From: Limnohabitans sp. G3-2
GTDB lineage: Bacteria; Pseudomonadota; Gammaproteobacteria; Burkholderiales; Burkholderiaceae_C
DNA length: 64,000 nucleotides
Direction: 5' to 3'
Assembly: GCF_002778275.1 (NCBI RefSeq)
Contig: NZ_NESG01000002.1
Coordinates: 62,001 to 126,000 of the forward strand
The notes beneath the pieces are model-generated. The model searched no databases. It had not been told where the DNA came from and was given only the letters and a program-made list of their open reading frames with translations. The translations under genes and the position numbers were made by a program. Positions 1-64,000 of the stretch are shown here, piece by piece; the stretch's first letter is position 1; every line of letters starts with the position of its first letter.

Positions 1-1147
1 CTGCAAAGGCCAAAGGCACAAAGCTGGCGCCTGGCGCGTTGAGGTTCTCGTCCACACCGCGCTCGGCGTGCACACGGTAAAAACCACCCACCACATAGCG
101 GTCCATCATGTACACCACGGGCTCGGCCACAGCGTCGTTGATGCGCTCGTTGGTCAGCACCCCCTCCTGGATGATCACATCGTTGACGGTCTGGCCATCC
201 TTGATGACGTTCATCTTGTTGCGGGTCTTGCGGTTGAGCTGGTCCAGGTCCGACACGTCGCGCACGGTCATGATGCCCATGCCGTAGGTGCCGTTGTCGG
301 CCTTGACCACCACAAACGGCTTCTCGTTGATCCCGTATTCCTTGTATTTGCGCTTGATCTTGGTGAGCAAGGCATCCACATTGCTGCGCAAGCAGTCCAT
401 GCCGGTGCCTTCGGCAAAATTGACATCGCCACACTGGCTGAACATCGGGTTGATGAGCCAGGGGTCAATGCCCAGCAGCTTGCCAAACCGTTTGGTCACC
501 TCTTCATAGCACTCAAAGTGCTTGGTTTTGCGGCGCACGCTCCAGCCGGCGTGCAGGGGTGGCAGCAGGAACTGCTCGTGCAGTTCTTCCAAAATGCCAG
601 GCGCACCGGCCGACAAGTCGTTGTTGAGCAAGATGGTGCAGGGGTCAAAGTCTTTCAGGCCCAAGCGGTGTTGGGTGCGCACCACCGGCTCCAAAGTCAC
701 GCTTTCCCCGTTGGGCAGCTCGATGGTGGTGGCTTCTTTGACCTCAGGATTGATCGATCCCAAACGCACATTCAAGCCCGCCATGTGGAAGACGCGCTGC
801 AGTTGCACCACGTTCGACAGATAGAAGGTGTTGCGCGTGTGGTTCTCTGGAATGATCAAGAGGTTTTTGGCCTCGGGACAGATCTTCTCAATGGCCGCTT
901 GCGCAGCCTGCACGGCCAATGGCAGCATTTCAGGCGTGAGGTTGTTCCAGCCACCCGGGTAAAGGTTGGTGTCCACAGGCGCCAATTTGAAGCCCGCATT
1001 GCGGATGTCGACCGAGGTGTAAATGGGCGGTGTGTGCTCCATCCACTCCAGACGGAACCAGCGTTCGATCGCGGGCATGGAGTCGAGGATGCGCTGCTCC
1101 AGCTCATTGATGGGACCGGTCAGGGCGGTGACAAGATGGGGAACCAT
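1..1147 (-). CDS. gshA: Glutamate-cysteine ligase, 3' end cut by window edge
   Basis: First enzyme of glutathione synthesis: ATP-dependent joining of L-glutamate and L-cysteine in the cytoplasm. About 382 codons are visible from an ATG at 1147; the C-terminus lies beyond position 1. The N-terminus (MVPHLVTALTGPINELEQRI) and inner segments such as PGGWNNLTPEM and GTYGMGIMTVRDVSD match the proteobacterial/cyanobacterial GshA type, not the E. coli enzyme; the K-A-D-N-G-T-Y-G-M-G stretch has an ATP-grasp look. No stop occurs in the visible part. It follows proA on the same strand after a 114 bp gap. Family assignment is from remembered family sequences. Confidence 0.88.
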   Translation of the reverse strand, partial: MVPHLVTALTGPINELEQRILDSMPAIERWFRLEWMEHTPPIYTSVDIRNAGFKLAPVDTNLYPGGWNNLTPEMLPLAVQAAQAAIEKICPEAKNLLIIPENHTRNTFYLSNVVQLQRVFHMAGLNVRLGSINPEVKEATTIELPNGESVTLEPVVRTQHRLGLKDFDPCTILLNNDLSAGAPGILEELHEQFLLPPLHAGWSVRRKTKHFECYEEVTKRFGKLLGIDPWLINPMFSQCGDVNFAEGTGMDCLRSNVDALLTKIKRKYKEYGINEKPFVVVKADNGTYGMGIMTVRDVSDLDQLNRKTRNKMNVIKDGQTVNDVIIQEGVLTNERINDAVAEPVVYMMDRYVVGGFYRVHAERGVDENLNAPGASFVPLAFA

Positions 1148-1261
1148 GGGCGACCTTTAAAGGGCTGTCAAAACATACTGATCATAGGGGGCCGGCAGAA
1201 GCTGATGCAAGCCCTTCCCGGCCAGAAAAAAGGGCATGTGTGCCGCAGCGCACGGCCCGGC

Positions 1262-2545
1262 TCATCCGCCCCGCACCTCGCCTTCACCCAGCACCACGTA
1301 CTTGAGTGAGGTCAGGCCTTCAATGCCCACGGGGCCACGGGCGTGGAACTTGTCGGTGCTGATGCCGATCTCAGCACCCAAACCATACTCAAAACCATCC
1401 GCAAAGCGGGTGCTGGCGTTGACCATCACGCTGGCCGAGTCCACCTCGCGCAAGAAGCGCTGGGCGTGCATGTGGTCTCGGGTGAGGATGGCATCGGTGT
1501 GGTGGCTGCTGTAGTGGTTGATGTGGGCAATCGCTTCGTCCAGGCCTTCAAGCACTTTGATGCTGATGATGGGCGCGAGGTATTCCTCGAACCAGTCCTG
1601 CTCGGTGGCGTCTTTCAGCACGGTGCCAGAAATTTGGCTCAAGATGGCTTTTGACTTGGCGCAGCAGCGCATCTCCACGCCCTTGGACGCATAAATGGCG
1701 CCAATTTTGGGCAAGAACTCTGCCGCCACGCCGCGCGCCACCAACAGGCTCTCACTGGCGTTGCAGGGGCTGTACTTTTGCGTCTTGGCGTTGTCGGCCA
1801 CTTTGACGGCCATGTCGATGTCGCAAGGCTCATCCACATAAGTGTGGCAATTGCCATCCAGGTGCTTGATGACCGGCACTTTGGCTTCGGCGCTGATGCG
1901 CTCGATCAAGCCCTTGCCACCCCGCGGAATGACCACATCCACAAACTGGGGCATGGTGATGAGCTGGCCCACCGCTGCGCGGTCGGTGGTCTGCACCAGT
2001 TGCACGGCATCGACGGGCAAACCGCTCTCGGCCAAGGCCTGCTGCACCAATTTGGCCAAAGCCTTGTTCGATTCAATCGCCTCGGAGCCGCCACGCAAGA
2101 TACAGGCATTGCCACTCTTGATAGACAGGCTGGCCGCCTCAATGGTCACATTGGGTCGGCTTTCGAAAATCATGCCAAACACGCCAATGGGCACGCGCAT
2201 CTGACCCACGCGGATGCCACTGGGCACCTGCTTCATGCCGATGATCTCGCCGATCACATCGGGCATGGCCGCCAATTGCTCACAGCCTTGGGCGCACGTC
2301 TCGAGCACTTGGGGGCTGAGCTTCAGGCGGTCCACCATGGGCTCGGCCAAACCGGACGCGCGGGCACGTTCCAAGTCTTTGGCGTTGTCCAGCTGCAAGG
2401 CATCGGTGTTGGCACGCAACAAGGCCGCCAAATGGTGCAAAGCTTTGTTTTTGGAGGCCGCAGAGGCCTTGGCCATGCGTGCCGAGGCTTTTTTGGCCTG
2501 TTGGCCCAGCGCCTGGACGTGTTCGGCGGTATTCAATTCAGTCAT
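1262..2545 (-). CDS. proA: Glutamate-5-semialdehyde dehydrogenase (gamma-glutamyl phosphate reductase)
   Basis: Catalyses NADPH-dependent reduction of L-glutamyl 5-phosphate to glutamate semialdehyde, the second step of proline synthesis. The 427-residue product is full length for the family. Visible hallmarks are the aldehyde-dehydrogenase-type fold segments [13 protein letters not shown] and [13 protein letters not shown], and the active-site region [15 protein letters not shown] followed by [16 protein letters not shown]. The start MTELNTAEH fits family alignments. It sits downstream of holA on the same strand, separated by 133 bp that hold a REP-like element, so it may not be strictly cotranscribed with leuS-lptE-holA, although this gene order is common in Burkholderiales. 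Confidence 0.96.
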
Positions 2546-2593
2546 TCAGGCATTTTCGCAGATGCAGACAAGGTTCTTTGCGCGGCGACCTCT

Positions 2594-2670
2594 TTGTGGG
2601 AGGCGGCCCTCGCAGCCGAATGCCCGAAGTGGCTCCAACCGCCGTTCGCGAGCAGGGACTCGCGCCCACC
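2594..2670. repeat. REP-like inverted element pair in the proA-holA gap
   Basis: The left part (TGTGGGAGGCGGCCCTCGC, then AGCCGAATG) and the right part (TTCGCGAGCAGGGACTCGCG, then CCCAC) are the two ends of a repeat seen again near 7.2, 32.9 and 34.7-35.1 kb. Each half can fold on itself, and the outer GTGGG/CCCAC ends are inverted. The GTGGGAGCGAGC...GCTCGCGAA style recalls REP elements described in Pseudomonas. This is a visual match only. Confidence 0.6.
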
Positions 2671-2678
2671 GGGAAACT

Positions 2679-3731
2679 TCAGCGGACGATGCAAAAACGC
2701 GAAAAGCGGACCGCCAAGCGTTGCAGCGCTTGCCATCCGTCTGTGGGCCATTCGGGCACTTTCAGCCCTTTGACAATGCCATCGACTTGGTGGGCCGCCT
2801 GCAGCAAGCCGTTCAGACGGGCCTCGGTCATGCGGGGCAGCACACGCTCAAACAAACGCTCACGCGGGCCCCACACGCGCTGTTCGCGCAAGGCCATGGG
2901 CATGGGTTTTCCGCTGGCGATGGCGTCTTTCACGCGTTTGAGGGCACGGATGTCTTCGGCCAAGGTGTAATGCACCAGCACGGCGGCCTCCCCCTCGGCT
3001 TGCAGCCCGTCCAGCATGCGCTGGACCCGGGCCACCTGCCCCGAGAGCACGGCCTCGGACAATTTGAAAACGTCGTAACGGGCCACGTTGACCACCGCAG
3101 ACTCGACTTGTTCTTGGCTCAGCTCTCCCGGTGGGTGCAGCAAGCCGAGTTTTTGAATTTCCTGGTGCGCCGCAAGCAAGTTGCCTTCCACACGGTCGGC
3201 AAAAAACTGCAGCGTGCGTTGCCCTTCTTCACCCGCCACCACTCGCTGGCCTTGCTGCTGCAAGCGCTGCGCAATCCACTGAGGCAATGCGTTTCGGTCC
3301 ACCGGATCGACCTGGATCGAAACACCCGAGTTTTCCAAAGCACCAAACCAGGCCCCTTTGCGGGTCGCGGCATCCAGGCGGGGCAACACCAACAGCGTCA
3401 AAGTCGTGTCGTTGCCTTGCGCAGATGCGGCCAACTGCTGAATGGCAGCGCTGCCTTCTTTGCCCGGTTTGCCTGAGGGCACACGGACTTCCACGATTTG
3501 TTTGTCGGCAAACAGGCTCATCGAGCCCCCTGCGGCCAGCACTTCACTCCAGTCAAAGTGCGCGCCCGACACGGTGTGCACGCTGCGCTCCGTGTAGCCC
3601 TGCGCACGGGCAGTCGCCCGGATGGTGTCGGCAGCCTCTTGGATCAGCAAGGGCTCGTCACCCTGCAACACATACAGGCTGCGCAAACCCTTTTGCAGGT
3701 GCGCCGCCAATTGGGGAAGAGGCAATTGCAT
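2679..3731 (-). CDS. holA: DNA polymerase III subunit delta
   Basis: Delta subunit of the clamp-loader complex, which opens the beta sliding clamp during replication. The 350-residue length is typical. The N-terminus (MQLPLPQLAAHLQKGLRSLYVLQGDEPLLIQEAADTIR, here only partly quoted by its key feature GDEPLL) is the hallmark of HolA; a C-terminal helical collar domain follows, with conserved RALKRVKDA and LLQAAHQVDGIVKG segments. It begins 22 bp after lptE on the same strand, in the conserved leuS-lptE-holA order, which suggests one transcript. Confidence 0.95.
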   Translation of the reverse strand: MQLPLPQLAAHLQKGLRSLYVLQGDEPLLIQEAADTIRATARAQGYTERSVHTVSGAHFDWSEVLAAGGSMSLFADKQIVEVRVPSGKPGKEGSAAIQQLAASAQGNDTTLTLLVLPRLDAATRKGAWFGALENSGVSIQVDPVDRNALPQWIAQRLQQQGQRVVAGEEGQRTLQFFADRVEGNLLAAHQEIQKLGLLHPPGELSQEQVESAVVNVARYDVFKLSEAVLSGQVARVQRMLDGLQAEGEAAVLVHYTLAEDIRALKRVKDAIASGKPMPMALREQRVWGPRERLFERVLPRMTEARLNGLLQAAHQVDGIVKGLKVPEWPTDGWQALQRLAVRFSRFCIVR

Positions 3732-3753
3732 GGTAAGGCTCAGGGCGCTGGCA

Positions 3754-4293
3754 TCAAGGCTTGGCCAGCGGCGCCGAGCTGTGCAACCTCACCGAAGACA
3801 AGCGGCGCATGATTTGCTGCACGATGTCGGTCTGCATGTCGCGGTACAAAATGCCCTGCTCAATTTCTTTGGAGAGCGCCGCAGACTCTGAAAAGCTCAA
3901 ATCGCGCTGTTGGTAAATCTCGACGGGCTCAATCAGCTCAGCGCCTTGCGGCGTGCGCAAGCGAAAACGCACGCGCAACCGCAGTTGGAGCTCTCGCACC
4001 TGTCCAGTCGCACTCACACCCACGGGCACCTGTTGGCGTTCCTCGCTCAAGATGTCAAGGATGGCATCGGCCTTGGCCATTTGCTTCGGGTCGGTCCACA
4101 GATCCAAGCGGCCCGTGCCCAGCAAATTGCGCCTCAACTCCACACCCAATGGCGAGGTGGTGGAGAAATTGGCGTAGAGGGTCTTGAACGCAAAGTCGTT
4201 GGATTGCCTCAATTGAAACCCACAACCGACCAAGCCTGCAGTCGCCAGACTCAGACTCAAAACGGTCGCAAAAAATCGGCGCGTGGGTTGCAT
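3754..4293 (-). CDS. lptE: LPS-assembly outer-membrane lipoprotein LptE
   Basis: LptE plugs the LptD barrel and helps deliver lipopolysaccharide to the outer leaflet. I chose the ATG at 4293 (179 residues) because it begins a lipoprotein signal peptide, MQPTRRFFATVLSLSLATAG, ending in a lipobox L-V-G-C with Cys24. An upstream extension of the frame overlaps leuS and has no signal peptide. After the Cys comes GFQLRQ, the usual start of mature LptE (GCGF-L). The gene lies 7 bp after leuS and 22 bp before holA on the same strand. Confidence 0.93.
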   Translation of the reverse strand: MQPTRRFFATVLSLSLATAGLVGCGFQLRQSNDFAFKTLYANFSTTSPLGVELRRNLLGTGRLDLWTDPKQMAKADAILDILSEERQQVPVGVSATGQVRELQLRLRVRFRLRTPQGAELIEPVEIYQQRDLSFSESAALSKEIEQGILYRDMQTDIVQQIMRRLSSVRLHSSAPLAKP

Positions 4294-4300
4294 ACTGGGC

Positions 4301-7105
4301 TCACACCACGATGTTGACCAAACGGCCAGGCACCACGATGACCTTTTTGGGCGCGGCGCCTGCCGCTTGCTTGACGAAGGCTTCACTGGCCAAGGCAGTG
4401 GCCTCGATCTGAGCCTTGTCGGCCGTGGCCGGCACCAGAATGGACCCGCGCAGCTTGCCGTTGATCTGCAGCATCAGCTCGATCTGGTCGCGCTCCAGGG
4501 CCGACTCGTCCACCTCGGGCCAAGGCGCATCAAGCAATTCGCCCACGGCCTGGGCGTAGCCCAGTTGTTGCCAAATTTCATCGGTGATGTGCGGGCAGGC
4601 GGGGTAGAGCATGCGCGTCAAAATCGACACCCCTTCGCACAAGCTGGCGGTATCACCCGCGCTGCCATCGGGTTTGAAGTCTTCCAATGCGTTGAGCAAC
4701 TTCATGCAACCGGACACCACCGTGTTGTATTGCATGCGCTCGTAGTCGTAACCCACTTGCTTGAGCACCAGGTGCATCTCGCGGCGCAGGGCTTTGGCCG
4801 CATCGCCCAAAGCGGCCTGGCTCAGGTCTTGGCTGGTCGCCGAGCGCAGCAGTTCGTGGTGCTTGAACGCAAAGTTCCAGACCCGGCGCAAGAAGCGGTA
4901 ACTGCCTTCCACGGCCGAGTCGTTCCACTCCAGGGTGACTTCGGGTGGTGCGGTGAACATGGTGTACAGGCGGGCGGTGTCGGCACCGTAGCGCTCGATC
5001 AGGTCCTGCGGGTCCACACCGTTGTTCTTGGACTTGGACATGGTGCCCACGCCTTCGTAGTCGATGGGCGTGCCCACGGGCAAGCGGCCGTCACCGCTGT
5101 CGGCTGCGTTCTTGAGCTTGGCGCCAATGACCTTGCCGGTCTCGTCGAGCACATGCTCCACGTCGTGTGGCCAGAAGTAGTCCTTGCCGCCCTTGGCGGT
5201 GCGGCGCGAGTAAATGTGGTTGAGCACCATGCCCTGCGTGAGCAGCTTGCTGAAGGGCTCGTCCACCTTGACCAGACCCAAGTCGCGCATGACCTTGGTC
5301 CAGAAGCGGGCGTACAAGAGGTGCAGGATGGCGTGCTCGATGCCGCCGATGTACTGGTCCATGCCGCTGCCGCCAGTGGCATGGTTCTGGTCTCGCATCC
5401 AGTAATCGGCACCGTCCGCCACCATCTTCTGGGTGTTGGTCGGGTCGCAGTAGCGCATGAAATACCAGGACGAATCCACGAAGGTGTCCATGGTGTCGGT
5501 CTCGCGGCGGGCTGCTTTGCCGCACACGGGGCAGCTCACACCCGCGTGGAAGCCTTCGTGCTTGTGCAGCGGGTTGCCCGAGCCATCCGGGATGCAGTCT
5601 TGCGGCAGCACCACGGGCAGGTCTTTTTCGGGCACAGGCACCGCGCCGTGCTCGTCGCAATGGATGATCGGGATCGGTGTGCCCCAATAGCGCTGGCGGC
5701 TCACGCCCCAGTCGCGCAAACGCCAAGTGGTTTTTTTCTCGCCCAGGCCTTTGGCCGCCAACAGCTCGGCCACTTTGGTGACGGCAGCTTTTTGGCTCAA
5801 CCCATCGAGTTCGCCGGAGTTGACACAAACGCCGTCTTTGGTGGCGTACCACTCGGACCATGCGGTCGCATCGAAGACCACAGAGGCCTTGGCGTTGCCT
5901 GCGTTGGGCAACGATGTTGAGCTTGCGTCTGAGGCGCCCGACGCAGGCGACGACAAGGCCGGAGCTCGTGCAGCGACAACCTGCTGGATGGGCAATGCGT
6001 ATTTCAAGGCAAACGCGAAGTCGCGCTCGTCATGCGCAGGCACGCCCATCACAGCACCATCGCCGTAAGACATGAGCACGTAGTTACCGACCCAGACCTC
6101 GACCTGCGCACCGGTGATCGGGTGCGTGACGAACAGGCCCGTGGGCATGCCCTTCTTTTCTTGCGTGGCCATTTCGGCCTCGGTCGTGCCACCGGTTTTG
6201 CATTCTTCGAGGAAGGGCGCCAACGCGGGATTCGATGCCGCAGCGTGCAGCGCCAGCGGATGCTCGGCCGCCACCGCGCAAAAGGTCACACCCATGATGG
6301 TGTCGGCGCGGGTGGTGAAGACGTACATCTTGCCGTCGCCAATCCATGCGCCTGAGGCATCGCGGATGTCGTGCGGAAAGGCAAAGCGCACGCCTTCGCT
6401 CTTGCCAATCCAGTTTTCCTGCATCAGGCGCACTTTGTCGGGCCAGCCGTTGAGCGTGGCCTTGTCGTTGCCGATCTGCACATGGTCCAGAAGCTCTTGC
6501 GCATAAGCGGTGATATTCAGGTAATAGCCCGGAATCTCGCGCTTCTCCACCGGAGCGCCTGTGCGCCAGCCTTTGCCGTCGATGACTTGCTCGTTGGCCA
6601 ACACGGTCTGGTCCACCGGGTCCCAGTTGACGACCTGGGTCTTGCGGTAGGCGATGCCTTTCTCCAGCATCTTCAGGAACAGCCACTGGTTCCACTTGTA
6701 ATAAGTCGGATCGCAGGTGGCGACCTCGCGTGACCAGTCGATGGCCAAGCCCATCGCCTGCATCTGCTTTTTCATGTACGCGATGTTCTCGTACGTCCAT
6801 TTGGCCGGGGGCACACCGTTCTTCAAAGCGGCATTTTCGGCGGGCAGACCAAAGGCGTCCCAGCCCATGGGCATGAGGACGTTGTGGCCCTTCATGCGCA
6901 GGCTGCGCGTGAGCATGTCGTTGATGGTGTAGTTGCGCACATGGCCCATGTGCAGCTTGCCGCTGGGGTAAGGCAGCATGGAGCAGGCGTAGAACTTCTT
7001 TTTGCTGGCGTCTTCGGTGACGCGGTAGGCATCGCGGGCCGTCCAGCGGGACTGCGCTGCGGGTTCGACTTCGAGGTGGTTGTACTTGTCTTGCATAGCC
7101 TGCAA
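4301..7105 (-). CDS. leuS: Leucyl-tRNA synthetase
   Basis: Class I aminoacyl-tRNA synthetase that charges tRNA-Leu. The 934 residues are slightly longer than E. coli LeuS, explained by an Ala/Ser-rich insertion within the editing/CP1 region (about residues 390-410). The HIGH-type motif HMGH is at residues 52-55 in [13 protein letters not shown]. The KMSKS-type loop [12 protein letters not shown] is near residue 690. The C-terminus (RLVNIVV) is typical. Upstream is a 248 bp gap with tandem repeats; downstream lptE follows after 7 bp. Long open frames antisense to it are codon-bias shadows. Confidence 0.97.
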
Positions 7106-7160
7106 TTGTAGAGGGGCAGATCAGGCCAAACTGGACCCGGGCCAGCATGGGAAGGATGAG

Positions 7161-7337
7161 CCATCCCCTTGTGGGAGCCATCCCCTTGTGGGAGCCATCC
7201 CCTTGTGGGAGCCATCCCCTTGTGGGAGCCATCCCCTTGTGGGAGCCATCCCCTTGTGGGAGCGAGCCCCTGCTCGCGAACGGCGGCCCAGCCACAGGAG
7301 GCATTCGCGAGCAGGGGCTCGCTCCCACAGAGTCAGG
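7161..7337. repeat. Six 17-bp tandem repeats followed by an inverted REP-like pair
   Basis: Six exact copies of CCATCCCCTTGTGGGAG run from 7161 to 7262. The last runs into GCGAGCCCCTGCTCGCGAA, and about 30 bp later the inverse TTCGCGAGCAGGGGCTCGCT plus CCCAC closes a long hairpin. The tandem unit appears to be an amplified outer end of the REP-like element. It fills the gap between leuS and exbD; no gene is visible here. Confidence 0.8.
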
Positions 7338-7353
7338 TCCCGGGTATGAAAAC

Positions 7354-7782
7354 TCAGCGGTCGAGCGCCGGGGCTGTTTGCGCCACAAAACCCATGCGCG
7401 ACAGACCCGCTTTTTGGGCCAAGCCCATGGCCTCGACCACCCGGCCGTAGGGCACCGACTGGTCAGCACGCAGCTCCAGCTCGGTGTTGGGGTTGCGCTG
7501 GGCCGCTTGGGCCAGGCGCAGGCGCAAGACTTCGGGGGTGATGGCTTGGTCGTTCAAAAACAAGGCCCCTTGCGCGTCAACCGCCAAAGTCAGCGATGGA
7601 GAGACCGCGCCCGCCTCAGCCCCTTCGGTTTGGGGCAAATCCAGTCGGATGGCGCTGGTCATCAAGGGCGCCGTGAGGATGAAAATGACCAAAAGCACCA
7701 GCATCACGTCGACCATGGGGGTGACGTTGATCTCGCTCATGGGCGCAGCAGGTTGGCGGGATTCCAGGCGACCGAAGGCCAT
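7354..7782 (-). CDS. ExbD/TolR family biopolymer transport protein
   Basis: Inner-membrane partner of an ExbB/TolQ proton channel that energises outer-membrane transport or envelope constriction. The 142 residues start with a short cytoplasmic segment (MSEINVTPMVDVMLVLLVIF) containing the conserved membrane-embedded Asp (V-D-V-M-L) of the single transmembrane helix. A periplasmic domain follows, with ELRADQSVPYGRVVEAMGLAQ. It starts 3 bp after the exbB-like gene, so the two are coexpressed. No tonB, tolA, tolB or pal is nearby, so whether it is an Exb or a Tol pair is open. Confidence 0.9.
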   Translation of the reverse strand: MAFGRLESRQPAAPMSEINVTPMVDVMLVLLVIFILTAPLMTSAIRLDLPQTEGAEAGAVSPSLTLAVDAQGALFLNDQAITPEVLRLRLAQAAQRNPNTELELRADQSVPYGRVVEAMGLAQKAGLSRMGFVAQTAPALDR

Positions 7783-7785
7783 GAC

Positions 7786-8430
7786 TCAAGCGGGGTGTTC
7801 GGTGAGCAAAGCGCGCAAGTCATGGGCAAAGCCCTCCAGCAGCGCTTCTGTGTGGTTGATTTGACGTCCCAGAATGTTGTAGCCCAACACCGCCGGGATT
7901 GCCACGGCCAAACCCGCCGCGGTCATGATGAGCGCCTCCCCCACGGGACCGGCCACCTTGTCAATGGTCAAAGGCCCGCCATCGGCCATGCCGGTGAGGG
8001 CGTTGAAGATCCCCCAAACGGTGCCCAACAGACCCACAAAAGGAGAAATGGCGCCTGCCGTGGCCAACCAAACCTGTCCCCACTGCAGGCGTTTCACCAC
8101 CGACTGCAAGGCGTCACGCAACACCCGGGTCAGTTGTGGATGGCGGTCGCCAGCCGAGGCCAAAGTACCGCCTACAGGCAGCAAAGTCGCCGCCAACAAG
8201 GGGGTGATGCAAGCATCGCGATCAAACTGGCTCACGCGCTGCTGCGCATCATCGAACGCCGGGGCTTGCCAAAATGCCGCGATGCCACGGGGCAGGTCAA
8301 GCGCTACACGCGCCAGCAAGCGCCACTTCCAGAAAATGATCACCCAACTGCCCACCGACAGCACCAACAAGAGCAAGGCCAAGGACCGACTGATCGCGTC
8401 ACTGTGCAGCCAAAAATCGTGGGGTGACAT
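7786..8430 (-). CDS. MotA/TolQ/ExbB family proton channel protein
   Basis: Multi-pass inner-membrane subunit that forms the proton channel with the adjacent ExbD/TolR protein. The 214 residues include an N-terminal hydrophobic helix (ISRSLALLLLVLSVGSWVII) and two further helices in AGAISPFVGLLGTVWGIFNA and AAGLAVAIPAVLGYNIL. The segment G-L-L-G-T-V-W-G and the A-x-x-T-A-A-G-L-A-V-A-I-P-A motif are diagnostic for this family. It lies 10 bp downstream of dapB and 3 bp upstream of exbD. Family certain; specific physiological partner unknown. Confidence 0.92.
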   Translation of the reverse strand: MSPHDFWLHSDAISRSLALLLLVLSVGSWVIIFWKWRLLARVALDLPRGIAAFWQAPAFDDAQQRVSQFDRDACITPLLAATLLPVGGTLASAGDRHPQLTRVLRDALQSVVKRLQWGQVWLATAGAISPFVGLLGTVWGIFNALTGMADGGPLTIDKVAGPVGEALIMTAAGLAVAIPAVLGYNILGRQINHTEALLEGFAHDLRALLTEHPA

Positions 8431-8440
8431 GCCGGAGGTC

Positions 8441-9256
8441 TCAGCGCAAATTCAACACATCAAACATGTCAAACAAGCCACGCTGCTGGGTCGCCAAGTA
8501 GCGAACCGCCCGCAGGCTTCCCTGGGCGTATGTGGATCGGCTGGAGGATTTATGGGTCACCTCGATGCGCTCACCAATGCCGGCAAACAGCACCGTGTGA
8601 TCACCCACGATGTCGCCGCCGCGAATGGTGGAGAAACCGATGGTCGAGGGGTCCCGCTCGCCCGTGTGGCCGTAGCGTTCGTACACGGCGCACTCATTCA
8701 GGTCGCGTCCAATGGCCTGTGCAATGACCTCCCCCATCTTGAGGGCTGTGCCCGAAGGGGCGTCCACCTTGTGGCGGTGGTGCGCCTCAATGATTTCGAT
8801 GTCGTAGCCCGTGGCCATGGCTTGCGCGGCCATTTGCAGCAACTTGAGCGTGACGTTGACACCCACGCTCATGTTGGGGGCCATCACGATGGCGATGTCT
8901 TGGGCAATGGCCGCGATTTCGGCTTTTTGCGCCTCGGTGAAACCGGTGGTGCCGATCACGGCCTTCACCCCCAACTCGCGGCAGACCTTCAGGTGGGCCA
9001 AGGTGCCTTCGGGGCGGGTGAAGTCAATCAAGCAAGCCGCATTTTGAAGGCCCGCGTGCAAATCTGACTTGACCAAGACACCGCTGGATTGTCCCAGCGC
9101 GCTGGCGGCGTCTTGCCCCAAGGCGGGGCTGGCAGCGATGTCGAGTGCACCGGCCAATCGGCAGTCCTCAGAGGCCAGAATGGCTTCGATCAGCATGTGC
9201 CCCATGCGGCCAGAGGCGCCAGCCACGGTGATGGGCAAGTGGTTCAATTGAGTCAT
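8441..9256 (-). CDS. dapB: 4-hydroxy-tetrahydrodipicolinate reductase
   Basis: NAD(P)H-dependent step in the diaminopimelate/lysine pathway. I start it at the ATG at 9256 (271 residues, [20 protein letters not shown]), where the Rossmann motif G-A-S-G-R-M-G lies near the N-terminus as in all DapB. The upstream extension (to 9310) is not family-like. The [15 protein letters not shown] motif, carrying the catalytic His and Lys, is present, and the C-terminus ends [12 protein letters not shown]. It lies 57 bp after bamE and 10 bp before exbB on the same strand. Confidence 0.96.
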
Positions 9257-9313
9257 GTCGTTTTTTGTGAAAAGTTCGCACGCCCACGGGCACCAAGCCC
9301 GGTGCATCACCCC

Positions 9314-9853
9314 TTAGCGGGGTGCAGGCTCCAAGGGGGGGTAACTGGCAGGCAAAGCGGGTGCAGACTGAACTGGGGCTGCAGCTTTCGGGGCCGGAAA
9401 TTTCTTCAAGTCTTCTTCGCTGGCCTGCAAGTTGGTCGCTTTGGGTGCTTTGCGCTGAACCTGCAAGCGCTCAACGAACTCCGACTCACTGGGCAAGTCG
9501 CCACCGTCTACCGAAGACACAACATCGTTTTTGAAAAACACTGTGAGCTGGAAGCTCTGTGGGGCGACACCTTGACGGCGGATGCTGAAGGCGTAATCCC
9601 AGCGATCCGCATGGAACAAGCTGGTCACCAAAGGCGTGCCCAAAATGTCCTTGACCTGCGAGCGGGGCATGCCCGGGCTGATGGCTTGCCGCTGCTCTTT
9701 AGACACGAAGTTGCCTTGCACCACCTCAGGGATGTAGGGCTTGAACGTGTCTTGGGTGAAGTTGGAGAGGCCGCCACAAGCGGTCAAACTGGCACACCAC
9801 AAAAGCATGGCCAAGCGGGCGCCTGTCGCAGAAAAAGTCAGGGATGCTGTCAT
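9314..9853 (-). CDS. bamE: Outer-membrane protein assembly factor BamE
   Basis: Small lipoprotein of the BAM complex that inserts beta-barrel proteins. The ATG at 9853 gives 179 residues with a signal peptide and lipobox L-T-A-C (Cys26). The SmpA/OmlA core follows: the FKPYIPEVVQGNFVSKEQ and GMPRSQVKDILGTPLV segments are textbook for BamE. The C-terminus carries an Ala/Pro-rich extension beyond the E. coli length. It is divergent from fur with an 85 bp gap, the arrangement known as omlA-fur in other proteobacteria. An alternative GTG start at 9982 would lie inside fur. Confidence 0.94.
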   Translation of the reverse strand: MTASLTFSATGARLAMLLWCASLTACGGLSNFTQDTFKPYIPEVVQGNFVSKEQRQAISPGMPRSQVKDILGTPLVTSLFHADRWDYAFSIRRQGVAPQSFQLTVFFKNDVVSSVDGGDLPSESEFVERLQVQRKAPKATNLQASEEDLKKFPAPKAAAPVQSAPALPASYPPLEPAPR

Positions 9854-9938
9854 GGTTGAAGGCTGGCCGATATGATCAGCCCATTGTAGCGGCAGCTTCA
9901 AGTCTGCACCGTTCGCCACCCCCCAATTGCCCGAGACC

Positions 9939-10367
9939 ATGCGCCAAATCGACGAATTGAAAAACAATGGTCTGAAAGCCACGCTGCCACGCCTGAAAAT
10001 TCTGGACGTCTTTCAAAGTGGTGCGCAACGGCACATGACAGCGGAAGATGTCTACCGACACCTGTTACAGGACAACACCGACGTGGGCCTGGCCACGGTG
10101 TACCGGGTGCTGTTGCAATTTGAACAAGCGGGCATCTTGAGCCGCAACCACTTTGAAAGTGGCAAAGCGGTTTATGAACTCAACGAAGGCCAACACCACG
10201 ACCACATGGTGTGCCTCGATTGTGGCCGGGTGGAAGAGTTTTATGACCCGGAAATCGAGTCACGCCAACAAGCCGTGGCGCAGGCCAAAGGTTTTGTGAT
10301 CGCTGACCATGCTTTGAGCCTTTACGCGCACTGCACCCAAAACCCCTGCCCCCACCGCCAGCGTTGA
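9939..10367 (+). CDS. fur: Ferric uptake regulator
   Basis: Iron-responsive repressor; Fe(II)-Fur binds promoters of iron-acquisition genes. The 142 residues from the ATG at 9939 open with [20 protein letters not shown], the classic Fur start; an in-frame TTG at 9927 is less likely. The winged-helix part ([30 protein letters not shown]) is followed by the metal motif [15 protein letters not shown]. The C-terminus has a reduced second Cys cluster ([12 protein letters not shown]). It is divergent from bamE and converges on hprK with a 12 bp gap. No clear Fur box was identified by eye in the 85 bp promoter gap. Confidence 0.95.
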
Positions 10368-10379
10368 GGGCTGCCGCGC

Positions 10380-11327
10380 TCACTCCATGGCGCGCCGCTG
10401 CCGATCGATGAAGTCTTGGTACGTGTCAATGCCGCGCATTTGCAAAATCGTGTTGCGCACGGCGGCTTCGACCAACACCGCGATGTTCCGGCCCGCGACC
10501 ACCTGAATCACCACTTTGCGAACTGGAATGCCCAAGATGTCCTGGACCAGCGGCTCCGAGGGCAGGCGTTCGTAATCGCGCTCCAAGGTCTCTTTTCGCA
10601 CCAAATGGACGATCAGCTTCAGGCGCATCTTGCGGCGCACGGCTGTTTCTCCAAAAATGGCCCGAATGTCCAGCAAACCGATGCCGCGCACTTCCAGCAG
10701 GTTTTGCAGCAAATCAGGGCAGCGCGCTTCAATGGTGGTTTGGTTGATGCGGTACAGGTCCACCGCATCATCGGCCACCAAGCCGTTGCCGCGTGAGATC
10801 AACTCCAGACCCAGCTCACTCTTGCCCAGGCCCGACTCGCCGGTGATCAACACGCCCATGCCCAAAATGTCCATGAACACGCCGTGCATGGTCGAGCGGT
10901 CGGCAAAGTGTTTGGACAAGTAGGCCCGCAGCACATCGATGACAAAAGCCGACGACTGTTCGGTCGAAAACATCGGGATTTGGGCCCGCTCACACATGGA
11001 GAGCAAGGCATCTGGCGCGGTTTGACCGTCGGCCAAGACCAGCATGGGCGGCTCTAAGGTGACAATGCGGGCGATGCGCCGAGCACAATCTTCGGCGGTG
11101 GCATTGCTCAGATAGGCCACTTCGCGTGGCCCCAAAATTTGCACCCTGTACGGGTGAATGTAATTGAGATAACCCACCAAATCGGCACCCGACCGTGCCT
11201 CGCGGACAGCCACCTCGTCAAAACGGCGCTCCGAAGCCCCCAAACCGGCCACCCATTGCCATTTGAGATTTTGGCGGTGGTCCTCAAACAAGAGGTCTGC
11301 GCTGATGACAGTTGGTTTCATCGCCAA
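10380..11327 (-). CDS. hprK: HPr kinase/phosphorylase
   Basis: Bifunctional enzyme that phosphorylates and dephosphorylates HPr on serine. The 315 residues contain the Walker A motif [11 protein letters not shown] near residues 155-165, preceded by the HGVF-type His used in catalysis, and the HPr(Ser) kinase signature [15 protein letters not shown]. It follows ptsN by 18 bp on the same strand, as in other betaproteobacteria, where the pair belongs to the nitrogen-related PTS; the ptsH partner is not in this window. The C-terminus (ATG-rich [18 protein letters not shown]) is typical. Confidence 0.95.
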
Positions 11328-11345
11328 ATCACCCCATTGCGTTCA

Positions 11346-11813
11346 TCAGGCGGTTTGGGCAGACTGCCACTGTGCAATCAGTTGGTGCAGGTTGGCTTGA
11401 ACGGTGCTGTTCTTGATGTTGTCACGCAACACCGTGTCGCTGAGCAATTCGGCGATCTCGGACAGGATTTCCAGGTGTTTTTGTGTGGCCGCCTCGGGGA
11501 CCAACAGAAAGATCAGCAAATTGACCGGCTGCTCATCAGGCGCATCAAACCCAATCGCTTGGGCCAATTGGAAGACTGCAGCCATGGGCGCCTTGAGGCC
11601 CTTGATGCGGCCATGGGGAATGGCCACGCCGTGGCCCAATCCTGTCGAACCCAATCGCTCTCGGGCGAACAGGCTGTCCGTCACCAAAGCACGAGACAAA
11701 CCGTGCAGGTTCTCAAAGAGAAGTCCGGCTTCTTCGAATGCACGTTTCTTGCTGGTGGCTTCCACCCCGACAAGAACTTGTGCAACAGGCAATATGGATG
11801 AGAGACGATTCAT
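11346..11813 (-). CDS. ptsN: Nitrogen-regulatory PTS IIA component
   Basis: EIIA-Ntr phosphocarrier; it receives phosphate from NPr/HPr and regulates nitrogen and potassium physiology. I chose the ATG at 11813 (155 residues, MNRLSSILPVAQVLVGVEAT); the longer open frame runs through the hpf terminator. The phosphorylated His is His67 in G-H-G-V-A-I-P-H-G-R. It lies 18 bp before hprK and 167 bp after hpf, with an hpf terminator between, so it probably has its own promoter in 11814-11930. Confidence 0.93.
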   Translation of the reverse strand: MNRLSSILPVAQVLVGVEATSKKRAFEEAGLLFENLHGLSRALVTDSLFARERLGSTGLGHGVAIPHGRIKGLKAPMAAVFQLAQAIGFDAPDEQPVNLLIFLLVPEAATQKHLEILSEIAELLSDTVLRDNIKNSTVQANLHQLIAQWQSAQTA

Positions 11814-11929
11814 GGTCGAGGCCGGATTATGCACCTTGCGCGAGGGGCTGCCCTTTTGCCTTCGGAAACCTGTCTTCGCGCACCCCTGGCCATCGGCGCA
11901 GAGGAGGCACAGGCCGGCGCTTGACACAT

Positions 11930-11956
11930 AAAAAAAGGGCCACGCAAGGTGGCCCT
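11930..11956 (-). terminator. Rho-independent terminator after hpf
   Basis: On the minus strand a stem of GGGCCAC and GTGGCCC (11937-11943 with 11949-11955) with a 5-nt loop is followed by seven U. It ends hpf transcription 25-50 bp past the stop codon. Confidence 0.85.
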
Positions 11957-11980
11957 GGTCAGAACTGGGCAGCCGGCCCG

Positions 11981-12310
11981 TCACATCATGCGTTTGGGAG
12001 CGCTGTGGTGGTGGTCGGTGATGCGGTCTTTGTGCTTGACGACCTGACGGTCCAGCTTGTCCACCAATTCGTCCACAGCCGCGTACAGATCCTCGTGGGC
12101 GCTTTCAGCGAACAAGTCGCTGCCTTTGACGTGGATGTTGCATTCAGCGCGTTGGCGCTTTTCTTTTTCTTTTTGCTTTTCGACGGTCAAAAGCACTTTG
12201 ACATCCACCACTTGGTCAAAATGCCGGGTGATTCGGTCGAGTTTCCCCGTGACGTACTGACGCAATGCTGGGGTCACTTCGAGATGATGCCCACTGATGA
12301 TCAAATTCAT
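11981..12310 (-). CDS. hpf: Ribosome hibernation-promoting factor
   Basis: Binds the 30S decoding region and silences ribosomes in stationary phase. The 109 residues from the ATG at 12310 ([20 protein letters not shown]) form a short-type HPF/YfiA domain; an upstream ATG five codons earlier (12325) is possible. The charged [20 protein letters not shown] strand and the [16 protein letters not shown] helix are characteristic. It lacks the C-terminal dimerisation domain of long HPF. In many proteobacteria rpoN lies directly upstream; here an MFS gene and a terminator do. Confidence 0.93.
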
Positions 12311-12336
12311 AGTCGTCGCCTCCATGGATTCAGGGT

Positions 12337-12362
12337 GAAAAAGCCCCGCCGAAGCAGGGCTC
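12337..12362 (-). terminator. Rho-independent terminator after the MFS gene
   Basis: On the minus strand AGCCCTGC-TTCG-GCGGGGCT forms a hairpin with a UUCG loop followed by five U. A second hairpin (AACCACC/GGGTGGTT, 12366-12385) sits just before it. The rest of 12386-12518 shows no gene. Confidence 0.75.
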
Positions 12363-12518
12363 CGAAACCACCGTTGGGGTGGTTCGTCCCCACTATGCGC
12401 CGCATAAGAGGGAAAAGCAAGGCGTCTTGTTTAAACCTGAGCAACCCGCTGCGATTGGCGCCAAATGCAGTTTTTGATGCTATCGTGCGGGTTGAAGCCC
12501 AACGAAACCCGCGCCCGT

Positions 12519-13736
12519 TCAAGCCTTTGCAGGTGCACCATGCAAGCGCAAGCGACCGGCCAGCCAAGCGCTGAGGCAGCTGCTGGCAACACCCAACAAA
12601 CCTGCCACCCAGTACCCGGTCAGTTGCCCTTGTGCATCTCGGCCGATGATGAGCCCCGCCACCAAGGCGGCCAGGCCCATCGAAGCAGACTGCACCGCCG
12701 AGTTCAAGGTCATGAACGTCCCGCGCAAACGCGGCTCGACGGCAGAAGAAATCATCGCCATGCCAGGAATCATCCGCCCGCTCATGAGCGTGAAGAACAG
12801 TGTCGAGATGGCCAGCAAGCCCCACAGGGGCAGGCCTTGTGAGAGCGTGGTGGCCATCAAGGGCAGGGTCACGGCCAAAGCCAGGCGCTGGAACATCTGA
12901 ACCTTGCCCACCCGATCCGTCAGACGGCCAAAATAGCGTGCGCTCAGCAGCGTGGCCACACCGCCGCACAGGTAAATCCACGGCACCTCGGCCGTCTGCA
13001 TGCCCGCGTTGGACTGCAGGTAAATGGTGATGTACGGAATGACGGTGAAGGCGGCAAACATCATCAAGCCGGAGACGGCGAAAGCCTTGAGGTGGTTGGG
13101 ATCGGCCAGCACCTGACCAATCCCGCGCCAGACGTTCACTCTTTCGGGGTGGTGCAAATGCGCATCCAGCCGTGGCAAGGTTTGCCAAGCCCCCAGCGCC
13201 AGCAGACCCACCAACACGGCGATGCCCACAAAGGGCGCATGCCAATTGAAATGCGCCGCCAGAAAAAGGCCAAGGGGCACGCCCGCCACGGTGGAGACGG
13301 AAAACGAAGTCATCACCACACTCATGGCGCGGCCCCGACGCTCAAAAGGAATCACATCGGCCACAATGGTCTGAGACAGGGCAGACAAAACACCGCCAAA
13401 CAAGCCTGCAGCCACACGCGCCACCATCAACCACAGGTAGTCGGGCGCCAAGGCGCAAGCGAGCGTCGCCAGCCCAAACAAGCTGTACATGACCAGCAGC
13501 AACTGTTTGCGGCTGAAACGGTCAACGTAGGTGGCGGCCATCAGCCCCGAAAAGCCCGCAGACAAGGTGTACGCCGACACCAGCAAGCCGAACTGGGCGT
13601 TGCTGATGCCAAACAGGGCCGTGAATTGCGGCCCCAGCGGCATCATGATCATGAAATCGAGAATATGGGTGAACTGGATGCCGGCCAGCGTCAGGAGCAG
13701 CCAGCGCTCACGCCGCGGGGTCAAATGTGGGGTCAT
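12519..13736 (-). CDS. MFS transporter (DHA-like efflux permease)
   Basis: Twelve-helix major facilitator exporter in the inner membrane; the substrate cannot be read from sequence. The ATG at 13736 gives 405 residues; a TTG four codons upstream is unlikely. The N-terminal half shows helix 1 (LTLAGIQFTHILDFMIMMPL) and the helix 2-3 loop motif A, ATYVDRFSRKQLL; a second half repeats the fold with ARYFGRLTDRVGK. The end (RLRLHGAPAKA) is cytoplasmic. It is followed by a terminator and stands alone between hpf and corA. Similarity is closest to multidrug or sugar efflux families. Confidence 0.88.
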   Translation of the reverse strand: MTPHLTPRRERWLLLTLAGIQFTHILDFMIMMPLGPQFTALFGISNAQFGLLVSAYTLSAGFSGLMAATYVDRFSRKQLLLVMYSLFGLATLACALAPDYLWLMVARVAAGLFGGVLSALSQTIVADVIPFERRGRAMSVVMTSFSVSTVAGVPLGLFLAAHFNWHAPFVGIAVLVGLLALGAWQTLPRLDAHLHHPERVNVWRGIGQVLADPNHLKAFAVSGLMMFAAFTVIPYITIYLQSNAGMQTAEVPWIYLCGGVATLLSARYFGRLTDRVGKVQMFQRLALAVTLPLMATTLSQGLPLWGLLAISTLFFTLMSGRMIPGMAMISSAVEPRLRGTFMTLNSAVQSASMGLAALVAGLIIGRDAQGQLTGYWVAGLLGVASSCLSAWLAGRLRLHGAPAKA

Positions 13737-13870
13737 GGGTCGAAGCAAATGAATTGGCTGAATCTAACACCTGCCGCCCTGTGCTTTGAAGTTGCGGCGC
13801 GCAAAGCCCCCCTAACAAGCCATCCGGTGCGATAATCCGCCCAATATTTTTCTGGAGACACACTGCCGTG

Positions 13871-13932
13871 GAAACTACCCCGAGTCGGTAGCTTTCGAAC
13901 GCGCTGAGCACCTCGCCCAACGTTCGAAAGCT
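13871..13932 (+). promoter_or_regulatory. Structured 5' region upstream of corA with two competing hairpins
   Basis: A 12-bp perfect inverted repeat (AGCTTTCGAACG at 13890-13901 with CGTTCGAAAGCT at 13921-13932) overlaps an alternative 9-bp stem (GAAACTACC at 13871-13879 with GGTAGCTTTC at 13887-13896, one bulge). The two cannot form together because both use 13890-13896. It lies 60-120 bp before the corA start in a 255-bp gap (13737-13991). Regulation is inferred. Confidence 0.5.
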
Positions 13933-13991
13933 GCAAAAACAATACGCCGCCCCTTTGAACTTTTGGCAACTGGCCATTTTTCGGATTCGCC

Positions 13992-14978
13992 ATGCTCAAC
14001 ATCTTCACCCTTGTCAACGGCCGACTCTTTCAAGAAGAGATCGAGTCCTTGGAAGAACTCTCCCGTTTCCAGCCCATCTGGGTCGACCTGGAGTCGCCCA
14101 CCGTTGAAGAAAAGCGCTGGATCAAACAATACTTTGGACTGTCCATCCCAGAAGACGCGATGGACGAGGACATTGAGGAGTCCGCTCGCTTTTACGAAGA
14201 AGACAACGGCGAGTTGCACATCCGCTCGGACTTTTTGATCGCCGACGATGACGAGCCCCGCACGGTGCGCTGCGCGTTCATCTTGAACCAGCACAACACC
14301 CACTTGCGCAGCCAAGGTGTGTTGTTCTCCATCCACGACGAGGACGTGCCCGTGTTCCGCCTGCTGCGCATGCGCGCACGCCGTGCGCCAGGCTTGATCG
14401 AAGACGCCAAGGAAGTGCTGCTGAAACTGTTTGACGCCGACGCCGAGTATTCAGCGGACACGCTCGAAGGCATTTACGACCAACTTGAAAAAGTGGGCAA
14501 CACGGTGCTGTCGGGTGACGTGACCGACGCCATGGCCAGTGAAGTGCTGGGCGCGATTGCCCGGCAAGAGGACATGAACGGGCGCATTCGCCGCAACGTG
14601 ATGGACACACGCCGCGCTCTGAGCTTCATGATGCGCTCCAAAATGCTCAATGCAGAGCAGTTTGAAGACGCGCGTCAGATCATGCGTGACATCGATTCGC
14701 TCGACTCGCACACGGCTTTCTTGTTCGACAAAATCAACTTCTTGATGGACGCCACGGTCGGTTTCATCAACATCAACCAGAACAAAATCATCAAGATCTT
14801 CTCGGTGGCCAGTGTGGCCTTGCTGCCGCCCACCTTGATCGCCAGCCTCTACGGCATGAACTTCCAGTACATGCCCGAGTTGTCTCAAACCTGGGGCTAC
14901 CCTTACGCATTGGCCCTGATGGCGGCCAGTGCGGTGGTGCCCATGTGGTATTTCCGCCGCCGCGGCTGGCTCAAGTAA
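13992..14978 (+). CDS. corA: CorA-family magnesium/cobalt transporter
   Basis: Pentameric inner-membrane Mg2+ channel. The 328 residues start MLNIFTLVNGRLFQEEIESL; a long cytoplasmic funnel domain is followed by two C-terminal transmembrane helices. The signature G-M-N after helix 1 (SLYGMNFQYMPELSQ) is present and the tail ends basic (RRRGWLK). The acidic residues before helix 1 fit divalent-ion sensing. It is monocistronic, converging on mtnN with only 7 bp between stops, and is preceded by a region able to form competing stem-loops. Confidence 0.95.
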   Translation: MLNIFTLVNGRLFQEEIESLEELSRFQPIWVDLESPTVEEKRWIKQYFGLSIPEDAMDEDIEESARFYEEDNGELHIRSDFLIADDDEPRTVRCAFILNQHNTHLRSQGVLFSIHDEDVPVFRLLRMRARRAPGLIEDAKEVLLKLFDADAEYSADTLEGIYDQLEKVGNTVLSGDVTDAMASEVLGAIARQEDMNGRIRRNVMDTRRALSFMMRSKMLNAEQFEDARQIMRDIDSLDSHTAFLFDKINFLMDATVGFININQNKIIKIFSVASVALLPPTLIASLYGMNFQYMPELSQTWGYPYALALMAASAVVPMWYFRRRGWLK

Positions 14979-14985
14979 AGCGCAC

Positions 14986-15747
14986 TCAAGCGGTCAAACG
15001 CTTGGCCAACCAATGGGCCAAGATGGCCCGGCTGTAAGGGCTGGCCACCTCGCTGATGAAGCGGTTGAAATCGGTGTGCGCAGCGTCGTCAGCACGGTCC
15101 GAAATGGTGCGCACCGCCGTGAAAGGCACGCCATAGTCACAGCACACTTGGGCCACTGCCGCGCCTTCCATTTCGACCGCCAACGCGTCAGGCAATGCTT
15201 CGCGCAGTGCCTGACTTTCGGTAGCGGTCGAGACAAAGCGGTCGCCACTGACGATCAAGCCCCGGTGCATTTGGGGTGATCCCCAGGCCCACCGAGCCCA
15301 TGTGTCGGGGCCCAAATGCCGGTCGGCTTCTTGCAGCACCTCGTGCGCAGCCTCGGCCAATTGCGTCGACAGCGCGGCATCCGTCTCAAAAATAGCCCGG
15401 CCATACAAGGGCACCTCGTGGCGAGGAAAGAGCGGCGAAGCATCCATGTCGTGCTGCACCAAACCACTGGCCACCACCACATCGCCCACGCGCACACCCG
15501 GCCCCAAGCCGCCTGCGACGCCAGTGAACACCAAAGCGTCCACCCCAAAGCGCTCCAGCATCAACGTGGCGGTGGTGGCTGCTGCCACTTTGCCAATGCG
15601 CGAGAGCACCGCCACGACCGCATGGCCTTGCCACTGGCCCACCCAAAAGTCGCGTCCCGCCACCGTCACGCGTTGCTCACCAGGCATCTCAGCCAGAACA
15701 GCCGCGAGCTCTTCGTGCAGGGCACTCATGATGCCAATCACCGCCAT
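14986..15747 (-). CDS. mtnN: 5'-methylthioadenosine/S-adenosylhomocysteine nucleosidase
   Basis: Cleaves MTA and SAH to adenine plus the thioribose or ribosylhomocysteine, feeding methionine salvage and autoinducer-2 chemistry. The 253 residues begin MAVIGIMSALHEELAAVL, matching MtnN, with GVAGGLGPGVRVGDVVV, SGDRFVS, the AVEMEGAAVAQVC ribose-binding segment and the catalytic Asp in R-T-I-S-D-R-A. Slightly longer than E. coli (232) because of an insertion near residues 115-150 (EVLQEADRHLGPDTWARWAW region). It converges with corA. Confidence 0.92.
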   Translation of the reverse strand: MAVIGIMSALHEELAAVLAEMPGEQRVTVAGRDFWVGQWQGHAVVAVLSRIGKVAAATTATLMLERFGVDALVFTGVAGGLGPGVRVGDVVVASGLVQHDMDASPLFPRHEVPLYGRAIFETDAALSTQLAEAAHEVLQEADRHLGPDTWARWAWGSPQMHRGLIVSGDRFVSTATESQALREALPDALAVEMEGAAVAQVCCDYGVPFTAVRTISDRADDAAHTDFNRFISEVASPYSRAILAHWLAKRLTA

Positions 15748-15790
15748 GCTCAGCCCCTTGCTTTGACGTTAAAAAATGGACATGGAATTG

Positions 15791-15818
15791 AAAACGGCCA
15801 CATCACAAGGTGTGGCCG
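15791..15818 (-). terminator. Rho-independent terminator after fadD
   Basis: On the minus strand CGGCCACA (15811-15818) pairs with TGTGGCCG (15795-15802) around an 8-nt loop, followed by UUUU. It is 36 bp past the fadD stop. Confidence 0.75.
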
Positions 15819-15854
15819 CTGGTGGGTGCCCGGCGCACCTGCGCCAGAGCTTGG

Positions 15855-17537
15855 TCAAGCCTTGTTGCGCAGCTCACGCCGCAAAATTTTACCCACAGGG
15901 GTCTTGGGCAACTCATCGCGGAACTCGATCACACGCGGCTGTTTGTAAGCGGTCATGTTCTCGCGGCAGTAAGCCATGATGTCCTCGGCGGTCAAGGCTG
16001 GGTCCTTTTTGACCACCACCAACTTCACCGTCTCCCCGGTTTTCTCATCTGGCACACCGATGGCCGCGCATTCGAGCACGCCAGGGCAAGCCGATGCCAC
16101 CTCTTCCACCTCATTGGGATAGACATTGAAGCCGCTGACCAAGATCATGTCTTTTTTGCGGTCCACAATCTTGAAGAAGCCTTGCTCGTCGATGGTGCCC
16201 ACATCACCCGACTTGAAATAACCATCGGCCGTCATGACCTTGGCGGTTTCGTCAGGGCGCTGCCAGTAGCCGGCCATGACCTGTGGACCTTTGATGGCGA
16301 TTTCGCCAGGCATGCCCGGCGTCGTCACTTCATGGCCATCATCGTCCAGCAACTTCATGAAGGTACCGGGGATCGGCACACCAATCGTGCCGGTAAATGC
16401 CTTGCTGATGGTCGGGTTGCAACTGGCCGAGGGGCTGGTTTCTGACAAACCATAGCCTTCACAAATCGGGCAACCCGTTTTCTCCAGCCACAGCTTGGCC
16501 ACATTGGGTGTGACGGCCGTGCCGCCGCCCAAAGACACGAGCAGGTTCGACCAATTCACCGTGCCGAAATCAGGGTGGTTGGCCAATCCGTTGAACAAGG
16601 TGTTGACGGCTGGGAAACTGTGGAAGGTGTGCTTGGACAGCTCTTTGAGGACCGCAGGCAAATCACGCGGGTTGGGGATCAGAATGGTCTTGCCGCCCAT
16701 CCGCAGGCCCAGCATCATGTTCACCGTGAAAGCGAAGATGTGGTACAGCGGCAAAGCGCACACCGAAGTCGGCTGCTGCCCGGCTGGCATGCGTCTCATG
16801 GCCGGCTCGTTCCAGGCCTCGGACTGCAAAACGTTCGCAATCACATTGCGGTGCAAGAGCACAGCCCCTTTGGACACGCCCGTGGTCCCACCGGTGTACT
16901 GCAGCACAGCAATGTCGTCGGCTGAGAGCTCGGGTTTGCGAAACGCTTGCTGGCGCCCCTTGCTCAGCGCTTCATTGAAGCGAACCCCTTGTGGCAAATG
17001 GAAGGCGGGCACCATCTTCTTGACGTTGCGCACCACATAGTTGACCAAGCTGCCCTTGAGCAGGCCCAAGCGGTCACCCATAGACGCCAGCACCACATGC
17101 TGCACAGGGGTTTGGGCGATGCATTTTTCAAGCGTGGCGGCAAAGTTCTCGATGATCACAATGGCCTTGGCGCCCGAGTCCTTCAACTGGTGCTCCAGTT
17201 CGCGCGCGGTGTACAAAGGGTTGACGTTGACCACCACAAAACCTGCACGCAAAACAGCGGCCACTGCCACAGGGTACTGCGGCACGTTGGGCATCATGAT
17301 GGCGACGCGATCGCCCTTGCTCAATCCCAAGGATTGCAGGTAAGCCGCCATGGCCAGGCTGTCCTGATCGGTTTGCGCAAAGCTGAATTCCTTGCCCATG
17401 AAGCTGTAAGCCGCACGCTCTGAAAACTTGGAAAAACTCTCTTCGAGCAAACCCACCAAGGAGGTGTATTGGGTCGGGTCAATGTCGGCAGGGACGCCTT
17501 GCGGGTAACTCTTGAGCCAAATGGGATTTGCATTCAT
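15855..17537 (-). CDS. fadD: Long-chain fatty acid-CoA ligase
   Basis: Activates fatty acids with ATP and CoA for beta-oxidation. The ATG at 17537 gives 560 residues (MNANPIWLKSYPQGVPADID), the normal FadD length; a longer frame to 17639 reads through a terminator. Motifs seen: the P-loop-like YTGGTTGVSKGA, EGYGLSETSP, the Y-F-K-S-G-D-V-G-T hinge region, and the C-terminal lysine motif PKTPVGKILRRELR. Flanked by its own terminator, it appears monocistronic. It is one of two AMP-forming acyl-CoA ligases in the window (the other at 33.0 kb). Confidence 0.94.
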   Translation of the reverse strand: MNANPIWLKSYPQGVPADIDPTQYTSLVGLLEESFSKFSERAAYSFMGKEFSFAQTDQDSLAMAAYLQSLGLSKGDRVAIMMPNVPQYPVAVAAVLRAGFVVVNVNPLYTARELEHQLKDSGAKAIVIIENFAATLEKCIAQTPVQHVVLASMGDRLGLLKGSLVNYVVRNVKKMVPAFHLPQGVRFNEALSKGRQQAFRKPELSADDIAVLQYTGGTTGVSKGAVLLHRNVIANVLQSEAWNEPAMRRMPAGQQPTSVCALPLYHIFAFTVNMMLGLRMGGKTILIPNPRDLPAVLKELSKHTFHSFPAVNTLFNGLANHPDFGTVNWSNLLVSLGGGTAVTPNVAKLWLEKTGCPICEGYGLSETSPSASCNPTISKAFTGTIGVPIPGTFMKLLDDDGHEVTTPGMPGEIAIKGPQVMAGYWQRPDETAKVMTADGYFKSGDVGTIDEQGFFKIVDRKKDMILVSGFNVYPNEVEEVASACPGVLECAAIGVPDEKTGETVKLVVVKKDPALTAEDIMAYCRENMTAYKQPRVIEFRDELPKTPVGKILRRELRNKA

Positions 17538-17611
17538 GTGGGGTTCTCCTGCGGGCCAGTCTACCGTAGATCTGACTGATAACTGACACCCAAAGCCTCG
17601 GGGTTTACGCC

Positions 17612-17643
17612 AAAAAAAAAGGGGGTGAACGCCGTTCACCCCC
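17612..17643 (-). terminator. Rho-independent terminator after pntB
   Basis: A 10-bp stem GGGGGTGAAC/GTTCACCCCC with a 3-nt loop (17621-17643) is followed on the minus strand by nine U. It is a strong terminator 25 bp after the pntB stop and upstream of fadD. Confidence 0.92.
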
Positions 17644-17668
17644 TCGTTTCTACCGATGCCGTGAGGTC

Positions 17669-19087
17669 TTAGGCTTTCAAAGCCAGCAGCACCTCGTCCA
17701 GCATTTTCTTGGCATCGCCAAACAGCATGCGGTTGTTCTCTTTGTAGAACAAGGGGTTGTCAACGCCGGCATAACCGCTGGCCATCGAGCGCTTCATCAC
17801 GATGCTGGTGCGTGCCTTCCAGACTTCGAGGACCGGCATGCCAGCGATCGGGCTGGTCGGGTCATCTTGCGCAGCGGGGTTCACGATGTCGTTGGCCCCA
17901 ATCACGATGGCCACATCGGTCTCGGGGAAGTCGTCGTTGAGCTCGTCCATCTCGAACACGATGTCATAGGGCACTTTGGCCTCGGCCAGCAACACGTTCA
18001 TGTGGCCAGGCATGCGTCCGGCCACAGGGTGGATGCCAAAGCGCACGTTCACGCCTTTGTCGCGCAGTGTCTTGGTGATTTCAAACACGGTGTGCTGGGC
18101 TTGCGCCACGGCCATGCCATAACCGGGCACCACGATCACGTTTTTCGCGTCGCGCAGCAGCTCTGCGGTCTCGGCCGCCAGGATGGGGCTGACTTCGCCT
18201 TGCGGCTCGGCGGCTTCTCCTGCGGGCTTGGGCGCCGCAGCCGTGGTGCCAAAGCCCCCAGCGATCACGCTGATGAAACTGCGGTTCATGGCGTTGCACA
18301 TGATGTAAGACAAGATCGCGCCGCTGGAGCCCACCAAGGCACCGATCACGATCAGCAAGTCGTTGGAGAGCATGAAGCCCGTGGCCGCTGCAGCCCAGCC
18401 TGAATAGCTGTTGAGCATGGACACCACCACCGGCATGTCGGCGCCGCCGATGGCCATGACCATGTGGATACCGAACAGCAAAGCGATGGCGGTCATGATG
18501 ACCAAGGGCACCATGCCGTCTTGAACCGTGTGGGCGTTCATGAATTCACGGCCAAAGTACACCACCGCGATCAAACCCACCAGGTTGAGCCAATGGCGAG
18601 CAGGCAAGAGCAAGGGGCTGCCACCGATGCGGCCCGACAACTTGCCAAAAGCGGCCACCGAACCGGAGAAGGTCACCGCACCGATGAAGATGCCGATGTA
18701 GATCTCACCGGCATGGATGGCGTGCGCTGCGCTGTCCAAATTTTTGGAGGCTTCGGGGTCCACATAGGTGGCGTAACCCACCAATGCCGCGGCCATGCCG
18801 ACCATGCTGTGCATGAGCGCCACGAGTTCCGGCATTTGCGTCATCTGCACTTTGCGCGCTGCGTACAGACCAATGAGCGCGCCCACCAGCACGGAGCCCA
18901 CGATCATGGGGATGCCTTCGGCCGTGACTTGGGGGCCAAAGATGGTGGCCAGCACGGCCAGGCTCATGCCGATCATGCCGTAGAGGTTGCCACGCCGTGC
19001 AGTTTCTTGGTTGGACAAACCGCCCAGGCTGAGGATGAAGAGAATGGTCGCACCGATGTAGGCGACCGTGGCAAGACTTGAGTTCAT
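17669..19087 (-). CDS. pntB: NAD(P) transhydrogenase beta subunit
   Basis: Membrane and NADP(H)-binding half of proton-translocating transhydrogenase, which makes NADPH from NADH using the proton gradient. The 472 residues begin with about eight transmembrane helices (from [20 protein letters not shown]) and end with the NADP-binding domain [41 protein letters not shown] and the C-terminal [17 protein letters not shown]. It follows pntA by 53 bp, with a hairpin in the gap, and ends at a strong terminator. Confidence 0.96.
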
Positions 19088-19105
19088 AGGTGTCTCTTTA
19101 ATCAG

Positions 19106-19135
19106 TTGGGGACAGAGCTAAAGATCTGTCCCCAA
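19106..19135. repeat. Intercistronic inverted repeat between pntA and pntB
   Basis: TTGGGGACAGA (19106-19116) and TCTGTCCCCAA (19125-19135) form an 11-bp perfect stem with an 8-nt loop in the 53-bp pntA-pntB gap. No U tract follows on the minus strand, so it is more likely an mRNA-stability or mobile REP-type element than a terminator. Confidence 0.7.
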
Positions 19136-19140
19136 AGTCA

Positions 19141-20742
19141 TTATTTTCGGAACATGGCCAACATGCGCTGGGTGACGGCAAAGCCGCCAAACATGTTGAT
19201 GGCGGTGAGCACCAGGGCCAAAGCGGCCAAGATACCGATCAGCGTGTTGGGGCGTCCGGCCGCGGCCATGGGCGAAATCTGCACCAGCGCACCGATGGCG
19301 ATGATGGAGCTGATCGCATTGGTCACGCTCATGAGCGGGGTGTGCAAAGCGGGCTTGACGTTCCAAACCACCATGTAACCCACAAAGCAGGCCAAGACAA
19401 ACACCGTGAAGTGCGACAAGAACGCAGCAGGCGCATACGCACCGACCAACACCAAGAGCACAGCGGCCACTGCCGAGACGATGAGCAACTGACCCACGGG
19501 CATGGGGCCGGACGGCTCGCCGTGGCCGTGGCCTTTCTTGGCAGCTGGGGCAGCCGCAGGCTTGGGCGCCGGCTTGGGGGCCACTGCCAATGGCGGGGCT
19601 GGCCAAGTGATTTCGCCGTTCTTGATGACCGTCAGGCCCCGGATCGCGTCGTCTTCCATGTTGACGTTGATCACGCCATCCTTGGTCTTGCACAGCTCTT
19701 CGGTCAGGCGGAACAGGTTGGTGCCATACAGCGTGGACGATTGACGCGCCATGCGCGAAGCCAGATCGGTGTAACCCACAATGGTCACGCCGTGCTTGAC
19801 CACGGCTTTGCCCGGCTCGGTCAGTTCGCAGTTGCCGCCTTGCTCGGCCGCCATGTCCACGATGACGCTACCGGGCTTCATGCTCTGCACCATCTCCGCC
19901 GTGATCAGCTTGGGCGCAGGTTTGCCGGGAATGAGCGCGGTGGTGATGATGATGTCGACCTCGCGGGCCTGCTTGGCATACATCTCGCGCTGAGCGGCTT
20001 GGAAGCCTTCGCTCATGACCTTGGCGTAACCGCCGCCGCCAGAGCCTTCTTCTTCGTAATCCACTTTAACGAACTCACCGCCGAGCGACACAACTTGGTC
20101 AGCCACTTCTGCGCGGGTGTCGTTGGCCCGCACGATGGCACCCAGGCTCGCGGCCGCACCAATCGCAGCCAATCCCGCCACACCGGCGCCGGCAATGAAC
20201 ACCTTGGCGGGGGGCACTTTGCCCGCGGCCGTGATCTGTCCATTGAAAAAGCGACCGAAGGCGTTGGCAGACTCGACGACAGCACGGTAACCGCTGACGC
20301 CGGCCATCGAGGTCAGCGCGTCCATTTTTTGGGCGCGGCTCAATGTGCGGGGCAAGGCATCAATCGACAAGGCCGTGACTTTTTTGGCGGCCAACTGCTG
20401 CATCAAATCGGGGTTTTGTGCAGGCCACAAAAAGCCGATCAAAGTCTGGCCTTCGTGCATCAGCGCCACTTCGTCGGGCGTGGGCGCACGCACTTTGAAA
20501 ACCATGTCGCTGTCACGCCACAAGGCCGCGGCGTTGGGGGCAATGGTCGCGCCGGCTTCCACAAAAGCCGCATCCGACAGGTCGGCGAGATCGCCAGCAC
20601 CTTGCTCCACCACCACGGCAAAGCCGAGCTTGACCAACTTGGTGACGGCATCGGGGACTGTGGCCACCCGTTTTTCACCCGGAAAAATCTCTTTGGGCAC
20701 GCCAATGCGCTGAGGCGTGGCGGCGTGATCGCCTGTTTGCAT
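19141..20742 (-). CDS. pntA: NAD(P) transhydrogenase alpha subunit, single-chain form
   Basis: NAD(H)-binding domain I fused to membrane domain II. I start at the ATG at 20742 (533 residues, [20 protein letters not shown]), because the [14 protein letters not shown] segment is the normal N-terminus. The nucleotide loop [23 protein letters not shown] and the [14 protein letters not shown] segment are characteristic. An Ala/Pro/Lys linker (about residues 390-415) leads to four hydrophobic helices. Many related bacteria split this into PntAA and PntAB; here they are one chain. pntB follows. A dyad at 20856-20877 lies 114 bp upstream. Confidence 0.95.
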
Positions 20743-20855
20743 GTTTGTCTCCTCGCTCAATCCACAAAAAATAAGCAATGCGCCAGCTTAACCGATGTCA
20801 AGGTTTTTCAGGCGTGGGCCAGCTTTACCCAGCGCACAAGATGGCGCACACGTCA

Positions 20856-20877
20856 AATATCAGTAATGCCTGATATT
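20856..20877. promoter_or_regulatory. Candidate operator between pntA and the Nudix gene
   Basis: AATATCAG and CTGATATT form a perfect 8-bp inverted repeat with a 6-nt centre, in the 215-bp divergent gap between pntA (minus) and the Nudix gene (plus). The size suits a dimeric repressor. The binding protein is unknown. Confidence 0.4.
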
Positions 20878-20957
20878 AACAACAAACGCACAGGAATGGA
20901 TGGGGCAGCGCCCCCCAAGATGGTGCGGTCACCTGGGCAAGCACCGATAATCGGTGC

Positions 20958-21452
20958 ATGGACACACGCTGGAAACCCAATGTCACGGTGGCCGCCATCA
21001 TTGAAAAAGAGGGCCGCTACCTGTTGATCGAAGAGCACACCCAAGAAGGTTTGCGCCTGAACAACCCGGCCGGGCATCTGGACCCGGGCGAATCACCGGC
21101 CGAAGGCTGTGCCCGTGAAGCCCTGGAAGAAACAGCCCACCCTTTCAAGCCCACGGAGTTAGTGGGCATTTACTTGTCGCGCTTCCAACGCCCTGCAACG
21201 GGTGAAGACATCACCTATGTGCGCATGGCGTTTTGCGGTGAGCTGGGCGCGCTGCAGCCCCACCTGAAATTGGACGAGGGCATTGTGCGCACCCTGTGGA
21301 TGACCCCCGACGAAGTGCGTGCCAGTGCCGATCGGCACCGCAGTCCCTTGGTTTTGCGTTGCATGGAAGACCACCTGGCTGGACAACGCTTTCCCCTGGC
21401 CGTGATTCATACCGACCCGGCCGTGGCCAATTTGCCGCCATTGCGCCCATGA
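20958..21452 (+). CDS. Nudix hydrolase, NudJ-like
   Basis: Pyrophosphohydrolase of the Nudix superfamily, probably acting on nucleotide or thiamine pyrophosphates as NudJ does. The 164 residues contain a full Nudix box, GHLDPGESPAEGCAREALEE, near residues 39-60, and the N-terminal strand RWKPNVTVAAIIEKEGRYLL typical of NudJ. The stop overlaps the start of the next gene by ATGA, so the two are translationally coupled. In many Burkholderiales a Nudix gene of this type lies close to mnmA, which is 1.6 kb downstream here. Confidence 0.9.
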   Translation: MDTRWKPNVTVAAIIEKEGRYLLIEEHTQEGLRLNNPAGHLDPGESPAEGCAREALEETAHPFKPTELVGIYLSRFQRPATGEDITYVRMAFCGELGALQPHLKLDEGIVRTLWMTPDEVRASADRHRSPLVLRCMEDHLAGQRFPLAVIHTDPAVANLPPLRP

Positions 21453-22207
21453 TCGCGGCTTGGCCCACCGAAGCCCTGTGGCTGCTGACGGGAGCGGCTG
21501 CTTTTGCCGCAGGGGTCCTCAATGCCATTGCCGGAGGCGGCAGCTTTCTGACGTTTCCAGCCTTGGTGTTTGCGGGCGTCCCGCCCTTGGCGGCCAACGC
21601 CACCAGCGCCATGGCCGTCAGCCCGGGCTATTTGGGCAGCGTCCTCGGCTTCCGCTCTGAGCTGCGCAGCTTGCCCCGCGCCTTGCTGCAAAGCGAGGTG
21701 TCCATCGCGGCCGTCGGTGGCCTGATCGGTGCGGGCTTGTTGTTGATCACCCCAGAGCGCGTCTTTGCAGGCCTGGTGCCTTGGCTGCTGCTCTTGGCCA
21801 CGGCCTTGTTTGCCGCAGGCCCTTGGCTGGCCAAACGCCAGGGTGGCCAGGGCCAAGCGGCCTGGCGCCTGCCCGGCCTGATGGCTGTGGCCATTTATGG
21901 CGGTTATTTCAACGGCGGCTTGGGCATTTTGCTGATGGCCCTGTACACCCTGACGGGCGAGGGCCGGCTGAACACGGTCAATGCACTGAAAAACCTCAAC
22001 TCCTTTGTGCTGTCCTTGTTGTCGGTGGCGGCCTTTGCCGTGGCCGGGGCCATCGTCTGGCCTCAAGCCGTCTGGATGATGGCGCTGGCCACCGCAGGCG
22101 GTTGGTTGGGTGCACGTGTGGCCAAGCGGCTCCCGGCCCGCTGGGTCCGTGGCCTGGTCATCGGCACGGGCCTCATCATGAGCGGCGTGTTTTTCTACCG
22201 CGCTTGA
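21449..22207 (+). CDS. TauE/SafE (TSUP) family membrane permease
   Basis: Probable exporter of sulfur-containing or organic anions. The ATG at 21449 overlaps the Nudix stop (ATGA) and gives 252 residues with about eight hydrophobic helices. The family's repeated motif is visible at GVLNAIAGGGSFLTFPALVF (first half) and YGGYFNGGLGILLMALYTL (second half). The C-terminus ends in the last helix (GLVIGTGLIMSGVFFYRA). The substrate cannot be assigned. It converges on the transglycosylase gene with a 15 bp gap. Confidence 0.9.
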   Translation: MIAAWPTEALWLLTGAAAFAAGVLNAIAGGGSFLTFPALVFAGVPPLAANATSAMAVSPGYLGSVLGFRSELRSLPRALLQSEVSIAAVGGLIGAGLLLITPERVFAGLVPWLLLLATALFAAGPWLAKRQGGQGQAAWRLPGLMAVAIYGGYFNGGLGILLMALYTLTGEGRLNTVNALKNLNSFVLSLLSVAAFAVAGAIVWPQAVWMMALATAGGWLGARVAKRLPARWVRGLVIGTGLIMSGVFFYRA

Positions 22208-22222
22208 GTCGCGCTGCAGGGG

Positions 22223-22951
22223 TCATGGCAAAGCCGGTTTTTGCCCAGCGGCCACCGCGTCCAACTGCGCTTGCTCGGCCAACACTTTGGCCACATACCC
22301 GCCGTCTTCTGTCAGTGCATAACCCCCCAAATAGAACTTGAGGCCCTCTTCCACGGAACCGTTTCGCATCTTGATGGCATCGGCAAGCACGGCCACCCCC
22401 ACGCGCACATTGGCGATCGGATCGAAGGCGGCAAGGCGCCCGCCATAAGCCTCGTAGCGCTTGGCATGGATCTCGGTCACCACTTGCATCAAGCCTTGGG
22501 CCCCCGCCTGACTTTGCACATAAGGGTGGAAATTGGACTCAATGGCCATCACCGCCAAAATGAAATGTGGCGCCAATTTGGTTTTCTTGGACAAAGCGTA
22601 AGACTCGGCCACCAAAGCGGCCACAGGTTCAGGCGCCACTTTGTACTTGCGGGCCAGCCACTCGGCCACCGCCACCTGGGGCTTGGGCAAATCCTGCAGG
22701 CGCAGGGCGGTGGCGCGCTCGGTCGTGTCTTGGGGCAGCCAGGACAGCAAAACTTGCCGATCACGCAGCCAACTGAACACCGCCCCTTCTGCCGAATGCA
22801 GCCAATGCGGATTGAGCCACAGGGCCAGCACCAAAGCGAGCGATGTCAAGCCCACCATGGCCAACCCACTGTGCGTGATGAGGAACATCCCCTGCGCGAC
22901 ATCGCGCAGGAAAGTTCGGCCGTGTTGGCACCAGGTGCAGGTTTGATTCAT
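22223..22951 (-). CDS. Lytic transglycosylase, SLT domain
   Basis: Cleaves peptidoglycan between MurNAc and GlcNAc. The 242 residues have an N-terminal hydrophobic segment ([17 protein letters not shown], about residues 30-46) that anchors or exports the protein. The SLT domain follows, with the catalytic Glu in [14 protein letters not shown] and the [12 protein letters not shown] motif. The usual downstream AYNAG-like motif is replaced by YLGGYAL. It is divergent from mnmA with a 74-bp gap and shows no signal cleavage site clear enough to call. Confidence 0.88.
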
Positions 22952-23025
22952 GGATGTTGAGCCCTGTCGGTATTATAAATTTGCCCCCTGTCTGGCCATC
23001 CCCGCCATCGCGGGATAATCGGGGC

Positions 23026-24198
23026 ATGTCCCATCCCACCCGTGTGGTCGTCGGTTTGTCCGGCGGCGTCGATTCCGCTGTCACCGCTCACCTGCTCAAG
23101 CAACAAGGCCATGAGGTGATCGGCATCTTCATGAAAAATTGGGAAGACGACGACGACAGCGAATACTGCTCCTCCAACATTGACTTCGTGGATGCCGCTG
23201 CCGTGGCCGATGTGCTGGGCATCGAGATCGAACATGTCAATTTTGCGGCCGATTACAAAGACCGGGTTTTTTCCGAGTTTGTGCGCGAATACCAAGCCGG
23301 ACGCACGCCCAACCCGGACATCTTGTGCAATGCTGAAATCAAGTTCAAATCGTTCCTCGACCACGCCATGCGCCTGGGCGCCGAAAAAATCGCCACCGGC
23401 CACTACGCCCGGGTGCGCCTGAATGAAGCCACCGGCCGCCATGAGCTGCTCAAGGGACTGGACCCCAGCAAAGACCAAAGCTATTTTTTGCATCGCCTGA
23501 ACCAGGCCCAGCTGTCCAAAACCCTGTTCCCGGTGGGCGAGTTGCACAAAACCGAGGTGCGCCGCATCGCGCAAGAAATCGGTCTGCCCAACGCCAAGAA
23601 AAAAGACTCGACTGGCATCTGCTTCATCGGCGAGCGGCCTTTCCGAGAGTTCTTGAACCGCTACATCAGCAAGGAACCCGGCCCGATCAAAGACCCGTCA
23701 GGGCGCACCATTGGCCAACATGTGGGCCTGAGCTTCTACACCTTGGGGCAACGCCAAGGCTTGGGGATTGGCGGCATCAAAGCCAAAGGTGCGGACATGA
23801 AAGCCTTGCAAGCACGCGGCTTGCGCGGCGCGGGCGAGCACACGCCCTGGTTTGTGGCCCGCAAAGACATCCCCCACAACACCTTGTGGGTGGTGCAAGG
23901 GCACGACCACCCCTGGCTGCTGTCACCCCAACTGCAAGCCACCGACGTGAGTTGGTGTGCGGGCCAGACCCCCACGCCTGGCGCTTATGCGGCCAAAACG
24001 CGTTACCGACAAACCGATGCGCCCTGCAGCCTGCAAGGGCTCGGCCTGCCCGGTGGGTCAACGGGCTTTGAGCTGTCGTTCAGCGATCCCCAATGGGCGG
24101 TCACCCCTGGCCAAAGCGCCGTGCTCTACGACGGCGAAGTGTGTCTGGGTGGCGGCGTGATCCAGTCGGCCAGCGCCTGCCCCAGCACCACGGACTGA
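23026..24198 (+). CDS. mnmA: tRNA-specific 2-thiouridylase MnmA
   Basis: Thiolates uridine 34 of tRNA-Lys, -Glu and -Gln. The ATG at 23026 (390 residues) puts the PP-loop [10 protein letters not shown] at residues 8-17, as in the family; the longer frame upstream is not conserved. The catalytic pair of cysteines is in D-I-L-C-N-A-E-I-K and [10 protein letters not shown]. The C-terminal barrel ends with [12 protein letters not shown]. It converges with the DUF3422 gene, the stops lying 2 bp apart. Confidence 0.96.
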
Positions 24199-24200
24199 GC

Positions 24201-25535
24201 TCAAGGCTCCATTTGGTGCAGCTTTTTGTGAATGCGTTGCACCGCCTTCCACACCCCCCAAAACACGACCGGCACCAAGGCACCGACCACCACTTCGGGC
24301 TGGAAGGGCATGCCAGCTGCGGTCAAGGCCTTGACCACGTAGAGCAAAAGGCTGATCACGTAATACGAGATCGCCGCGATCGACAGCCCTTCCACCGTGC
24401 TTTGCAAGCGCAATTGCAAAGCTTGGCCTTTGGTCAGTTTTTCCAGCAGCACCTGGTTTTGCGCTTCGGTCGCGATGTCGACGCGGGTGCGTAACAAGGC
24501 ACTGGTGCGCGAGACCCGCTCGGCCAAAGAAGCCAGCCGCTTCTCGGTGGCCTGCACCGTGGCCATGGCCGGTGACAAGCGCCGCTGCATGAACTCTCCC
24601 AAAGTCTGGGTGCCTGAGATCGGCCGCTCACGCAGCTCGGTCAAACGTTGGCTGACCAAGGTGTCGTAAGCCCGTGTGGCCGAAAACCTGAAGCCGTGTT
24701 CGGCGGTGGCCCGCTCGATGCGGGCGGCCAAAGCCACCAGCGCATCGAGCAGCGCCTGGTCGGTCTGCCCCTTGCGCTCCAGCGAACCCGTGATGTCGGC
24801 CAACTGCGATTCGGCGGACGACAACATGGCCGACAGGTTTTTGGCCACAGGCAAGCCGCGCAAAGCCATCAGGCGGTAGGTTTCAACTTCGAGCACCCGC
24901 TGCGAAATGCGGCCTGCACGCGCCTCGGTCGTGCCTTCTGGGGCCAGCACCAGCATGCGCTCAAAACCATCGGCACCAATGCGGAAATTCGTCAAGATGC
25001 ACGAGTGGGGCATGCCCTCGGTGGTGTTGCCCATGCGCGAAGCCAATACCGCCCCTTCGCCCAACCAGGTTTGCGCAATCGGGATCAGGTCCCCTTGGTC
25101 GATGTCGGCCTGCAGCATGCCCATGTGGATCGCGGCCATGGTTTGGCCGGGCAAGCCGCGCAGCCAATCGGTCCCAGGCGCCACATGCGCGGCCAGCTCG
25201 GGCAAGGTCTCCCCCCAGCCCGCATGCGCTGGCAGCGTTTGCACAATGGAGTAACGGGTGAATTCGGTGTGGCGCTCCCACTTGACGGTGTAGTGGTCGC
25301 AGCGCAAGCGCAAAAAATTGCCCTGCATGCGGTCCAGGGTCAAATCGGCGTGCCCCGGCAAAAGCTGCAAATGGGCCAATTCTTGCTCGCGCGATACGCC
25401 CTCATTGAGCACCGCCACATACACGATCAAGGCGGGCAAGCGCACCCGGGCTGAGGGCCGGGCGTGGACCTCGTTGTGCAGCTCACGACGCTGGGCGTCC
25501 TCTTTTGGCAAAAACCGGGATGTGATTTCGTTCAT
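24201..25535 (-). CDS. DUF3422 family membrane protein
   Basis: Function unknown. The ATG at 25535 gives 444 residues. The N-terminus holds the family hallmark L-H-N-E-V-H-A-R-P. A long helical middle part (about residues 200-370) has many Arg/Glu/Leu heptad-like stretches (ERKGQTDQALLDALVALAAR, EKRLASLAERVSRTSALL), suggesting coiled coil, and two C-terminal transmembrane helices follow (LSIAAISYYVISLLLYVVKA; VVVGALVPVVFWGVW). The layout resembles CorA topology, but no GMN motif is present. An earlier start at 25592 overlaps the ssb terminator. Confidence 0.85.
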   Translation of the reverse strand: MNEITSRFLPKEDAQRRELHNEVHARPSARVRLPALIVYVAVLNEGVSREQELAHLQLLPGHADLTLDRMQGNFLRLRCDHYTVKWERHTEFTRYSIVQTLPAHAGWGETLPELAAHVAPGTDWLRGLPGQTMAAIHMGMLQADIDQGDLIPIAQTWLGEGAVLASRMGNTTEGMPHSCILTNFRIGADGFERMLVLAPEGTTEARAGRISQRVLEVETYRLMALRGLPVAKNLSAMLSSAESQLADITGSLERKGQTDQALLDALVALAARIERATAEHGFRFSATRAYDTLVSQRLTELRERPISGTQTLGEFMQRRLSPAMATVQATEKRLASLAERVSRTSALLRTRVDIATEAQNQVLLEKLTKGQALQLRLQSTVEGLSIAAISYYVISLLLYVVKALTAAGMPFQPEVVVGALVPVVFWGVWKAVQRIHKKLHQMEP

Positions 25536-25549
25536 GGCCAATTTTTCAA

Positions 25550-25578
25550 TAAAAAACCCGTGACGCGGGACACGGGTT
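25550..25578 (-). terminator. Rho-independent terminator after ssb
   Basis: AACCCGTG (25555-25562) pairs with CACGGGTT (25571-25578), 8-nt loop. On the minus strand the stem is followed by a run of U (A-run 25551-25556). Confidence 0.85.
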
Positions 25579-25618
25579 GAGGGGTGAGCCAAGGGCTTGG
25601 AAAGCGCCTGCGTGTGGG

Positions 25619-26119
25619 TCAGAACGGAATGTCGTCGTCCATGTCGTCAAAGTTGCTGGCCGCCGGTCTGGGCGCTGGCGCGGCAGCAGGGCGTTGCGCG
25701 GGTGCTGCGGCCGGACGCGAAGGGGCTTGGCGTGGCGCATAACCACCGCCACCACCGCCGTCGTCGGAGGGGCCGCCCATGCCTTGACGGCTCCCCAGCA
25801 TCTGCATGCTGTCGGCGCGGATGTCGGTCGCGTATTTCTCAACGCCGTTTTTGTCGGTGTACTTGCGGGTGCGCAGACTGCCCTCGACATACACCTGGCT
25901 GCCTTTGCGCAGGTATTGGCCGGCGATTTCGGCCAACTTGGCAAAAAAGCTGATGCTGTGCCATTCGGTGGCTTCTTTCATCTCGCCGGACTGCTTGTCT
26001 TTGTAACGGTCGGTGGTGGCCACACGGATGCTGGTGACGGCATCGCCCGAGGGCAAATAGCGGGTTTCGGGGTCGGCGCCCAGATTGCCGACGATGATGA
26101 CTTTGTTGACGGATGCCAT
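25619..26119 (-). CDS. ssb: Single-stranded DNA-binding protein
   Basis: Tetrameric SSB for replication, recombination and repair. The 166 residues begin [20 protein letters not shown] and carry the OB fold through residue 110 ([40 protein letters not shown]). A Gly-rich then Ala/Pro/Arg-rich linker leads to the acidic tip D-D-M-D-D-D-I-P-F, which binds partner proteins. It follows an MFS gene by 80 bp and uvrA is close by on the other strand, the usual Burkholderiales neighbourhood. A terminator lies 40 bp after the stop. Confidence 0.97.
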
Positions 26120-26199
26120 GAAAACTCCTCGATGATGTTCGAATTATGGGGCCAATCCGGCGCCCTGGCAGCCCCCCGCCGCACGCGTGGCTGCGGCGG

Positions 26200-27387
26200 T
26201 CAGGCCGGCGGCGCAGCCACGGCCACCCGCCCCGGTGTTTGCATGGGCCACGCCACCAGCAACCAGCCCAGCAAGGCGGCTGCGCAGCACAGAAACAGGG
26301 CGGGCGTGCCCCAGGACTTGACCAACCAGCCCCCCATCAAGCCACCCACAAAGAAGCCAAAAGACTGCAGTGTGTTGTAGACCCCCATGGCCGTGCCCCG
26401 CAAAGCCCGGGGTGCCATGCGCGAAGCCAGGCTCGGTTGCGTCGCTTCCAGCGCGTTGAAACCGCAAAAGAAGAGCAGCAACAAAGCCGCCATCGCGCCC
26501 AAATGGGTGGTGCCCATCGACTGCCAAAACAAGCCGCCCTCCACCACCAAGATCAGCGCAATCGAGAGCAAAAACACCTGTTTCAGATGGCCGCGCCGCT
26601 CCAAGCTGAAAACCACCCCCAAAAACAAAAACGACACCAGCACAGCGGGCAAATAAACCTGCCAATGCTGCGCGGTCTGCAAACCCGCTTGCACCAACAA
26701 GGCGGGCACCGCCACCCACATGGCCAGTTGCACCGCATGCAAGACAAACACCCCCACATTCAAGCGCATCAGATCGGCGTTCACCAGCACATCGCGCAAA
26801 CGGCCCCGGTGCTGCCCCAGTTCCGGCTCGGGAGCAGCAGGGGCGCCCCAAATCACGACGCCCACACCCAATAAAGCCAGCACGCCTGTCAACCAGAACA
26901 AGCCCGACAAACCGATCCAAGCCGTCAGCAAGGGCGACACCACCAAAGACAATGCAAACATCAAGCCGATGCTGCCTCCGACCAAAGCCATGGCCTTGGT
27001 GCGCACCTCGTCCCGGGTCAGGTCAGCCAGCAAAGCGGTCACAGCGGCCGATACGGCCCCCGCGCCTTGAAGGCTTCGGCCCACCAACAAACTGCTCAGG
27101 TCGTTCGCCGCGGCCGCCCAAAAGCTGCCCAGTGCAAAGACCACCAAACCCAAGACGATGACGCGCTTGCGCCCAAAACGGTCAGACGCCATGCCGAAAG
27201 GCAGCTGCAACAGGCCTTGCGTCAAGCCGTAAATGCCCATGGCCAAACCCAGCATCACCGGGTCTTCGCCACCTGGATAGCGCCGCGCCTCCAGGGCAAA
27301 CACCGGCAAAACCAGAAACAAACCAAGCATGCGCAGCGCAAAAATACCCGCCAGCGAGGCACTGGCGCGGCGCTCGGTGGGCGTCAT
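26200..27387 (-). CDS. MFS transporter (YajR/multidrug-like)
   Basis: Twelve-helix exporter in the inner membrane, substrate unknown. The ATG at 27387 (395 residues, MTPTERRASASLAGIFALRM) fits; the frame upstream of it is not membrane-like. Helix 1 ends LVLPVFALEARRYPGG; the motif-A loop is GMASDRFGRKRVIVLG; the motif-C-like region GAVSAAVTALLADLTRDEVR follows. The C-terminal half repeats the fold, ending basic and Ala-rich. The gene sits between ssb and uvrA, a position commonly held by an MFS gene in this order. Confidence 0.9.
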   Translation of the reverse strand: MTPTERRASASLAGIFALRMLGLFLVLPVFALEARRYPGGEDPVMLGLAMGIYGLTQGLLQLPFGMASDRFGRKRVIVLGLVVFALGSFWAAAANDLSSLLVGRSLQGAGAVSAAVTALLADLTRDEVRTKAMALVGGSIGLMFALSLVVSPLLTAWIGLSGLFWLTGVLALLGVGVVIWGAPAAPEPELGQHRGRLRDVLVNADLMRLNVGVFVLHAVQLAMWVAVPALLVQAGLQTAQHWQVYLPAVLVSFLFLGVVFSLERRGHLKQVFLLSIALILVVEGGLFWQSMGTTHLGAMAALLLLFFCGFNALEATQPSLASRMAPRALRGTAMGVYNTLQSFGFFVGGLMGGWLVKSWGTPALFLCCAAALLGWLLVAWPMQTPGRVAVAAPPA

Positions 27388-27550
27388 GTCCAAGGAGTGA
27401 GAAGAAAGCGAAGGGGAATGCACGGGATCTGCCACCAAAAATTCTGCAAAAGGCGTCAAGCCAAGCGGGGATTGTCCCTGATGGCGGGCATGCGGTGCCA
27501 AAAACAAGGCTGGCAGGGATAATCAAAGGTTTTGCTGATCTGGCCCCACC

Positions 27551-30493
27551 GTGAAACTTGCTGACTCCCCTCTCTTGCCCGAAGAACCCGAACCCGCGCG
27601 GTATTTGGCCTCGGCGCTGCGGCAGACCCACATCAGCGTGCGGGGTGCGCGCACCCACAACCTGAAAAACATCGATCTCGACATCCCGCGCAACCAGCTG
27701 GTGGTGATCACCGGGCTGTCGGGCTCGGGCAAATCGAGCCTGGCTTTTGACACGCTGTACGCCGAAGGCCAGCGCCGCTATGTGGAAAGCCTGTCGGCCT
27801 ATGCGCGGCAGTTTTTGCAGCTGATGGACAAGCCCGATGTGGACCTGATCGAAGGCCTGTCGCCGGCGATTTCCATCGAACAAAAAGCCACCAGCCACAA
27901 CCCGCGCTCCACCGTGGGCACCGTGACCGAGATCCACGACTACCTGCGCCTCTTGTATGCCCGCGCAGGCACGCCGTATTGCCCCGACCACAACTTGGCG
28001 CTGCAAGCGCAGACCGTGAGCCAGATGGTGGACGCCGTGCTGGCCCTGCCCGAAGACACCAAGCTGATGATCCTCGCGCCCATTGCGCGCGAGAAAAAAG
28101 GCGAGTTCGAGAAAGTGTTTGAGCAGATGCAGGCGCTGGGCTATGTGCGCTTTCGCATCAATGGCCAGACGGTGGAGGTGGAAGACCTGCCCACGCTCAA
28201 GAAAACCGAAAAGCACAACATCGACGTGGTGGTGGACCGCATCAAGATCCGCTCCGAAGAGGATGCCAAGGCAAGAGACGCCCTGCGCCAGCGCTTGGCC
28301 GAGAGCTTTGAAGCCGCGCTGCACCTGGCCGAGCACCGCGCTGTGGCGCTCGAGATGGACACGGGCAAAGAGCACCTGTTCAACGCCAAGTTCTCCTGCC
28401 CGGTGTGCACCTACTCCATCAGCGAGCTGGAGCCGAGGCTGTTCTCCTTCAACTCGCCCATGGGCGCTTGCCCCACCTGTGACGGCATTGGCAGCATGGC
28501 GTTTTTTGACCCGGAGCGGGTCGTCGCTTTTCCCTCGCTCAGTTTGGCCAGTGGAGCCATCAAGGGCTGGGACCGGCGCAATGGCTTTTACTTCAGCATG
28601 CTCGAGAGCCTGGCCAAGCATTACCAGTTCGACATCGAAACGCCCTTCGAGAAACTCGCGCCAAGCCACCAACACGTCTTGCTGTTCGGCTCGGGCGAAG
28701 AAGACATCAAGTTCAGCTACGTGATGGAATCTGGCGCATCGCAGGGCAAGAAGGTCAGCAAGAAACACCCGTTTGAAGGGATCATCCCCAACATGACGCG
28801 GCGCTACCGCGAGACCGATTCGGCCGTGGTGCGCGAGGACCTGGCGCGTTACCGCAACATGCAGGCCTGCACCGATTGCCAAGGCACGCGCTTGCGGCGC
28901 GAAGCCCGCCATGTGCGCATTGGCGAGGGCACACAAGCCCGCGCCATCTACGACATCAGCCACATCACCTTGGGCGAGTCGCAGCAATACTTTCAGGGCC
29001 TGACCATGCACGGGGCCAAGGCCGAGATCGCCGACAAGGTGGTGCGCGAGATCGCCCTGCGCCTGAAGTTCCTGAACGACGTGGGCCTGAATTATTTGAG
29101 TCTGGACCGCAGCGCCGACACCTTGTCGGGCGGCGAGTCGCAACGCATTCGCCTGGCCAGCCAGATTGGCTCGGGCCTCACGGGCGTGATGTATGTGCTG
29201 GACGAGCCCAGCATCGGGCTGCACCAGCGCGACAACGACCGCCTGATCGGCACCTTGCAGCACCTGCGCGACATCGGCAACAGTGTGCTGGTCGTCGAGC
29301 ACGACGAAGACATGATCCGCGTGGCCGACCACGTGATCGACATGGGGCCTGGTGCGGGCGTGCACGGCGGGCGCGTGATGGCGCAAGGCACCTGCGCCGA
29401 CATCCTGGCCGCGCCCGACTCGGTCACCGGCCAATACATGTCGGGCCGCAAAAAGATCGAGATCCCCAAGCGGCACAAAGCGGGCAAGGACTTCATCGAG
29501 ATCATCGGGGCATCAGGCAATAACCTGAAAAACGTGCACGTGAAGTTCCCCGTGGGGCTGCTCACTTGCGTGACCGGGGTGTCGGGTTCGGGCAAATCCA
29601 CCTTGGTCAACGACACGCTGTACACCGCCGCCGCACACCAGATTCACCGGGCACACGATGAGGCCGCCGCCCACGAAGAGATCAAAGGGCTGGAGCACTT
29701 TGACAAGGTCATCAACGTCGACCAGTCGCCCATTGGCCGCACGCCGCGCAGCAACCCCGCGACCTACACCGGCTTGTTCACCCACATCCGCGAGTTGATG
29801 GCCGAGGTGCCCGCTGCGCGCGAGCGTGGCTACGGCCCGGGGCGCTTCAGCTTCAACGTGAGCGCCTCATCGGGAGGGGGCCGCTGCGAAGCCTGCCAGG
29901 GCGACGGCATGGTGAAGGTGGAGATGCACTTTTTGCCCGATGTGTATGTGCCCTGCGACGTGTGCCACGGCATGCGCTACAACCGCGAAACGCTGGAGGT
30001 GCAATACAAGGGCCAAAACATCGCGCAGATTTTGAACATGACGGTGGAAGCCGCGCACCAGTTCTTCAGCGCCGTGCCCAACATCGCGCGCAAGCTGCAA
30101 ACCCTGCTCGATGTGGGCCTGACCTACATTCGCCTGGGGCAAAGCGCCACCACCCTCTCGGGCGGCGAGGCGCAGCGCGTGAAGTTGGCGCTGGAATTGT
30201 CCAAACGCGACACGGGCCGCACGCTCTACATCCTGGACGAACCCACCACCGGTCTGCACTTTGCCGACATCGATCTGCTGCTGAAAGTCTTGCACCAGCT
30301 GCGCGATGCGGGCAACACCATCGTCATCATCGAGCACAACCTGGACGTGATCAAAACCGCCGACTGGCTGATCGACATGGGGCCGGAAGGCGGCGCGGGT
30401 GGCGGCACCGTGCTGGGTGAGGGCACGCCCGAGCAACTGGCCCAAAACAAAGCGAGCTTCACGGGCCACTACTTGGCGCGCTTGCTCATTTGA
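27551..30493 (+). CDS. uvrA: Excinuclease ABC subunit A
   Basis: Damage-sensing ATPase of nucleotide excision repair. The 980 residues contain two ABC modules: Walker [16 protein letters not shown] near residue 57, and [15 protein letters not shown] near residue 678. Two zinc fingers are seen: CPVC with CPTC in the first half, and CEAC with CDVC in the second. Both LSGGE signatures are present ([26 protein letters not shown]). The frame opens with GTG at 27551 and has no ATG for many codons, so the exact start is uncertain. No clear LexA box was seen in the 163-bp gap upstream. Confidence 0.96.
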
Positions 30494-30518
30494 TGCGGCC
30501 CGATGATGTTTGCACTAT

Positions 30519-30565
30519 TTTTTGTGGGAGCGGCGCCCTCGCCCCGCGGGCGGGACGCCCACCCC
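30519..30565. repeat. Degenerate REP-like element
   Basis: TTGTGGGAGCGGCGCCCTCG followed by a GC-rich palindrome (CCCCGCGGGCGGG) resembles the left half of the REP-like family at 2.6, 7.2 and 34.7 kb. The right half is absent. It lies between uvrA and the glutaredoxin gene. Confidence 0.45.
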
Positions 30566-30600
30566 TTTTCATCCAACCACTTTTGAAACTTCAAGCCACT

Positions 30601-30999
30601 ATGAAAACCGTGATCCGTGCTTTTTTCCGTACCCTGCGCATCGTGCTCGGCCCCGTCATGCTGCTCAAAGAACGCCTGACCCAACCGGCTGGCGTGCAAC
30701 GCGCACCCGCCGAGCAAGCCGCTGTCGACCAAGCTTGCCAAAGCCTGGCGCTCTACCAGTTCAGCACCTGCCCGTTTTGCATCAAGGTGCGCCAGGAAAT
30801 GCGCCGCCTGTCACTGCCCATTGCCAAGCGGGATGCGCAGCACGACACGACCCACCGCAACGCCTTGCTGCAAGGCAGTGGGGCCAGCAAAGTGCCTTGC
30901 CTCCAAATCACCGACGCCCATGGCCAGACCCGGTGGCTGCAAGACTCCAGCGAAATCGTGGCCTATTTGCGCGAACGGTTTGCGGCGCCTGCAGCCTGA
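30601..30999 (+). CDS. Glutaredoxin-like protein with N-terminal hydrophobic segment
   Basis: Thiol-disulfide oxidoreductase. The ATG at 30601 gives 132 residues. The N-terminus (MKTVIRAFFRTLRIVLGPVM) is amphipathic to hydrophobic and may anchor the protein. The active site is S-T-C-P-F-C-I-K, the dithiol CPFC of glutaredoxins, near residues 60-63; the cis-Pro follows in SKVPCLQI, and the glutathione-binding-like end is LQDSSEIVAYLRERF. It converges with the thioesterase gene. Upstream of 30601 the sequence is a repeat, so the longer open frame to 30490 was rejected. Confidence 0.88.
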   Translation: MKTVIRAFFRTLRIVLGPVMLLKERLTQPAGVQRAPAEQAAVDQACQSLALYQFSTCPFCIKVRQEMRRLSLPIAKRDAQHDTTHRNALLQGSGASKVPCLQITDAHGQTRWLQDSSEIVAYLRERFAAPAA

Positions 31000-31023
31000 G
31001 GGCCATGGGCCGCGCTGAACCGG

Positions 31024-31434
31024 TCAGGCAGCTTGAACCACCGTCAGCAAGGTCTGACCGTTCGCCACCAGTTTCTCGCCCTCGGCATCCACCGCAAACA
31101 AGTCGCAGCTGGTGAACACCTGCGCTTTGCCTGGTTTGACCACCCGCGCCCGGGCAATGAACTTTTGCCCCACTGCCGGCCGCAAGCAGTTGACTGAAAA
31201 GTTGGCGGCCAACAAATTGGGACCCGCCACGGTGCCGGCTGCGAAGCCGCAGGCGGTGTCGATGAGGGTGCCGATCAAGCCGGCATGCAAAAAGCCCGAA
31301 TACTGACCGACTTCCGGCCGCCAAGGCATTTGGATTTCCACAAAGCCGGGCTCGGCCACCGTCACCTCGATGCCGCACCAGCGGTTGAATTCGGCCATGG
31401 CGTTGATTTTTTTCAACAGGTCGAGTGGACTCAT
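31024..31434 (-). CDS. PaaI-family hotdog-fold thioesterase
   Basis: Hydrolyses acyl-CoA thioesters; the substrate is unknown. The 136 residues show the hotdog layout with V-G-Q-Y-S-G-F-L-H-A-G-L-I-G-T-L-I-D-T-A, where the active site normally has HGG...D/E; here it is H-A-G with a downstream Asp in L-I-D-T-A. The end (KLVANGQTLLTVVQA) matches the YigI/PaaI type. Its ATG begins 1 bp after the stop of a truncated MerR reading frame, suggesting it once followed a complete regulator gene. Confidence 0.88.
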   Translation of the reverse strand: MSPLDLLKKINAMAEFNRWCGIEVTVAEPGFVEIQMPWRPEVGQYSGFLHAGLIGTLIDTACGFAAGTVAGPNLLAANFSVNCLRPAVGQKFIARARVVKPGKAQVFTSCDLFAVDAEGEKLVANGQTLLTVVQAA

Positions 31435-31435
31435 T

Positions 31436-31555
31436 TCAATTTCCTTTGCTTGGTTTGCAACTGGACGATGTGCGCACGATCAAGCCAGCCGCTTCGTACC
31501 GCCGCAAGCGGTGCACCGACACCTGGGTCTTGGCAGAGAGTTCAGAAATGCGCAT
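31436..31555 (-). pseudogene. Truncated MerR-family regulator (HTH only)
   Basis: A 39-codon frame begins at ATG 31555: MRISELSAKTQVSVHRLRRY, then EAAGLIVRTSS. This is the MerR winged-helix N-terminus, whose family form is roughly M-x-I-x-E-L-A-x-x-T-G-V-S-x-x-T-L-R-x-Y-E. It breaks off after the helix and terminates at 31436, 1 bp before the thioesterase start, where a full protein needs some 80-100 more residues. The dimerisation and effector parts are missing. It is probably the remnant of a regulator of the downstream gene, resembling LiuR-type regulators of acyl-CoA genes. Confidence 0.65.
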
Positions 31556-31697
31556 GGCTTCAGTCTAGCAACGCTCGCACAGTGCGAAGCTTGATCGCTT
31601 TGACGCCTGGGCGACAAGCCAGGCAGGCGTCTGCGCCGCAGGTGATACCCGGCTGCGCCCTGCTGGTGTACAAAACATCCTTGTTCAGGAGCACCCG

Positions 31698-32873
31698 ATG
31701 ACCACCCACCCCGCTTTGCCCCGTGCCCACCCTGCAGACGTGGGCCTGTGCCCCGAGCGCACGCAGCGCCTGATGGAAGTGTTGCGCCGCGAAGTGGCCA
31801 GCGGCAGGTTGCCAGGGGCTGTGGCCATGATCGCCCGGCGCGGGCAAATCGCCCTGCTGGAGGCCGTGGGCCAGCAAGACCCCAACACGGGCACGCCCAT
31901 GCAGACCGACAGCATCTTCCGCATCTATTCCATGACCAAGCCGGTCGTGTCGGTGGCGGTGATGATGCTGTTCGAGCGCGGCCAATTGCTGCTCTCCGAC
32001 CCGGTCAGCCGCTGGTTGCCCGAGTACGCGAACCAGCAAGTGGCCACGGCCCAGGGGCTGGAGCCCGTCAAGCAAGTGGCCACGGTGCAAGACCTGCTGC
32101 GCCACACGGCAGGGCTGACCTATGAATTTTTGGGCACATCGCCCGTGCAGCAGCAATACGACCTCGTCAAGATCGCCTCGCGCGAGCGCACCAACGCCGA
32201 GTTCTCGCAAACTCTGGCCGCGCTGCCTTTGCAGTTTCAGCCCGGCAGCATGTGGGCCTACAGCCGCGCCACCGATGTGCTGGGCAGGTTGGTCGAGGTG
32301 GTGAGTGGGCAGACCTTGGGCGCCTTCTTGCAAGCCGAAATCTTTGGCCCGCTGGGCATGGTGGAGACCGGCTTTGCCGTGCCGCCAGAGCACCACCACC
32401 GCATTGCCGAGCCCTTTGCGCATGACCCCGATGGCGGCGTGCCTATGAAGGTGCTCGAGCCCCGACAAGTGCCCGCCATGGAAGGTGGCGGCGGTGGCCT
32501 CATGTCCACCATGCTGGACTACAGTCGCTTTTTGCAGTGCTTGCGCAACCGGGGCGAGCTCAACGGTGTGCGCCTGCTGGGCCCACACACGGTGGACTAC
32601 ATGACCGCCGACCACTTGGGGCGCATCCCGGCCGATGGCACGCTGCTGCCGCCGGGCCACGGCTTTGGCCTCGGGTTTGCGGTGCGCACCCATTTGGGCA
32701 TGGCGCCTGTGCCCGGCTCGGTGGGCCTCTATTACTGGGGCGGCATCGCGGGCACCACCTTCTTTGTGGACCCGGCCCTGGACATGGTTGCCATGCTGAT
32801 GATTCAGGCGCCCAACCAAAGAGACTACTATCGCCCCTTGTTCCGCGACCTGGTGTACGCGGCCCTGCTGTAA
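31698..32873 (+). CDS. Serine hydrolase, beta-lactamase (class C)/EstB family
   Basis: Probably an esterase. The 391 residues contain the serine-active motif S-M-T-K (SxxK) near residue 78 in FRIYSMTKPVVSVAVMMLFE, and a Tyr motif Y-S-R in SMWAYSRATDVLGRLVE, corresponding to YxN of class C enzymes. The third (KTG-like) motif is replaced by the HGFGLGFAVRT region, seen in EstB-type esterases rather than true beta-lactamases. There is no signal peptide, so it is probably cytoplasmic. It is divergent from the MerR remnant and thioesterase with a gap of about 140 bp. Confidence 0.87.
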   Translation: MTTHPALPRAHPADVGLCPERTQRLMEVLRREVASGRLPGAVAMIARRGQIALLEAVGQQDPNTGTPMQTDSIFRIYSMTKPVVSVAVMMLFERGQLLLSDPVSRWLPEYANQQVATAQGLEPVKQVATVQDLLRHTAGLTYEFLGTSPVQQQYDLVKIASRERTNAEFSQTLAALPLQFQPGSMWAYSRATDVLGRLVEVVSGQTLGAFLQAEIFGPLGMVETGFAVPPEHHHRIAEPFAHDPDGGVPMKVLEPRQVPAMEGGGGGLMSTMLDYSRFLQCLRNRGELNGVRLLGPHTVDYMTADHLGRIPADGTLLPPGHGFGLGFAVRTHLGMAPVPGSVGLYYWGGIAGTTFFVDPALDMVAMLMIQAPNQRDYYRPLFRDLVYAALL

Positions 32874-32898
32874 ACCATGGGCCGCTTGGCCAGCAATT

Positions 32899-32972
32899 CA
32901 TGTGAGAGGCCACCCTGCGGCCGACTGCATGAAAATTTCGGCCACCATTCGCGCGCAGGGGCTCGCTCCTAA
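32899..32972. repeat. Degenerate REP-like inverted pair
   Basis: TGTGAGAGGCCACCCTGCGG plus CCGACTG, then after about 20 bp ATTCGCGCGCAGGGGCTCGC. It has the same two-part layout as the elements at 2.6 and 34.7 kb, but diverged. It lies between the hydrolase and the acyl-CoA ligase. Confidence 0.55.
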
Positions 32973-33009
32973 AAATGACCGCATCACCACCCGAAGAGAA
33001 GACAAGCAT

Positions 33010-34632
33010 ATGACCACATCCGGCCTCATGATGAACCGCCCCCTGCTCATTTCGGGCATCCTCGAACACGGCGCTGCGCAGTTCGGCGACCAAGAAATCG
33101 TCTCGCGCGAAACGCACGGGCCGCTGCACCGCACCACCTATGCCGAGACCGCCAAGCGCGCACGGCAGCTGGCCAACGCCCTGGCGCAGATGGGCCTGAA
33201 AGCGGGCAGCGCGGTGGGCTCGATCGCTTGGAACAACCACCGCCACCTGGAGGCGTATTACGCCGTCTCGGGCAGCGGCATGGTCATGCACACCTGCAAC
33301 CCACGCCTGCACCCGCAGCAGTTGATCTATGTGATCAACCACGCCGAAGACGAGGTGGTGCTGTTTGACGCGACCTTCACGCCACTGGTCAAAGGCATTG
33401 CCGCGCATTGCCCCAAGGTCCGCGCTTGGGTCTGCCTGGCCGACGCGGCCAACACGCCTGCCATCGAAGGCGTGGCCCATGTGATGAATTACGAGGGCCT
33501 GATCACGGGCCACAGCGACACCTTCGACTGGCCCGAGCTGGACGACCAAACCGGCGCAGCGCTTTGCTACACCTCGGGCACCACCGGCAACCCCAAGGGC
33601 GTGCTGTACACGCACCGCGCCATCGTGCTGGACGCCACCACCGCCTGCCTGCCCGATGTGCTGGGCTTCTCCACGCAAGAGACGGTTCTGCCCGTGGTGC
33701 CCATGTTCCACATCAACGCCTGGTGCATCCCCTACGCGGCGCTGGTCGCGGGCACCAAGCTGGTCTTGCCCGGCCCCAAGCTCGACGGCGCCAGCCTGTT
33801 CGAATTGATGGACAGTGAGCAGGTCACCATCAGCGCGGGCGTGCCCACCATCTGGATGGGCCTGATCCAACACGTCGAGCAAAACAACTTGCGCTTTGCC
33901 CACATGAAGCGCACCTGCGTGGGCGGCTCGGCCATGCCCATGGCGCTGATCGCCAAATTCATGGACAACTACGGCGTGGAAGTGCGCCACGGCTGGGGCA
34001 TGACCGAAACCACCGCCGTGGCAACCATGAGCAACTTGAGCCGCGCCGACCGCCTCAAGCCCGCCGCCGAGCAGCACGCCATCGTGGCCAAGCAAGGCAA
34101 AACCGTCTCAGGCATCGAGATCAAAGTCGTCGATGAAAACGGCGCCACCTTGCCGCGCGATGGCACATCGCAAGGCGAGCTGATGGTGCGCGGCCAGTGG
34201 ATCGTGGAGCGCTACTTCAAAGCCGAGAAAACCGCGCTGGTGGACGGCTGGTTCCCCACGGGCGACATCGCCACCATCGACGCGAGCGGCACCATGCAAA
34301 TCCGCGACCGCACCAAGGACGTGATCAAGACCGGGGGCGAATGGATCAGCTCGATCGACCTGGAAAACGCCGCAGTGGGGCACCCCGCTGTGGCCATGGC
34401 CGCCGTCATTGGCGTCAAGCACCCCAAGTGGGACGAGCGCCCGCTGCTGTTCATCGTGCGCAAGCCGGGACAGTCGCTGGACAAACAAGAGATCCTCGAC
34501 TTCCTCACCACCCAAGTGGCCAAGTGGTGGGTGCCCGACGATGTGGTCTTCCTCGAATCCCTGCCCGTGGGCGGCACCGGCAAGGTTCAGAAAAACGACC
34601 TGCGCAAGGAATACGGCGGCGTGTTCAGCTGA
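33010..34632 (+). CDS. Acyl-CoA ligase, DmdB-like (medium-chain/3-methylmercaptopropionyl type)
   Basis: AMP-forming ligase that activates a carboxylate with ATP and CoA. I chose the ATG at 33010 (540 residues); the longer frame begins inside a repeat. The N-terminus [15 protein letters not shown] matches medium-chain ligases such as DmdB. The ATP loop is [34 protein letters not shown] and the [11 protein letters not shown] hinge are seen, and the C-terminal catalytic Lys is in [11 protein letters not shown]. It could serve methylthiopropionate or medium-chain acids; dmdA, C and D are not here. Confidence 0.85.
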
Positions 34633-34639
34633 TCGCCTT

Positions 34640-35093
34640 GCCTGTGGGAGGCCATCCCTGTGGGAGGCCACTCCTGTGGAAGGCCACCCCTGTGGGATGC
34701 TGTCTCTGTGGGAGGCCGCCCCTGCGGCCGAATGTCGGTGCACTGTGCGGCTTGCGCATGGCCACATGCCTTCGCGAGCAGGGGCTCGCTCCCACTTGGA
34801 TCACTGCCCTTGAAAGGCCACCATTGTGGGAGGCCACTCCTGTGAAAGACCACCCCTGTGGAAGGCCACCCCTGTGGAAGACCACCCCTGTGGAAGGCCA
34901 CCCCTGTGGAAGGCCACCCCTGTGGAAGGCCACCCCTGTGGAAGGCCACCCCTGTGGAAGGCCACCCCTGTGGAAGGCCACCCCTGAGGGATGCTGTCTC
35001 TGTGGGAGGCCGCCCCTGCGGCCGAATGTCGGTGCACTGTGCGGCTTGCGCCTGGCCACAGCCTTCGCGAGCAGGGGCTCGCGGCCACTTGCA
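34640..35093. repeat. REP-like repeat cluster: duplicated inverted pairs plus tandem 16-bp units
   Basis: A roughly 97-bp segment (GGGATGCTGTCTCTGTGGG to TTCGCGAGCAGGGGCTCGC) occurs twice, near 34694-34790 and 34988-35082. The stretch between them is about ten tandem copies of CCACCCCTGTGGAAGG, some with one or two changes. The parts are the outer end and the inverted end of the REP-like element seen at 2.6 and 7.2 kb. No gene is supported: open frames here exist because the repeat spacing preserves frame. Confidence 0.8.
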
Positions 35094-35098
35094 TCCGA

Positions 35099-35719
35099 TC
35101 AGGCTTTGGCGCTGGGGCGCTCGTTCATGCGGTCGCGCCAGGCTTGCAAGGCATCCATGCCTTCGTCACCCGGCACAAACTTCATCAAGCCCCGTGCAAA
35201 CTCCAACGCGCAAAACGCGGTGATGTCGGCAATCGTGAAGCGCTCGCCCGCGACCCAGGGCTGGCTTTGCAGGCGCTGGTCAAAACCCCGCGCCACATCC
35301 CGCACCTTTTCTGCCTGCGAGCGGCCAAACTCGGGGAACTGGGGCTTCTCCAAAGCCGCCAAGCCCGGATGACTGTGGCGGATCGCGTTGGCGATGCCGC
35401 CCAGCAAATACAGCTCCACCTGTCGGTCGGCCATCTCGATGAAGCCCCGCTCGTCACCGTCCACCCCCATCAAGTTGGGTTCAGGAAAGCGGCCTTCGAG
35501 CAAGGTGCAGATCGCCCGCGTTTCGGTGATGACGCGGCCGTCATCCAGCTCCAGCGCAGGCACTTTGGCCAAGGGGCTTTTGGCCAGGTACTCGGGCTGA
35601 CGGTGCTCCCCCCCGTTAAGGTCCATGTTCACCATCTCGATGCCGGTGATGTTTTTCTCGACCAAGAACATCAGCACCCGGCGAGGGCTGGGGGCACGGT
35701 GGGCGGTGTAGAGCTTCAT
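35099..35719 (-). CDS. Glutathione S-transferase family protein
   Basis: The ATG at 35719 gives 206 residues (MKLYTAHRAPSPRRVLMFLV). It has a thioredoxin-fold N-domain with the glutathione-contact segment SPLAKVPALELDDGRVITET and a helical C-domain containing VAGERFTIADITAFCALEF, the capping-box region. The active-site residue is probably in H-R-A-P-S-P-R-R. Substrate unknown. It lies between the repeat cluster and the acyl-CoA dehydrogenase and is divergent from the latter (164 bp gap). Confidence 0.9.
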   Translation of the reverse strand: MKLYTAHRAPSPRRVLMFLVEKNITGIEMVNMDLNGGEHRQPEYLAKSPLAKVPALELDDGRVITETRAICTLLEGRFPEPNLMGVDGDERGFIEMADRQVELYLLGGIANAIRHSHPGLAALEKPQFPEFGRSQAEKVRDVARGFDQRLQSQPWVAGERFTIADITAFCALEFARGLMKFVPGDEGMDALQAWRDRMNERPSAKA

Positions 35720-35883
35720 GGGGTTTCCTTGGGTCAGCGCAGGCCTGCAGGCTAGCACCAGGACCGCGCCCAGACTGGCACAGACATGACAGCCAGTCAC
35801 AGGGCGGACAGCGCGCAAGTGCTGCAGCCATTCAAATCGGGGCATGCACAGATGCTTATCCACTGACCTTCCACGGCTGGCCT

Positions 35884-37074
35884 ATGAACTTTGACATTCC
35901 ACCAGACATTGCTGCCCTGCGCGACCGCACGCGGCAGTTCATTGCCGAGCAAGTGATCCCCCTCGAGGGCGACCCGCGCCACGGCCTGCACGGCCCGTCC
36001 GAAGACCTGCGCCGCGAGCTGGTGGCCCGCGCACGCGCAGCGGGCTTGCTCACGCCGCATGCCTCCTTGGCGATGGGCGGCCTGGCCCTGAGCCACATGG
36101 CCAAGGCGGTGGTGTTCGAAGAGGCCGGGTACTCCAACCTGGGGCCGACCGCGCTCAACATCCACGCCCCCGACGAAGGCAACATCCACCTCATGGAAGA
36201 AGTGGCCACCCCCGCGCAAAAGGAGCGCTGGCTGCGCCCGCAGGTGGCGGGCCTCACGCGCTCGTGCTTTGCCATGACCGAGCCCGACCCAGGGGCTGGT
36301 GCTGACCCGTCGATGCTCCAAACCACCGCGGTGCAAGAGGGCGACGACTACCTGATCAGCGGCGTCAAATGGTTCATCACCGGGGCCGACGGTGCGGATT
36401 ACGCCATCGTCATGGCCCGCATGGAAGACGGCACGGCCACCATGTTTTTGACCGACATGAACAAAGCGGGCATCACGCTCGAGCGCAGCATGGACGCGAT
36501 GGACAACTGCTTCACCGGTGGCCACGGCGTGCTGCGTTTCGACAACTTGCGTGTGCCCGCCACCGATGTGCTGGGCCAAGTGGGCCAAGGCTTTCGCTAC
36601 GCCCAAATTCGCTTGGCACCCGCACGCCTGACGCACTGCATGCGCTGGCTGGGACAGGCCCGGCGCGCACACGACATCGCACTGGCCTACGCCAGCCGCC
36701 GCCAAGCCTTTGGCAAAGCACTGGCCGAGCACGAGGGTGTGGGTTTCATGCTGGCCGACAACGACATCGACCTGCACACCGCACGGCTGCACATCTGGCA
36801 CACCGCCTGGCTGCTGGACCAAGGCCACAAAGGCGGCTTTGAATCGAGCCGCGCCAAAGTGGCTTGCTCCGAAGCCGAATGGCGCGTGGTGGACCGCTGC
36901 GTGCAAATTCTCGGCGGTCAAGGCGTGACCACCGAAACCCCCGTGATGCGCATCTTCATGGACATGCGCGCCTTCCGCATTTATGACGGCCCGAGCGAAG
37001 TGCACCGCTGGAGCATGGCGCGCAAACTGGTTTACAAGGCGCAGCAGGCTGCTAAAGCTTCTCTGGAGAAATAG
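35884..37074 (+). CDS. Acyl-CoA dehydrogenase, ACAD10/11-like
   Basis: FAD enzyme that introduces an alpha-beta double bond in an acyl-CoA. The 396 residues show the FAD segment CFAMTEPDPGAGADPSML, the YLISGVKWFITGADGADYAI region and the C-terminal Q-I-L-G-G-Q-G-V-T. The end reads Y-D-G-P-S-E-V-H-R-W-S-M-A-R instead of the Y-E-G-T of medium-chain enzymes, so the base Glu there is replaced by Asp, as in ACAD10/11-type proteins. It is the last gene before the CRISPR array, which starts 16 bp after its stop. Confidence 0.9.
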   Translation: MNFDIPPDIAALRDRTRQFIAEQVIPLEGDPRHGLHGPSEDLRRELVARARAAGLLTPHASLAMGGLALSHMAKAVVFEEAGYSNLGPTALNIHAPDEGNIHLMEEVATPAQKERWLRPQVAGLTRSCFAMTEPDPGAGADPSMLQTTAVQEGDDYLISGVKWFITGADGADYAIVMARMEDGTATMFLTDMNKAGITLERSMDAMDNCFTGGHGVLRFDNLRVPATDVLGQVGQGFRYAQIRLAPARLTHCMRWLGQARRAHDIALAYASRRQAFGKALAEHEGVGFMLADNDIDLHTARLHIWHTAWLLDQGHKGGFESSRAKVACSEAEWRVVDRCVQILGGQGVTTETPVMRIFMDMRAFRIYDGPSEVHRWSMARKLVYKAQQAAKASLEK

Positions 37075-37090
37075 CCGCCCACGGGTCATC

Positions 37091-39881
37091 TCTCTGAGCT
37101 GCCTACACGGCAGTGAACTTCAGCAACACCTCGGTCTTGAGCACCTGCGATTTCTGAGCTGCCTACACGGCAGTGAACGCGTCGAGCTTGGCGCCGCTTC
37201 CAGGCACGGCTTTCTGAGCTGCCTACACGGCAGTGAACTCGGCCAACGGCGGCGACAGCTACTGCAAGCTTTTCTGAGCTGCCTACACGGCAGTGAACTC
37301 AAAGCGCTTGAGGGGTGCGATGGGGGTGGTTTTCCGAGCTGCCTACACGGCAGTGAACAGGCTTGGGTGGTGTTTTGCCGCTGTTGTTTTTTTCTGAGCT
37401 GCCTACACGGCAGTGAACACGGGTGCTGGCTGATCTGCCAGCGCCTCCAATTTCTGAGCTGCCTACACGGCAGTGAACGTAGTCATTTGATTCTCCTGCG
37501 CCTTCCCTTTTTTCTGAGCTGCCTACACGGCAGTGAACTGGCTGCGACTTGGTGCAACATTGCGGGGCATTTTCTGAGCTGCCTACACGGCAGTGAACCG
37601 CTGTCCATGCACCAGCACCTCGCGCTGAGCTTTCTGAGCTGCCTACACGGCAGTGAACAAGAAGCGACACAAATGAGTTTCGCTAACTGATTTCTGAGCT
37701 GCCTACACGGCAGTGAACTTCATCCCTGGCTTTGACGATCAGCGCCTGGATTTTCTGAGCTGCCTACACGGCAGTGAACGATGAGGGGCTTGAGGCCAGT
37801 GGCCCGAAAACTTTCTGAGCTGCCTACACGGCAGTGAACCAGTACCCAACCGACAAGGGATGCGGCCAAAATTTCTGAGCTGCCTACACGGCAGTGAACG
37901 GGTTGTGGACGGTGCCCGCTTGGCCCGTGTATTTCTGAGCTGCCTACACGGCAGTGAACCCCAAGTGCATCACTTGCGCGAGGGCCAAGGCTTTCTGAGC
38001 TGCCTACACGGCAGTGAACTTGGTGCGGTCATGTCCAAGTCAAGCTGAATTTTTCTGAGCTGCCTACACGGCAGTGAACGGCACGCCCTACACCTGCACC
38101 AAGCCCTTCTTTTTCTGAGCTGCCTACACGGCAGTGAACCGCAGGCACACACACGCTGTACGCGCGCTATGTTTTCTGAGCTGCCTACACGGCAGTGAAC
38201 GATTCGCCACCACGCTCGTCTGTCACGCCTGCTTTCTGAGCTGCCTACACGGCAGTGAACTGCAAGCGCTTCGTGAATGATCCTTAGTCCAATTTCTGAG
38301 CTGCCTACACGGCAGTGAACGGGTTGGATTTTGTCAATGCATTACGCCCGGTTTTCTGAGCTGCCTACACGGCAGTGAACATGGTGCGCACGTGGGCGCT
38401 TTACTGGCCAATTTTCTGAGCTGCCTACACGGCAGTGAACGGGTTGCCCCAAGCCGCAGCCATTCTGAGTAATTTCTGAGCTGCCTACACGGCAGTGAAC
38501 AGGGTCGCCCCAAGCCGGAGCCATTCTGAATATTTCTGAGCTGCCTACACGGCAGTGAACTTCAGGGTGTCGAGCACGTTGGGCTCGGTGTCTTTCTGAG
38601 CTGCCTACACGGCAGTGAACGTGGCCAGCGCCACGCTCTACCCGGCCCAAGTTTTCTGAGCTGCCTACACGGCAGTGAACAACAGCGGCGCGGCGGCCAG
38701 CCTGACCTTTGTTTTCTGAGCTGCCTACACGGCAGTGAACATTATGGAAATCGATGGCAAAGCCCCTTATTCTTTCTGAGCTGCCTACACGGCAGTGAAC
38801 ACCCATGTGCGCTGTGCCTCCAGCTTGTCAATTTTCTGAGCTGCCTACACGGCAGTGAACGCTGGCGGGCGCCCACGGCGGGCGCTTGCCAGTTTCTGAG
38901 CTGCCTACACGGCAGTGAACTTTTTAAGCCGGGGCGGCACGCGCCTCACGCTTTTCTGAGCTGCCTACACGGCAGTGAACCTCGGGCACGTTGATCTCCC
39001 ACGCCCACTTGATTTCTGAGCTGCCTACACGGCAGTGAACTTTGGGATGACGTGCTGTCATGCATGGGCGATTTTCTGAGCTGCCTACACGGCAGTGAAC
39101 AAAAGAAGCCATTGAGACGGCGGACGGCATCAATTTCTGAGCTGCCTACACGGCAGTGAACGTGGTCTTGCCATGTTGGCATCGGGCAGTTGTTTTCTGA
39201 GCTGCCTACACGGCAGTGAACTTCACGGTTCAGAATTGTCTTGGCAACATCAATTTCTGAGCTGCCTACACGGCAGTGAACATCTGCAACAGCGTGGCGC
39301 AATCGGTCATCGATTTCTGAGCTGCCTACACGGCAGTGAACATGGCCATTGCCGGGGCCGTTTGTGCTTATGATTTCTGAGCTGCCTACACGGCAGTGAA
39401 CAACTACGCCGAGCGCATCACCCTGGCCGAGCATTTCTGAGCTGCCTACACGGCAGTGAACCGCGCCGCAGCGGTCAAAGAGGCCAAGCAATTTTTCTGA
39501 GCTGCCTACACGGCAGTGAACGGGTCATAGTGGGGATTGAACTCGCGCACAGTTTTCTGAGCTGCCTACACGGCAGTGAACTGGTCGTTTCTCGTTTTGA
39601 CGTCGGCCGCCTGTTTCTGAGCTGCCTACACGGCAGTGAACATGACCCCCAAACGCGGCCTAACCCACGCCGATTTCTGAGCTGCCTACACGGCAGTGAA
39701 CACCTCAAAGCTGTGGTTTTCCACTTCGGCATTTTTCTGAGCTGCCTACACGGCAGTGAACTTGGGTAATGGCTTGCGCGGTGTCCCATATTTTTTCTGA
39801 GCTGCCTACACGGCAGTGAACAAGCTCAGTGCGAGCGCGGTCAGCGTCAACGCTTTCTGAGCTGCCTACACGGCAGTGAAC
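37091..39881 (-). CRISPR. Type I-F CRISPR array: 47 repeats of 28 bp, 46 spacers
   Basis: The repeat, read on the minus strand, starts GTTCACTGCCGTGTAGGCAG and ends CTCAGAAA: the canonical type I-F repeat with a palindromic hairpin (CTGCCG...GGCAG). Counted by hand: 47 copies, 43 spacers of 32 bp and three of 33 bp (37719-37751, 38140-38172, 39101-39133). 45 repeats are identical; only 37091 and 37331 carry one change, both at the low-coordinate end, marking it as the old trailer end. Transcription is therefore leftward from the leader at about 39.9 kb, the same strand as the cas operon. Two adjacent spacers (38441-38472 and 38501-38532) are near copies. Confidence 0.99.
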
Positions 39882-40010
39882 TACACCCAATCGCCACTAA
39901 GTGTTTGACCCGTCAGGGTATTTTTAGGGATGTCCAAAAAATCCCAAATTCCAACCCCTGTTGCAAGTCCTTGATTTACAAGGGTTTGCAACTGGGCCAG
40001 AAAAAAAGGG
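39882..40010 (-). promoter_or_regulatory. CRISPR leader, with dyad element
   Basis: The 129 bp between cas6f and the first repeat are visibly A/T-rich. A dyad spans 39960-39992: outer arms GTTGCAA/TTGCAAC and inner arms CCTTG/CAAGG around a 5-nt centre. Crude T-runs lie near cas6f. No unique -35/-10 pair could be fixed. The array promoter is inferred to be here. Confidence 0.8.
39964..39976 (-). promoter_or_regulatory. Candidate IHF-binding site in the CRISPR leader
   Basis: On the minus strand AATCAAGGACTTG matches the IHF consensus WATCAANNNNTTR at every fixed position. It lies about 82 bp from the first repeat, within the leader dyad. IHF bends leader DNA for spacer integration in several type I systems, including I-F. 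Function here is inferred. Confidence 0.55.
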
Positions 40011-40583
40011 TCAGAACCAGGGCACGGTAGCTTGACTACTCAAACCGTAGGCACCAAATTCGCCCGACACAGGCTTGGTCTGAATGGGGCCGTGGCGGAC
40101 GAAGAGGCGAAAGCGCTGCCCGCCTGTGCTGTTGCTTTGCAGGTTGATGAACGGGTCGCTCAGCTTGGGCGCTAGCGGCACGTGGATGCATGCTTGCGCC
40201 TGCGCCTCGCTGATGCCCTCGCGCTGCATGAGGCGTTTGACCAAGCGGCGCTTCACCCGCTCGGGACTGCTTTGCACCTGTACGCGGCGCACGCCGCGGT
40301 GCTGCGCCGTGGCGGGCACGGTGGCGATAGGGCTGGTTTGCACCAGTTCGCGCATGGCCCCGAGCCACGGCTGGGCTTGCAGCGCAGTCAAGTCGGCCGC
40401 ACTGCCGTGCAGGCGCAGCACGTTGCCCAGGTGCTTTTTGGTGTGTGCAGGAAAGCTCACACCGACGCTTTGCGTGGCGAGCGCCACCAAGGCTTTATGC
40501 AGCTTGGCGTACAGGGCGTTGAGCAGTACGGTGGCGGGAAACTCTGGGTCTGGCCGCAGGTGGATGTCGATGTAGTGGTTCAT
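40011..40583 (-). CDS. cas6f: Type I-F CRISPR RNA endoribonuclease Cas6f (Csy4)
   Basis: Processes the pre-crRNA at the repeat hairpin and stays bound to the crRNA 3' end. The 190 residues start MNHYIDIHLRPDPEFPATVL. The catalytic His is at position 29 (A-K-L-H-K-A), the same number as in Pseudomonas Csy4. The basic recognition helix is R-V-K-R-R-L-V-K-R-L. The last residues (FGAYGLSSQATVPWF) match the family end. It starts 5 bp after csy3 and is the last cas gene before the leader, the standard I-F order. Confidence 0.96.
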   Translation of the reverse strand: MNHYIDIHLRPDPEFPATVLLNALYAKLHKALVALATQSVGVSFPAHTKKHLGNVLRLHGSAADLTALQAQPWLGAMRELVQTSPIATVPATAQHRGVRRVQVQSSPERVKRRLVKRLMQREGISEAQAQACIHVPLAPKLSDPFINLQSNSTGGQRFRLFVRHGPIQTKPVSGEFGAYGLSSQATVPWF

Positions 40584-40588
40584 GGCGC

Positions 40589-41698
40589 TCAGTCCTCTGC
40601 GTTTTGTCCATTACTTTCGCTTGATTTTTTACCCTTTGCTCGACTAAAAACACCTCCACGGATCAGAACAGCGATTACAAAATTTTTTTGTTCGTCTGAT
40701 AGTTCTTTACCGCACATCCACTTACCCAGTAGCGTGTAGAAGTCATCGTTGGTTTCAGTTGGTTTGCGATACGCGAAAGATTTGTTCGTGACAGAACCAT
40801 AAGGCTCTACGGCAATGGGGCTAGTGATATCAGCCCCCTGATACCAGTTATCAATTGTTCGAATTGCATTTCCAATTTTTTGAGAATGCAAGGCAGCGGT
40901 GTCAGCGACTTTGTACAAAGTCTTCCCTTTTCTGGCTTTTTTTCCATCACTAAGAGTTCTCTCTTGTCCAGACAAGATCAACTCCTGAGATGGATATACC
41001 TCTTGCCCTACCCCCACGCGCACAAAAGCGGTAATGTGCAAAAGCACGTGTTGCTGACCGCTCAAACCGTTTTCAATCAAAGCGGCCAAGGGTTGCACGT
41101 CGCCGCCCTTATTGTTTGAGCCAGAAAAGTCGCAGAGTGAGGTTTTTAACGCATCAAACATCCAGCTTTCTTTGGCTTTACCGTCCACCATGTGGGCCAC
41201 ACGCACTTCCACGTTTTCAGCGCCCATGCGGTTGCGCCATAAAAAGCGGCCATTGGCCAAGTTTTGTGCATAGCGGCTCGCAAGGACTTTTAAACCGAAG
41301 TTGTTTATATAGTCAGTCACGATCTCTTTTAGTCTCGACTCATACGACAGGATGTTGCATGCGGAAGGATGTGCGAATCCCGGCAATATCCTCATGCTGA
41401 ACTGCACTCTCAGCGTGTCGAGATTTGGGGGCAGTCTAGATTCATCTACGGTCTGCAAGTTAGGGTTACCAATATCCGCGTCCAGTTCCGCCGGATCATG
41501 GTCTTTCGTTTGCAAATCGTTCGAAATCGTTCCCCTTATGGATTTTTCAGTAACTTTTATCGCTTGCCAGAGTGACTCATTTGCTCGGTCATTCCAGCGC
41601 CCTGCATAAAAAATTCCATCTGATGGATCAAGCTTTCTTTCAAAAGCCAATACAGGTGGGGTGATGTCCCATGCGGGTTTTGATGCTTTCTTTGCCAT
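40589..41698 (-). CDS. csy3: Type I-F Cascade backbone protein Cas7f (Csy3)
   Basis: Six copies coat the crRNA spacer in the I-F surveillance complex. The 369 residues contain the conserved segment L-A-N-G-R-F-L-W-R-N-R-M-G-A-E and the G-V-G-Q-E-V-Y-P-S-Q-E region. It starts 20 bp after csy2, with AGGAGC upstream of the ATG as ribosome binding site. The C-terminal tail is polar (KGKKSSESNGQNAED). The gene is noticeably more A/T-rich than the flanking chromosome genes, consistent with horizontal acquisition. Confidence 0.95.
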   Translation of the reverse strand: MAKKASKPAWDITPPVLAFERKLDPSDGIFYAGRWNDRANESLWQAIKVTEKSIRGTISNDLQTKDHDPAELDADIGNPNLQTVDESRLPPNLDTLRVQFSMRILPGFAHPSACNILSYESRLKEIVTDYINNFGLKVLASRYAQNLANGRFLWRNRMGAENVEVRVAHMVDGKAKESWMFDALKTSLCDFSGSNNKGGDVQPLAALIENGLSGQQHVLLHITAFVRVGVGQEVYPSQELILSGQERTLSDGKKARKGKTLYKVADTAALHSQKIGNAIRTIDNWYQGADITSPIAVEPYGSVTNKSFAYRKPTETNDDFYTLLGKWMCGKELSDEQKNFVIAVLIRGGVFSRAKGKKSSESNGQNAED

Positions 41699-41718
41699 GG
41701 TGTTTGCTCCTTAAAAAA

Positions 41719-42816
41719 TTAATCAAAGTCAAGTTGGTTGGGGTTGGAAGATGAGGTGTCGTTTTCGCTGTCTCCACGCTCTGCGGCCATGTCGGCCTCA
41801 GCGCTTGGGGCCTTGTCATCGGGTGCGCGGTAGCCGTTCACGCAGCGGTACAAGCCCAGTTCTGGGTCGTACTCGGGTTTCCACATGAAGGCTTCGGCGA
41901 TCTCCAAGCGGTGTGGGCTGACCCATTGACCGATGGAGTACACGCTTTCGACAAAGCGAAAGGGCGTGTTCGCATCGCGAGCGTTGGCTACGGTGCCAGT
42001 CTCGTAGCTGCTTAAGGTGGCAAAGCCCACGGGCATGGGCACCAGCCAGCCTGGGCGCGCGTCTTGTTTCCAAGTCACTTGACCTGTGGCTTCATCCGAT
42101 TGCGCACGGTGGTTGATGCGCGACAAATCCAGCCACGCGTCCAGCAGCGTGGGCGCGGCGCTGGCGCTCGTCGTAGTGGCTTGGGCCGCATGCTCGGCTT
42201 GCAATGTTTGAAGGCGTTGCTGCAGCACGTCGTCGCGCGTGACCAAGGCAAAGCCCGGCAGCAAGCGGCGGCGCAGTTGCTTGAACTGTTTAAGCTGGTC
42301 TTCAGGCTCGGCCTTGAGCACCTCCATGCGCGGTGTACGCTGGGGGGCTCGCAGCTTTTGCAAGGTCGGCATGATGCTGCCCCCCGCCAGCCGCATACCC
42401 GCCACCTCGGCGGCCACGGCCTCTGCGGCGGCTTGCGCGTCTTCGTCACTCACATAGCCTTGGGCTGTATGCACGGTGAAGACCAGAGAAATGTCCAAAT
42501 GCGCACGCCCTTCCTCCACGATGGCGGCTGTGCCGCCGTCTTGCAGCACCGGGTTGCGCGTGAGGGCAAAGCTGCGCGTGTAGCCGCCGGTCGTGACTTG
42601 CGGCTCAAAGCGGTGGCAGACCACGCCCACCGATTCAAAGCGCAGGCTGGCAGCAAGAGCATTGGCCTCGCCCGCTTTTTGCATCAAACGCCGTTGCAGC
42701 GCCACCATGAAGCCGGTGAACGCGGTGATGGCTGGGAAGCCCCAGGTCATGGGGCTGCTGATGCAATTGGCATTTTGCACGCGCAAGCGCGGCAGGGTGA
42801 GCAGGTGCTTAGACAT
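41719..42816 (-). CDS. csy2: Type I-F Cascade protein Cas5f (Csy2)
   Basis: Binds the crRNA 5' handle together with Csy1. I start at the ATG at 42816 (365 residues, MSKHLLTLPRLRVQNANCIS), which overlaps the csy1 stop by 8 bp; the extension to 42915 lies in csy1 and is not conserved. Segments SSPMTWGFPAITAFTGFMVA and GGSIMPTLQK are typical of Csy2. The C-terminus has an acidic tail (AERGDSENDTSS). It is coupled to csy1 by overlap and followed by csy3 after 20 bp. Confidence 0.94.
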   Translation of the reverse strand: MSKHLLTLPRLRVQNANCISSPMTWGFPAITAFTGFMVALQRRLMQKAGEANALAASLRFESVGVVCHRFEPQVTTGGYTRSFALTRNPVLQDGGTAAIVEEGRAHLDISLVFTVHTAQGYVSDEDAQAAAEAVAAEVAGMRLAGGSIMPTLQKLRAPQRTPRMEVLKAEPEDQLKQFKQLRRRLLPGFALVTRDDVLQQRLQTLQAEHAAQATTTSASAAPTLLDAWLDLSRINHRAQSDEATGQVTWKQDARPGWLVPMPVGFATLSSYETGTVANARDANTPFRFVESVYSIGQWVSPHRLEIAEAFMWKPEYDPELGLYRCVNGYRAPDDKAPSAEADMAAERGDSENDTSSSNPNQLDFD

Positions 42817-44275
42817 GGGCCACCTCTTGCTTGGCGTTTTGCGCTGTGGTGTCGGCCAGCTCGTCGGCCCGCATGTCGAGCCAGCACATGGCTTCCTCCA
42901 AGCCGCCGCGCTCATAGGCTTTCAGGGCCTCTTCGCACAGCTTGCGCCACACGTTGTACTCGGGGTCGCCCACGGGCAGGCTGCCTGCTGGGGTGCTTTG
43001 TAATTGGTGGTTGAACCACAGGGCAAAGTCTTCACTCACCACGTTCAGCGTGTCCGTGGGCGGTGTTTGGTTTTGCGCGTGTGCTTGCTGCCATGCGCCT
43101 TCGGGGTCAAGCCAAAACGCGTGCTGTGGTTTGAGTTTGCACTCAGGCTGCGCCACCCAGCCCGACTCCAACTCGCGCAATTCCGTGGTGAATTGCAAAA
43201 GCTCCAGCAGCAAGGCGTTCACATGCTGGGCCCGGCGGTTGCGTGTGGGCAGCGTTGCGGGCGGGTCGGTCTTCAAAAACTTCAGCAAAGTCCGAAGCTC
43301 GGTTTTCACCTCCGCCCTGCGCCCATAACGCCCGAACATCGATTCGGTGTTAAGCAGGGGCTTCAAGGGTTGTGAAACCCATTGCGGAGGGACGGAGGCC
43401 AACAAATAATTTGCGCCTTGGCGAACTTGATTGAGTCGGCTGACATTTCCTTTCGACCGAATGGTTTGCCCACCGATGTTTTTAACTGCAAGCAATGGGT
43501 ACTTGCTTACAGCCAACTCGTGCATCACACCCTTCTCTTGCGCTTGCCATGCTCTGGCCTTGTCAGAAAGTTCTATCTGTTGGTTCTTGAACTTTGGGCT
43601 TTTGCTATTTCTGTAGTGCTTTGCAGCATCTAAATCACCATGAATAAGTTCGTATGCTTTATGCACCAGAGAGCTTGGAAAAAGTGGTTCTAGAAGATGG
43701 AAAGCAGCGTCGTTTTCTACATCTGACGAGATAGGCCAGTACATTTGCTTGGCTAATGTGTGCGCGGAAGGTTGGTCTTCAATCTCCAGCAAAGCCGCAA
43801 AGGATTGCATCCAGCGTTTTGCTTGCTCGGCATCGTCTGACAGTGCAGTGGCCAATGCAACGTCGTTATTCACAGCAAGCTCTAGAAAGGTTTGTCCATC
43901 GAACTCGCGGCTTAAAAAGTCAAAAACATCTAGAACACCTGCATCTCCTGTCACATCAAGTGTGTACTCATTCCCCAAACAGTGGCTACCTACTATGGGC
44001 AATTTTTTAAGACTGGCAGGGTGTGCATGCAGGCTACTTCCTCCTTTAGCACCAGAATGAATCGCTTTGAGCGTATGCGTCACGGCTTGTATGTGACCCG
44101 CCCGCCTTGCGGCATTCTCTAGCCAGTTTTCGGCTTGAAACCGCGCTTGTATCTGCTGCTGAAGTTCAGCCCGTTTGGGGTCGTCGTCCTTCAGTTTTTC
44201 CAGCTTGTCGTTAAGCCGTTTTTGCAAAAACTCGTGAATTATTTTTTGCAACGCTTCACTTTTGTTTTTATCCAT
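42809..44275 (-). CDS. csy1: Type I-F Cascade large subunit Cas8f (Csy1)
   Basis: Recognises the PAM (GG/CC type in I-F) and, with Csy2, caps the crRNA 5' end. I prefer the ATG at 44275 (488 residues, MDKNKSEALQKIIHEFLQKR): it has GGGGTGA a few bases upstream and lies close to the family N-terminus. A longer start at 44329 (506 residues) leaves 7 bp to the cas2-3 stop and is also possible. The segment ENAARRAGHIQAVTHTLKAI matches Csy1. Its middle (43.4-44.1 kb) is distinctly A/T-rich compared with its ends. Confidence 0.9.
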   Translation of the reverse strand: MDKNKSEALQKIIHEFLQKRLNDKLEKLKDDDPKRAELQQQIQARFQAENWLENAARRAGHIQAVTHTLKAIHSGAKGGSSLHAHPASLKKLPIVGSHCLGNEYTLDVTGDAGVLDVFDFLSREFDGQTFLELAVNNDVALATALSDDAEQAKRWMQSFAALLEIEDQPSAHTLAKQMYWPISSDVENDAAFHLLEPLFPSSLVHKAYELIHGDLDAAKHYRNSKSPKFKNQQIELSDKARAWQAQEKGVMHELAVSKYPLLAVKNIGGQTIRSKGNVSRLNQVRQGANYLLASVPPQWVSQPLKPLLNTESMFGRYGRRAEVKTELRTLLKFLKTDPPATLPTRNRRAQHVNALLLELLQFTTELRELESGWVAQPECKLKPQHAFWLDPEGAWQQAHAQNQTPPTDTLNVVSEDFALWFNHQLQSTPAGSLPVGDPEYNVWRKLCEEALKAYERGGLEEAMCWLDMRADELADTTAQNAKQEVAHV

Positions 44276-44336
44276 CTTCACCCCTTTCGTTAAAAAATGC
44301 TCTCGAAAATATTGGCTATCCATACCCATGCAATAC

Positions 44337-47300
44337 CTACTTCATCCGTTCAAACCCCAAAGCGTGGTGGAACTGCCAGCGCGTAATCACATTGCTGTCC
44401 TTCGATTCTTTTAGGGTGATGCCTCCAAACTTTTGGGCGCAATCCTGCATTGGCATATCCAGTTGTTCGGCCAAATCGCTCAGGGCTTGTAAGTAGTTGC
44501 TGGCGCACCAGGGGCTGATGCATTCGGCTTGCAGATGCTTATCGGGAAGTTGTTCCCACTCGCTGTTGGCGCTGATCCACACCGCTGTTTTTTTGCCCCA
44601 TCCTTGTCGTGTCTCCACCACTTTTTCAAGCTGCACTGCATCACCCTCTTCATTGGGCATAAGGCGAAATTCCACCTCTTTACGCTTGTCGCTTTTGTCG
44701 TAGCGAAAAGGCTGCATGCGGGGCAAAGTGGCTGTGAGGGTGGCGTCGTGCGGGGGCAGGTGCCAGCAGGTGGCGGCGTTCAGCGGGGCATCGCTGTTTG
44801 TACGTGCCAGCATGGTGTCTTGCATGCGAGCGTGTTCCAAATCGGGCAGCAATGTTTGGACATTCAGCACGGCGGGGGCTTGCAGACGTGGGCTTGCATC
44901 AATGGTGAACATGGCCTGTTTGTTCAGCAAAGGCTGTATCAGTTGGGCCATGTCGTGCGTTTTCAGCTTGAAGGCCTCGCAGGTGTTTTCAAACCCAGGT
45001 TTTACAAAGCAAGGCTGTGCTTTGCCGCTTTGTTTCCAATGCTTGTAGTTGTACTGAAACACGCGAATGTTGGGCGTGGTGATGTGGGTTTCGCCCACCT
45101 TCAAGGGCCGATGTCTGCGCACGCGCCCAGCCAGTTGGATGAGCGAGCGCATGGACGAGGGTTCGACAATGGCCCAGTCGTAATCGTGGTCGCGCCCCAC
45201 CTCGGTCACGGGCGAGCCCAGCACAATGAAAAGCTGGTCTTGCGCCGCGTGGGCGTTGATGCGTTGGCGAATGTCGGGCAAGTCAAACACGGCATTGGGC
45301 GTTTTGCGGTTGAGGGCTGCGTCCAACTGCTGCTCAATGCGAGAGCGCAAGAGCAAGGGGTATTGCGAGTGATAAGTGCACAGGTGCACGTGCAGACCTT
45401 CGGGCCAGGGGTGCTGGTAAAGGGCTCGGGCCACCTGCACCAGAGGCTCGATGTTGGCCATGCGCACCAAGCCAAAGCTCACACGCTTGGTGCTTTTCGT
45501 GTCTGGGCTGTGGTGGGCTTGGTGCAGCTTGGAGGCCAGTTGGGCAATGCGCTCGGCGAATTGGCGGGGCAAATCTTCGGGGTTGTTTGGCCCCTCTTTC
45601 AAGTCCAACTTGGCCAGTTGTGCCAAACGGGCCGGACGCTCTTGCTCGGGCTTGGGGCGCTTCAAGCGTGCCAAGCGCTGCGTCACAAATTGCTGGTGCT
45701 CAGCAGCAAAGCGGGCGGCGTCGGGGCAGGCGCTGTGCTGCACATCAAATTCATCCACCCACAGGCAGCACACATTCAAGGTCAGGCCGGGTTCGCCCCG
45801 GTTGGCTTGAAAGTGCGCACGCCCTCGGGCGTAGGCAGCAAACAGGCCCTGCACCATGTCGGGCGGCAAGGTGGCAGACGACAGCAGCACGCGCGAGCCC
45901 AGCAAACCCGCCCAAAACACCAAGCGCGTGAGCGCGGGCAGGTCGGCCATGTCAAAGTCGTCGGGCTCGTCCAGCACCAAGTCGCTGCTCATGAGGCGAA
46001 GCATGGGCGCAATTTGGTGACCGCCGCGCGTGCTTTCGGTGGCGGGCACCAAGTGGTCGATGGTGCAGACCAGCAGGGGGGCGGTGATGAGGCTTTTGCT
46101 GTGCGCATCGTGCAGCACACGTTTGAGCAAGGGATGGGCGTCGGGGTTGCCCTCAAACAGCACATGGCTGCCCTCGTCCATCAAGTCTTGCGCAGAGGCC
46201 GAACCGCTTTTTTCAGCCTCTTGTTGCTGGTGTTCAAACAAGGCTTTTTGCGCGGCACCGCCCACCCGAATGGCAAGGTCTTCTTCGCTCAAATTAAGTA
46301 GGCTTTGAAACGCCCGCCCGGTTTGCAGAGTGAGTGTGCGCAGCCCCAAGGAAAACGCGCAGCGCATGCCCTTTGCAGGGTCGGCCAAGGCGTACATGAT
46401 GCGGGCGTTGGCCAAGGTTTTGCCGCTGCCCGTGGCGGCCAAGTTGACGATGAACGCGCCTTGCACATGAGCATTGGTGCGCAGGCTGGAAGCCAAGTCA
46501 AAGGCTTTGTTTTGCCATCGAAATCGCAGTTCGGTGCTGGGTTTTTTTAAACCCTTGTGTTGACACAGGCCGGGTAATTCGCGCTGCAAACTGGGCAAGG
46601 CGCGGGTGACTTCGCCGCCGTGCTGGGCCACGCCCAACAGGTGTTCGTCCAATGTTTGATTGAAAACCGTTTTGTTTGTCAGCTTGTCAAAGTAGGTGTT
46701 GGCATAGACCGGAAAGTTGGGTTTTCCGCTGGCATGGGTTTGGCCTTCGACACGGCCTTGCATGGCAACAGGCTTGCCATCTTTCACATCAAAACTCAAA
46801 CGCGAGTAGTGGTGATCGGCCAGCATCAAGCACAGGCGCGTAACGTGCATGAGGTAGGGGTTGCCCAACCAAGCGCTGTGCTTGGACAACTCCAAACGCT
46901 TGAGCAAACCCTGCGCCACCCGCGCAGCCCGCTTGCGCCACAGCGCGGTGGTCACGGGCAGGTGGCTGGCGGGGATGTCCCAATAAGCTTCTACGGGCAA
47001 GGCTTTGCGAGTTGGCCTGTTTGTGGTTTCGCTTTCGTCATCGTCTTTGCCCGAGCGAGGTCTGGAGTCTTCATTCCAATAGGCGGTGACGTTCTGGAGC
47101 ACGTCAGCCAATGCGGCTTCGGTGTCGATGTTGTCATCTGGCTCTTGCGGCAAACGATGATGAGTAACCACCAGCCAAGCTACCGCCTGCGCCAGCGGTG
47201 CGTTTTGCATTGCGACAAAAGGGGCTTCGGTATTACTGTCCACACCGTCACGCTGAAAACGCTCTGGCGCAGTCCAACTTTCGTCGTCAGCCTGAGTGGG

Positions 47301-47822
47301 ATTGACCAAACGGGATAGCCATTGCGCATCGCTGTCTTGCCCCACAAAGGCTTGAAATAAGCGCAGCGACACCCACTCATGGCGGTATTGATTTCGCTCG
47401 GTCAAATCGCCCGTGAGGCGTTTTTGAAAAGCCACGCTGGCTTTGCCCAAATCGTGCAAAAGCGCAGCCAGCACGGTGAGCAGGTGAATGTCATGCCCGG
47501 TATGCCAATCGTTCTCGTCGTCTTGGCGCAAGATTTTGCGCTGCGTGGTGTTGGTTGGCGTAGCCCCCACGGCGTTGAATTGCTTGCTGTCACCCACCAC
47601 CCAGAGCAATTCACTGTGGTCAAGGCCGCGTATCCAGTGGCAGGCCACCGCCGTGTTTTTGCGAGCGGTTTGGCGCAGCAGTTTGCGCACGGTGTTCAAA
47701 CCCATTTGGGTGATGGTGGTTTGCCAAGTACGTTCACCGCGACGCTCTGCGAATTGATCCAAGATCCGTCGCGTCTCGGTGAGGGCGCGTTTTTCGCACT
47801 GACTGACAAAGAGCACATTCAT
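44337..47822 (-). CDS. cas3: Cas2-Cas3 fusion nuclease-helicase, type I-F
   Basis: Recruited by the Csy complex to unwind and degrade target DNA; it also acts with Cas1 in adaptation. Of 1161 residues, about 1-95 form a Cas2-like domain (MNVLFVSQCEKRALTETRRI). Next comes the HD nuclease with the H-D dyad at 123-124 (LLHDLGKAS). The helicase has Walker A A-T-G-S-G-K-T near 464, the DEAD-like L-V-L-D-E-P-D near 617, motif III L-S-S-A-T-L-P near 650 and motif VI Q-L-A-G-R-V-R-R-H-R near 900. The start overlaps the cas1 stop (ATGA). All catalytic motifs look intact. Confidence 0.96.
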   Translation of the reverse strand: MNVLFVSQCEKRALTETRRILDQFAERRGERTWQTTITQMGLNTVRKLLRQTARKNTAVACHWIRGLDHSELLWVVGDSKQFNAVGATPTNTTQRKILRQDDENDWHTGHDIHLLTVLAALLHDLGKASVAFQKRLTGDLTERNQYRHEWVSLRLFQAFVGQDSDAQWLSRLVNPTQADDESWTAPERFQRDGVDSNTEAPFVAMQNAPLAQAVAWLVVTHHRLPQEPDDNIDTEAALADVLQNVTAYWNEDSRPRSGKDDDESETTNRPTRKALPVEAYWDIPASHLPVTTALWRKRAARVAQGLLKRLELSKHSAWLGNPYLMHVTRLCLMLADHHYSRLSFDVKDGKPVAMQGRVEGQTHASGKPNFPVYANTYFDKLTNKTVFNQTLDEHLLGVAQHGGEVTRALPSLQRELPGLCQHKGLKKPSTELRFRWQNKAFDLASSLRTNAHVQGAFIVNLAATGSGKTLANARIMYALADPAKGMRCAFSLGLRTLTLQTGRAFQSLLNLSEEDLAIRVGGAAQKALFEHQQQEAEKSGSASAQDLMDEGSHVLFEGNPDAHPLLKRVLHDAHSKSLITAPLLVCTIDHLVPATESTRGGHQIAPMLRLMSSDLVLDEPDDFDMADLPALTRLVFWAGLLGSRVLLSSATLPPDMVQGLFAAYARGRAHFQANRGEPGLTLNVCCLWVDEFDVQHSACPDAARFAAEHQQFVTQRLARLKRPKPEQERPARLAQLAKLDLKEGPNNPEDLPRQFAERIAQLASKLHQAHHSPDTKSTKRVSFGLVRMANIEPLVQVARALYQHPWPEGLHVHLCTYHSQYPLLLRSRIEQQLDAALNRKTPNAVFDLPDIRQRINAHAAQDQLFIVLGSPVTEVGRDHDYDWAIVEPSSMRSLIQLAGRVRRHRPLKVGETHITTPNIRVFQYNYKHWKQSGKAQPCFVKPGFENTCEAFKLKTHDMAQLIQPLLNKQAMFTIDASPRLQAPAVLNVQTLLPDLEHARMQDTMLARTNSDAPLNAATCWHLPPHDATLTATLPRMQPFRYDKSDKRKEVEFRLMPNEEGDAVQLEKVVETRQGWGKKTAVWISANSEWEQLPDKHLQAECISPWCASNYLQALSDLAEQLDMPMQDCAQKFGGITLKESKDSNVITRWQFHHALGFERMK

Positions 47823-48856
47823 GCCGTACCGCCTGTGCTTGCTTGTTTGGCGGCCTGGTTTTGTGCTTGTGCGTTTGCTTGTGCTTTTTGCCCCAACTGC
47901 AACGCCACGGCTTTGAGGGTGTCGATCATGAAATCCAGCGTCTCGTGCCGCGTGAACAATTCGATGCAGGCATGGCGAAAGTCTTGTTCGCTGTCGCCCC
48001 GCGCCGCGCTGACGAAGGCTTGTGGCAAGACCAATGCGTCTTTGACCAAATCGGCCACGTCAAACACCAAACCACCACGTCGGGTTTTGCCGTGCAATAC
48101 CGCAAAACCGTGCGGCAAGCCCAACACCCAAGTTGCCGTGGCCCCCAAACCGTAGGCCAAGTAGTTGCCATGATCTAGAAACTGGTTGGCTGCGTCCACA
48201 CTCTCGCCCCGGCTGCTACGCGTGAATTCGCCGTAGCGCACCGCAGCACTGGCCAGGCGGTAGAGCTGTTTGGTCAAACGCGCTTCTTCGGTGAGCAAGG
48301 CCGTTTGGTCGGTCGCGGCCCCGACAGCGACTTGGCTGATGTGCACCAACTGCGCCAGGGCGTCGGGGCTTGGGGCAGCAGGTGCATCACCCCAGAGTTT
48401 GGCCCGAGCCCAATGTTGCTTCAGAGCTTGCAGACGAGCCAACTGAAAAGCCTTTGCTGCCTCCAAGCGCAGGGCATCGTCAAACCAAAAGCGGCACCAG
48501 TGCTGCAGGTATTCGGTGGGGCGGTACTCGCTTTGAGGTGACAACCATTCAACGTCCACGCTGCGTTCGGTGGCCGCAAACAAGGGTGTACCGCCACCTC
48601 CGCAAAACCCCAACATCACCCCCGCCTTGGCCAGTTCGCGTACCGCCGCCTGTGTGATGGAGGTGCCACTGCCAAGCAGCACCGTGGTGGTGTTGGCGAT
48701 GGGGATGTTCCAGTACAAAGATTGCTTGCCTTGGTCGGTCACGTACTCCACGCGCCCACCGTTGACCAACACCCGGCAATGCTCCAGGTAGTACAGGTTG
48801 GCGCGCTTGGACATCAGGATTGATTTGAGATCGCCAGACGCTATCGATGGCTTCAT
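47819..48856 (-). CDS. cas1: CRISPR integrase Cas1, type I-F
   Basis: Metal-dependent integrase that inserts new spacers at the leader end. The 345 residues include SKRANLYYLEHCRVLVNGGR near the N-terminus, LLTEEARLTKQLYRLASAAV with the catalytic Glu, and the H-G-K-T-R-R-G-G-L-V-F-D-V-A-D segment near residue 260 with His and Asp. The start at 48856 agrees with Pseudomonas I-F Cas1, whose first residues precede SKRANLYYL by a similar distance. It is the first gene of the operon. No good Shine-Dalgarno sequence is visible. Its stop overlaps the cas2-3 start. Confidence 0.97.
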   Translation of the reverse strand: MKPSIASGDLKSILMSKRANLYYLEHCRVLVNGGRVEYVTDQGKQSLYWNIPIANTTTVLLGSGTSITQAAVRELAKAGVMLGFCGGGGTPLFAATERSVDVEWLSPQSEYRPTEYLQHWCRFWFDDALRLEAAKAFQLARLQALKQHWARAKLWGDAPAAPSPDALAQLVHISQVAVGAATDQTALLTEEARLTKQLYRLASAAVRYGEFTRSSRGESVDAANQFLDHGNYLAYGLGATATWVLGLPHGFAVLHGKTRRGGLVFDVADLVKDALVLPQAFVSAARGDSEQDFRHACIELFTRHETLDFMIDTLKAVALQLGQKAQANAQAQNQAAKQASTGGTA

Positions 48857-48879
48857 ATGGTCTATTTACGAATAACTTA

Positions 48880-49053
48880 TTAAACAAATTCAATTCCATG
48901 TGCCTTAGATGCCGCATCCCGGATGACCGCTCGCCGCACTGACTCGACCTCTGTAATGGCACAGAAGCAAGCCGCCACATCCAGCATGTGTGCCGTCAAA
49001 GGATGACTTTGCCCTTCCCGATTCAATTTGCCCCAAGCATTTATTTGTTACAT
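48880..49053 (-). pseudogene. Relic of a Cas3 N-terminus from another CRISPR subtype (probably I-E)
   Basis: Minus-strand codons 49047-48880 are open for 55 residues: Q-I-N-A-W-G-K-L, then S-H-P-L-T-A-H-M-L-D-V-A-A-C-F, then an Arg-rich helix, ending G-I-E-F-V and a stop. W-G-K-L...H-P-L-x-x-H-x-x-D-V-A-A is the N-terminal HD-domain signature of type I-E Cas3, unlike the I-F Cas2-3 next door. The only in-frame ATG (49053) is followed at once by TAA. An out-of-frame ATG at 49042-49040 (ATGCTTGGG) would restore an M-L-W-G-K start with one extra T. The rest of the protein is missing; I-F cas1 starts 23 bp further on. Confidence 0.65.
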
Positions 49054-49107
49054 GATCAAACACAATAATAAATACTATTTGACTCATTTTTAAAATTTCG
49101 TCGAGAT

Positions 49108-49136
49108 TTGACACGATTTTATTTTGTGGCCACAAT
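49108..49136 (+). promoter_or_regulatory. Promoter and palindromic operator of brnTA
   Basis: TTGACA (49108-49113), then a 17-bp spacer and CACAAT (49131-49136), look like a sigma-70 promoter. A perfect 12-bp palindrome TTGTGGCCACAA (49124-49135) covers the -10 region and ends 3 bp before the brnT ATG, a natural place for autorepression by the antitoxin. No Shine-Dalgarno fits, so the brnT mRNA may be leaderless. Confidence 0.5.
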
Positions 49137-49138
49137 AA

Positions 49139-49438
49139 ATGTATCAAGACATCAGCTATGACCCGCTCAAAAGTCTTCGCAATGAAATCGAGCGTGGCCT
49201 GCCGTTTTCTTTGGTGTTGGAACTTGAGTGGGACTCAGCCCTGATCAAAGAAGACACGCGAAAAGATTACGGTGAACGGCGTTTCAGAGTGCTAGGACTC
49301 ATTCAGGGTCGACTTCATGGCGTGGTCTTCACACCACGAGTGGACAAAGTTCATGTCATCAGCCTGCGCAAAGCCAACAACAGAGAAGTTAAGCAATATG
49401 AGCAAGTCAAAAGTTCAACCGCACACACCCGACATTGA
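49139..49438 (+). CDS. brnT: BrnT-family ribonuclease toxin
   Basis: RelE-fold toxin that cleaves mRNA. The 99 residues read MYQDISYDPLKSLRNEIERG; the core is E-D-T-R-K-D-Y-G-E-R-R-F-R-V-L-G-L-I-Q-G-R and the end V-H-V-I-S-L-R-K-A-N-N-R-E-V-K-Q-Y-E, the BrnT (DUF497) pattern. ATG 49139 is the only Met available near the N-terminus and has no ribosome binding site. The antitoxin start lies inside its 3' end (41 bp overlap). It is divergent from cas1 with 282 bp between; it may stabilise the defence island. Confidence 0.88.
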   Translation: MYQDISYDPLKSLRNEIERGLPFSLVLELEWDSALIKEDTRKDYGERRFRVLGLIQGRLHGVVFTPRVDKVHVISLRKANNREVKQYEQVKSSTAHTRH

Positions 49439-49697
49439 TAACCCGGCATGGAAAAGAGAAGACTTTGCCAAAGCCCGCCCCGCGCGTGAGGTGTTGCCCG
49501 GCATTTTCAGCAAAGGGCGCACGGATGCTTTGTTGAAGCCCCGCGGTCGCCCCAAGGCCGATGTGACCAAGGTCCGCGTCGGTATCCGACTTTCACCCGA
49601 TGTGATCGATCATTTCAAAGCCAGCGGCGATGGCTGGCAAACGCGCATTGACGCTGCGCTGCGTCAATTCATCGCGGAGCACCCAGGCTCACGCTGA
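49398..49697 (+). CDS. brnA: BrnA-family antitoxin
   Basis: DNA-binding antitoxin (DUF4415) that neutralises BrnT and represses the pair. The 99 residues from the ATG at 49398 begin MSKSKVQPHTPDIDNPAWKR, the usual D-N-P-x-W segment of BrnA. A flexible middle is followed by a ribbon-helix-helix: GRPKADVTKVRVGIRLSPDV then IDHFKASGDGWQTRID. It overlaps brnT by 41 bp. Its stop lies 2 bp from that of the convergent pyrF. An upstream frame from 49317 is the out-of-frame shadow of brnT. Confidence 0.88.
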   Translation: MSKSKVQPHTPDIDNPAWKREDFAKARPAREVLPGIFSKGRTDALLKPRGRPKADVTKVRVGIRLSPDVIDHFKASGDGWQTRIDAALRQFIAEHPGSR

Positions 49698-49699
49698 CA

Positions 49700-50545
49700 T
49701 CAGGCCGCCTTGGCCGCTTCCAAGGTGTCGCGCGTTTGCAGTGCGACTTTCCGCGCGGCTTGCTCGAAGTCGTCACCGCTCGATGCGTAGAGCACGGCGC
49801 GCGATGAGTTGACGATGACCGGGCCGGCGCTGCTGCCGTCTGCGTTGGCGCGCCAGCCGGCCTTGACCGTGGCGACCGCGTCGCCGCCTTGTGCGCCCAC
49901 GCCGGGAATCAGCATGGGCACGGTGGGGGCCAATTCGCGCACGCGCTCAATCTCGGCTGGGTAGGTCGCGCCCACCACCAGGCCCAGCTGGCCATTCAAG
50001 TTCCAGGGGCCTTGGGCCAATTGGGCGATGTGTTCGTACAGGCGCGGTTGGCCATCCACCGAGGCCAGGCGCTGGTTTTGCAAATCGTCCCCGCCAGGGT
50101 TGGAGGTGCGGCACAGCAAAAACGCGCCTTTGCCGTGGTACTTCAAATAGGGGGCCACCGAGTCCCAACCCATGAAGGGCGAGAGGGTCACGGCATCCGC
50201 ACCGTAGCGCTCGAAAGCTTCTTTGGCGTACTGCTCGGCGGTGCTGCCGATGTCGCCGCGCTTGGCGTCCAGAATGATCGGCACATGCGGGGCCACCCGG
50301 CGCATGTGCGCCATGAGCCGCTCGAGCTGGTCTTCGGCGCGGTGCGCGGCAAAGTAGGCGATTTGCGGTTTGAAGCTGCTGACCAGGTCGGCCGTGGCAT
50401 CGACGATGCGGGCACAAAAATCGTAGATCTTGTTGGCGTCGCCCTTGTAGGCGGCCGGGAACTTGGTGGGTTCGGGGTCCAGGCCCACGCAAAGCATGGA
50501 GCCGTTTTGGCGCTCGGCGGCGCGCAGCATGTCGAGGAAGGTCAT
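49700..50545 (-). CDS. pyrF: Orotidine 5'-phosphate decarboxylase (type 2)
   Basis: Last step of UMP synthesis. The ATG at 50545 (281 residues, [20 protein letters not shown]) fits the longer type-2 PyrF group of betaproteobacteria and actinobacteria. The catalytic motif [10 protein letters not shown] (Asp-Lys...Asp) is present near residue 92, and I-P-G-V-G-A-Q-G-G binds phosphate. It converges with brnA and follows the GntR regulator by 37 bp on the same strand, so it could be cotranscribed with gntR, although functionally unrelated. Confidence 0.95.
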
Positions 50546-50582
50546 GGGATGCGATTTTAAGCGGCGCCCCACAACCGGCGCT

Positions 50583-51248
50583 TCACTGCGAAGCGAGCAG
50601 GTCGGTGGGCAAATTGAGGATGAAGTCGTTCAGGCTTTTGGCATCGCGCCCGGGCCGCATGTGGTCGCGCATGGCGAAAACAGCCGCATCGGCATCGCGC
50701 GCGCGCAGGGCCTGAACAATCAACTCGTGCTGCTCAAAAGAGGCCTGCAAACGGCCCAGGGCGCCGAAGGCATGGCGGCGGTAAACGCCCGTGCGAAAAC
50801 GGATGCGCAACACTTCTTGCCGCAAAAACGGGTTGCGTGTGCCTTGGTAAATGAGCTCATGGAACGCCAGGTTGAGCTTTTGCCAGCCCTGCAGGTCCTC
50901 GTCCGCGGCCACCAAGCGGCTTTCTTCGTGCAAAGCCAACAGCTTGCGCAGGTCTTCTTCGGCCATGCGCTCGCAAGCCAAGCGGACCGCCACGGCCTCC
51001 AGCTCGGCCAGCAACTCCCACAGGCTGAGCAGTTGCTGCAAATTCATCTTGGCCACCGTGCTGCCGCCCCGAGGCATGTTGCTGACCCAGCCTTGGGCCT
51101 GCAACTGGATGAGCGCCTCACGAATCGGGGTTTTGGAGACACCAAATTGCTCGGACAAAGCCCCTTCGTCGATCGGATCCCCGGGCAGCAAATCACCCTT
51201 GGAAATGGCTTCTTCCAAGTGCAAACGGATTTGATCGCTGACTTTCAT
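50583..51248 (-). CDS. GntR-family regulator, FCD subgroup
   Basis: Probable local repressor of the divergent catabolic operon. The 221 residues have an N-terminal winged helix ([20 protein letters not shown], then [20 protein letters not shown]) and an FCD ligand domain with the His-rich metal-site helices ([39 protein letters not shown]). The effector is unknown, probably an acid or CoA ester of the pathway. Promoter-proximal dyads at 51281-51308 lie in the divergent gap of 117 bp. The order regulator then divergent CoA-transferase operon suggests substrate-induced control. Confidence 0.9.
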
Positions 51249-51280
51249 GGGCTTCTTCTAAGGGCAAACACCGATATTTT

Positions 51281-51324
51281 GTCATATTGCATTGAACACG
51301 GATATGACCTATAAATATATTTAT
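51281..51324. promoter_or_regulatory. Candidate GntR operator and AT palindrome in the divergent promoter
   Basis: GTCATAT (51281-51287) and ATATGAC (51302-51308) form an exact inverted repeat with a 14-bp centre. Right after it, ATAAATATATTTAT (51311-51324) is a perfect 14-bp palindrome that probably includes a -10 region. Both lie between gntR and the CoA-transferase gene. The binding protein is inferred from position. Confidence 0.5.
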
Positions 51325-51365
51325 GGATGGTGACTTTGTTTTTAAAGTCATACAGCACAACATTT

Positions 51366-52562
51366 ATGCCCAAAATTCAAGCTTCCTCTGCACTTTCTCG
51401 CTTCAAGGTCATTGACCTGTCCCGCGTCCGTGCGGGCCCCAATTGCGTGCGCATCCTGACCGATTTTGGTGCGGACGTGGTGCGCGTTGAGCCACCCGAA
51501 GGGGTTGACCCGAACGAAGCAATGTTTGCCGCCAACCGCAAGGGGGGGGATTTTCAGAACATCAACCGCAACAAGCGCTCGATGACGCTGAACCTCAAGA
51601 AAGAGGGGGCGATGGACATCCTCAAACGGATGATTGCCGAGGCGGATGTGGTGGTGGAAAACTGGCGGCCCGATGTGAAGGACCGCCTGGGTTTGGATTA
51701 CGCCTCGCTCCAAGCCCTCAACCCACGCATCATCCTGGCCAGCATTTCTGGCTTTGGGCAGGACGGTCCTTATGCATGGCGGCCCGGGTTTGACCAGATC
51801 ATCCAAGGCATGGGCGGGTTGATGAGCGTGACGGGCGAGCCCGAGCACGGCCCCATCCGGGCTGGATTGGCGGTGGCCGATCTGAGCGCTGGGCTGTACT
51901 GCGCCATTGGCATCTTGGTGGCCTTGATCGAGCGCGAGACCTCGGGCCAAGGCCAGTGGGTGCAAAGCTCTTTGCTGCATTCGCAAATTGCCATGATGGA
52001 TTTCCAGATGGCCCGCTACCTGAACGACAACGACATCCCCGTGCAGGTGGGCAACAACCACCCGACCAGCTCGCCCATGGGCTTGTTCGAGGCCAGCGAC
52101 GGCTGTTTCAATTTGGGCGCATCGGGTGAAGGCAACTGGAAGCGCTTTTGCGAAGTGCTGCAAAAACCCGAGTGGTACCAAGACCCCGAATTCGTGACGG
52201 AGCCCCTGCGCGTCAAGCACAGAGAACGTCTGAACGGGTTGATCGCCCAAGAGTTTCCAAAGAAGACGGTGCACCAATGGGTCTCGATGCTCAACCAGGC
52301 GGGTGTGCCTGCGGGTCCTGTGTACACCGTGCCGCAGGTGTTCGAGGACGAACAGGTCAAACACCTGAATGTGACCACCACGCTGCCCACACAGTTTGGC
52401 AAGGACATGCATTTCATCACCCAACCCGTGGTGCTCAGCCGCACCCCTTCCAAGGTGGTGGCACCGGCGCCCGGCTGGGGCGAGCACACCGACGAGGTGT
52501 TGGGCGGTCTGGGCTTTTCTGCCGCGGACATTGAAGGCTTTCACGCCCGGGGTGTTGTATGA
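51366..52562 (+). CDS. Family III (CaiB/BaiF) CoA-transferase
   Basis: Moves CoA between acyl donors and acceptors, here probably the activating step of the pathway. The ATG at 51366 gives 398 residues (MPKIQASSALSRFKVIDLSR). The fold hallmarks are G-P-N-C-V-R-I-L-T-D-F-G-A-D-V-V-R-V-E-P near the N-terminus, ENWRPDVKDRLGLDYASLQ, and G-F-D-Q-I-I-Q-G-M-G-G-L-M-S-V-T-G, where the catalytic Asp usually lies (Asp in GFDQ). It is the first gene of the operon; the stop overlaps the next start (ATGA). Confidence 0.92.
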   Translation: MPKIQASSALSRFKVIDLSRVRAGPNCVRILTDFGADVVRVEPPEGVDPNEAMFAANRKGGDFQNINRNKRSMTLNLKKEGAMDILKRMIAEADVVVENWRPDVKDRLGLDYASLQALNPRIILASISGFGQDGPYAWRPGFDQIIQGMGGLMSVTGEPEHGPIRAGLAVADLSAGLYCAIGILVALIERETSGQGQWVQSSLLHSQIAMMDFQMARYLNDNDIPVQVGNNHPTSSPMGLFEASDGCFNLGASGEGNWKRFCEVLQKPEWYQDPEFVTEPLRVKHRERLNGLIAQEFPKKTVHQWVSMLNQAGVPAGPVYTVPQVFEDEQVKHLNVTTTLPTQFGKDMHFITQPVVLSRTPSKVVAPAPGWGEHTDEVLGGLGFSAADIEGFHARGVV

Positions 52563-53335
52563 GCGAAGGCCGCATCGATCTGGCTGTGCAAGGCCATGTG
52601 GCGCAGGTCACGATCGACGACGTCAGCCGGCACAACGCGATGAGCCTGTCCATGTGGACGGCCTTGCTGGCCGCCTTTGAAGAGATTGACCGCCGCACGG
52701 ACGTGCGGGTGTGTGTGCTGCGCGGCGCAGGTGAGAAGTCGTTTGTGTCAGGCGCCAACATCAGCGAGTTCGAAACGCAGCGCAACTCAGAGGCTTCGGT
52801 GGCGCACTACAACGACATGGTCAAGCGGACCCAACAAGCCATTTTTCGTTGCCGCGTCCCGGTGATTGCGGCCATCAGCGGCATTTGCTATGGCGGTGGG
52901 CTGGGCCTGGCCTTGAGTTGCGACCTGCGCTATGCCGCGCCGCATTCGCGTTTTCGCATGCCTGCAGCCCGCATGGGCTTGGGGTATGACTGCGAAAACA
53001 TGAAAAGCATCCTGAACAACTTGGGCCCGCAGGCCACGGCAGAGGCTTTCTACACCGCCCGGGTCTATGACGCGGCCAGCGCACAAGCCATGGGCATGGT
53101 CCTTGCAGTGGTCAACGATGTATTTGCCCACTGCACCGCCTTGGCCCATGAAATCGCAGCCAATGCGCCCATGACCATTCAGGCCGCCAAGAAAACTTTG
53201 GTGGCACTGACAGAAGATGAAGCAGACATGACGTCAGTAGAAACCGCCATCGACGCCTGTTTCAAAAGCAAGGATTATGCGGAAGGCCGGCTGGCTTTCG
53301 CACAAAAGCGTTCCCCTCAGTTCACCGGCCAATAA
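52559..53335 (+). CDS. Crotonase-superfamily protein lacking both hydratase glutamates
   Basis: Enoyl-CoA hydratase/isomerase fold, 258 residues. The oxyanion-hole segment is I-S-G-I-C-Y-G-G-G-L-G-L-A-L, where hydratases have G-G-x-E-L-A; the Glu is Gly here. The second catalytic Glu (P-E-x-x-L-G) is replaced in R-M-P-A-A-R-M-G-L-G. So it is probably not a simple hydratase but an isomerase, decarboxylase, hydrolase or ring-opening relative. The fold itself is clear (HNAMSLSMWTALLAAFEEID; SGANISEFE). Coupled to the CoA-transferase by a 4-bp overlap. Confidence 0.85.
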   Translation: MSEGRIDLAVQGHVAQVTIDDVSRHNAMSLSMWTALLAAFEEIDRRTDVRVCVLRGAGEKSFVSGANISEFETQRNSEASVAHYNDMVKRTQQAIFRCRVPVIAAISGICYGGGLGLALSCDLRYAAPHSRFRMPAARMGLGYDCENMKSILNNLGPQATAEAFYTARVYDAASAQAMGMVLAVVNDVFAHCTALAHEIAANAPMTIQAAKKTLVALTEDEADMTSVETAIDACFKSKDYAEGRLAFAQKRSPQFTGQ

Positions 53336-53357
53336 CCACCTACCCAGGAGTATTCAG

Positions 53358-54335
53358 ATGAAACTTTTGACTTCCCTCATCGGCTTTGCACTGTCGGTCT
53401 CGACCGGCATGGCCTTGGCACTGGGCCCAGCGCCCGCCCCCCTCAAAGACAAAGCCACACTGACCGTGGGCTACGTCAAAGTGGGCCACCTCTCGCCCAT
53501 GCTCTTGGTCGAAGAAGAGCTCAAGAAAATGAACATCGAGGTCAAGCGTGCCGAGTTCGTGCGCTACGCCGATGCCCGCACCGCCTTGCTGTCCAACTCG
53601 GTCGACGTCTCGGCCGTGGGCGCGGGTGACCTGGCCATCGTGGCCGCCCAAGGCAGCAAAAACCTGATCGGCCTGACCGGCGTGGGCAGTTCGCCCAAAT
53701 ACCTGGTGGTGCGCAAAGGCGCCAAGATCGACGACTGGGGCGACATCAATGGCAAGAAGATTGCCATTGCCCCCGGCTCGGCAGTCTGGTTCCAGTGGGC
53801 CATGACCTTGATCGAGAAGAACATTCCCTACAACTCGTTCACCCCCGTGAACGTGCAAGGGGGCGGTACCGCCTTTGTGCAAGCCATGAAGCGCGGCGAC
53901 ATCGATGCCATGGTGCTGTGGGAGCCCTTTGAGTCCCAAGCCGTGGCCGAAGGCGATGCTTACTTCTCGCAAAAGCTCGAGTACAGCCAATCGCGTGCGG
54001 TGGGCGCAGAGCTGGGCATGTTGGCCGCCTCTGGCGAAGCCATGACCCAGAAGAAGGAGCTGGTGCGCCGCTTCCTGTGGGCTTACCTCAAGGCCGAAGA
54101 AACCCTGAGCAAGAACAAGGACGTGTTTGCCGATGCCTATTCCAAGTACACCGGCTTGCCCCTGAACGTGACCAAGGAATCGGCCAAGATCATCAAGCTC
54201 GGTGGCGTGTTGAACAAGGACCAGGTCTCGCGCTTGGCTGAAGCCGCCTTCAAGCAAGGCATTGTGCAAAAAGAAGTGACCAAAGAAGCCGCCGCCCTGT
54301 ACGACGACTCGATGGTTGTTGAACTCAAGAAGTAA
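53358..54335 (+). CDS. ABC transporter periplasmic binding protein, NitT/TauT/SsuA family
   Basis: Captures the substrate in the periplasm. The ATG at 53358 has AGGAG 7 bp upstream and gives 325 residues. The signal peptide MKLLTSLIGFALSVSTGMAL is followed by a cleavage site around residue 22. The middle shows the TauA-like features DARTALLSNSVDVSAVGAGD and MKRGDIDAMVLWEPFESQA. It is the first gene of an SBP-permease-ATPase set (16 and 7 bp gaps). The substrate is unknown; the family handles sulfonates, nitrate, phthalates and thiamine precursors. Confidence 0.92.
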   Translation: MKLLTSLIGFALSVSTGMALALGPAPAPLKDKATLTVGYVKVGHLSPMLLVEEELKKMNIEVKRAEFVRYADARTALLSNSVDVSAVGAGDLAIVAAQGSKNLIGLTGVGSSPKYLVVRKGAKIDDWGDINGKKIAIAPGSAVWFQWAMTLIEKNIPYNSFTPVNVQGGGTAFVQAMKRGDIDAMVLWEPFESQAVAEGDAYFSQKLEYSQSRAVGAELGMLAASGEAMTQKKELVRRFLWAYLKAEETLSKNKDVFADAYSKYTGLPLNVTKESAKIIKLGGVLNKDQVSRLAEAAFKQGIVQKEVTKEAAALYDDSMVVELKK

Positions 54336-54350
54336 GCAGGCAGCACCCAC

Positions 54351-55157
54351 ATGGCAAACGCTTCTCTCGATACCCTTCGTCGGACAGTGCTTGGCATGTT
54401 GGTGCCAGCCTTGGTTCTGCTCATCTGGCAGGTGGCAGGCAGCCGGCCCGACATGGCCGGCATCCTGCCTACCCCCATGCTGGTTCTGGAAGGCTGGCAC
54501 GGCTGGATTTTTGGCTCGCCCGGCATGGGCCTGAACCCGTACCTGGGCTCTTGGGTCTCCAACGTCCAGTACTCCTCGATGCGGGTGGCGCAGGGTTTTG
54601 TGCTGGCGGCCCTCATTGGCGTGCCCTTGGGCTTGCTGATTGGCTGGAGCCGTCTGGTTCAACAACTGTTTGACCCGCTCATTCAGAGTCTGCGCCCGAT
54701 CCCGATCACCGCTTGGTTGCCCTTTTCGATTGCCCTGTTCGGCATTCGCGACATGGGGGCCATCTTCCTGATTTTTTTGGGTGGCTTTTATGCGATTGTG
54801 GTCAACACCACGCAAGGCGCTCGCGATGTCGAGCGCAACTTGGTGCGGGCCGCACTCATGATGGGCGCGAGCCGCAAGCAACTGCTGTATCGGGTGGTGC
54901 TGCCCGCCGCCATGCCCTCCATCTTCACCGGCTTGCGCATTGGCCTGGGCATCTCGTGGACGGCCGTGATCGTCTCCGAGATGGTGGCGGTCAAGTCGGG
55001 GCTGGGCTATGTGCTGTGGGACGCCTACTACGTGGGGCGCATGGACATCGTGCTGGCCGACATGGTGTCGATCGGCATCATGGGATTTTTAAGTGATCGC
55101 CTGATCGTTTTCATCGAAAGCAAGGTTTTGGTCTGGCGCATGCTGCAAAGCCATTGA
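54351..55157 (+). CDS. ABC transporter permease, NitT/TauT family
   Basis: Inner-membrane channel of the importer. The 268 residues form about six hydrophobic helices, from VLGMLVPALVLLIWQVAGSR to the end. The EAA loop that docks with the ATPase is G-A-S-R-K-Q-L-L-Y-R-V-V-L-P-A-A-M-P. The segment GLRIGLGISWTAVIVSEMVA is the typical SsuC/TauC pattern. It sits 15 bp after the binding protein and 7 bp before the ATPase. Confidence 0.93.
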   Translation: MANASLDTLRRTVLGMLVPALVLLIWQVAGSRPDMAGILPTPMLVLEGWHGWIFGSPGMGLNPYLGSWVSNVQYSSMRVAQGFVLAALIGVPLGLLIGWSRLVQQLFDPLIQSLRPIPITAWLPFSIALFGIRDMGAIFLIFLGGFYAIVVNTTQGARDVERNLVRAALMMGASRKQLLYRVVLPAAMPSIFTGLRIGLGISWTAVIVSEMVAVKSGLGYVLWDAYYVGRMDIVLADMVSIGIMGFLSDRLIVFIESKVLVWRMLQSH

Positions 55158-55164
55158 AACAACT

Positions 55165-55914
55165 ATGTCCCACATTTCCATCGACAAGCTTTACAAGACC
55201 TACCCGGGTGCCACACCCGTCAAGGCGCTGGAAGACATCAACCTGCAAGTGGCGCCTGGCGACCTGGTGGCACTGCTCGGGCCTTCGGGCTGCGGCAAAT
55301 CCACTTTGCTCAACCTGATCGCCGGCTTCGAGCAACCCAGCCAGGGCCAGCTTCTGGTCGATGGCCAAGGCGTGCGTGCGCCTGGCCCGGATCGGGGCGT
55401 GGTCTTCCAGGAAGCCGCATTGTTCCCGTGGCTCACTGTTTGGGAAAACGTGATCTTCGGCCCCAAGGTCCAAGGCATGGCCCGCAGCGAGTACGAAGAC
55501 CGCGCCCATGAAATGATCAAGATCGTGGGCCTGAGCGACTTCAAGAACCATCTGCCGGTGCAATTGTCGGGCGGCATGCGCCAGCGTGTCGGCATTGCCC
55601 GCATTCTGACGCTGGGTTCGCGCGTGTTGCTGATGGACGAGCCCTTTGGGGCGCTGGATGCACAAACCCGCTTGACCATGCAGGAGCTGCTGCTCACGGT
55701 GTGGCAAAAGCTCAAGCCCACCATCATCTTTGTCACGCACGACATCGACGAAGCGATTTTTTTGGCCAGCACGATTTACGTGATGTCGGCCCGCCCCGGC
55801 CGCATCCAGACCAAGATCACCGTGCCACTGGCGCGCCCACGCACCGTGGCCGACACCGCCAGCGAAACCTTTGCGGCGCTCAAGCTCGACATCCTCAACC
55901 TCATTCGACACTGA
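55165..55914 (+). CDS. ABC transporter ATP-binding protein, NitT/TauT family
   Basis: Energises import. The 249 residues contain Walker A G-P-S-G-C-G-K-S-T near 39-47, the Q-loop VVFQEAALFPWLTVWENV, the signature L-S-G-G-M-R-Q-R, Walker B V-L-L-M-D-E-P and the H-loop VTHDIDEAIFLAS. SsuB/TauB-like length. It is followed after 1 bp by the deacetylase gene, so all are expected on one mRNA. Confidence 0.95.
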   Translation: MSHISIDKLYKTYPGATPVKALEDINLQVAPGDLVALLGPSGCGKSTLLNLIAGFEQPSQGQLLVDGQGVRAPGPDRGVVFQEAALFPWLTVWENVIFGPKVQGMARSEYEDRAHEMIKIVGLSDFKNHLPVQLSGGMRQRVGIARILTLGSRVLLMDEPFGALDAQTRLTMQELLLTVWQKLKPTIIFVTHDIDEAIFLASTIYVMSARPGRIQTKITVPLARPRTVADTASETFAALKLDILNLIRH

Positions 55915-55915
55915 C

Positions 55916-56800
55916 ATGGCCAACCCCCGCATTCCCTACCGCTTCTCCAACGATGGGCCCACGCTGAAGGCTGCGCCTGAAGGCGCCATCATGGTGCACT
56001 TGGTGGTGAACGTGGAGCACTGGCAATTCGAGTCGAGCATGCCGCGCACCATCATCACACCGCCGCACGGCAAAGAGACGGTGCCCGATGTGCCCAACTT
56101 CAGTTGGGCCGACTACGGCATGCGGGCCGGTCTGCCGCGCATTCTGCGGGCCATCCAAGACCGCGGTTTGCCCGCCTCCACCAGTTTCAATGCCGGGGTC
56201 ATCACCGCTTACCCCCAAGCCGCGCAAGCCATGCACGATGCAGGCTGGGAATTCATTGGCCACGGGGTCCACCAAAAAAGCCTGAACCACAACCAGGGCG
56301 AGTCCGAAGAATCCCTGATCGCGACCAGCCTGGACATGATCGAGCGCTTCACGGGCCAGCGCCCCAGAGGCTGGCTCAGCCCCGGTCTGCGCGAAACGCA
56401 CGACACCCCCGAGTTGCTAAAAAAGCAGGGCGTGGACTATGTGTTTGACTGGGTGGTGGACGATGTGCCCGGTTGGATGCAAACGCGCAACGGCCCCTTG
56501 CTGGCCATGCCCTACAACCTGGAAATCAACGATTCGATCGTCTACGCCATCGAAAAACACAGCAGCGATGAAATGTACGAACGCCTGGCGCGCACACTGG
56601 CCTTGTTTGAACGCGAAGCGGCCACGCACCCCCGCGTGCTGGCCATCGGCCTGCACCCGCACCTGATTGGTGTGCCCCACCGCTTTGCCAGCTTTGAGCG
56701 CATGCTGGACTTGTTGATGAAGTCACCGCAGGTGTGCTTCATGACCGGTGGACAGATTGCCGACTGGTACACCGCGCAGGTGCCCGCCCCCAAGGCCTAA
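55916..56800 (+). CDS. Polysaccharide-deacetylase-fold hydrolase, PuuE-like
   Basis: NodB-fold metal-dependent amidohydrolase; relatives include allantoinase PuuE and cyclic-imide hydrolases. The ATG at 55916 gives 294 residues. Visible parts are NVEHWQFESSMPRTI, FSWADYGMRAGLPRILRAI, G-W-E-F-I-G-H-G-V-H-Q-K-S (metal His region) and GLRETHDTPELLKKQGVDYV. A C-terminal His motif is I-G-L-H-P-H-L-I-G-V-P-H-R. No signal peptide, so cytoplasmic: it more likely opens a small amide or imide than a polymer. It starts 1 bp after the ATPase stop. Confidence 0.85.
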   Translation: MANPRIPYRFSNDGPTLKAAPEGAIMVHLVVNVEHWQFESSMPRTIITPPHGKETVPDVPNFSWADYGMRAGLPRILRAIQDRGLPASTSFNAGVITAYPQAAQAMHDAGWEFIGHGVHQKSLNHNQGESEESLIATSLDMIERFTGQRPRGWLSPGLRETHDTPELLKKQGVDYVFDWVVDDVPGWMQTRNGPLLAMPYNLEINDSIVYAIEKHSSDEMYERLARTLALFEREAATHPRVLAIGLHPHLIGVPHRFASFERMLDLLMKSPQVCFMTGGQIADWYTAQVPAPKA

Positions 56801-56840
56801 AGGGGTGCGCCCCCCTGGCACCGTCTTGATTTTGAAACCC

Positions 56841-56862
56841 GGGCAAGCCCCTTGACTTGCCC
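56841..56862 (+). other. Stem-loop in the 80-bp deacetylase-SDR gap
   Basis: GGGCAAG (56841-56847) pairs with CTTGCCC (56856-56862) around 8 nt, with no U tract. It is the largest gap inside the operon, so it may be an mRNA-processing or stability element. Confidence 0.4.
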
Positions 56863-56880
56863 CATTTGCAGGCCTTTTGC

Positions 56881-57657
56881 ATGAACCTCGAACTCGACCA
56901 CAAACAAGTCATCGTCACCGGTGGCTCCAAAGGCATTGGCCTGGCCATTGCCCTGAACTTCGCCCGTGAAGGTGCCAAGCCGGTGCTGGTCTCGCGCCAA
57001 CGCAGCAACCTGGACGCCGCTCTGGCCGCTTTTGCCAAAGAAGGCTTGCCAGCCCCGGCCATCGCGGAAATCGATTTGTCGCAAGCCGGCTCGGACCGCG
57101 CTTTGTTCAACTTGTTTCCAGCTGCGGACATCCTGGTCAACAACGCCGGCGCCATTCCGGGCGGCAGCATCCACGACATCGCCGAAGACGCCTGGCGTGC
57201 GTCGTGGGAACTCAAGCTGTTCAGCTACATCAACCTCACCCGCTTGTACCTGGGGGCCATGGAGTCGCGCGGACAAGGCGTGATCTGCAACATCATCGGC
57301 ATGGCCGGGGCGGCACCGCGCTACGAATACATCTGCGGCTCTGCGGCCAATGGCGCCTTGATCTCGTTCACCCAGGGCATCGGCGCAGGCAGCGTGCGCA
57401 AGGGTGTGCGCGTGTTCGGCATCAACCCCTCGCCCACCCGCAGCGACCGCATCGAAGGCGTGCTCAAGCAGCAAGCCGCCAGCAAACTGGGCGATGCCTC
57501 GCGCTGGCTCGAGATGACCCAGAAATTGCCCTTTGGCCGCTTGGCCGAACCCGATGAAATCGCCCGGCTGGCCGTCCATTGCTCATCCCCCGTGTGCGGC
57601 TACCTGAGCGGCACGGTCTTGCACGTCGACGGCGGCCAACAATACGCACCCAACTGA
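56881..57657 (+). CDS. Short-chain dehydrogenase/reductase-fold protein without the catalytic triad
   Basis: 258 residues from the ATG at 56881. The dinucleotide motif T-G-G-S-K-G-I-G and the N-N-A-G-A motif are present. The usual catalytic Ser is Gly (I-C-N-I-I-G-M-A-G), and the Y-x-x-x-K motif is replaced by G-S-A-A-N in Y-I-C-G-S-A-A-N-G-A-L, so Tyr and Lys are both missing. The end (YLSGTVLHVDGGQQYAPN) is normal. It may use a different mechanism, bind without reducing, or be a scaffold. Position between deacetylase and acyl-CoA dehydrogenase (7 bp). Confidence 0.87.
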   Translation: MNLELDHKQVIVTGGSKGIGLAIALNFAREGAKPVLVSRQRSNLDAALAAFAKEGLPAPAIAEIDLSQAGSDRALFNLFPAADILVNNAGAIPGGSIHDIAEDAWRASWELKLFSYINLTRLYLGAMESRGQGVICNIIGMAGAAPRYEYICGSAANGALISFTQGIGAGSVRKGVRVFGINPSPTRSDRIEGVLKQQAASKLGDASRWLEMTQKLPFGRLAEPDEIARLAVHCSSPVCGYLSGTVLHVDGGQQYAPN

Positions 57658-57664
57658 GCACACC

Positions 57665-58822
57665 ATGCACACAGACAACAACTTTGAATCCCTGCGCGAC
57701 GGCGTGCGCAGCGTGGTCTCCCAATTCGACTCGCGCTACTGGCAAGAGATCGACGAGGCCCGCGCCTTTCCGGAAAAATTCGTCCAGGCCCTGACCTCGG
57801 CCGGCTGGCTCTCGGCCTTGATCCCTGAGGAATACGGCGGCTCCAACCTGAGCCTGGTCGAAGCCAGTGTGATCATGGAAGAGATCAACCGGGCGGGCGG
57901 CAACTCGGGTGCTTGCCACGGCCAGATGTACGTGATGGGCTGCGTGGTGCGCCACGGCTCGCAGGCCCAAAAAGAAGCCCTGCTGCCCAAGATTGCCAGT
58001 GGCGAGTTGCGCATGCAGTCGATGGCGGTGACCGAGCCCACCACCGGATCGGACACCACCCAGCTCAAGACCTTTGCCGAACGCAAAGGCGACCGTTACA
58101 TTGTCAACGGCCAAAAGGTCTGGACATCGCGGCTGCAACACTCGGACTACATGCTGCTGCTGGCACGCACCACGCCCTTGGCCGAAGTGAAGAAAAAATC
58201 CGAAGGCTTGTCGGTGTTTCTGGTGGACCTGCGAGAGGCCGTGGGCAAATCGATCACCGTGCGGCCCATCCGCAACATGGTCAACCACGAGACCAATGAA
58301 ATTTTCATCGACAACTTGGAAATCCCGGTGGAAAACCGCATCGGCGAAGAAGGCAAGGGACTCAAATACATCCTCGATGGCTTGAACGCCGAGCGCATCC
58401 TGATCGCGGCCGAATGCATTGGCGACGGCTACTGGTTCGTGGACAAGGCCAAGGACTATGCCAACCAGCGCGTGGTGTTTGACCGCCCGATCGCCAAGAA
58501 CCAGGGCATCCAGTTTCCGATCGCCCGGGCCTTTGTGAACGTCGAAGCCGCCAGCCTGATGCGCTACGAAGCGGCCCGTCTGTTCGATGCCCAGCAGCCC
58601 TGTGGCGCCCAAGCCAACATGTCCAAACTGCTGGCCGCCGATGCCTCGTGGGAAGCGGCCAACGTCTGCCTGCAAACCCATGGCGGCTTCGGTTTTGCAG
58701 CCGAGTACGACATCGAGCGCAAGTTCCGCGAGACCCGTCTGTACCAAGTGGCCCCGATCTCGACCAACCTCATCCTGTCGTATGTTGGCGAGCATGTTTT
58801 GGGCATGCCCAAATCCTATTGA
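57665..58822 (+). CDS. Acyl-CoA dehydrogenase
   Basis: FAD-dependent alpha-beta dehydrogenation of an acyl-CoA. The 385 residues show M-A-V-T-E-P-T-T-G-S-D-T-T (FAD/substrate), KVWTSRLQHSDYMLLLART and the C-terminal GGFGFAAEYDIERKFRETRL. The Y-E-G-T base motif is replaced by L-Y-Q-V-A-P-I-S-T-N; an alternative base may be the Glu in L-N-A-E-R-I-L-I-A-A, as in isovaleryl-CoA dehydrogenase. Located between SDR (7 bp) and crotonase 2 (14 bp). Confidence 0.92.
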   Translation: MHTDNNFESLRDGVRSVVSQFDSRYWQEIDEARAFPEKFVQALTSAGWLSALIPEEYGGSNLSLVEASVIMEEINRAGGNSGACHGQMYVMGCVVRHGSQAQKEALLPKIASGELRMQSMAVTEPTTGSDTTQLKTFAERKGDRYIVNGQKVWTSRLQHSDYMLLLARTTPLAEVKKKSEGLSVFLVDLREAVGKSITVRPIRNMVNHETNEIFIDNLEIPVENRIGEEGKGLKYILDGLNAERILIAAECIGDGYWFVDKAKDYANQRVVFDRPIAKNQGIQFPIARAFVNVEAASLMRYEAARLFDAQQPCGAQANMSKLLAADASWEAANVCLQTHGGFGFAAEYDIERKFRETRLYQVAPISTNLILSYVGEHVLGMPKSY

Positions 58823-58836
58823 AGGCGAGTGCACAC

Positions 58837-59637
58837 ATGGCTCTTCCTCAATCTTGGGACACCTTGCAGCTGCAGATGCACGGCGATGGCGTGCTGCTGG
58901 TCACCCTCAACCGCCCCGATGCCGGCAACGCCATCAACACCCGCATGGGTCAGGAGTTGCTGGACCTGTGGCAGCGCCTGACCGACGATGCACAAGGCGT
59001 TCGCTGCGTGGTGTTGACCGGCGCGGGTCCCAAAATTTTCTGCGCAGGCGGTGACCTGAAAGAGCGCAATGGCATGACGCGGGCGCAATGGACACACCAG
59101 CATGAAATCTTTGAACGCGTGTCCTGGGCCTTGGTGGATTTGCCGCTGCCTGTGATTGCCGCGGTCAATGGCCATGCCTACGGTGGCGGTCTGGAGTTGG
59201 CCCTGTGCTGCGATTTCATTTACGCCAGCAGCAGCGCACGCTTTGCCTTGCCCGAGGTCACGCTGGGCATCATGCCCGGCATGGGCGGCACGCAAAACCT
59301 GCCCCGCGCCATTGGCGAGCGCCGCGCCAAAGAGCTCATCATGACGGGCCAAGCCTTCAACGCCCAGCAAGCGCTGGACTGGGGCTTGCTCAACCAAGCC
59401 TTGGCACCAGAACAGCTCTTGGAGCAAGCCCTGAGCACGGCGCAAACCCTGGCGCGCAATGCCCCGCTGTCCGTGCGGCAAGTCAAAAAATCCATCCGCT
59501 ACGGCGGCCAGATGGAATTGCGCACGGCTTACCGGTTTGAGATCGAGGCCTACAACCAGCTCGTGGACACCGAAGACCGGCGCGAAGGCGTGCTGGCCTT
59601 CAATGAAAAAAGACCCCCCCGCTTCAAGGGCCAGTGA
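58837..59637 (+). CDS. Enoyl-CoA hydratase/isomerase
   Basis: Probable hydration of the double bond made by the adjacent dehydrogenase. The ATG at 58837 (266 residues, MALPQSWDTLQLQMHGDGVL) is preferred over an in-frame extension into the previous gene. Both catalytic glutamates are in place: G-G-G-L-E-L-A-L and L-P-E-V-T-L-G. The oxyanion motif G-P-K-I-F-C-A-G-G-D-L-K is also seen. In contrast, the crotonase at 52559 lacks them. The stop overlaps the next start by ATGA. Confidence 0.92.
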   Translation: MALPQSWDTLQLQMHGDGVLLVTLNRPDAGNAINTRMGQELLDLWQRLTDDAQGVRCVVLTGAGPKIFCAGGDLKERNGMTRAQWTHQHEIFERVSWALVDLPLPVIAAVNGHAYGGGLELALCCDFIYASSSARFALPEVTLGIMPGMGGTQNLPRAIGERRAKELIMTGQAFNAQQALDWGLLNQALAPEQLLEQALSTAQTLARNAPLSVRQVKKSIRYGGQMELRTAYRFEIEAYNQLVDTEDRREGVLAFNEKRPPRFKGQ

Positions 59638-61058
59638 TGAACCCGGCCAGCCCAACGCCCTGGAGCGAATGGCTGGTGGCCACGTTGCGCAGACCTGTGC
59701 ATGCGGCTGACCGTGAGCGCGCCGCACTGCACCTGACCGACTGGCTGGGCTGTGCGCACATGGGACAAAGCACCGAGCTGGGCGCGGTGCTCCAGCGATG
59801 GGCACAGGTGCAAGCACCCGGCCCCATTTGGGTGTGCGGTCACCCCGGCTTGCACGCCGCAGAAGCCGCCCGCTGGCATGGCACGCTCGGCAGCTGCCAC
59901 GAAATGGACGATGTGCACCGCGAAGCCGTGGTGCACCCCGGCGACACCGTCATCCCTGCAGCGCTGGCCATGGCCCAACGCGAAAACGCCAGCGCACCAG
60001 CATTGCTCGATGCGGTGGTGGTCGGCTACGAAACCGCCATCTTGCTCGGGCTGCTGAGCGGGCCAGCCCATTACACCCAGTGGTACAGCACCGCCACCAC
60101 GGGGGTCTTTGCCAGCGCCATGGCCTGCGCACGCTTGCTCAAGCTCGATGCCTCGCAGACCCAACACGCCCTGGCCTTGGCCGGCATGCAATCGGCTGGC
60201 GTCTGGCAATGCCGCCTGGAGCCGGGCCTGGCCAAGCAAATGGCCGCTGGCCACAGCGCCCAAGCGGGCCTGGTCGCCGCCGACATGGCGGCAGCGGGCA
60301 TGACCGGCCCCTTGTCCATCTTGGAAGGCCCTTTGGGCTGGTTGAGGGCCACTGCCGGCAACTTGGATGCGGCCCGGGCGCAAGCCCTGTTGGCGGCCCC
60401 ACCCGAGCGCGCTTGGCGTGTGCACGAGGTCAGCTTCAAGCCCTGGCCGGCCTGCCGGCATGTGCACCCGGCCATCGAGTGCGCGCTGCAGCTGAACGCC
60501 CAAGGGGTGGAGCCCGAACAGATCGCCCGCATTCGACTCGACACCTATGGCGTGGCACTGTCGTTTGCAGACCAGCCCCATCCCCAAACGGCTTTGCAAG
60601 GCAAGTTCAGCTTGCAGCATGGCGTGGCCTGGAGTCTGCGCCACGGCGGGTTCGGGCTGGACGCCACCGGGCCCGCGGCCCTGGCCGACCCGGCTTGCGC
60701 CGCGCTGCGCGACCGCGTGGTGGTGGTCTGTGGACCGGCCCAAGACCAGGCTTATCCGCAAAGCTTTGGCGCACGGCTGCACCTGCACATGGCCAACGGC
60801 CAGCAGCACAGCAGCGAGGTGGTCAACGTGTTGGGCGATCCGGAGAACCCCTTGAGCCCTGAACGGGTCAGGGCCAAAGCGGCTCAGTTGCTCCAAACCA
60901 GTGGCTGGGCCGCGGACCAGGCCGAGCAACTCATCGGGCTGATTGGGGCGCTACCCCAAGCCGAGGCATTGGGGCCTTTGTGGGCGCGCCTGCAAGACGG
61001 GCCTCAGTCCCAGAACGTGTCGAGCGCACAGGCCAGCCCGAGCAAGCGCTCGTCCTGA
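59634..61058 (+). CDS. MmgE/PrpD family protein
   Basis: Family of 2-methylcitrate dehydratase and related enzymes. The 474 residues start MNPASPTPWSEWLVATLRRP. Conserved segments are H-G-T-L-G-S-C-H-E-M-D-D-V-H, typical of the PrpD D-D-V-H/D-D motif, and F-K-P-W-P-A-C-R-H-V-H-P. In context it may dehydrate or isomerise a tricarboxylate-like or cyclic intermediate; the real substrate cannot be told. It overlaps the crotonase by 4 bp, and its 3' end overlaps the convergent amidase by 55 bp. Confidence 0.88.
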   Translation: MMNPASPTPWSEWLVATLRRPVHAADRERAALHLTDWLGCAHMGQSTELGAVLQRWAQVQAPGPIWVCGHPGLHAAEAARWHGTLGSCHEMDDVHREAVVHPGDTVIPAALAMAQRENASAPALLDAVVVGYETAILLGLLSGPAHYTQWYSTATTGVFASAMACARLLKLDASQTQHALALAGMQSAGVWQCRLEPGLAKQMAAGHSAQAGLVAADMAAAGMTGPLSILEGPLGWLRATAGNLDAARAQALLAAPPERAWRVHEVSFKPWPACRHVHPAIECALQLNAQGVEPEQIARIRLDTYGVALSFADQPHPQTALQGKFSLQHGVAWSLRHGGFGLDATGPAALADPACAALRDRVVVVCGPAQDQAYPQSFGARLHLHMANGQQHSSEVVNVLGDPENPLSPERVRAKAAQLLQTSGWAADQAEQLIGLIGALPQAEALGPLWARLQDGPQSQNVSSAQASPSKRSS

Positions 61059-62323
61059 CCGGGTGCGGCCAGCAACTGGCACGACACCGGCAAACCCTCG
61101 CTCGGGCAAGGAAAGGACAAAGCGGGCGCCCCCAGCAGGTTGGCCAAGCATGCCCAGTCGGCCTGGCTGGCCGGCGCGGCTTCGGTGTGGGCAAAAGCCG
61201 TGTGCGGTGTGGTGGGCAAGAGCAGGACATCCATGTCTGCAAACAAAGCCCCAGCCTGCGCACGCAAGCCGTCGACGGCGGCCTGGCTCGCTTGCCGTTT
61301 CTCCGGGGCCAAACGGGCACCGTAATGCAGCATTTTTTGCAAGCTGGCACTCAAACCCGGCAGTTCTGGGCCCAAGGCGTTCAGCCAGTAATCCGCCCCC
61401 TCCCACTCGCTCATGAGCAAGGCGTGCAAACGGTTGCGGGCAGGCGACCAATCGGGCCAAAGCACGGCGCGCACCTGAGCGCCTTGGGCTTGCAGGCGCT
61501 GCTGTGTGGCCTGCCAGGCTTGCTGCACCGCAGGGGTCATGTCCACCTCGTGCGTTTGCGGCAGGATGCCCACGCGCAAACCACGCCACACGTTGGCCTG
61601 CGCAGTGGGTGCCCATGGGATGCCCAACAGGCAAGCCATCGTTTGCGCGAGGTCATGGCCACTGCGCGCCAATGGACCCGCCACATCCAGCGTGGGGCTC
61701 AGGGGCACGATGCCGTCCATAGGGATGCGCGTGCGCGTCGGGATCATGCCCATCACGCCGCAATAAGCCGCCGGAATGCGCACCGAGCCCATGGTGTCGG
61801 TGCCCATGGCGATGGTGCACAGATGGTCGGCCACGGCAGCGGCAGAGCCACCACTGGAGCCGCCTGGGGTGTAGCCCTCGCGCAAGGGGCTGATGCAGCG
61901 GCCATACACGGGGTTGTCGGTGGTGGCCCCCAAAGCGGCTTCGTGCATGTTGAGCTTGCCCAACAGCACCATGCCCGCACCGCGCAGGCGTTGGTAAACG
62001 GACGCATCGCGCGCAGGCATGCGCTGCGCATAGGCTGCGGTGCCCGCGGTGCAAGGCATGCCGACCACGTCGATGTTGTCTTTGAGGGCCATCACCACCC
62101 CATCGAGCGGCCCCAGCGGCTGACCGCGGGCCCACCGCTGGGCACTGGCCTGGGCCTGTTGCAAGGCCAGTTCTTCGCACACATGCACAAAGGCTTGCAG
62201 TGCCGGGTTGCGCTGCGCGATGTGCGCCAGGTGCGCTCGGGTCACGTCCACAGGGTTGGTGTGGCCTTGCGCATAGGCATGCTGCAAGTCGGTGGAATTC
62301 AAATGGATCAGGTCCTGGTACAT
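61004..62323 (-). CDS. Amidase signature family protein
   Basis: Hydrolyses an amide to acid and ammonia. The 439 residues show the complete Ser-cisSer-Lys triad: Lys in V-M-A-L-K-D-N, cis-Ser in G-G-S-S-G-G-S-A-A-A-V-A, and Ser in D-T-M-G-S-V-R-I-P-A-A. It is transcribed against the operon, with its 3' end overlapping the MmgE/PrpD end by 55 bp. Could be part of the same pathway (amide of the substrate), related to GatA/AtzF-type enzymes. Downstream of eamA on the same strand (6-bp gap). Confidence 0.92.
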   Translation of the reverse strand: MYQDLIHLNSTDLQHAYAQGHTNPVDVTRAHLAHIAQRNPALQAFVHVCEELALQQAQASAQRWARGQPLGPLDGVVMALKDNIDVVGMPCTAGTAAYAQRMPARDASVYQRLRGAGMVLLGKLNMHEAALGATTDNPVYGRCISPLREGYTPGGSSGGSAAAVADHLCTIAMGTDTMGSVRIPAAYCGVMGMIPTRTRIPMDGIVPLSPTLDVAGPLARSGHDLAQTMACLLGIPWAPTAQANVWRGLRVGILPQTHEVDMTPAVQQAWQATQQRLQAQGAQVRAVLWPDWSPARNRLHALLMSEWEGADYWLNALGPELPGLSASLQKMLHYGARLAPEKRQASQAAVDGLRAQAGALFADMDVLLLPTTPHTAFAHTEAAPASQADWACLANLLGAPALSFPCPSEGLPVSCQLLAAPGQDERLLGLACALDTFWD

Positions 62324-62329
62324 GGTCGC

Positions 62330-63238
62330 TCAGGTATCGGCCGCTTGACGGGCCGGTTCAGGGGGGGTGCTGGCGGGCCACAGCACCGATGCAATGGCCA
62401 GCACGATCAGCACGACGGCGGCCCAGTCTTGCCAATGCAAGGCTTCGTTGAGCACGTAGGCGCCGCTGAAAACACCCAAGACAGGAATGAACATGACACT
62501 CAGTGTGGAGGCCAGCGGCGGCAAATTGCGCGCCAGCGAGAGCCAGGCGGCCTGGGCAAACACAAACACGCCAAAGGCGTTGTAAACAATGGCGGCCCAA
62601 GCCATCGCAGGCGGCGGCTCCCAGTGGTCACGCTCAAACGCGAAGGCCAAAACAGACATGAGGACGCTGCTCATGCAGGTCATCCAAAACACGATGGCCA
62701 AGGTGGGCGCCTGCATGCGGGTGTGGCGAATTTGCTGCGTGCCCAAACCCCAAAAGGCCGCCGCCACCAGCCCCAAGACCACGCCCAAGGGTTTGCCCGA
62801 GATGGCGCTCAACTCATGCCAGAGCAAAAGCACCACCCCAAAAGCCGCACACCCCACCCCCAACCAACCCCGCCAGCGCAGGGCAGCGCCGTACCAGAAG
62901 ACACCGATCATGGCGGAGAAAATCGGCATGGTGTAACCCAAGATGGCAGAGCGGCCACTGGAGAGGTTTTGCACCGCCAGGATGATCAGCACATGCCAGA
63001 CCAGCATGTTGGTGGTGGCCAGCATGAGGAGCTCTTTCCAGTCGGCTCTCGGAATGCTGAAGGGGACTTTTTTGACGTACAGCACCAGCGCCAGAAAGGG
63101 CAAGCCCATCCACATGCTCAAACTGCGAAAGGACAAAGGCGGGTAATGGTTCACACCCAACTTGAGCATGGGCCAATTGAAGCCCCAGACCAAAGTCAGC
63201 GTGATCAGCAGCGTGATTTGTTGTCGGCTCAAGGTCAT
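62330..63238 (-). CDS. EamA/DMT-family permease
   Basis: Ten-helix drug/metabolite transporter of the inner membrane. The ATG at 63238 gives 302 residues (MTLSRQQITLLITLTLVWGF); earlier starts at 63247 and 63289 are possible. Two five-helix halves are visible: first EamA repeat with VWGFNWPMLKLGVNHYPPL, second with AAFWGLGTQQIRHTRMQAPT. The last helix is followed by a short polar tail (PASTPPEPARQAADT). It may export amino acids or metabolites; substrate unknown. 6 bp before the amidase, so likely cotranscribed with it. Confidence 0.88.
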   Translation of the reverse strand: MTLSRQQITLLITLTLVWGFNWPMLKLGVNHYPPLSFRSLSMWMGLPFLALVLYVKKVPFSIPRADWKELLMLATTNMLVWHVLIILAVQNLSSGRSAILGYTMPIFSAMIGVFWYGAALRWRGWLGVGCAAFGVVLLLWHELSAISGKPLGVVLGLVAAAFWGLGTQQIRHTRMQAPTLAIVFWMTCMSSVLMSVLAFAFERDHWEPPPAMAWAAIVYNAFGVFVFAQAAWLSLARNLPPLASTLSVMFIPVLGVFSGAYVLNEALHWQDWAAVVLIVLAIASVLWPASTPPEPARQAADT

Positions 63239-63318
63239 GCAGGCCATGGTAGCGCAGGCCCATGGCCTTCGCTGACCAGACGGGGACAAGTCCCTCGCCT
63301 GCGGTCAGCGTGCTGGGC

Positions 63319-64000
63319 TTAGGTGCCGCGCACTGTCTTGAGCGCCAGCACCAAGTCCGCCCAGGCCTTGGCCTTGTCGGGCAGGTTGCGCAGCAGCGAA
63401 TCGGGGTGGTAGGTCGCCACCACGGGCACGCCTTGGTAGCTGTGAATTTGGCCGCGCAATTTGCCCAGCGGCTCGCTCGATTGCAGCACCGCTTGAATCG
63501 AAAACCGCCCCATCACCACAATGACTTTGGGTTGGACCAGGGCCACCTGCCGCGCCAAATACGGCGCGCATGTGGCCAGCTCTTGCGGGCTGGGGTTGCG
63601 GCTGCCGGGCAGGCGGCACTTGAGGCTGCTGGTGACGTAGACCGCCCCTTCGCCTTTGGCCTCGCGGCTCAAACCGACGGCCATGAGCATGTTGTCCAGC
63701 AAGCGCTTGGCAGGGCCGACAAACGGCTCGCCATGCTGGCCTTCGGCTTCGACCTGCGGGTCACCAATGACCAACCAATCGGCTTGCACATCGCCCACAC
63801 CGAACACGGCCTGCTGGCGGTTCGCGCACAAATCACAGGCCTGGCAAGTGGCCACCGTGGTTTGCAAGGCCGCCCAATCCATCTGGTCCACGCCCTCGGC
63901 CAAGGGCTGGCCCACCCGCACTTCGGTCACCGGCATGGGGGCCACAGCAGGCTTGGGGGCTGGGGCCGCAGGCCTAGTCACAGGGGGCGCGGCGGGGGCC
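63319..64000 (-). CDS. Uracil-DNA glycosylase, family 4-type (5' end cut by window edge)
   Basis: Excises uracil from DNA. At least 220 codons are visible; the frame stays open to 64000, so the start is probably outside the window, and the GTG at 63981 is only an internal possibility. The catalytic segments are C-D-L-C with upstream C-Q-A-C (cysteine-rich, as in iron-sulfur UDGs), G-D-P-Q-V-E-A-E-G-Q-H-G-E-P-F-V-G, VYVTSSLKCRLPGSRNPSPQ and ATYHPDSLLR. The N-terminal Ala/Pro-rich linker is common in betaproteobacterial members. Confidence 0.88.
   Translation of the reverse strand, partial: APAAPPVTRPAAPAPKPAVAPMPVTEVRVGQPLAEGVDQMDWAALQTTVATCQACDLCANRQQAVFGVGDVQADWLVIGDPQVEAEGQHGEPFVGPAKRLLDNMLMAVGLSREAKGEGAVYVTSSLKCRLPGSRNPSPQELATCAPYLARQVALVQPKVIVVMGRFSIQAVLQSSEPLGKLRGQIHSYQGVPVVATYHPDSLLRNLPDKAKAWADLVLALKTVRGT

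Follow-up and report, generated by a model that had tools for sequence, protein, structure and literature searches.

The window, a stretch of 64,000 nucleotides from Limnohabitans sp. G3-2, contains directly upstream of a type I-F CRISPR-Cas operon a minus-strand segment (48910–49053) that almost certainly represents the 5′ end of a cas3 gene of type I-E, which remained as a type I-E system was lost and the type I-F system took the same slot. The homology of the segment to cas3, its position and orientation as in relatives, the mosaic junction at its end, and the stop at codon 2 were observed directly. The stub implies that I-E would have preceded I-F in this lineage, and the incoming I-F module probably stems from another lineage. 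This slot is flanked by pyrF with a brnA-brnT module and, at its opposite end, by an acyl-CoA dehydrogenase gene; the I-E system would have been lost there with the 5′ end of cas3 remaining, and the I-F system would have come to occupy the slot. The replacement by I-F of an older system, probably I-E, had been proposed in a sequence-only reading of this DNA, and the proposal is supported by the I-E systems that we found intact at the same locus in two other genomes of the genus (G434 and G444).

The open frame described in that reading lies on the minus strand at 48880–49044, as was claimed, and comprises 54 residues and a stop, with 23 bp between its end (48880) and the start of cas1 (48856). 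Profile searches bore out its identification as the N-terminus of a Cas3 HD domain: Pfam Cas3_HD matched the frame with an E-value of 2.7e-7 and 31.3 bits (curated cut-off 23.1) over profile positions 1–46 of 207, and PADLOC Cas3e matched it with an E-value of 2.1e-5, the next Cas3 model reaching 0.016. By these scores, its closest kind of Cas3 is that of type I-E. No family was matched in the NCBIfam search of the frame, and phmmer against PDB chains gave a weak match only (E-value 0.1). Within the genome itself, Cas3_HD scored above the cut-off only at the relic and at the I-F Cas2-3, the latter over profile positions 46–167. When 399 genomes of the family (including this one) were searched with the relic, 17 matched at an E-value of 0.01 or better, and the 16 other matches all fell within open frames of 851–1349 codons; the cas3e of G434 aligned with all 16 at 29–61% identity. 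The same search in 90 genomes of the genus returned this genome and three others (G434, G444, and G476; 73–80% identity). The profile scores, together with the family and genus matches, rule out a chance likeness to Cas3. As a short frame, the stub occurred in 1 of the 90 genus genomes, and this genome was alone in that respect among the 399 of the family. Since only positions 1–46 of the HD profile are represented and the helicase is missing entirely, the relic, with its stop at codon 2, lacks the complete HD nuclease and helicase of a functional Cas3 and cannot yield a working protein.

The old start codon is retained at 49053–49051 and is followed by TAA at codon 2 (49050–49048), where the relatives have AAA or AAC, and then by approximately 45 codons of the Cas3 N-terminus; the last codons of the frame at 48880–49044 fall within the seam and show no likeness to Cas3. 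Read from the old ATG, the frame is open throughout except at codon 2. The sequence-only reading held that the only in-frame ATG is followed by TAA, which is correct for the ATG at 49053 but overlooked another at codon 23 counted from there, the M of HMLDV. It also suggested that the start had been lost by a one-base deletion at 49034–49042. This is excluded, as the alignment with G434, G444, and G476 is gapless there, the TTGGGG stretch having identical letters in G434 and G444 and one substitution in G476; the frame is interrupted by the stop at codon 2 instead. Over codons 3–44, pN/pS was 0.22–0.42 between this copy and the relatives (19–20 differences per comparison, G476 itself being broken further downstream) and 0.12–0.19 among the three relatives. 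The raised ratio would fit a piece of coding sequence recently out of use.

Relatives were sampled at one genome per species. In G434 and G444, the gene order is pyrF, an MFS gene, brnA, brnT, cas3e, cse1, cse2, cas7e, cas5e, cas6e, cas1e, cas2e, and the array. The I-E system of G434 is complete (the PADLOC check covered cas3e, cse1, cse2, and cas6e) and has a cas3 of 888 codons (PADLOC Cas3e, 548 bits), that of G444 has a nearly identical layout, and both agree with the relic in locus, orientation, brnT neighbour, and position of the start codon. Their cas3 genes are 76% and 73% identical to the relic over 45–46 residues; whereas these genomes have the whole gene along with the other I-E genes and the array, the relic retains approximately 45 codons, interrupted by a stop at codon 2. 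Beyond the array, the acyl-CoA dehydrogenase gene follows in G434, and the G444 contig stops within the array. All genus relatives of the relic (3 of the 89 other genomes) lie behind pyrF, as the relic does, and the intact cas3e genes of G434 and G444 place it at an orthologous position. A search of the genome for the I-E repeat, allowing up to three mismatches, found none, and a candidate array remnant within the slot was rejected when its best match, 18 of 29 letters, proved to be at the level of shuffled sequence (18, 19, and 18 in three shuffles). Because no I-E repeat was found in the genome or above shuffle level in the slot, cas3e is the sole I-E trace left.

A longer stub is present in another species. 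At the same locus, the cas3e of G476 extends over approximately 248 codons and changes frame near codon 230. It is followed by a single degenerate I-E repeat, which matches at 23 of 29 letters (the best of 300 shuffles reached 20), and then by the end of a Pfam Beta-lactamase gene; in the regions fetched from other genomes of the genus, this gene has a different location. We had considered G476 as a holder of an intact I-E system and dropped this reading in view of the shortened cas3 and the single degenerate repeat. No other cas genes were found on its contig, which is 4.7 kb of an incomplete genome. G476 thus seems to have undergone a near-whole loss of I-E at this slot, from inside cas3 to a last repeat, and we count it as an intermediate kind of decay that would speak for I-E loss at the locus.

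The junction between the two systems can be located in the alignment. In the window, brnT, the intergenic region, and approximately 45 cas3e codons track the I-E relatives, and this likeness fades at about 48926–48910. From about 48888, the sequence resembles the I-F genome G417, weakly up to cas1 (48857–48888) and strongly at the first bases of cas1, where one 60-base window near the start of G417 cas1f is 92% identical; the identity is far lower elsewhere. Between the two lies a seam at 48889–48909 (approximate limits; minus strand), in which the I-E likeness has faded and the G417 likeness has not yet begun.

The resident I-F system consists on the minus strand of cas1 (47819–48856; PADLOC Cas1f, 495 bits), cas2-3 (44337–47822; Cas23f, 1253.7 bits), and csy1, csy2, csy3, and cas6f (40011–44329; Cas8f, Cas5f, Cas7f, and Cas6f), all open, and of an array with 47 repeats of 28 nt (37091–39881). 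The module looks acquired, because its csy1 is nearer to those of G210 and G342, which belong to other genera of the family (50% identity), than to that of the genus mate G385 (38%). By this comparison, the module is not the I-F found in its genus mates, with the possible exception of the beginning of cas1. The best named matches to cas1f, among the matches listed, were 73–74% identical. In the best 80 of these listed loci, some of which end at contig ends, a search at an E-value of 1e-3 found no match to I-E cas3, cse, cas5–7e, or brnTA; it returned cas1e/cas1f cross-matches, one short cas3c (L175), and one MFS gene (L190). Similarly, no brnTA match was found within the fetched flanks of the 16 family I-E cas3 loci. 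On the evidence of these two sets of loci, neither the stub nor brnTA regularly accompanies I-F or I-E. The segment was also missing from all three other I-F loci of the genus, so the case that would have spoken against a relic, a conserved leader beside I-F, was not seen.

We then compared the site across the genus. The slot is anchored by pyrF (49700–50572, minus strand; Pfam OMPdecase, 106 bits) and by the acyl-CoA dehydrogenase gene (35884–37074, plus strand; Pfam Acyl-CoA_dh_1, 143.8 bits); pyrF was located in 85 of the 90 genomes, and the region behind it was taken for 60 of these and for G448. Cas1-family genes were found in 18 of the 90 genomes and inside the slot in nine, of which two carry I-E (G434 and G444), four I-F (this genome, G417, G385, and G437), and three I-C (G401, G466, and G448); G476, with its I-E stub, is a tenth genome. 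Typing of G401 as I-C rests on PADLOC matches to Cas3c, Cas5c, Cas8c, Cas7c, Cas4c, and Cas1c; the Cas3 of G448 was also typed as I-C by PADLOC, and the Cas3 proteins of G466 and G448 are 95–96% identical to that of G401. The cas1f gene was present in 4 of the 90 genomes, always beside pyrF. The other nine Cas1-positive genomes have Cas1 only outside the slot; additional Cas1 genes are found outside it in G444 and G448 as well. No second I-E or I-F site was found in the 90 genomes; the Cas1 genes outside the slot were typed in part, and I-C may also occur elsewhere. At least seven genomes (G419, G442, G412, G264, G427, G189, and G460) have an empty slot, the dehydrogenase gene lying at most 90 bp from pyrF. 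When mapped onto a tree of pyrF from 62 genomes, the slot labels required 10 changes, compared with a mean of 9.9 for shuffled labels, the label ‘no’ also covering loci whose contig ends before the slot; slot content thus appears to be independent of this tree, which is of one gene and has unsettled bootstrap values. With I-E, I-F, and I-C systems found behind pyrF between the same flanks, we consider the site a swap slot for type I systems.

Other differences were seen around pyrF. In G434, G444, G476, G401, and G466, pyrF and brnA are separated by an MFS gene. This gene is missing from the present locus, which has therefore undergone other changes too. Here, brnA and pyrF almost abut (49698–49699). 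The same interval contains an enoyl-CoA hydratase-like gene in G448 and, in G417, a frame with a nucleotidyltransferase-binding (HepT-like) match. Directly 5′ of pyrF, a Cas9 gene (Pfam HNH_4, RuvC_III, and Cas9_a) occurs in G471 (L221, 1047–5993), where a Cas1 gene adjoins it, and in G430 (L222, 7986–12368); CRISPR systems are therefore possible on either side of pyrF in the genus. G411 has two adjacent Cas1-family genes of 366 and 265 codons with a Cas6 gene nearby (L223, 7655–9556), and such paired matches were also observed in G404, G408, and G448.

On the pyrF side, the slot is bordered by a BrnT-BrnA module, with both Pfam families in tandem on the plus strand: the toxin gene brnT (49139–49438; BrnT_toxin, 62 bits) and the antitoxin gene brnA (49398–49697; BrnA_antitoxin, 84.6 bits). 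The brnA gene was found at this side in all nine Cas1-bearing slots and in G476, and brnT in this genome, G434, G444, G476, and the I-C genome G448; brnT was searched for and not found in the slots of G417, G385, G437, G401, and G466. In these five, brnA without brnT stands beside I-F (G417, G385, and G437) or I-C (G401 and G466; loci L056, L057, L058, L078, and L070). G401 has a second brnA fragment (L078, 12507–12599; codons 3–33, 61% identity) at the far I-C end near the dehydrogenase gene, oriented as the complete brnA at 2248–2580, and the two may possibly represent a repeat flanking the I-C system. Fragments of brnA were also observed in slots without any of the searched cas genes, in G416 (L084, 1680–1868) and as short pieces in L064, L076, L092, and L094; these are perhaps traces of earlier occupancy.

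The region from brnT to the old cas3e start (49054–49138) could be aligned with the I-E genomes and with the I-C genome G448. For the stretch that separates brnT from the first cas gene, local scores were 101 for G434/G448 (best of 500 shuffles 28) and 73 for this genome/G476 (27 shuffled), and weaker for this genome/G448 (39 vs. 28) and G434/G401 (42 vs. 26). A palindrome lies in this region, 20 bp long in G434 and 12 bp long here (49124–49135). A palindrome that spans the promoter of a toxin-antitoxin module would be in keeping with autoregulation. The first cas gene was at the brn side in all 10 genus genomes with I-E, I-F, I-C, or the stub in the slot, and the promoter of the stub may possibly now drive the I-F operon. 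A broader reading is that the stub records promoter capture: successive type I systems would settle behind one standing promoter region facing brnT, an incoming operon, with the former cas3 start serving as its leader, would be transcribed immediately, and binding of BrnA/BrnT at the shared palindrome would couple CRISPR expression to the toxin-antitoxin module. We regard this reading as rather doubtful, since the palindrome is missing from the brnT-less genomes with I-F and has a changed core in those with I-C, which speaks against BrnA being retained there as a cas regulator, and since three promoter-like sites at 48700–49450 are not clearly above the shuffles (mean 1.0, S.D. 1.0). A literature search that covered few subscription papers found no description of a cas operon with BrnT or BrnA next to it.

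As to how the I-E stub came to stand before I-F, the exchange may have taken two steps, in which deletion first reduced I-E to a stub, as seen in G476, and I-F later entered the vacated slot; we give this course slightly less than an even chance. The stub of G476, with no other cas gene on its contig, is in its favour, and the empty slot of several genus genomes indicates that systems do get lost there, but the G476 contig is short and no genome was seen that has the short stub of the window without I-F. It is also conceivable that the seam was made elsewhere, and that recombination in the flanking genes brought in a single segment already carrying brnTA, the cas3e stub, and I-F. The discordance between slot content and the pyrF tree would agree with such an import, as would the confinement of the high cas1f identity with G417 to one short window. 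We nevertheless hold it to be improbable, as no stub-bearing donor was found and the short frame is restricted to this genome in both the genus and the family sets.

That the stub has been retained as a small functional protein or decoy seems most implausible. The frame is open apart from codon 2, pN/pS is below 1, and internal ATG and TTG codons are available; however, pN/pS is higher than among the relatives, the stub stands beside I-F in only one of the four genus genomes with I-F, and the tail of the frame is seam sequence and not Cas3.

In situ replacement of CRISPR-Cas types has been published by Puigbo et al. 2017 (PMC5379612), who describe a locus between thiD and pknB that holds II-C or I-E in Corynebacterium, as well as III-B and III-D at one locus in Clostridium botulinum, and the in-place exchange of CRISPR-Cas modules has been reviewed (PMC6452270). 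The present locus resembles the former cases in that different types lie between the same genes in related genomes, and differs from them in having three type I subtypes in one slot, a stub at the seam, and brnTA at the border. In Salmonella and Shigella flexneri, cas3 pseudogenes remained after I-E loss (Touchon and Rocha 2010; PMC2886076), a broken cas3 being the last I-E trace as it is here; the accessible part of that paper describes no other subtype in the place of I-E, whereas in the window I-F follows within about 50 bp. The locus is therefore a well-documented new case of a known process.

Subtype replacement is usually inferred from whole-locus comparison, whereas here the seam itself is resolved to a few tens of bases. 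Within a single genus, the same flanks enclose complete I-E, I-E stubs of two different lengths, I-C, two I-F modules that are dissimilar, or no system at all. The sequence of events and the mechanism of the exchange are therefore directly testable. The findings raise the question of whether the place where incoming systems settle is determined by a resident promoter and toxin-antitoxin module, and the swap slot with its common toxin-antitoxin border is the part most worth following.
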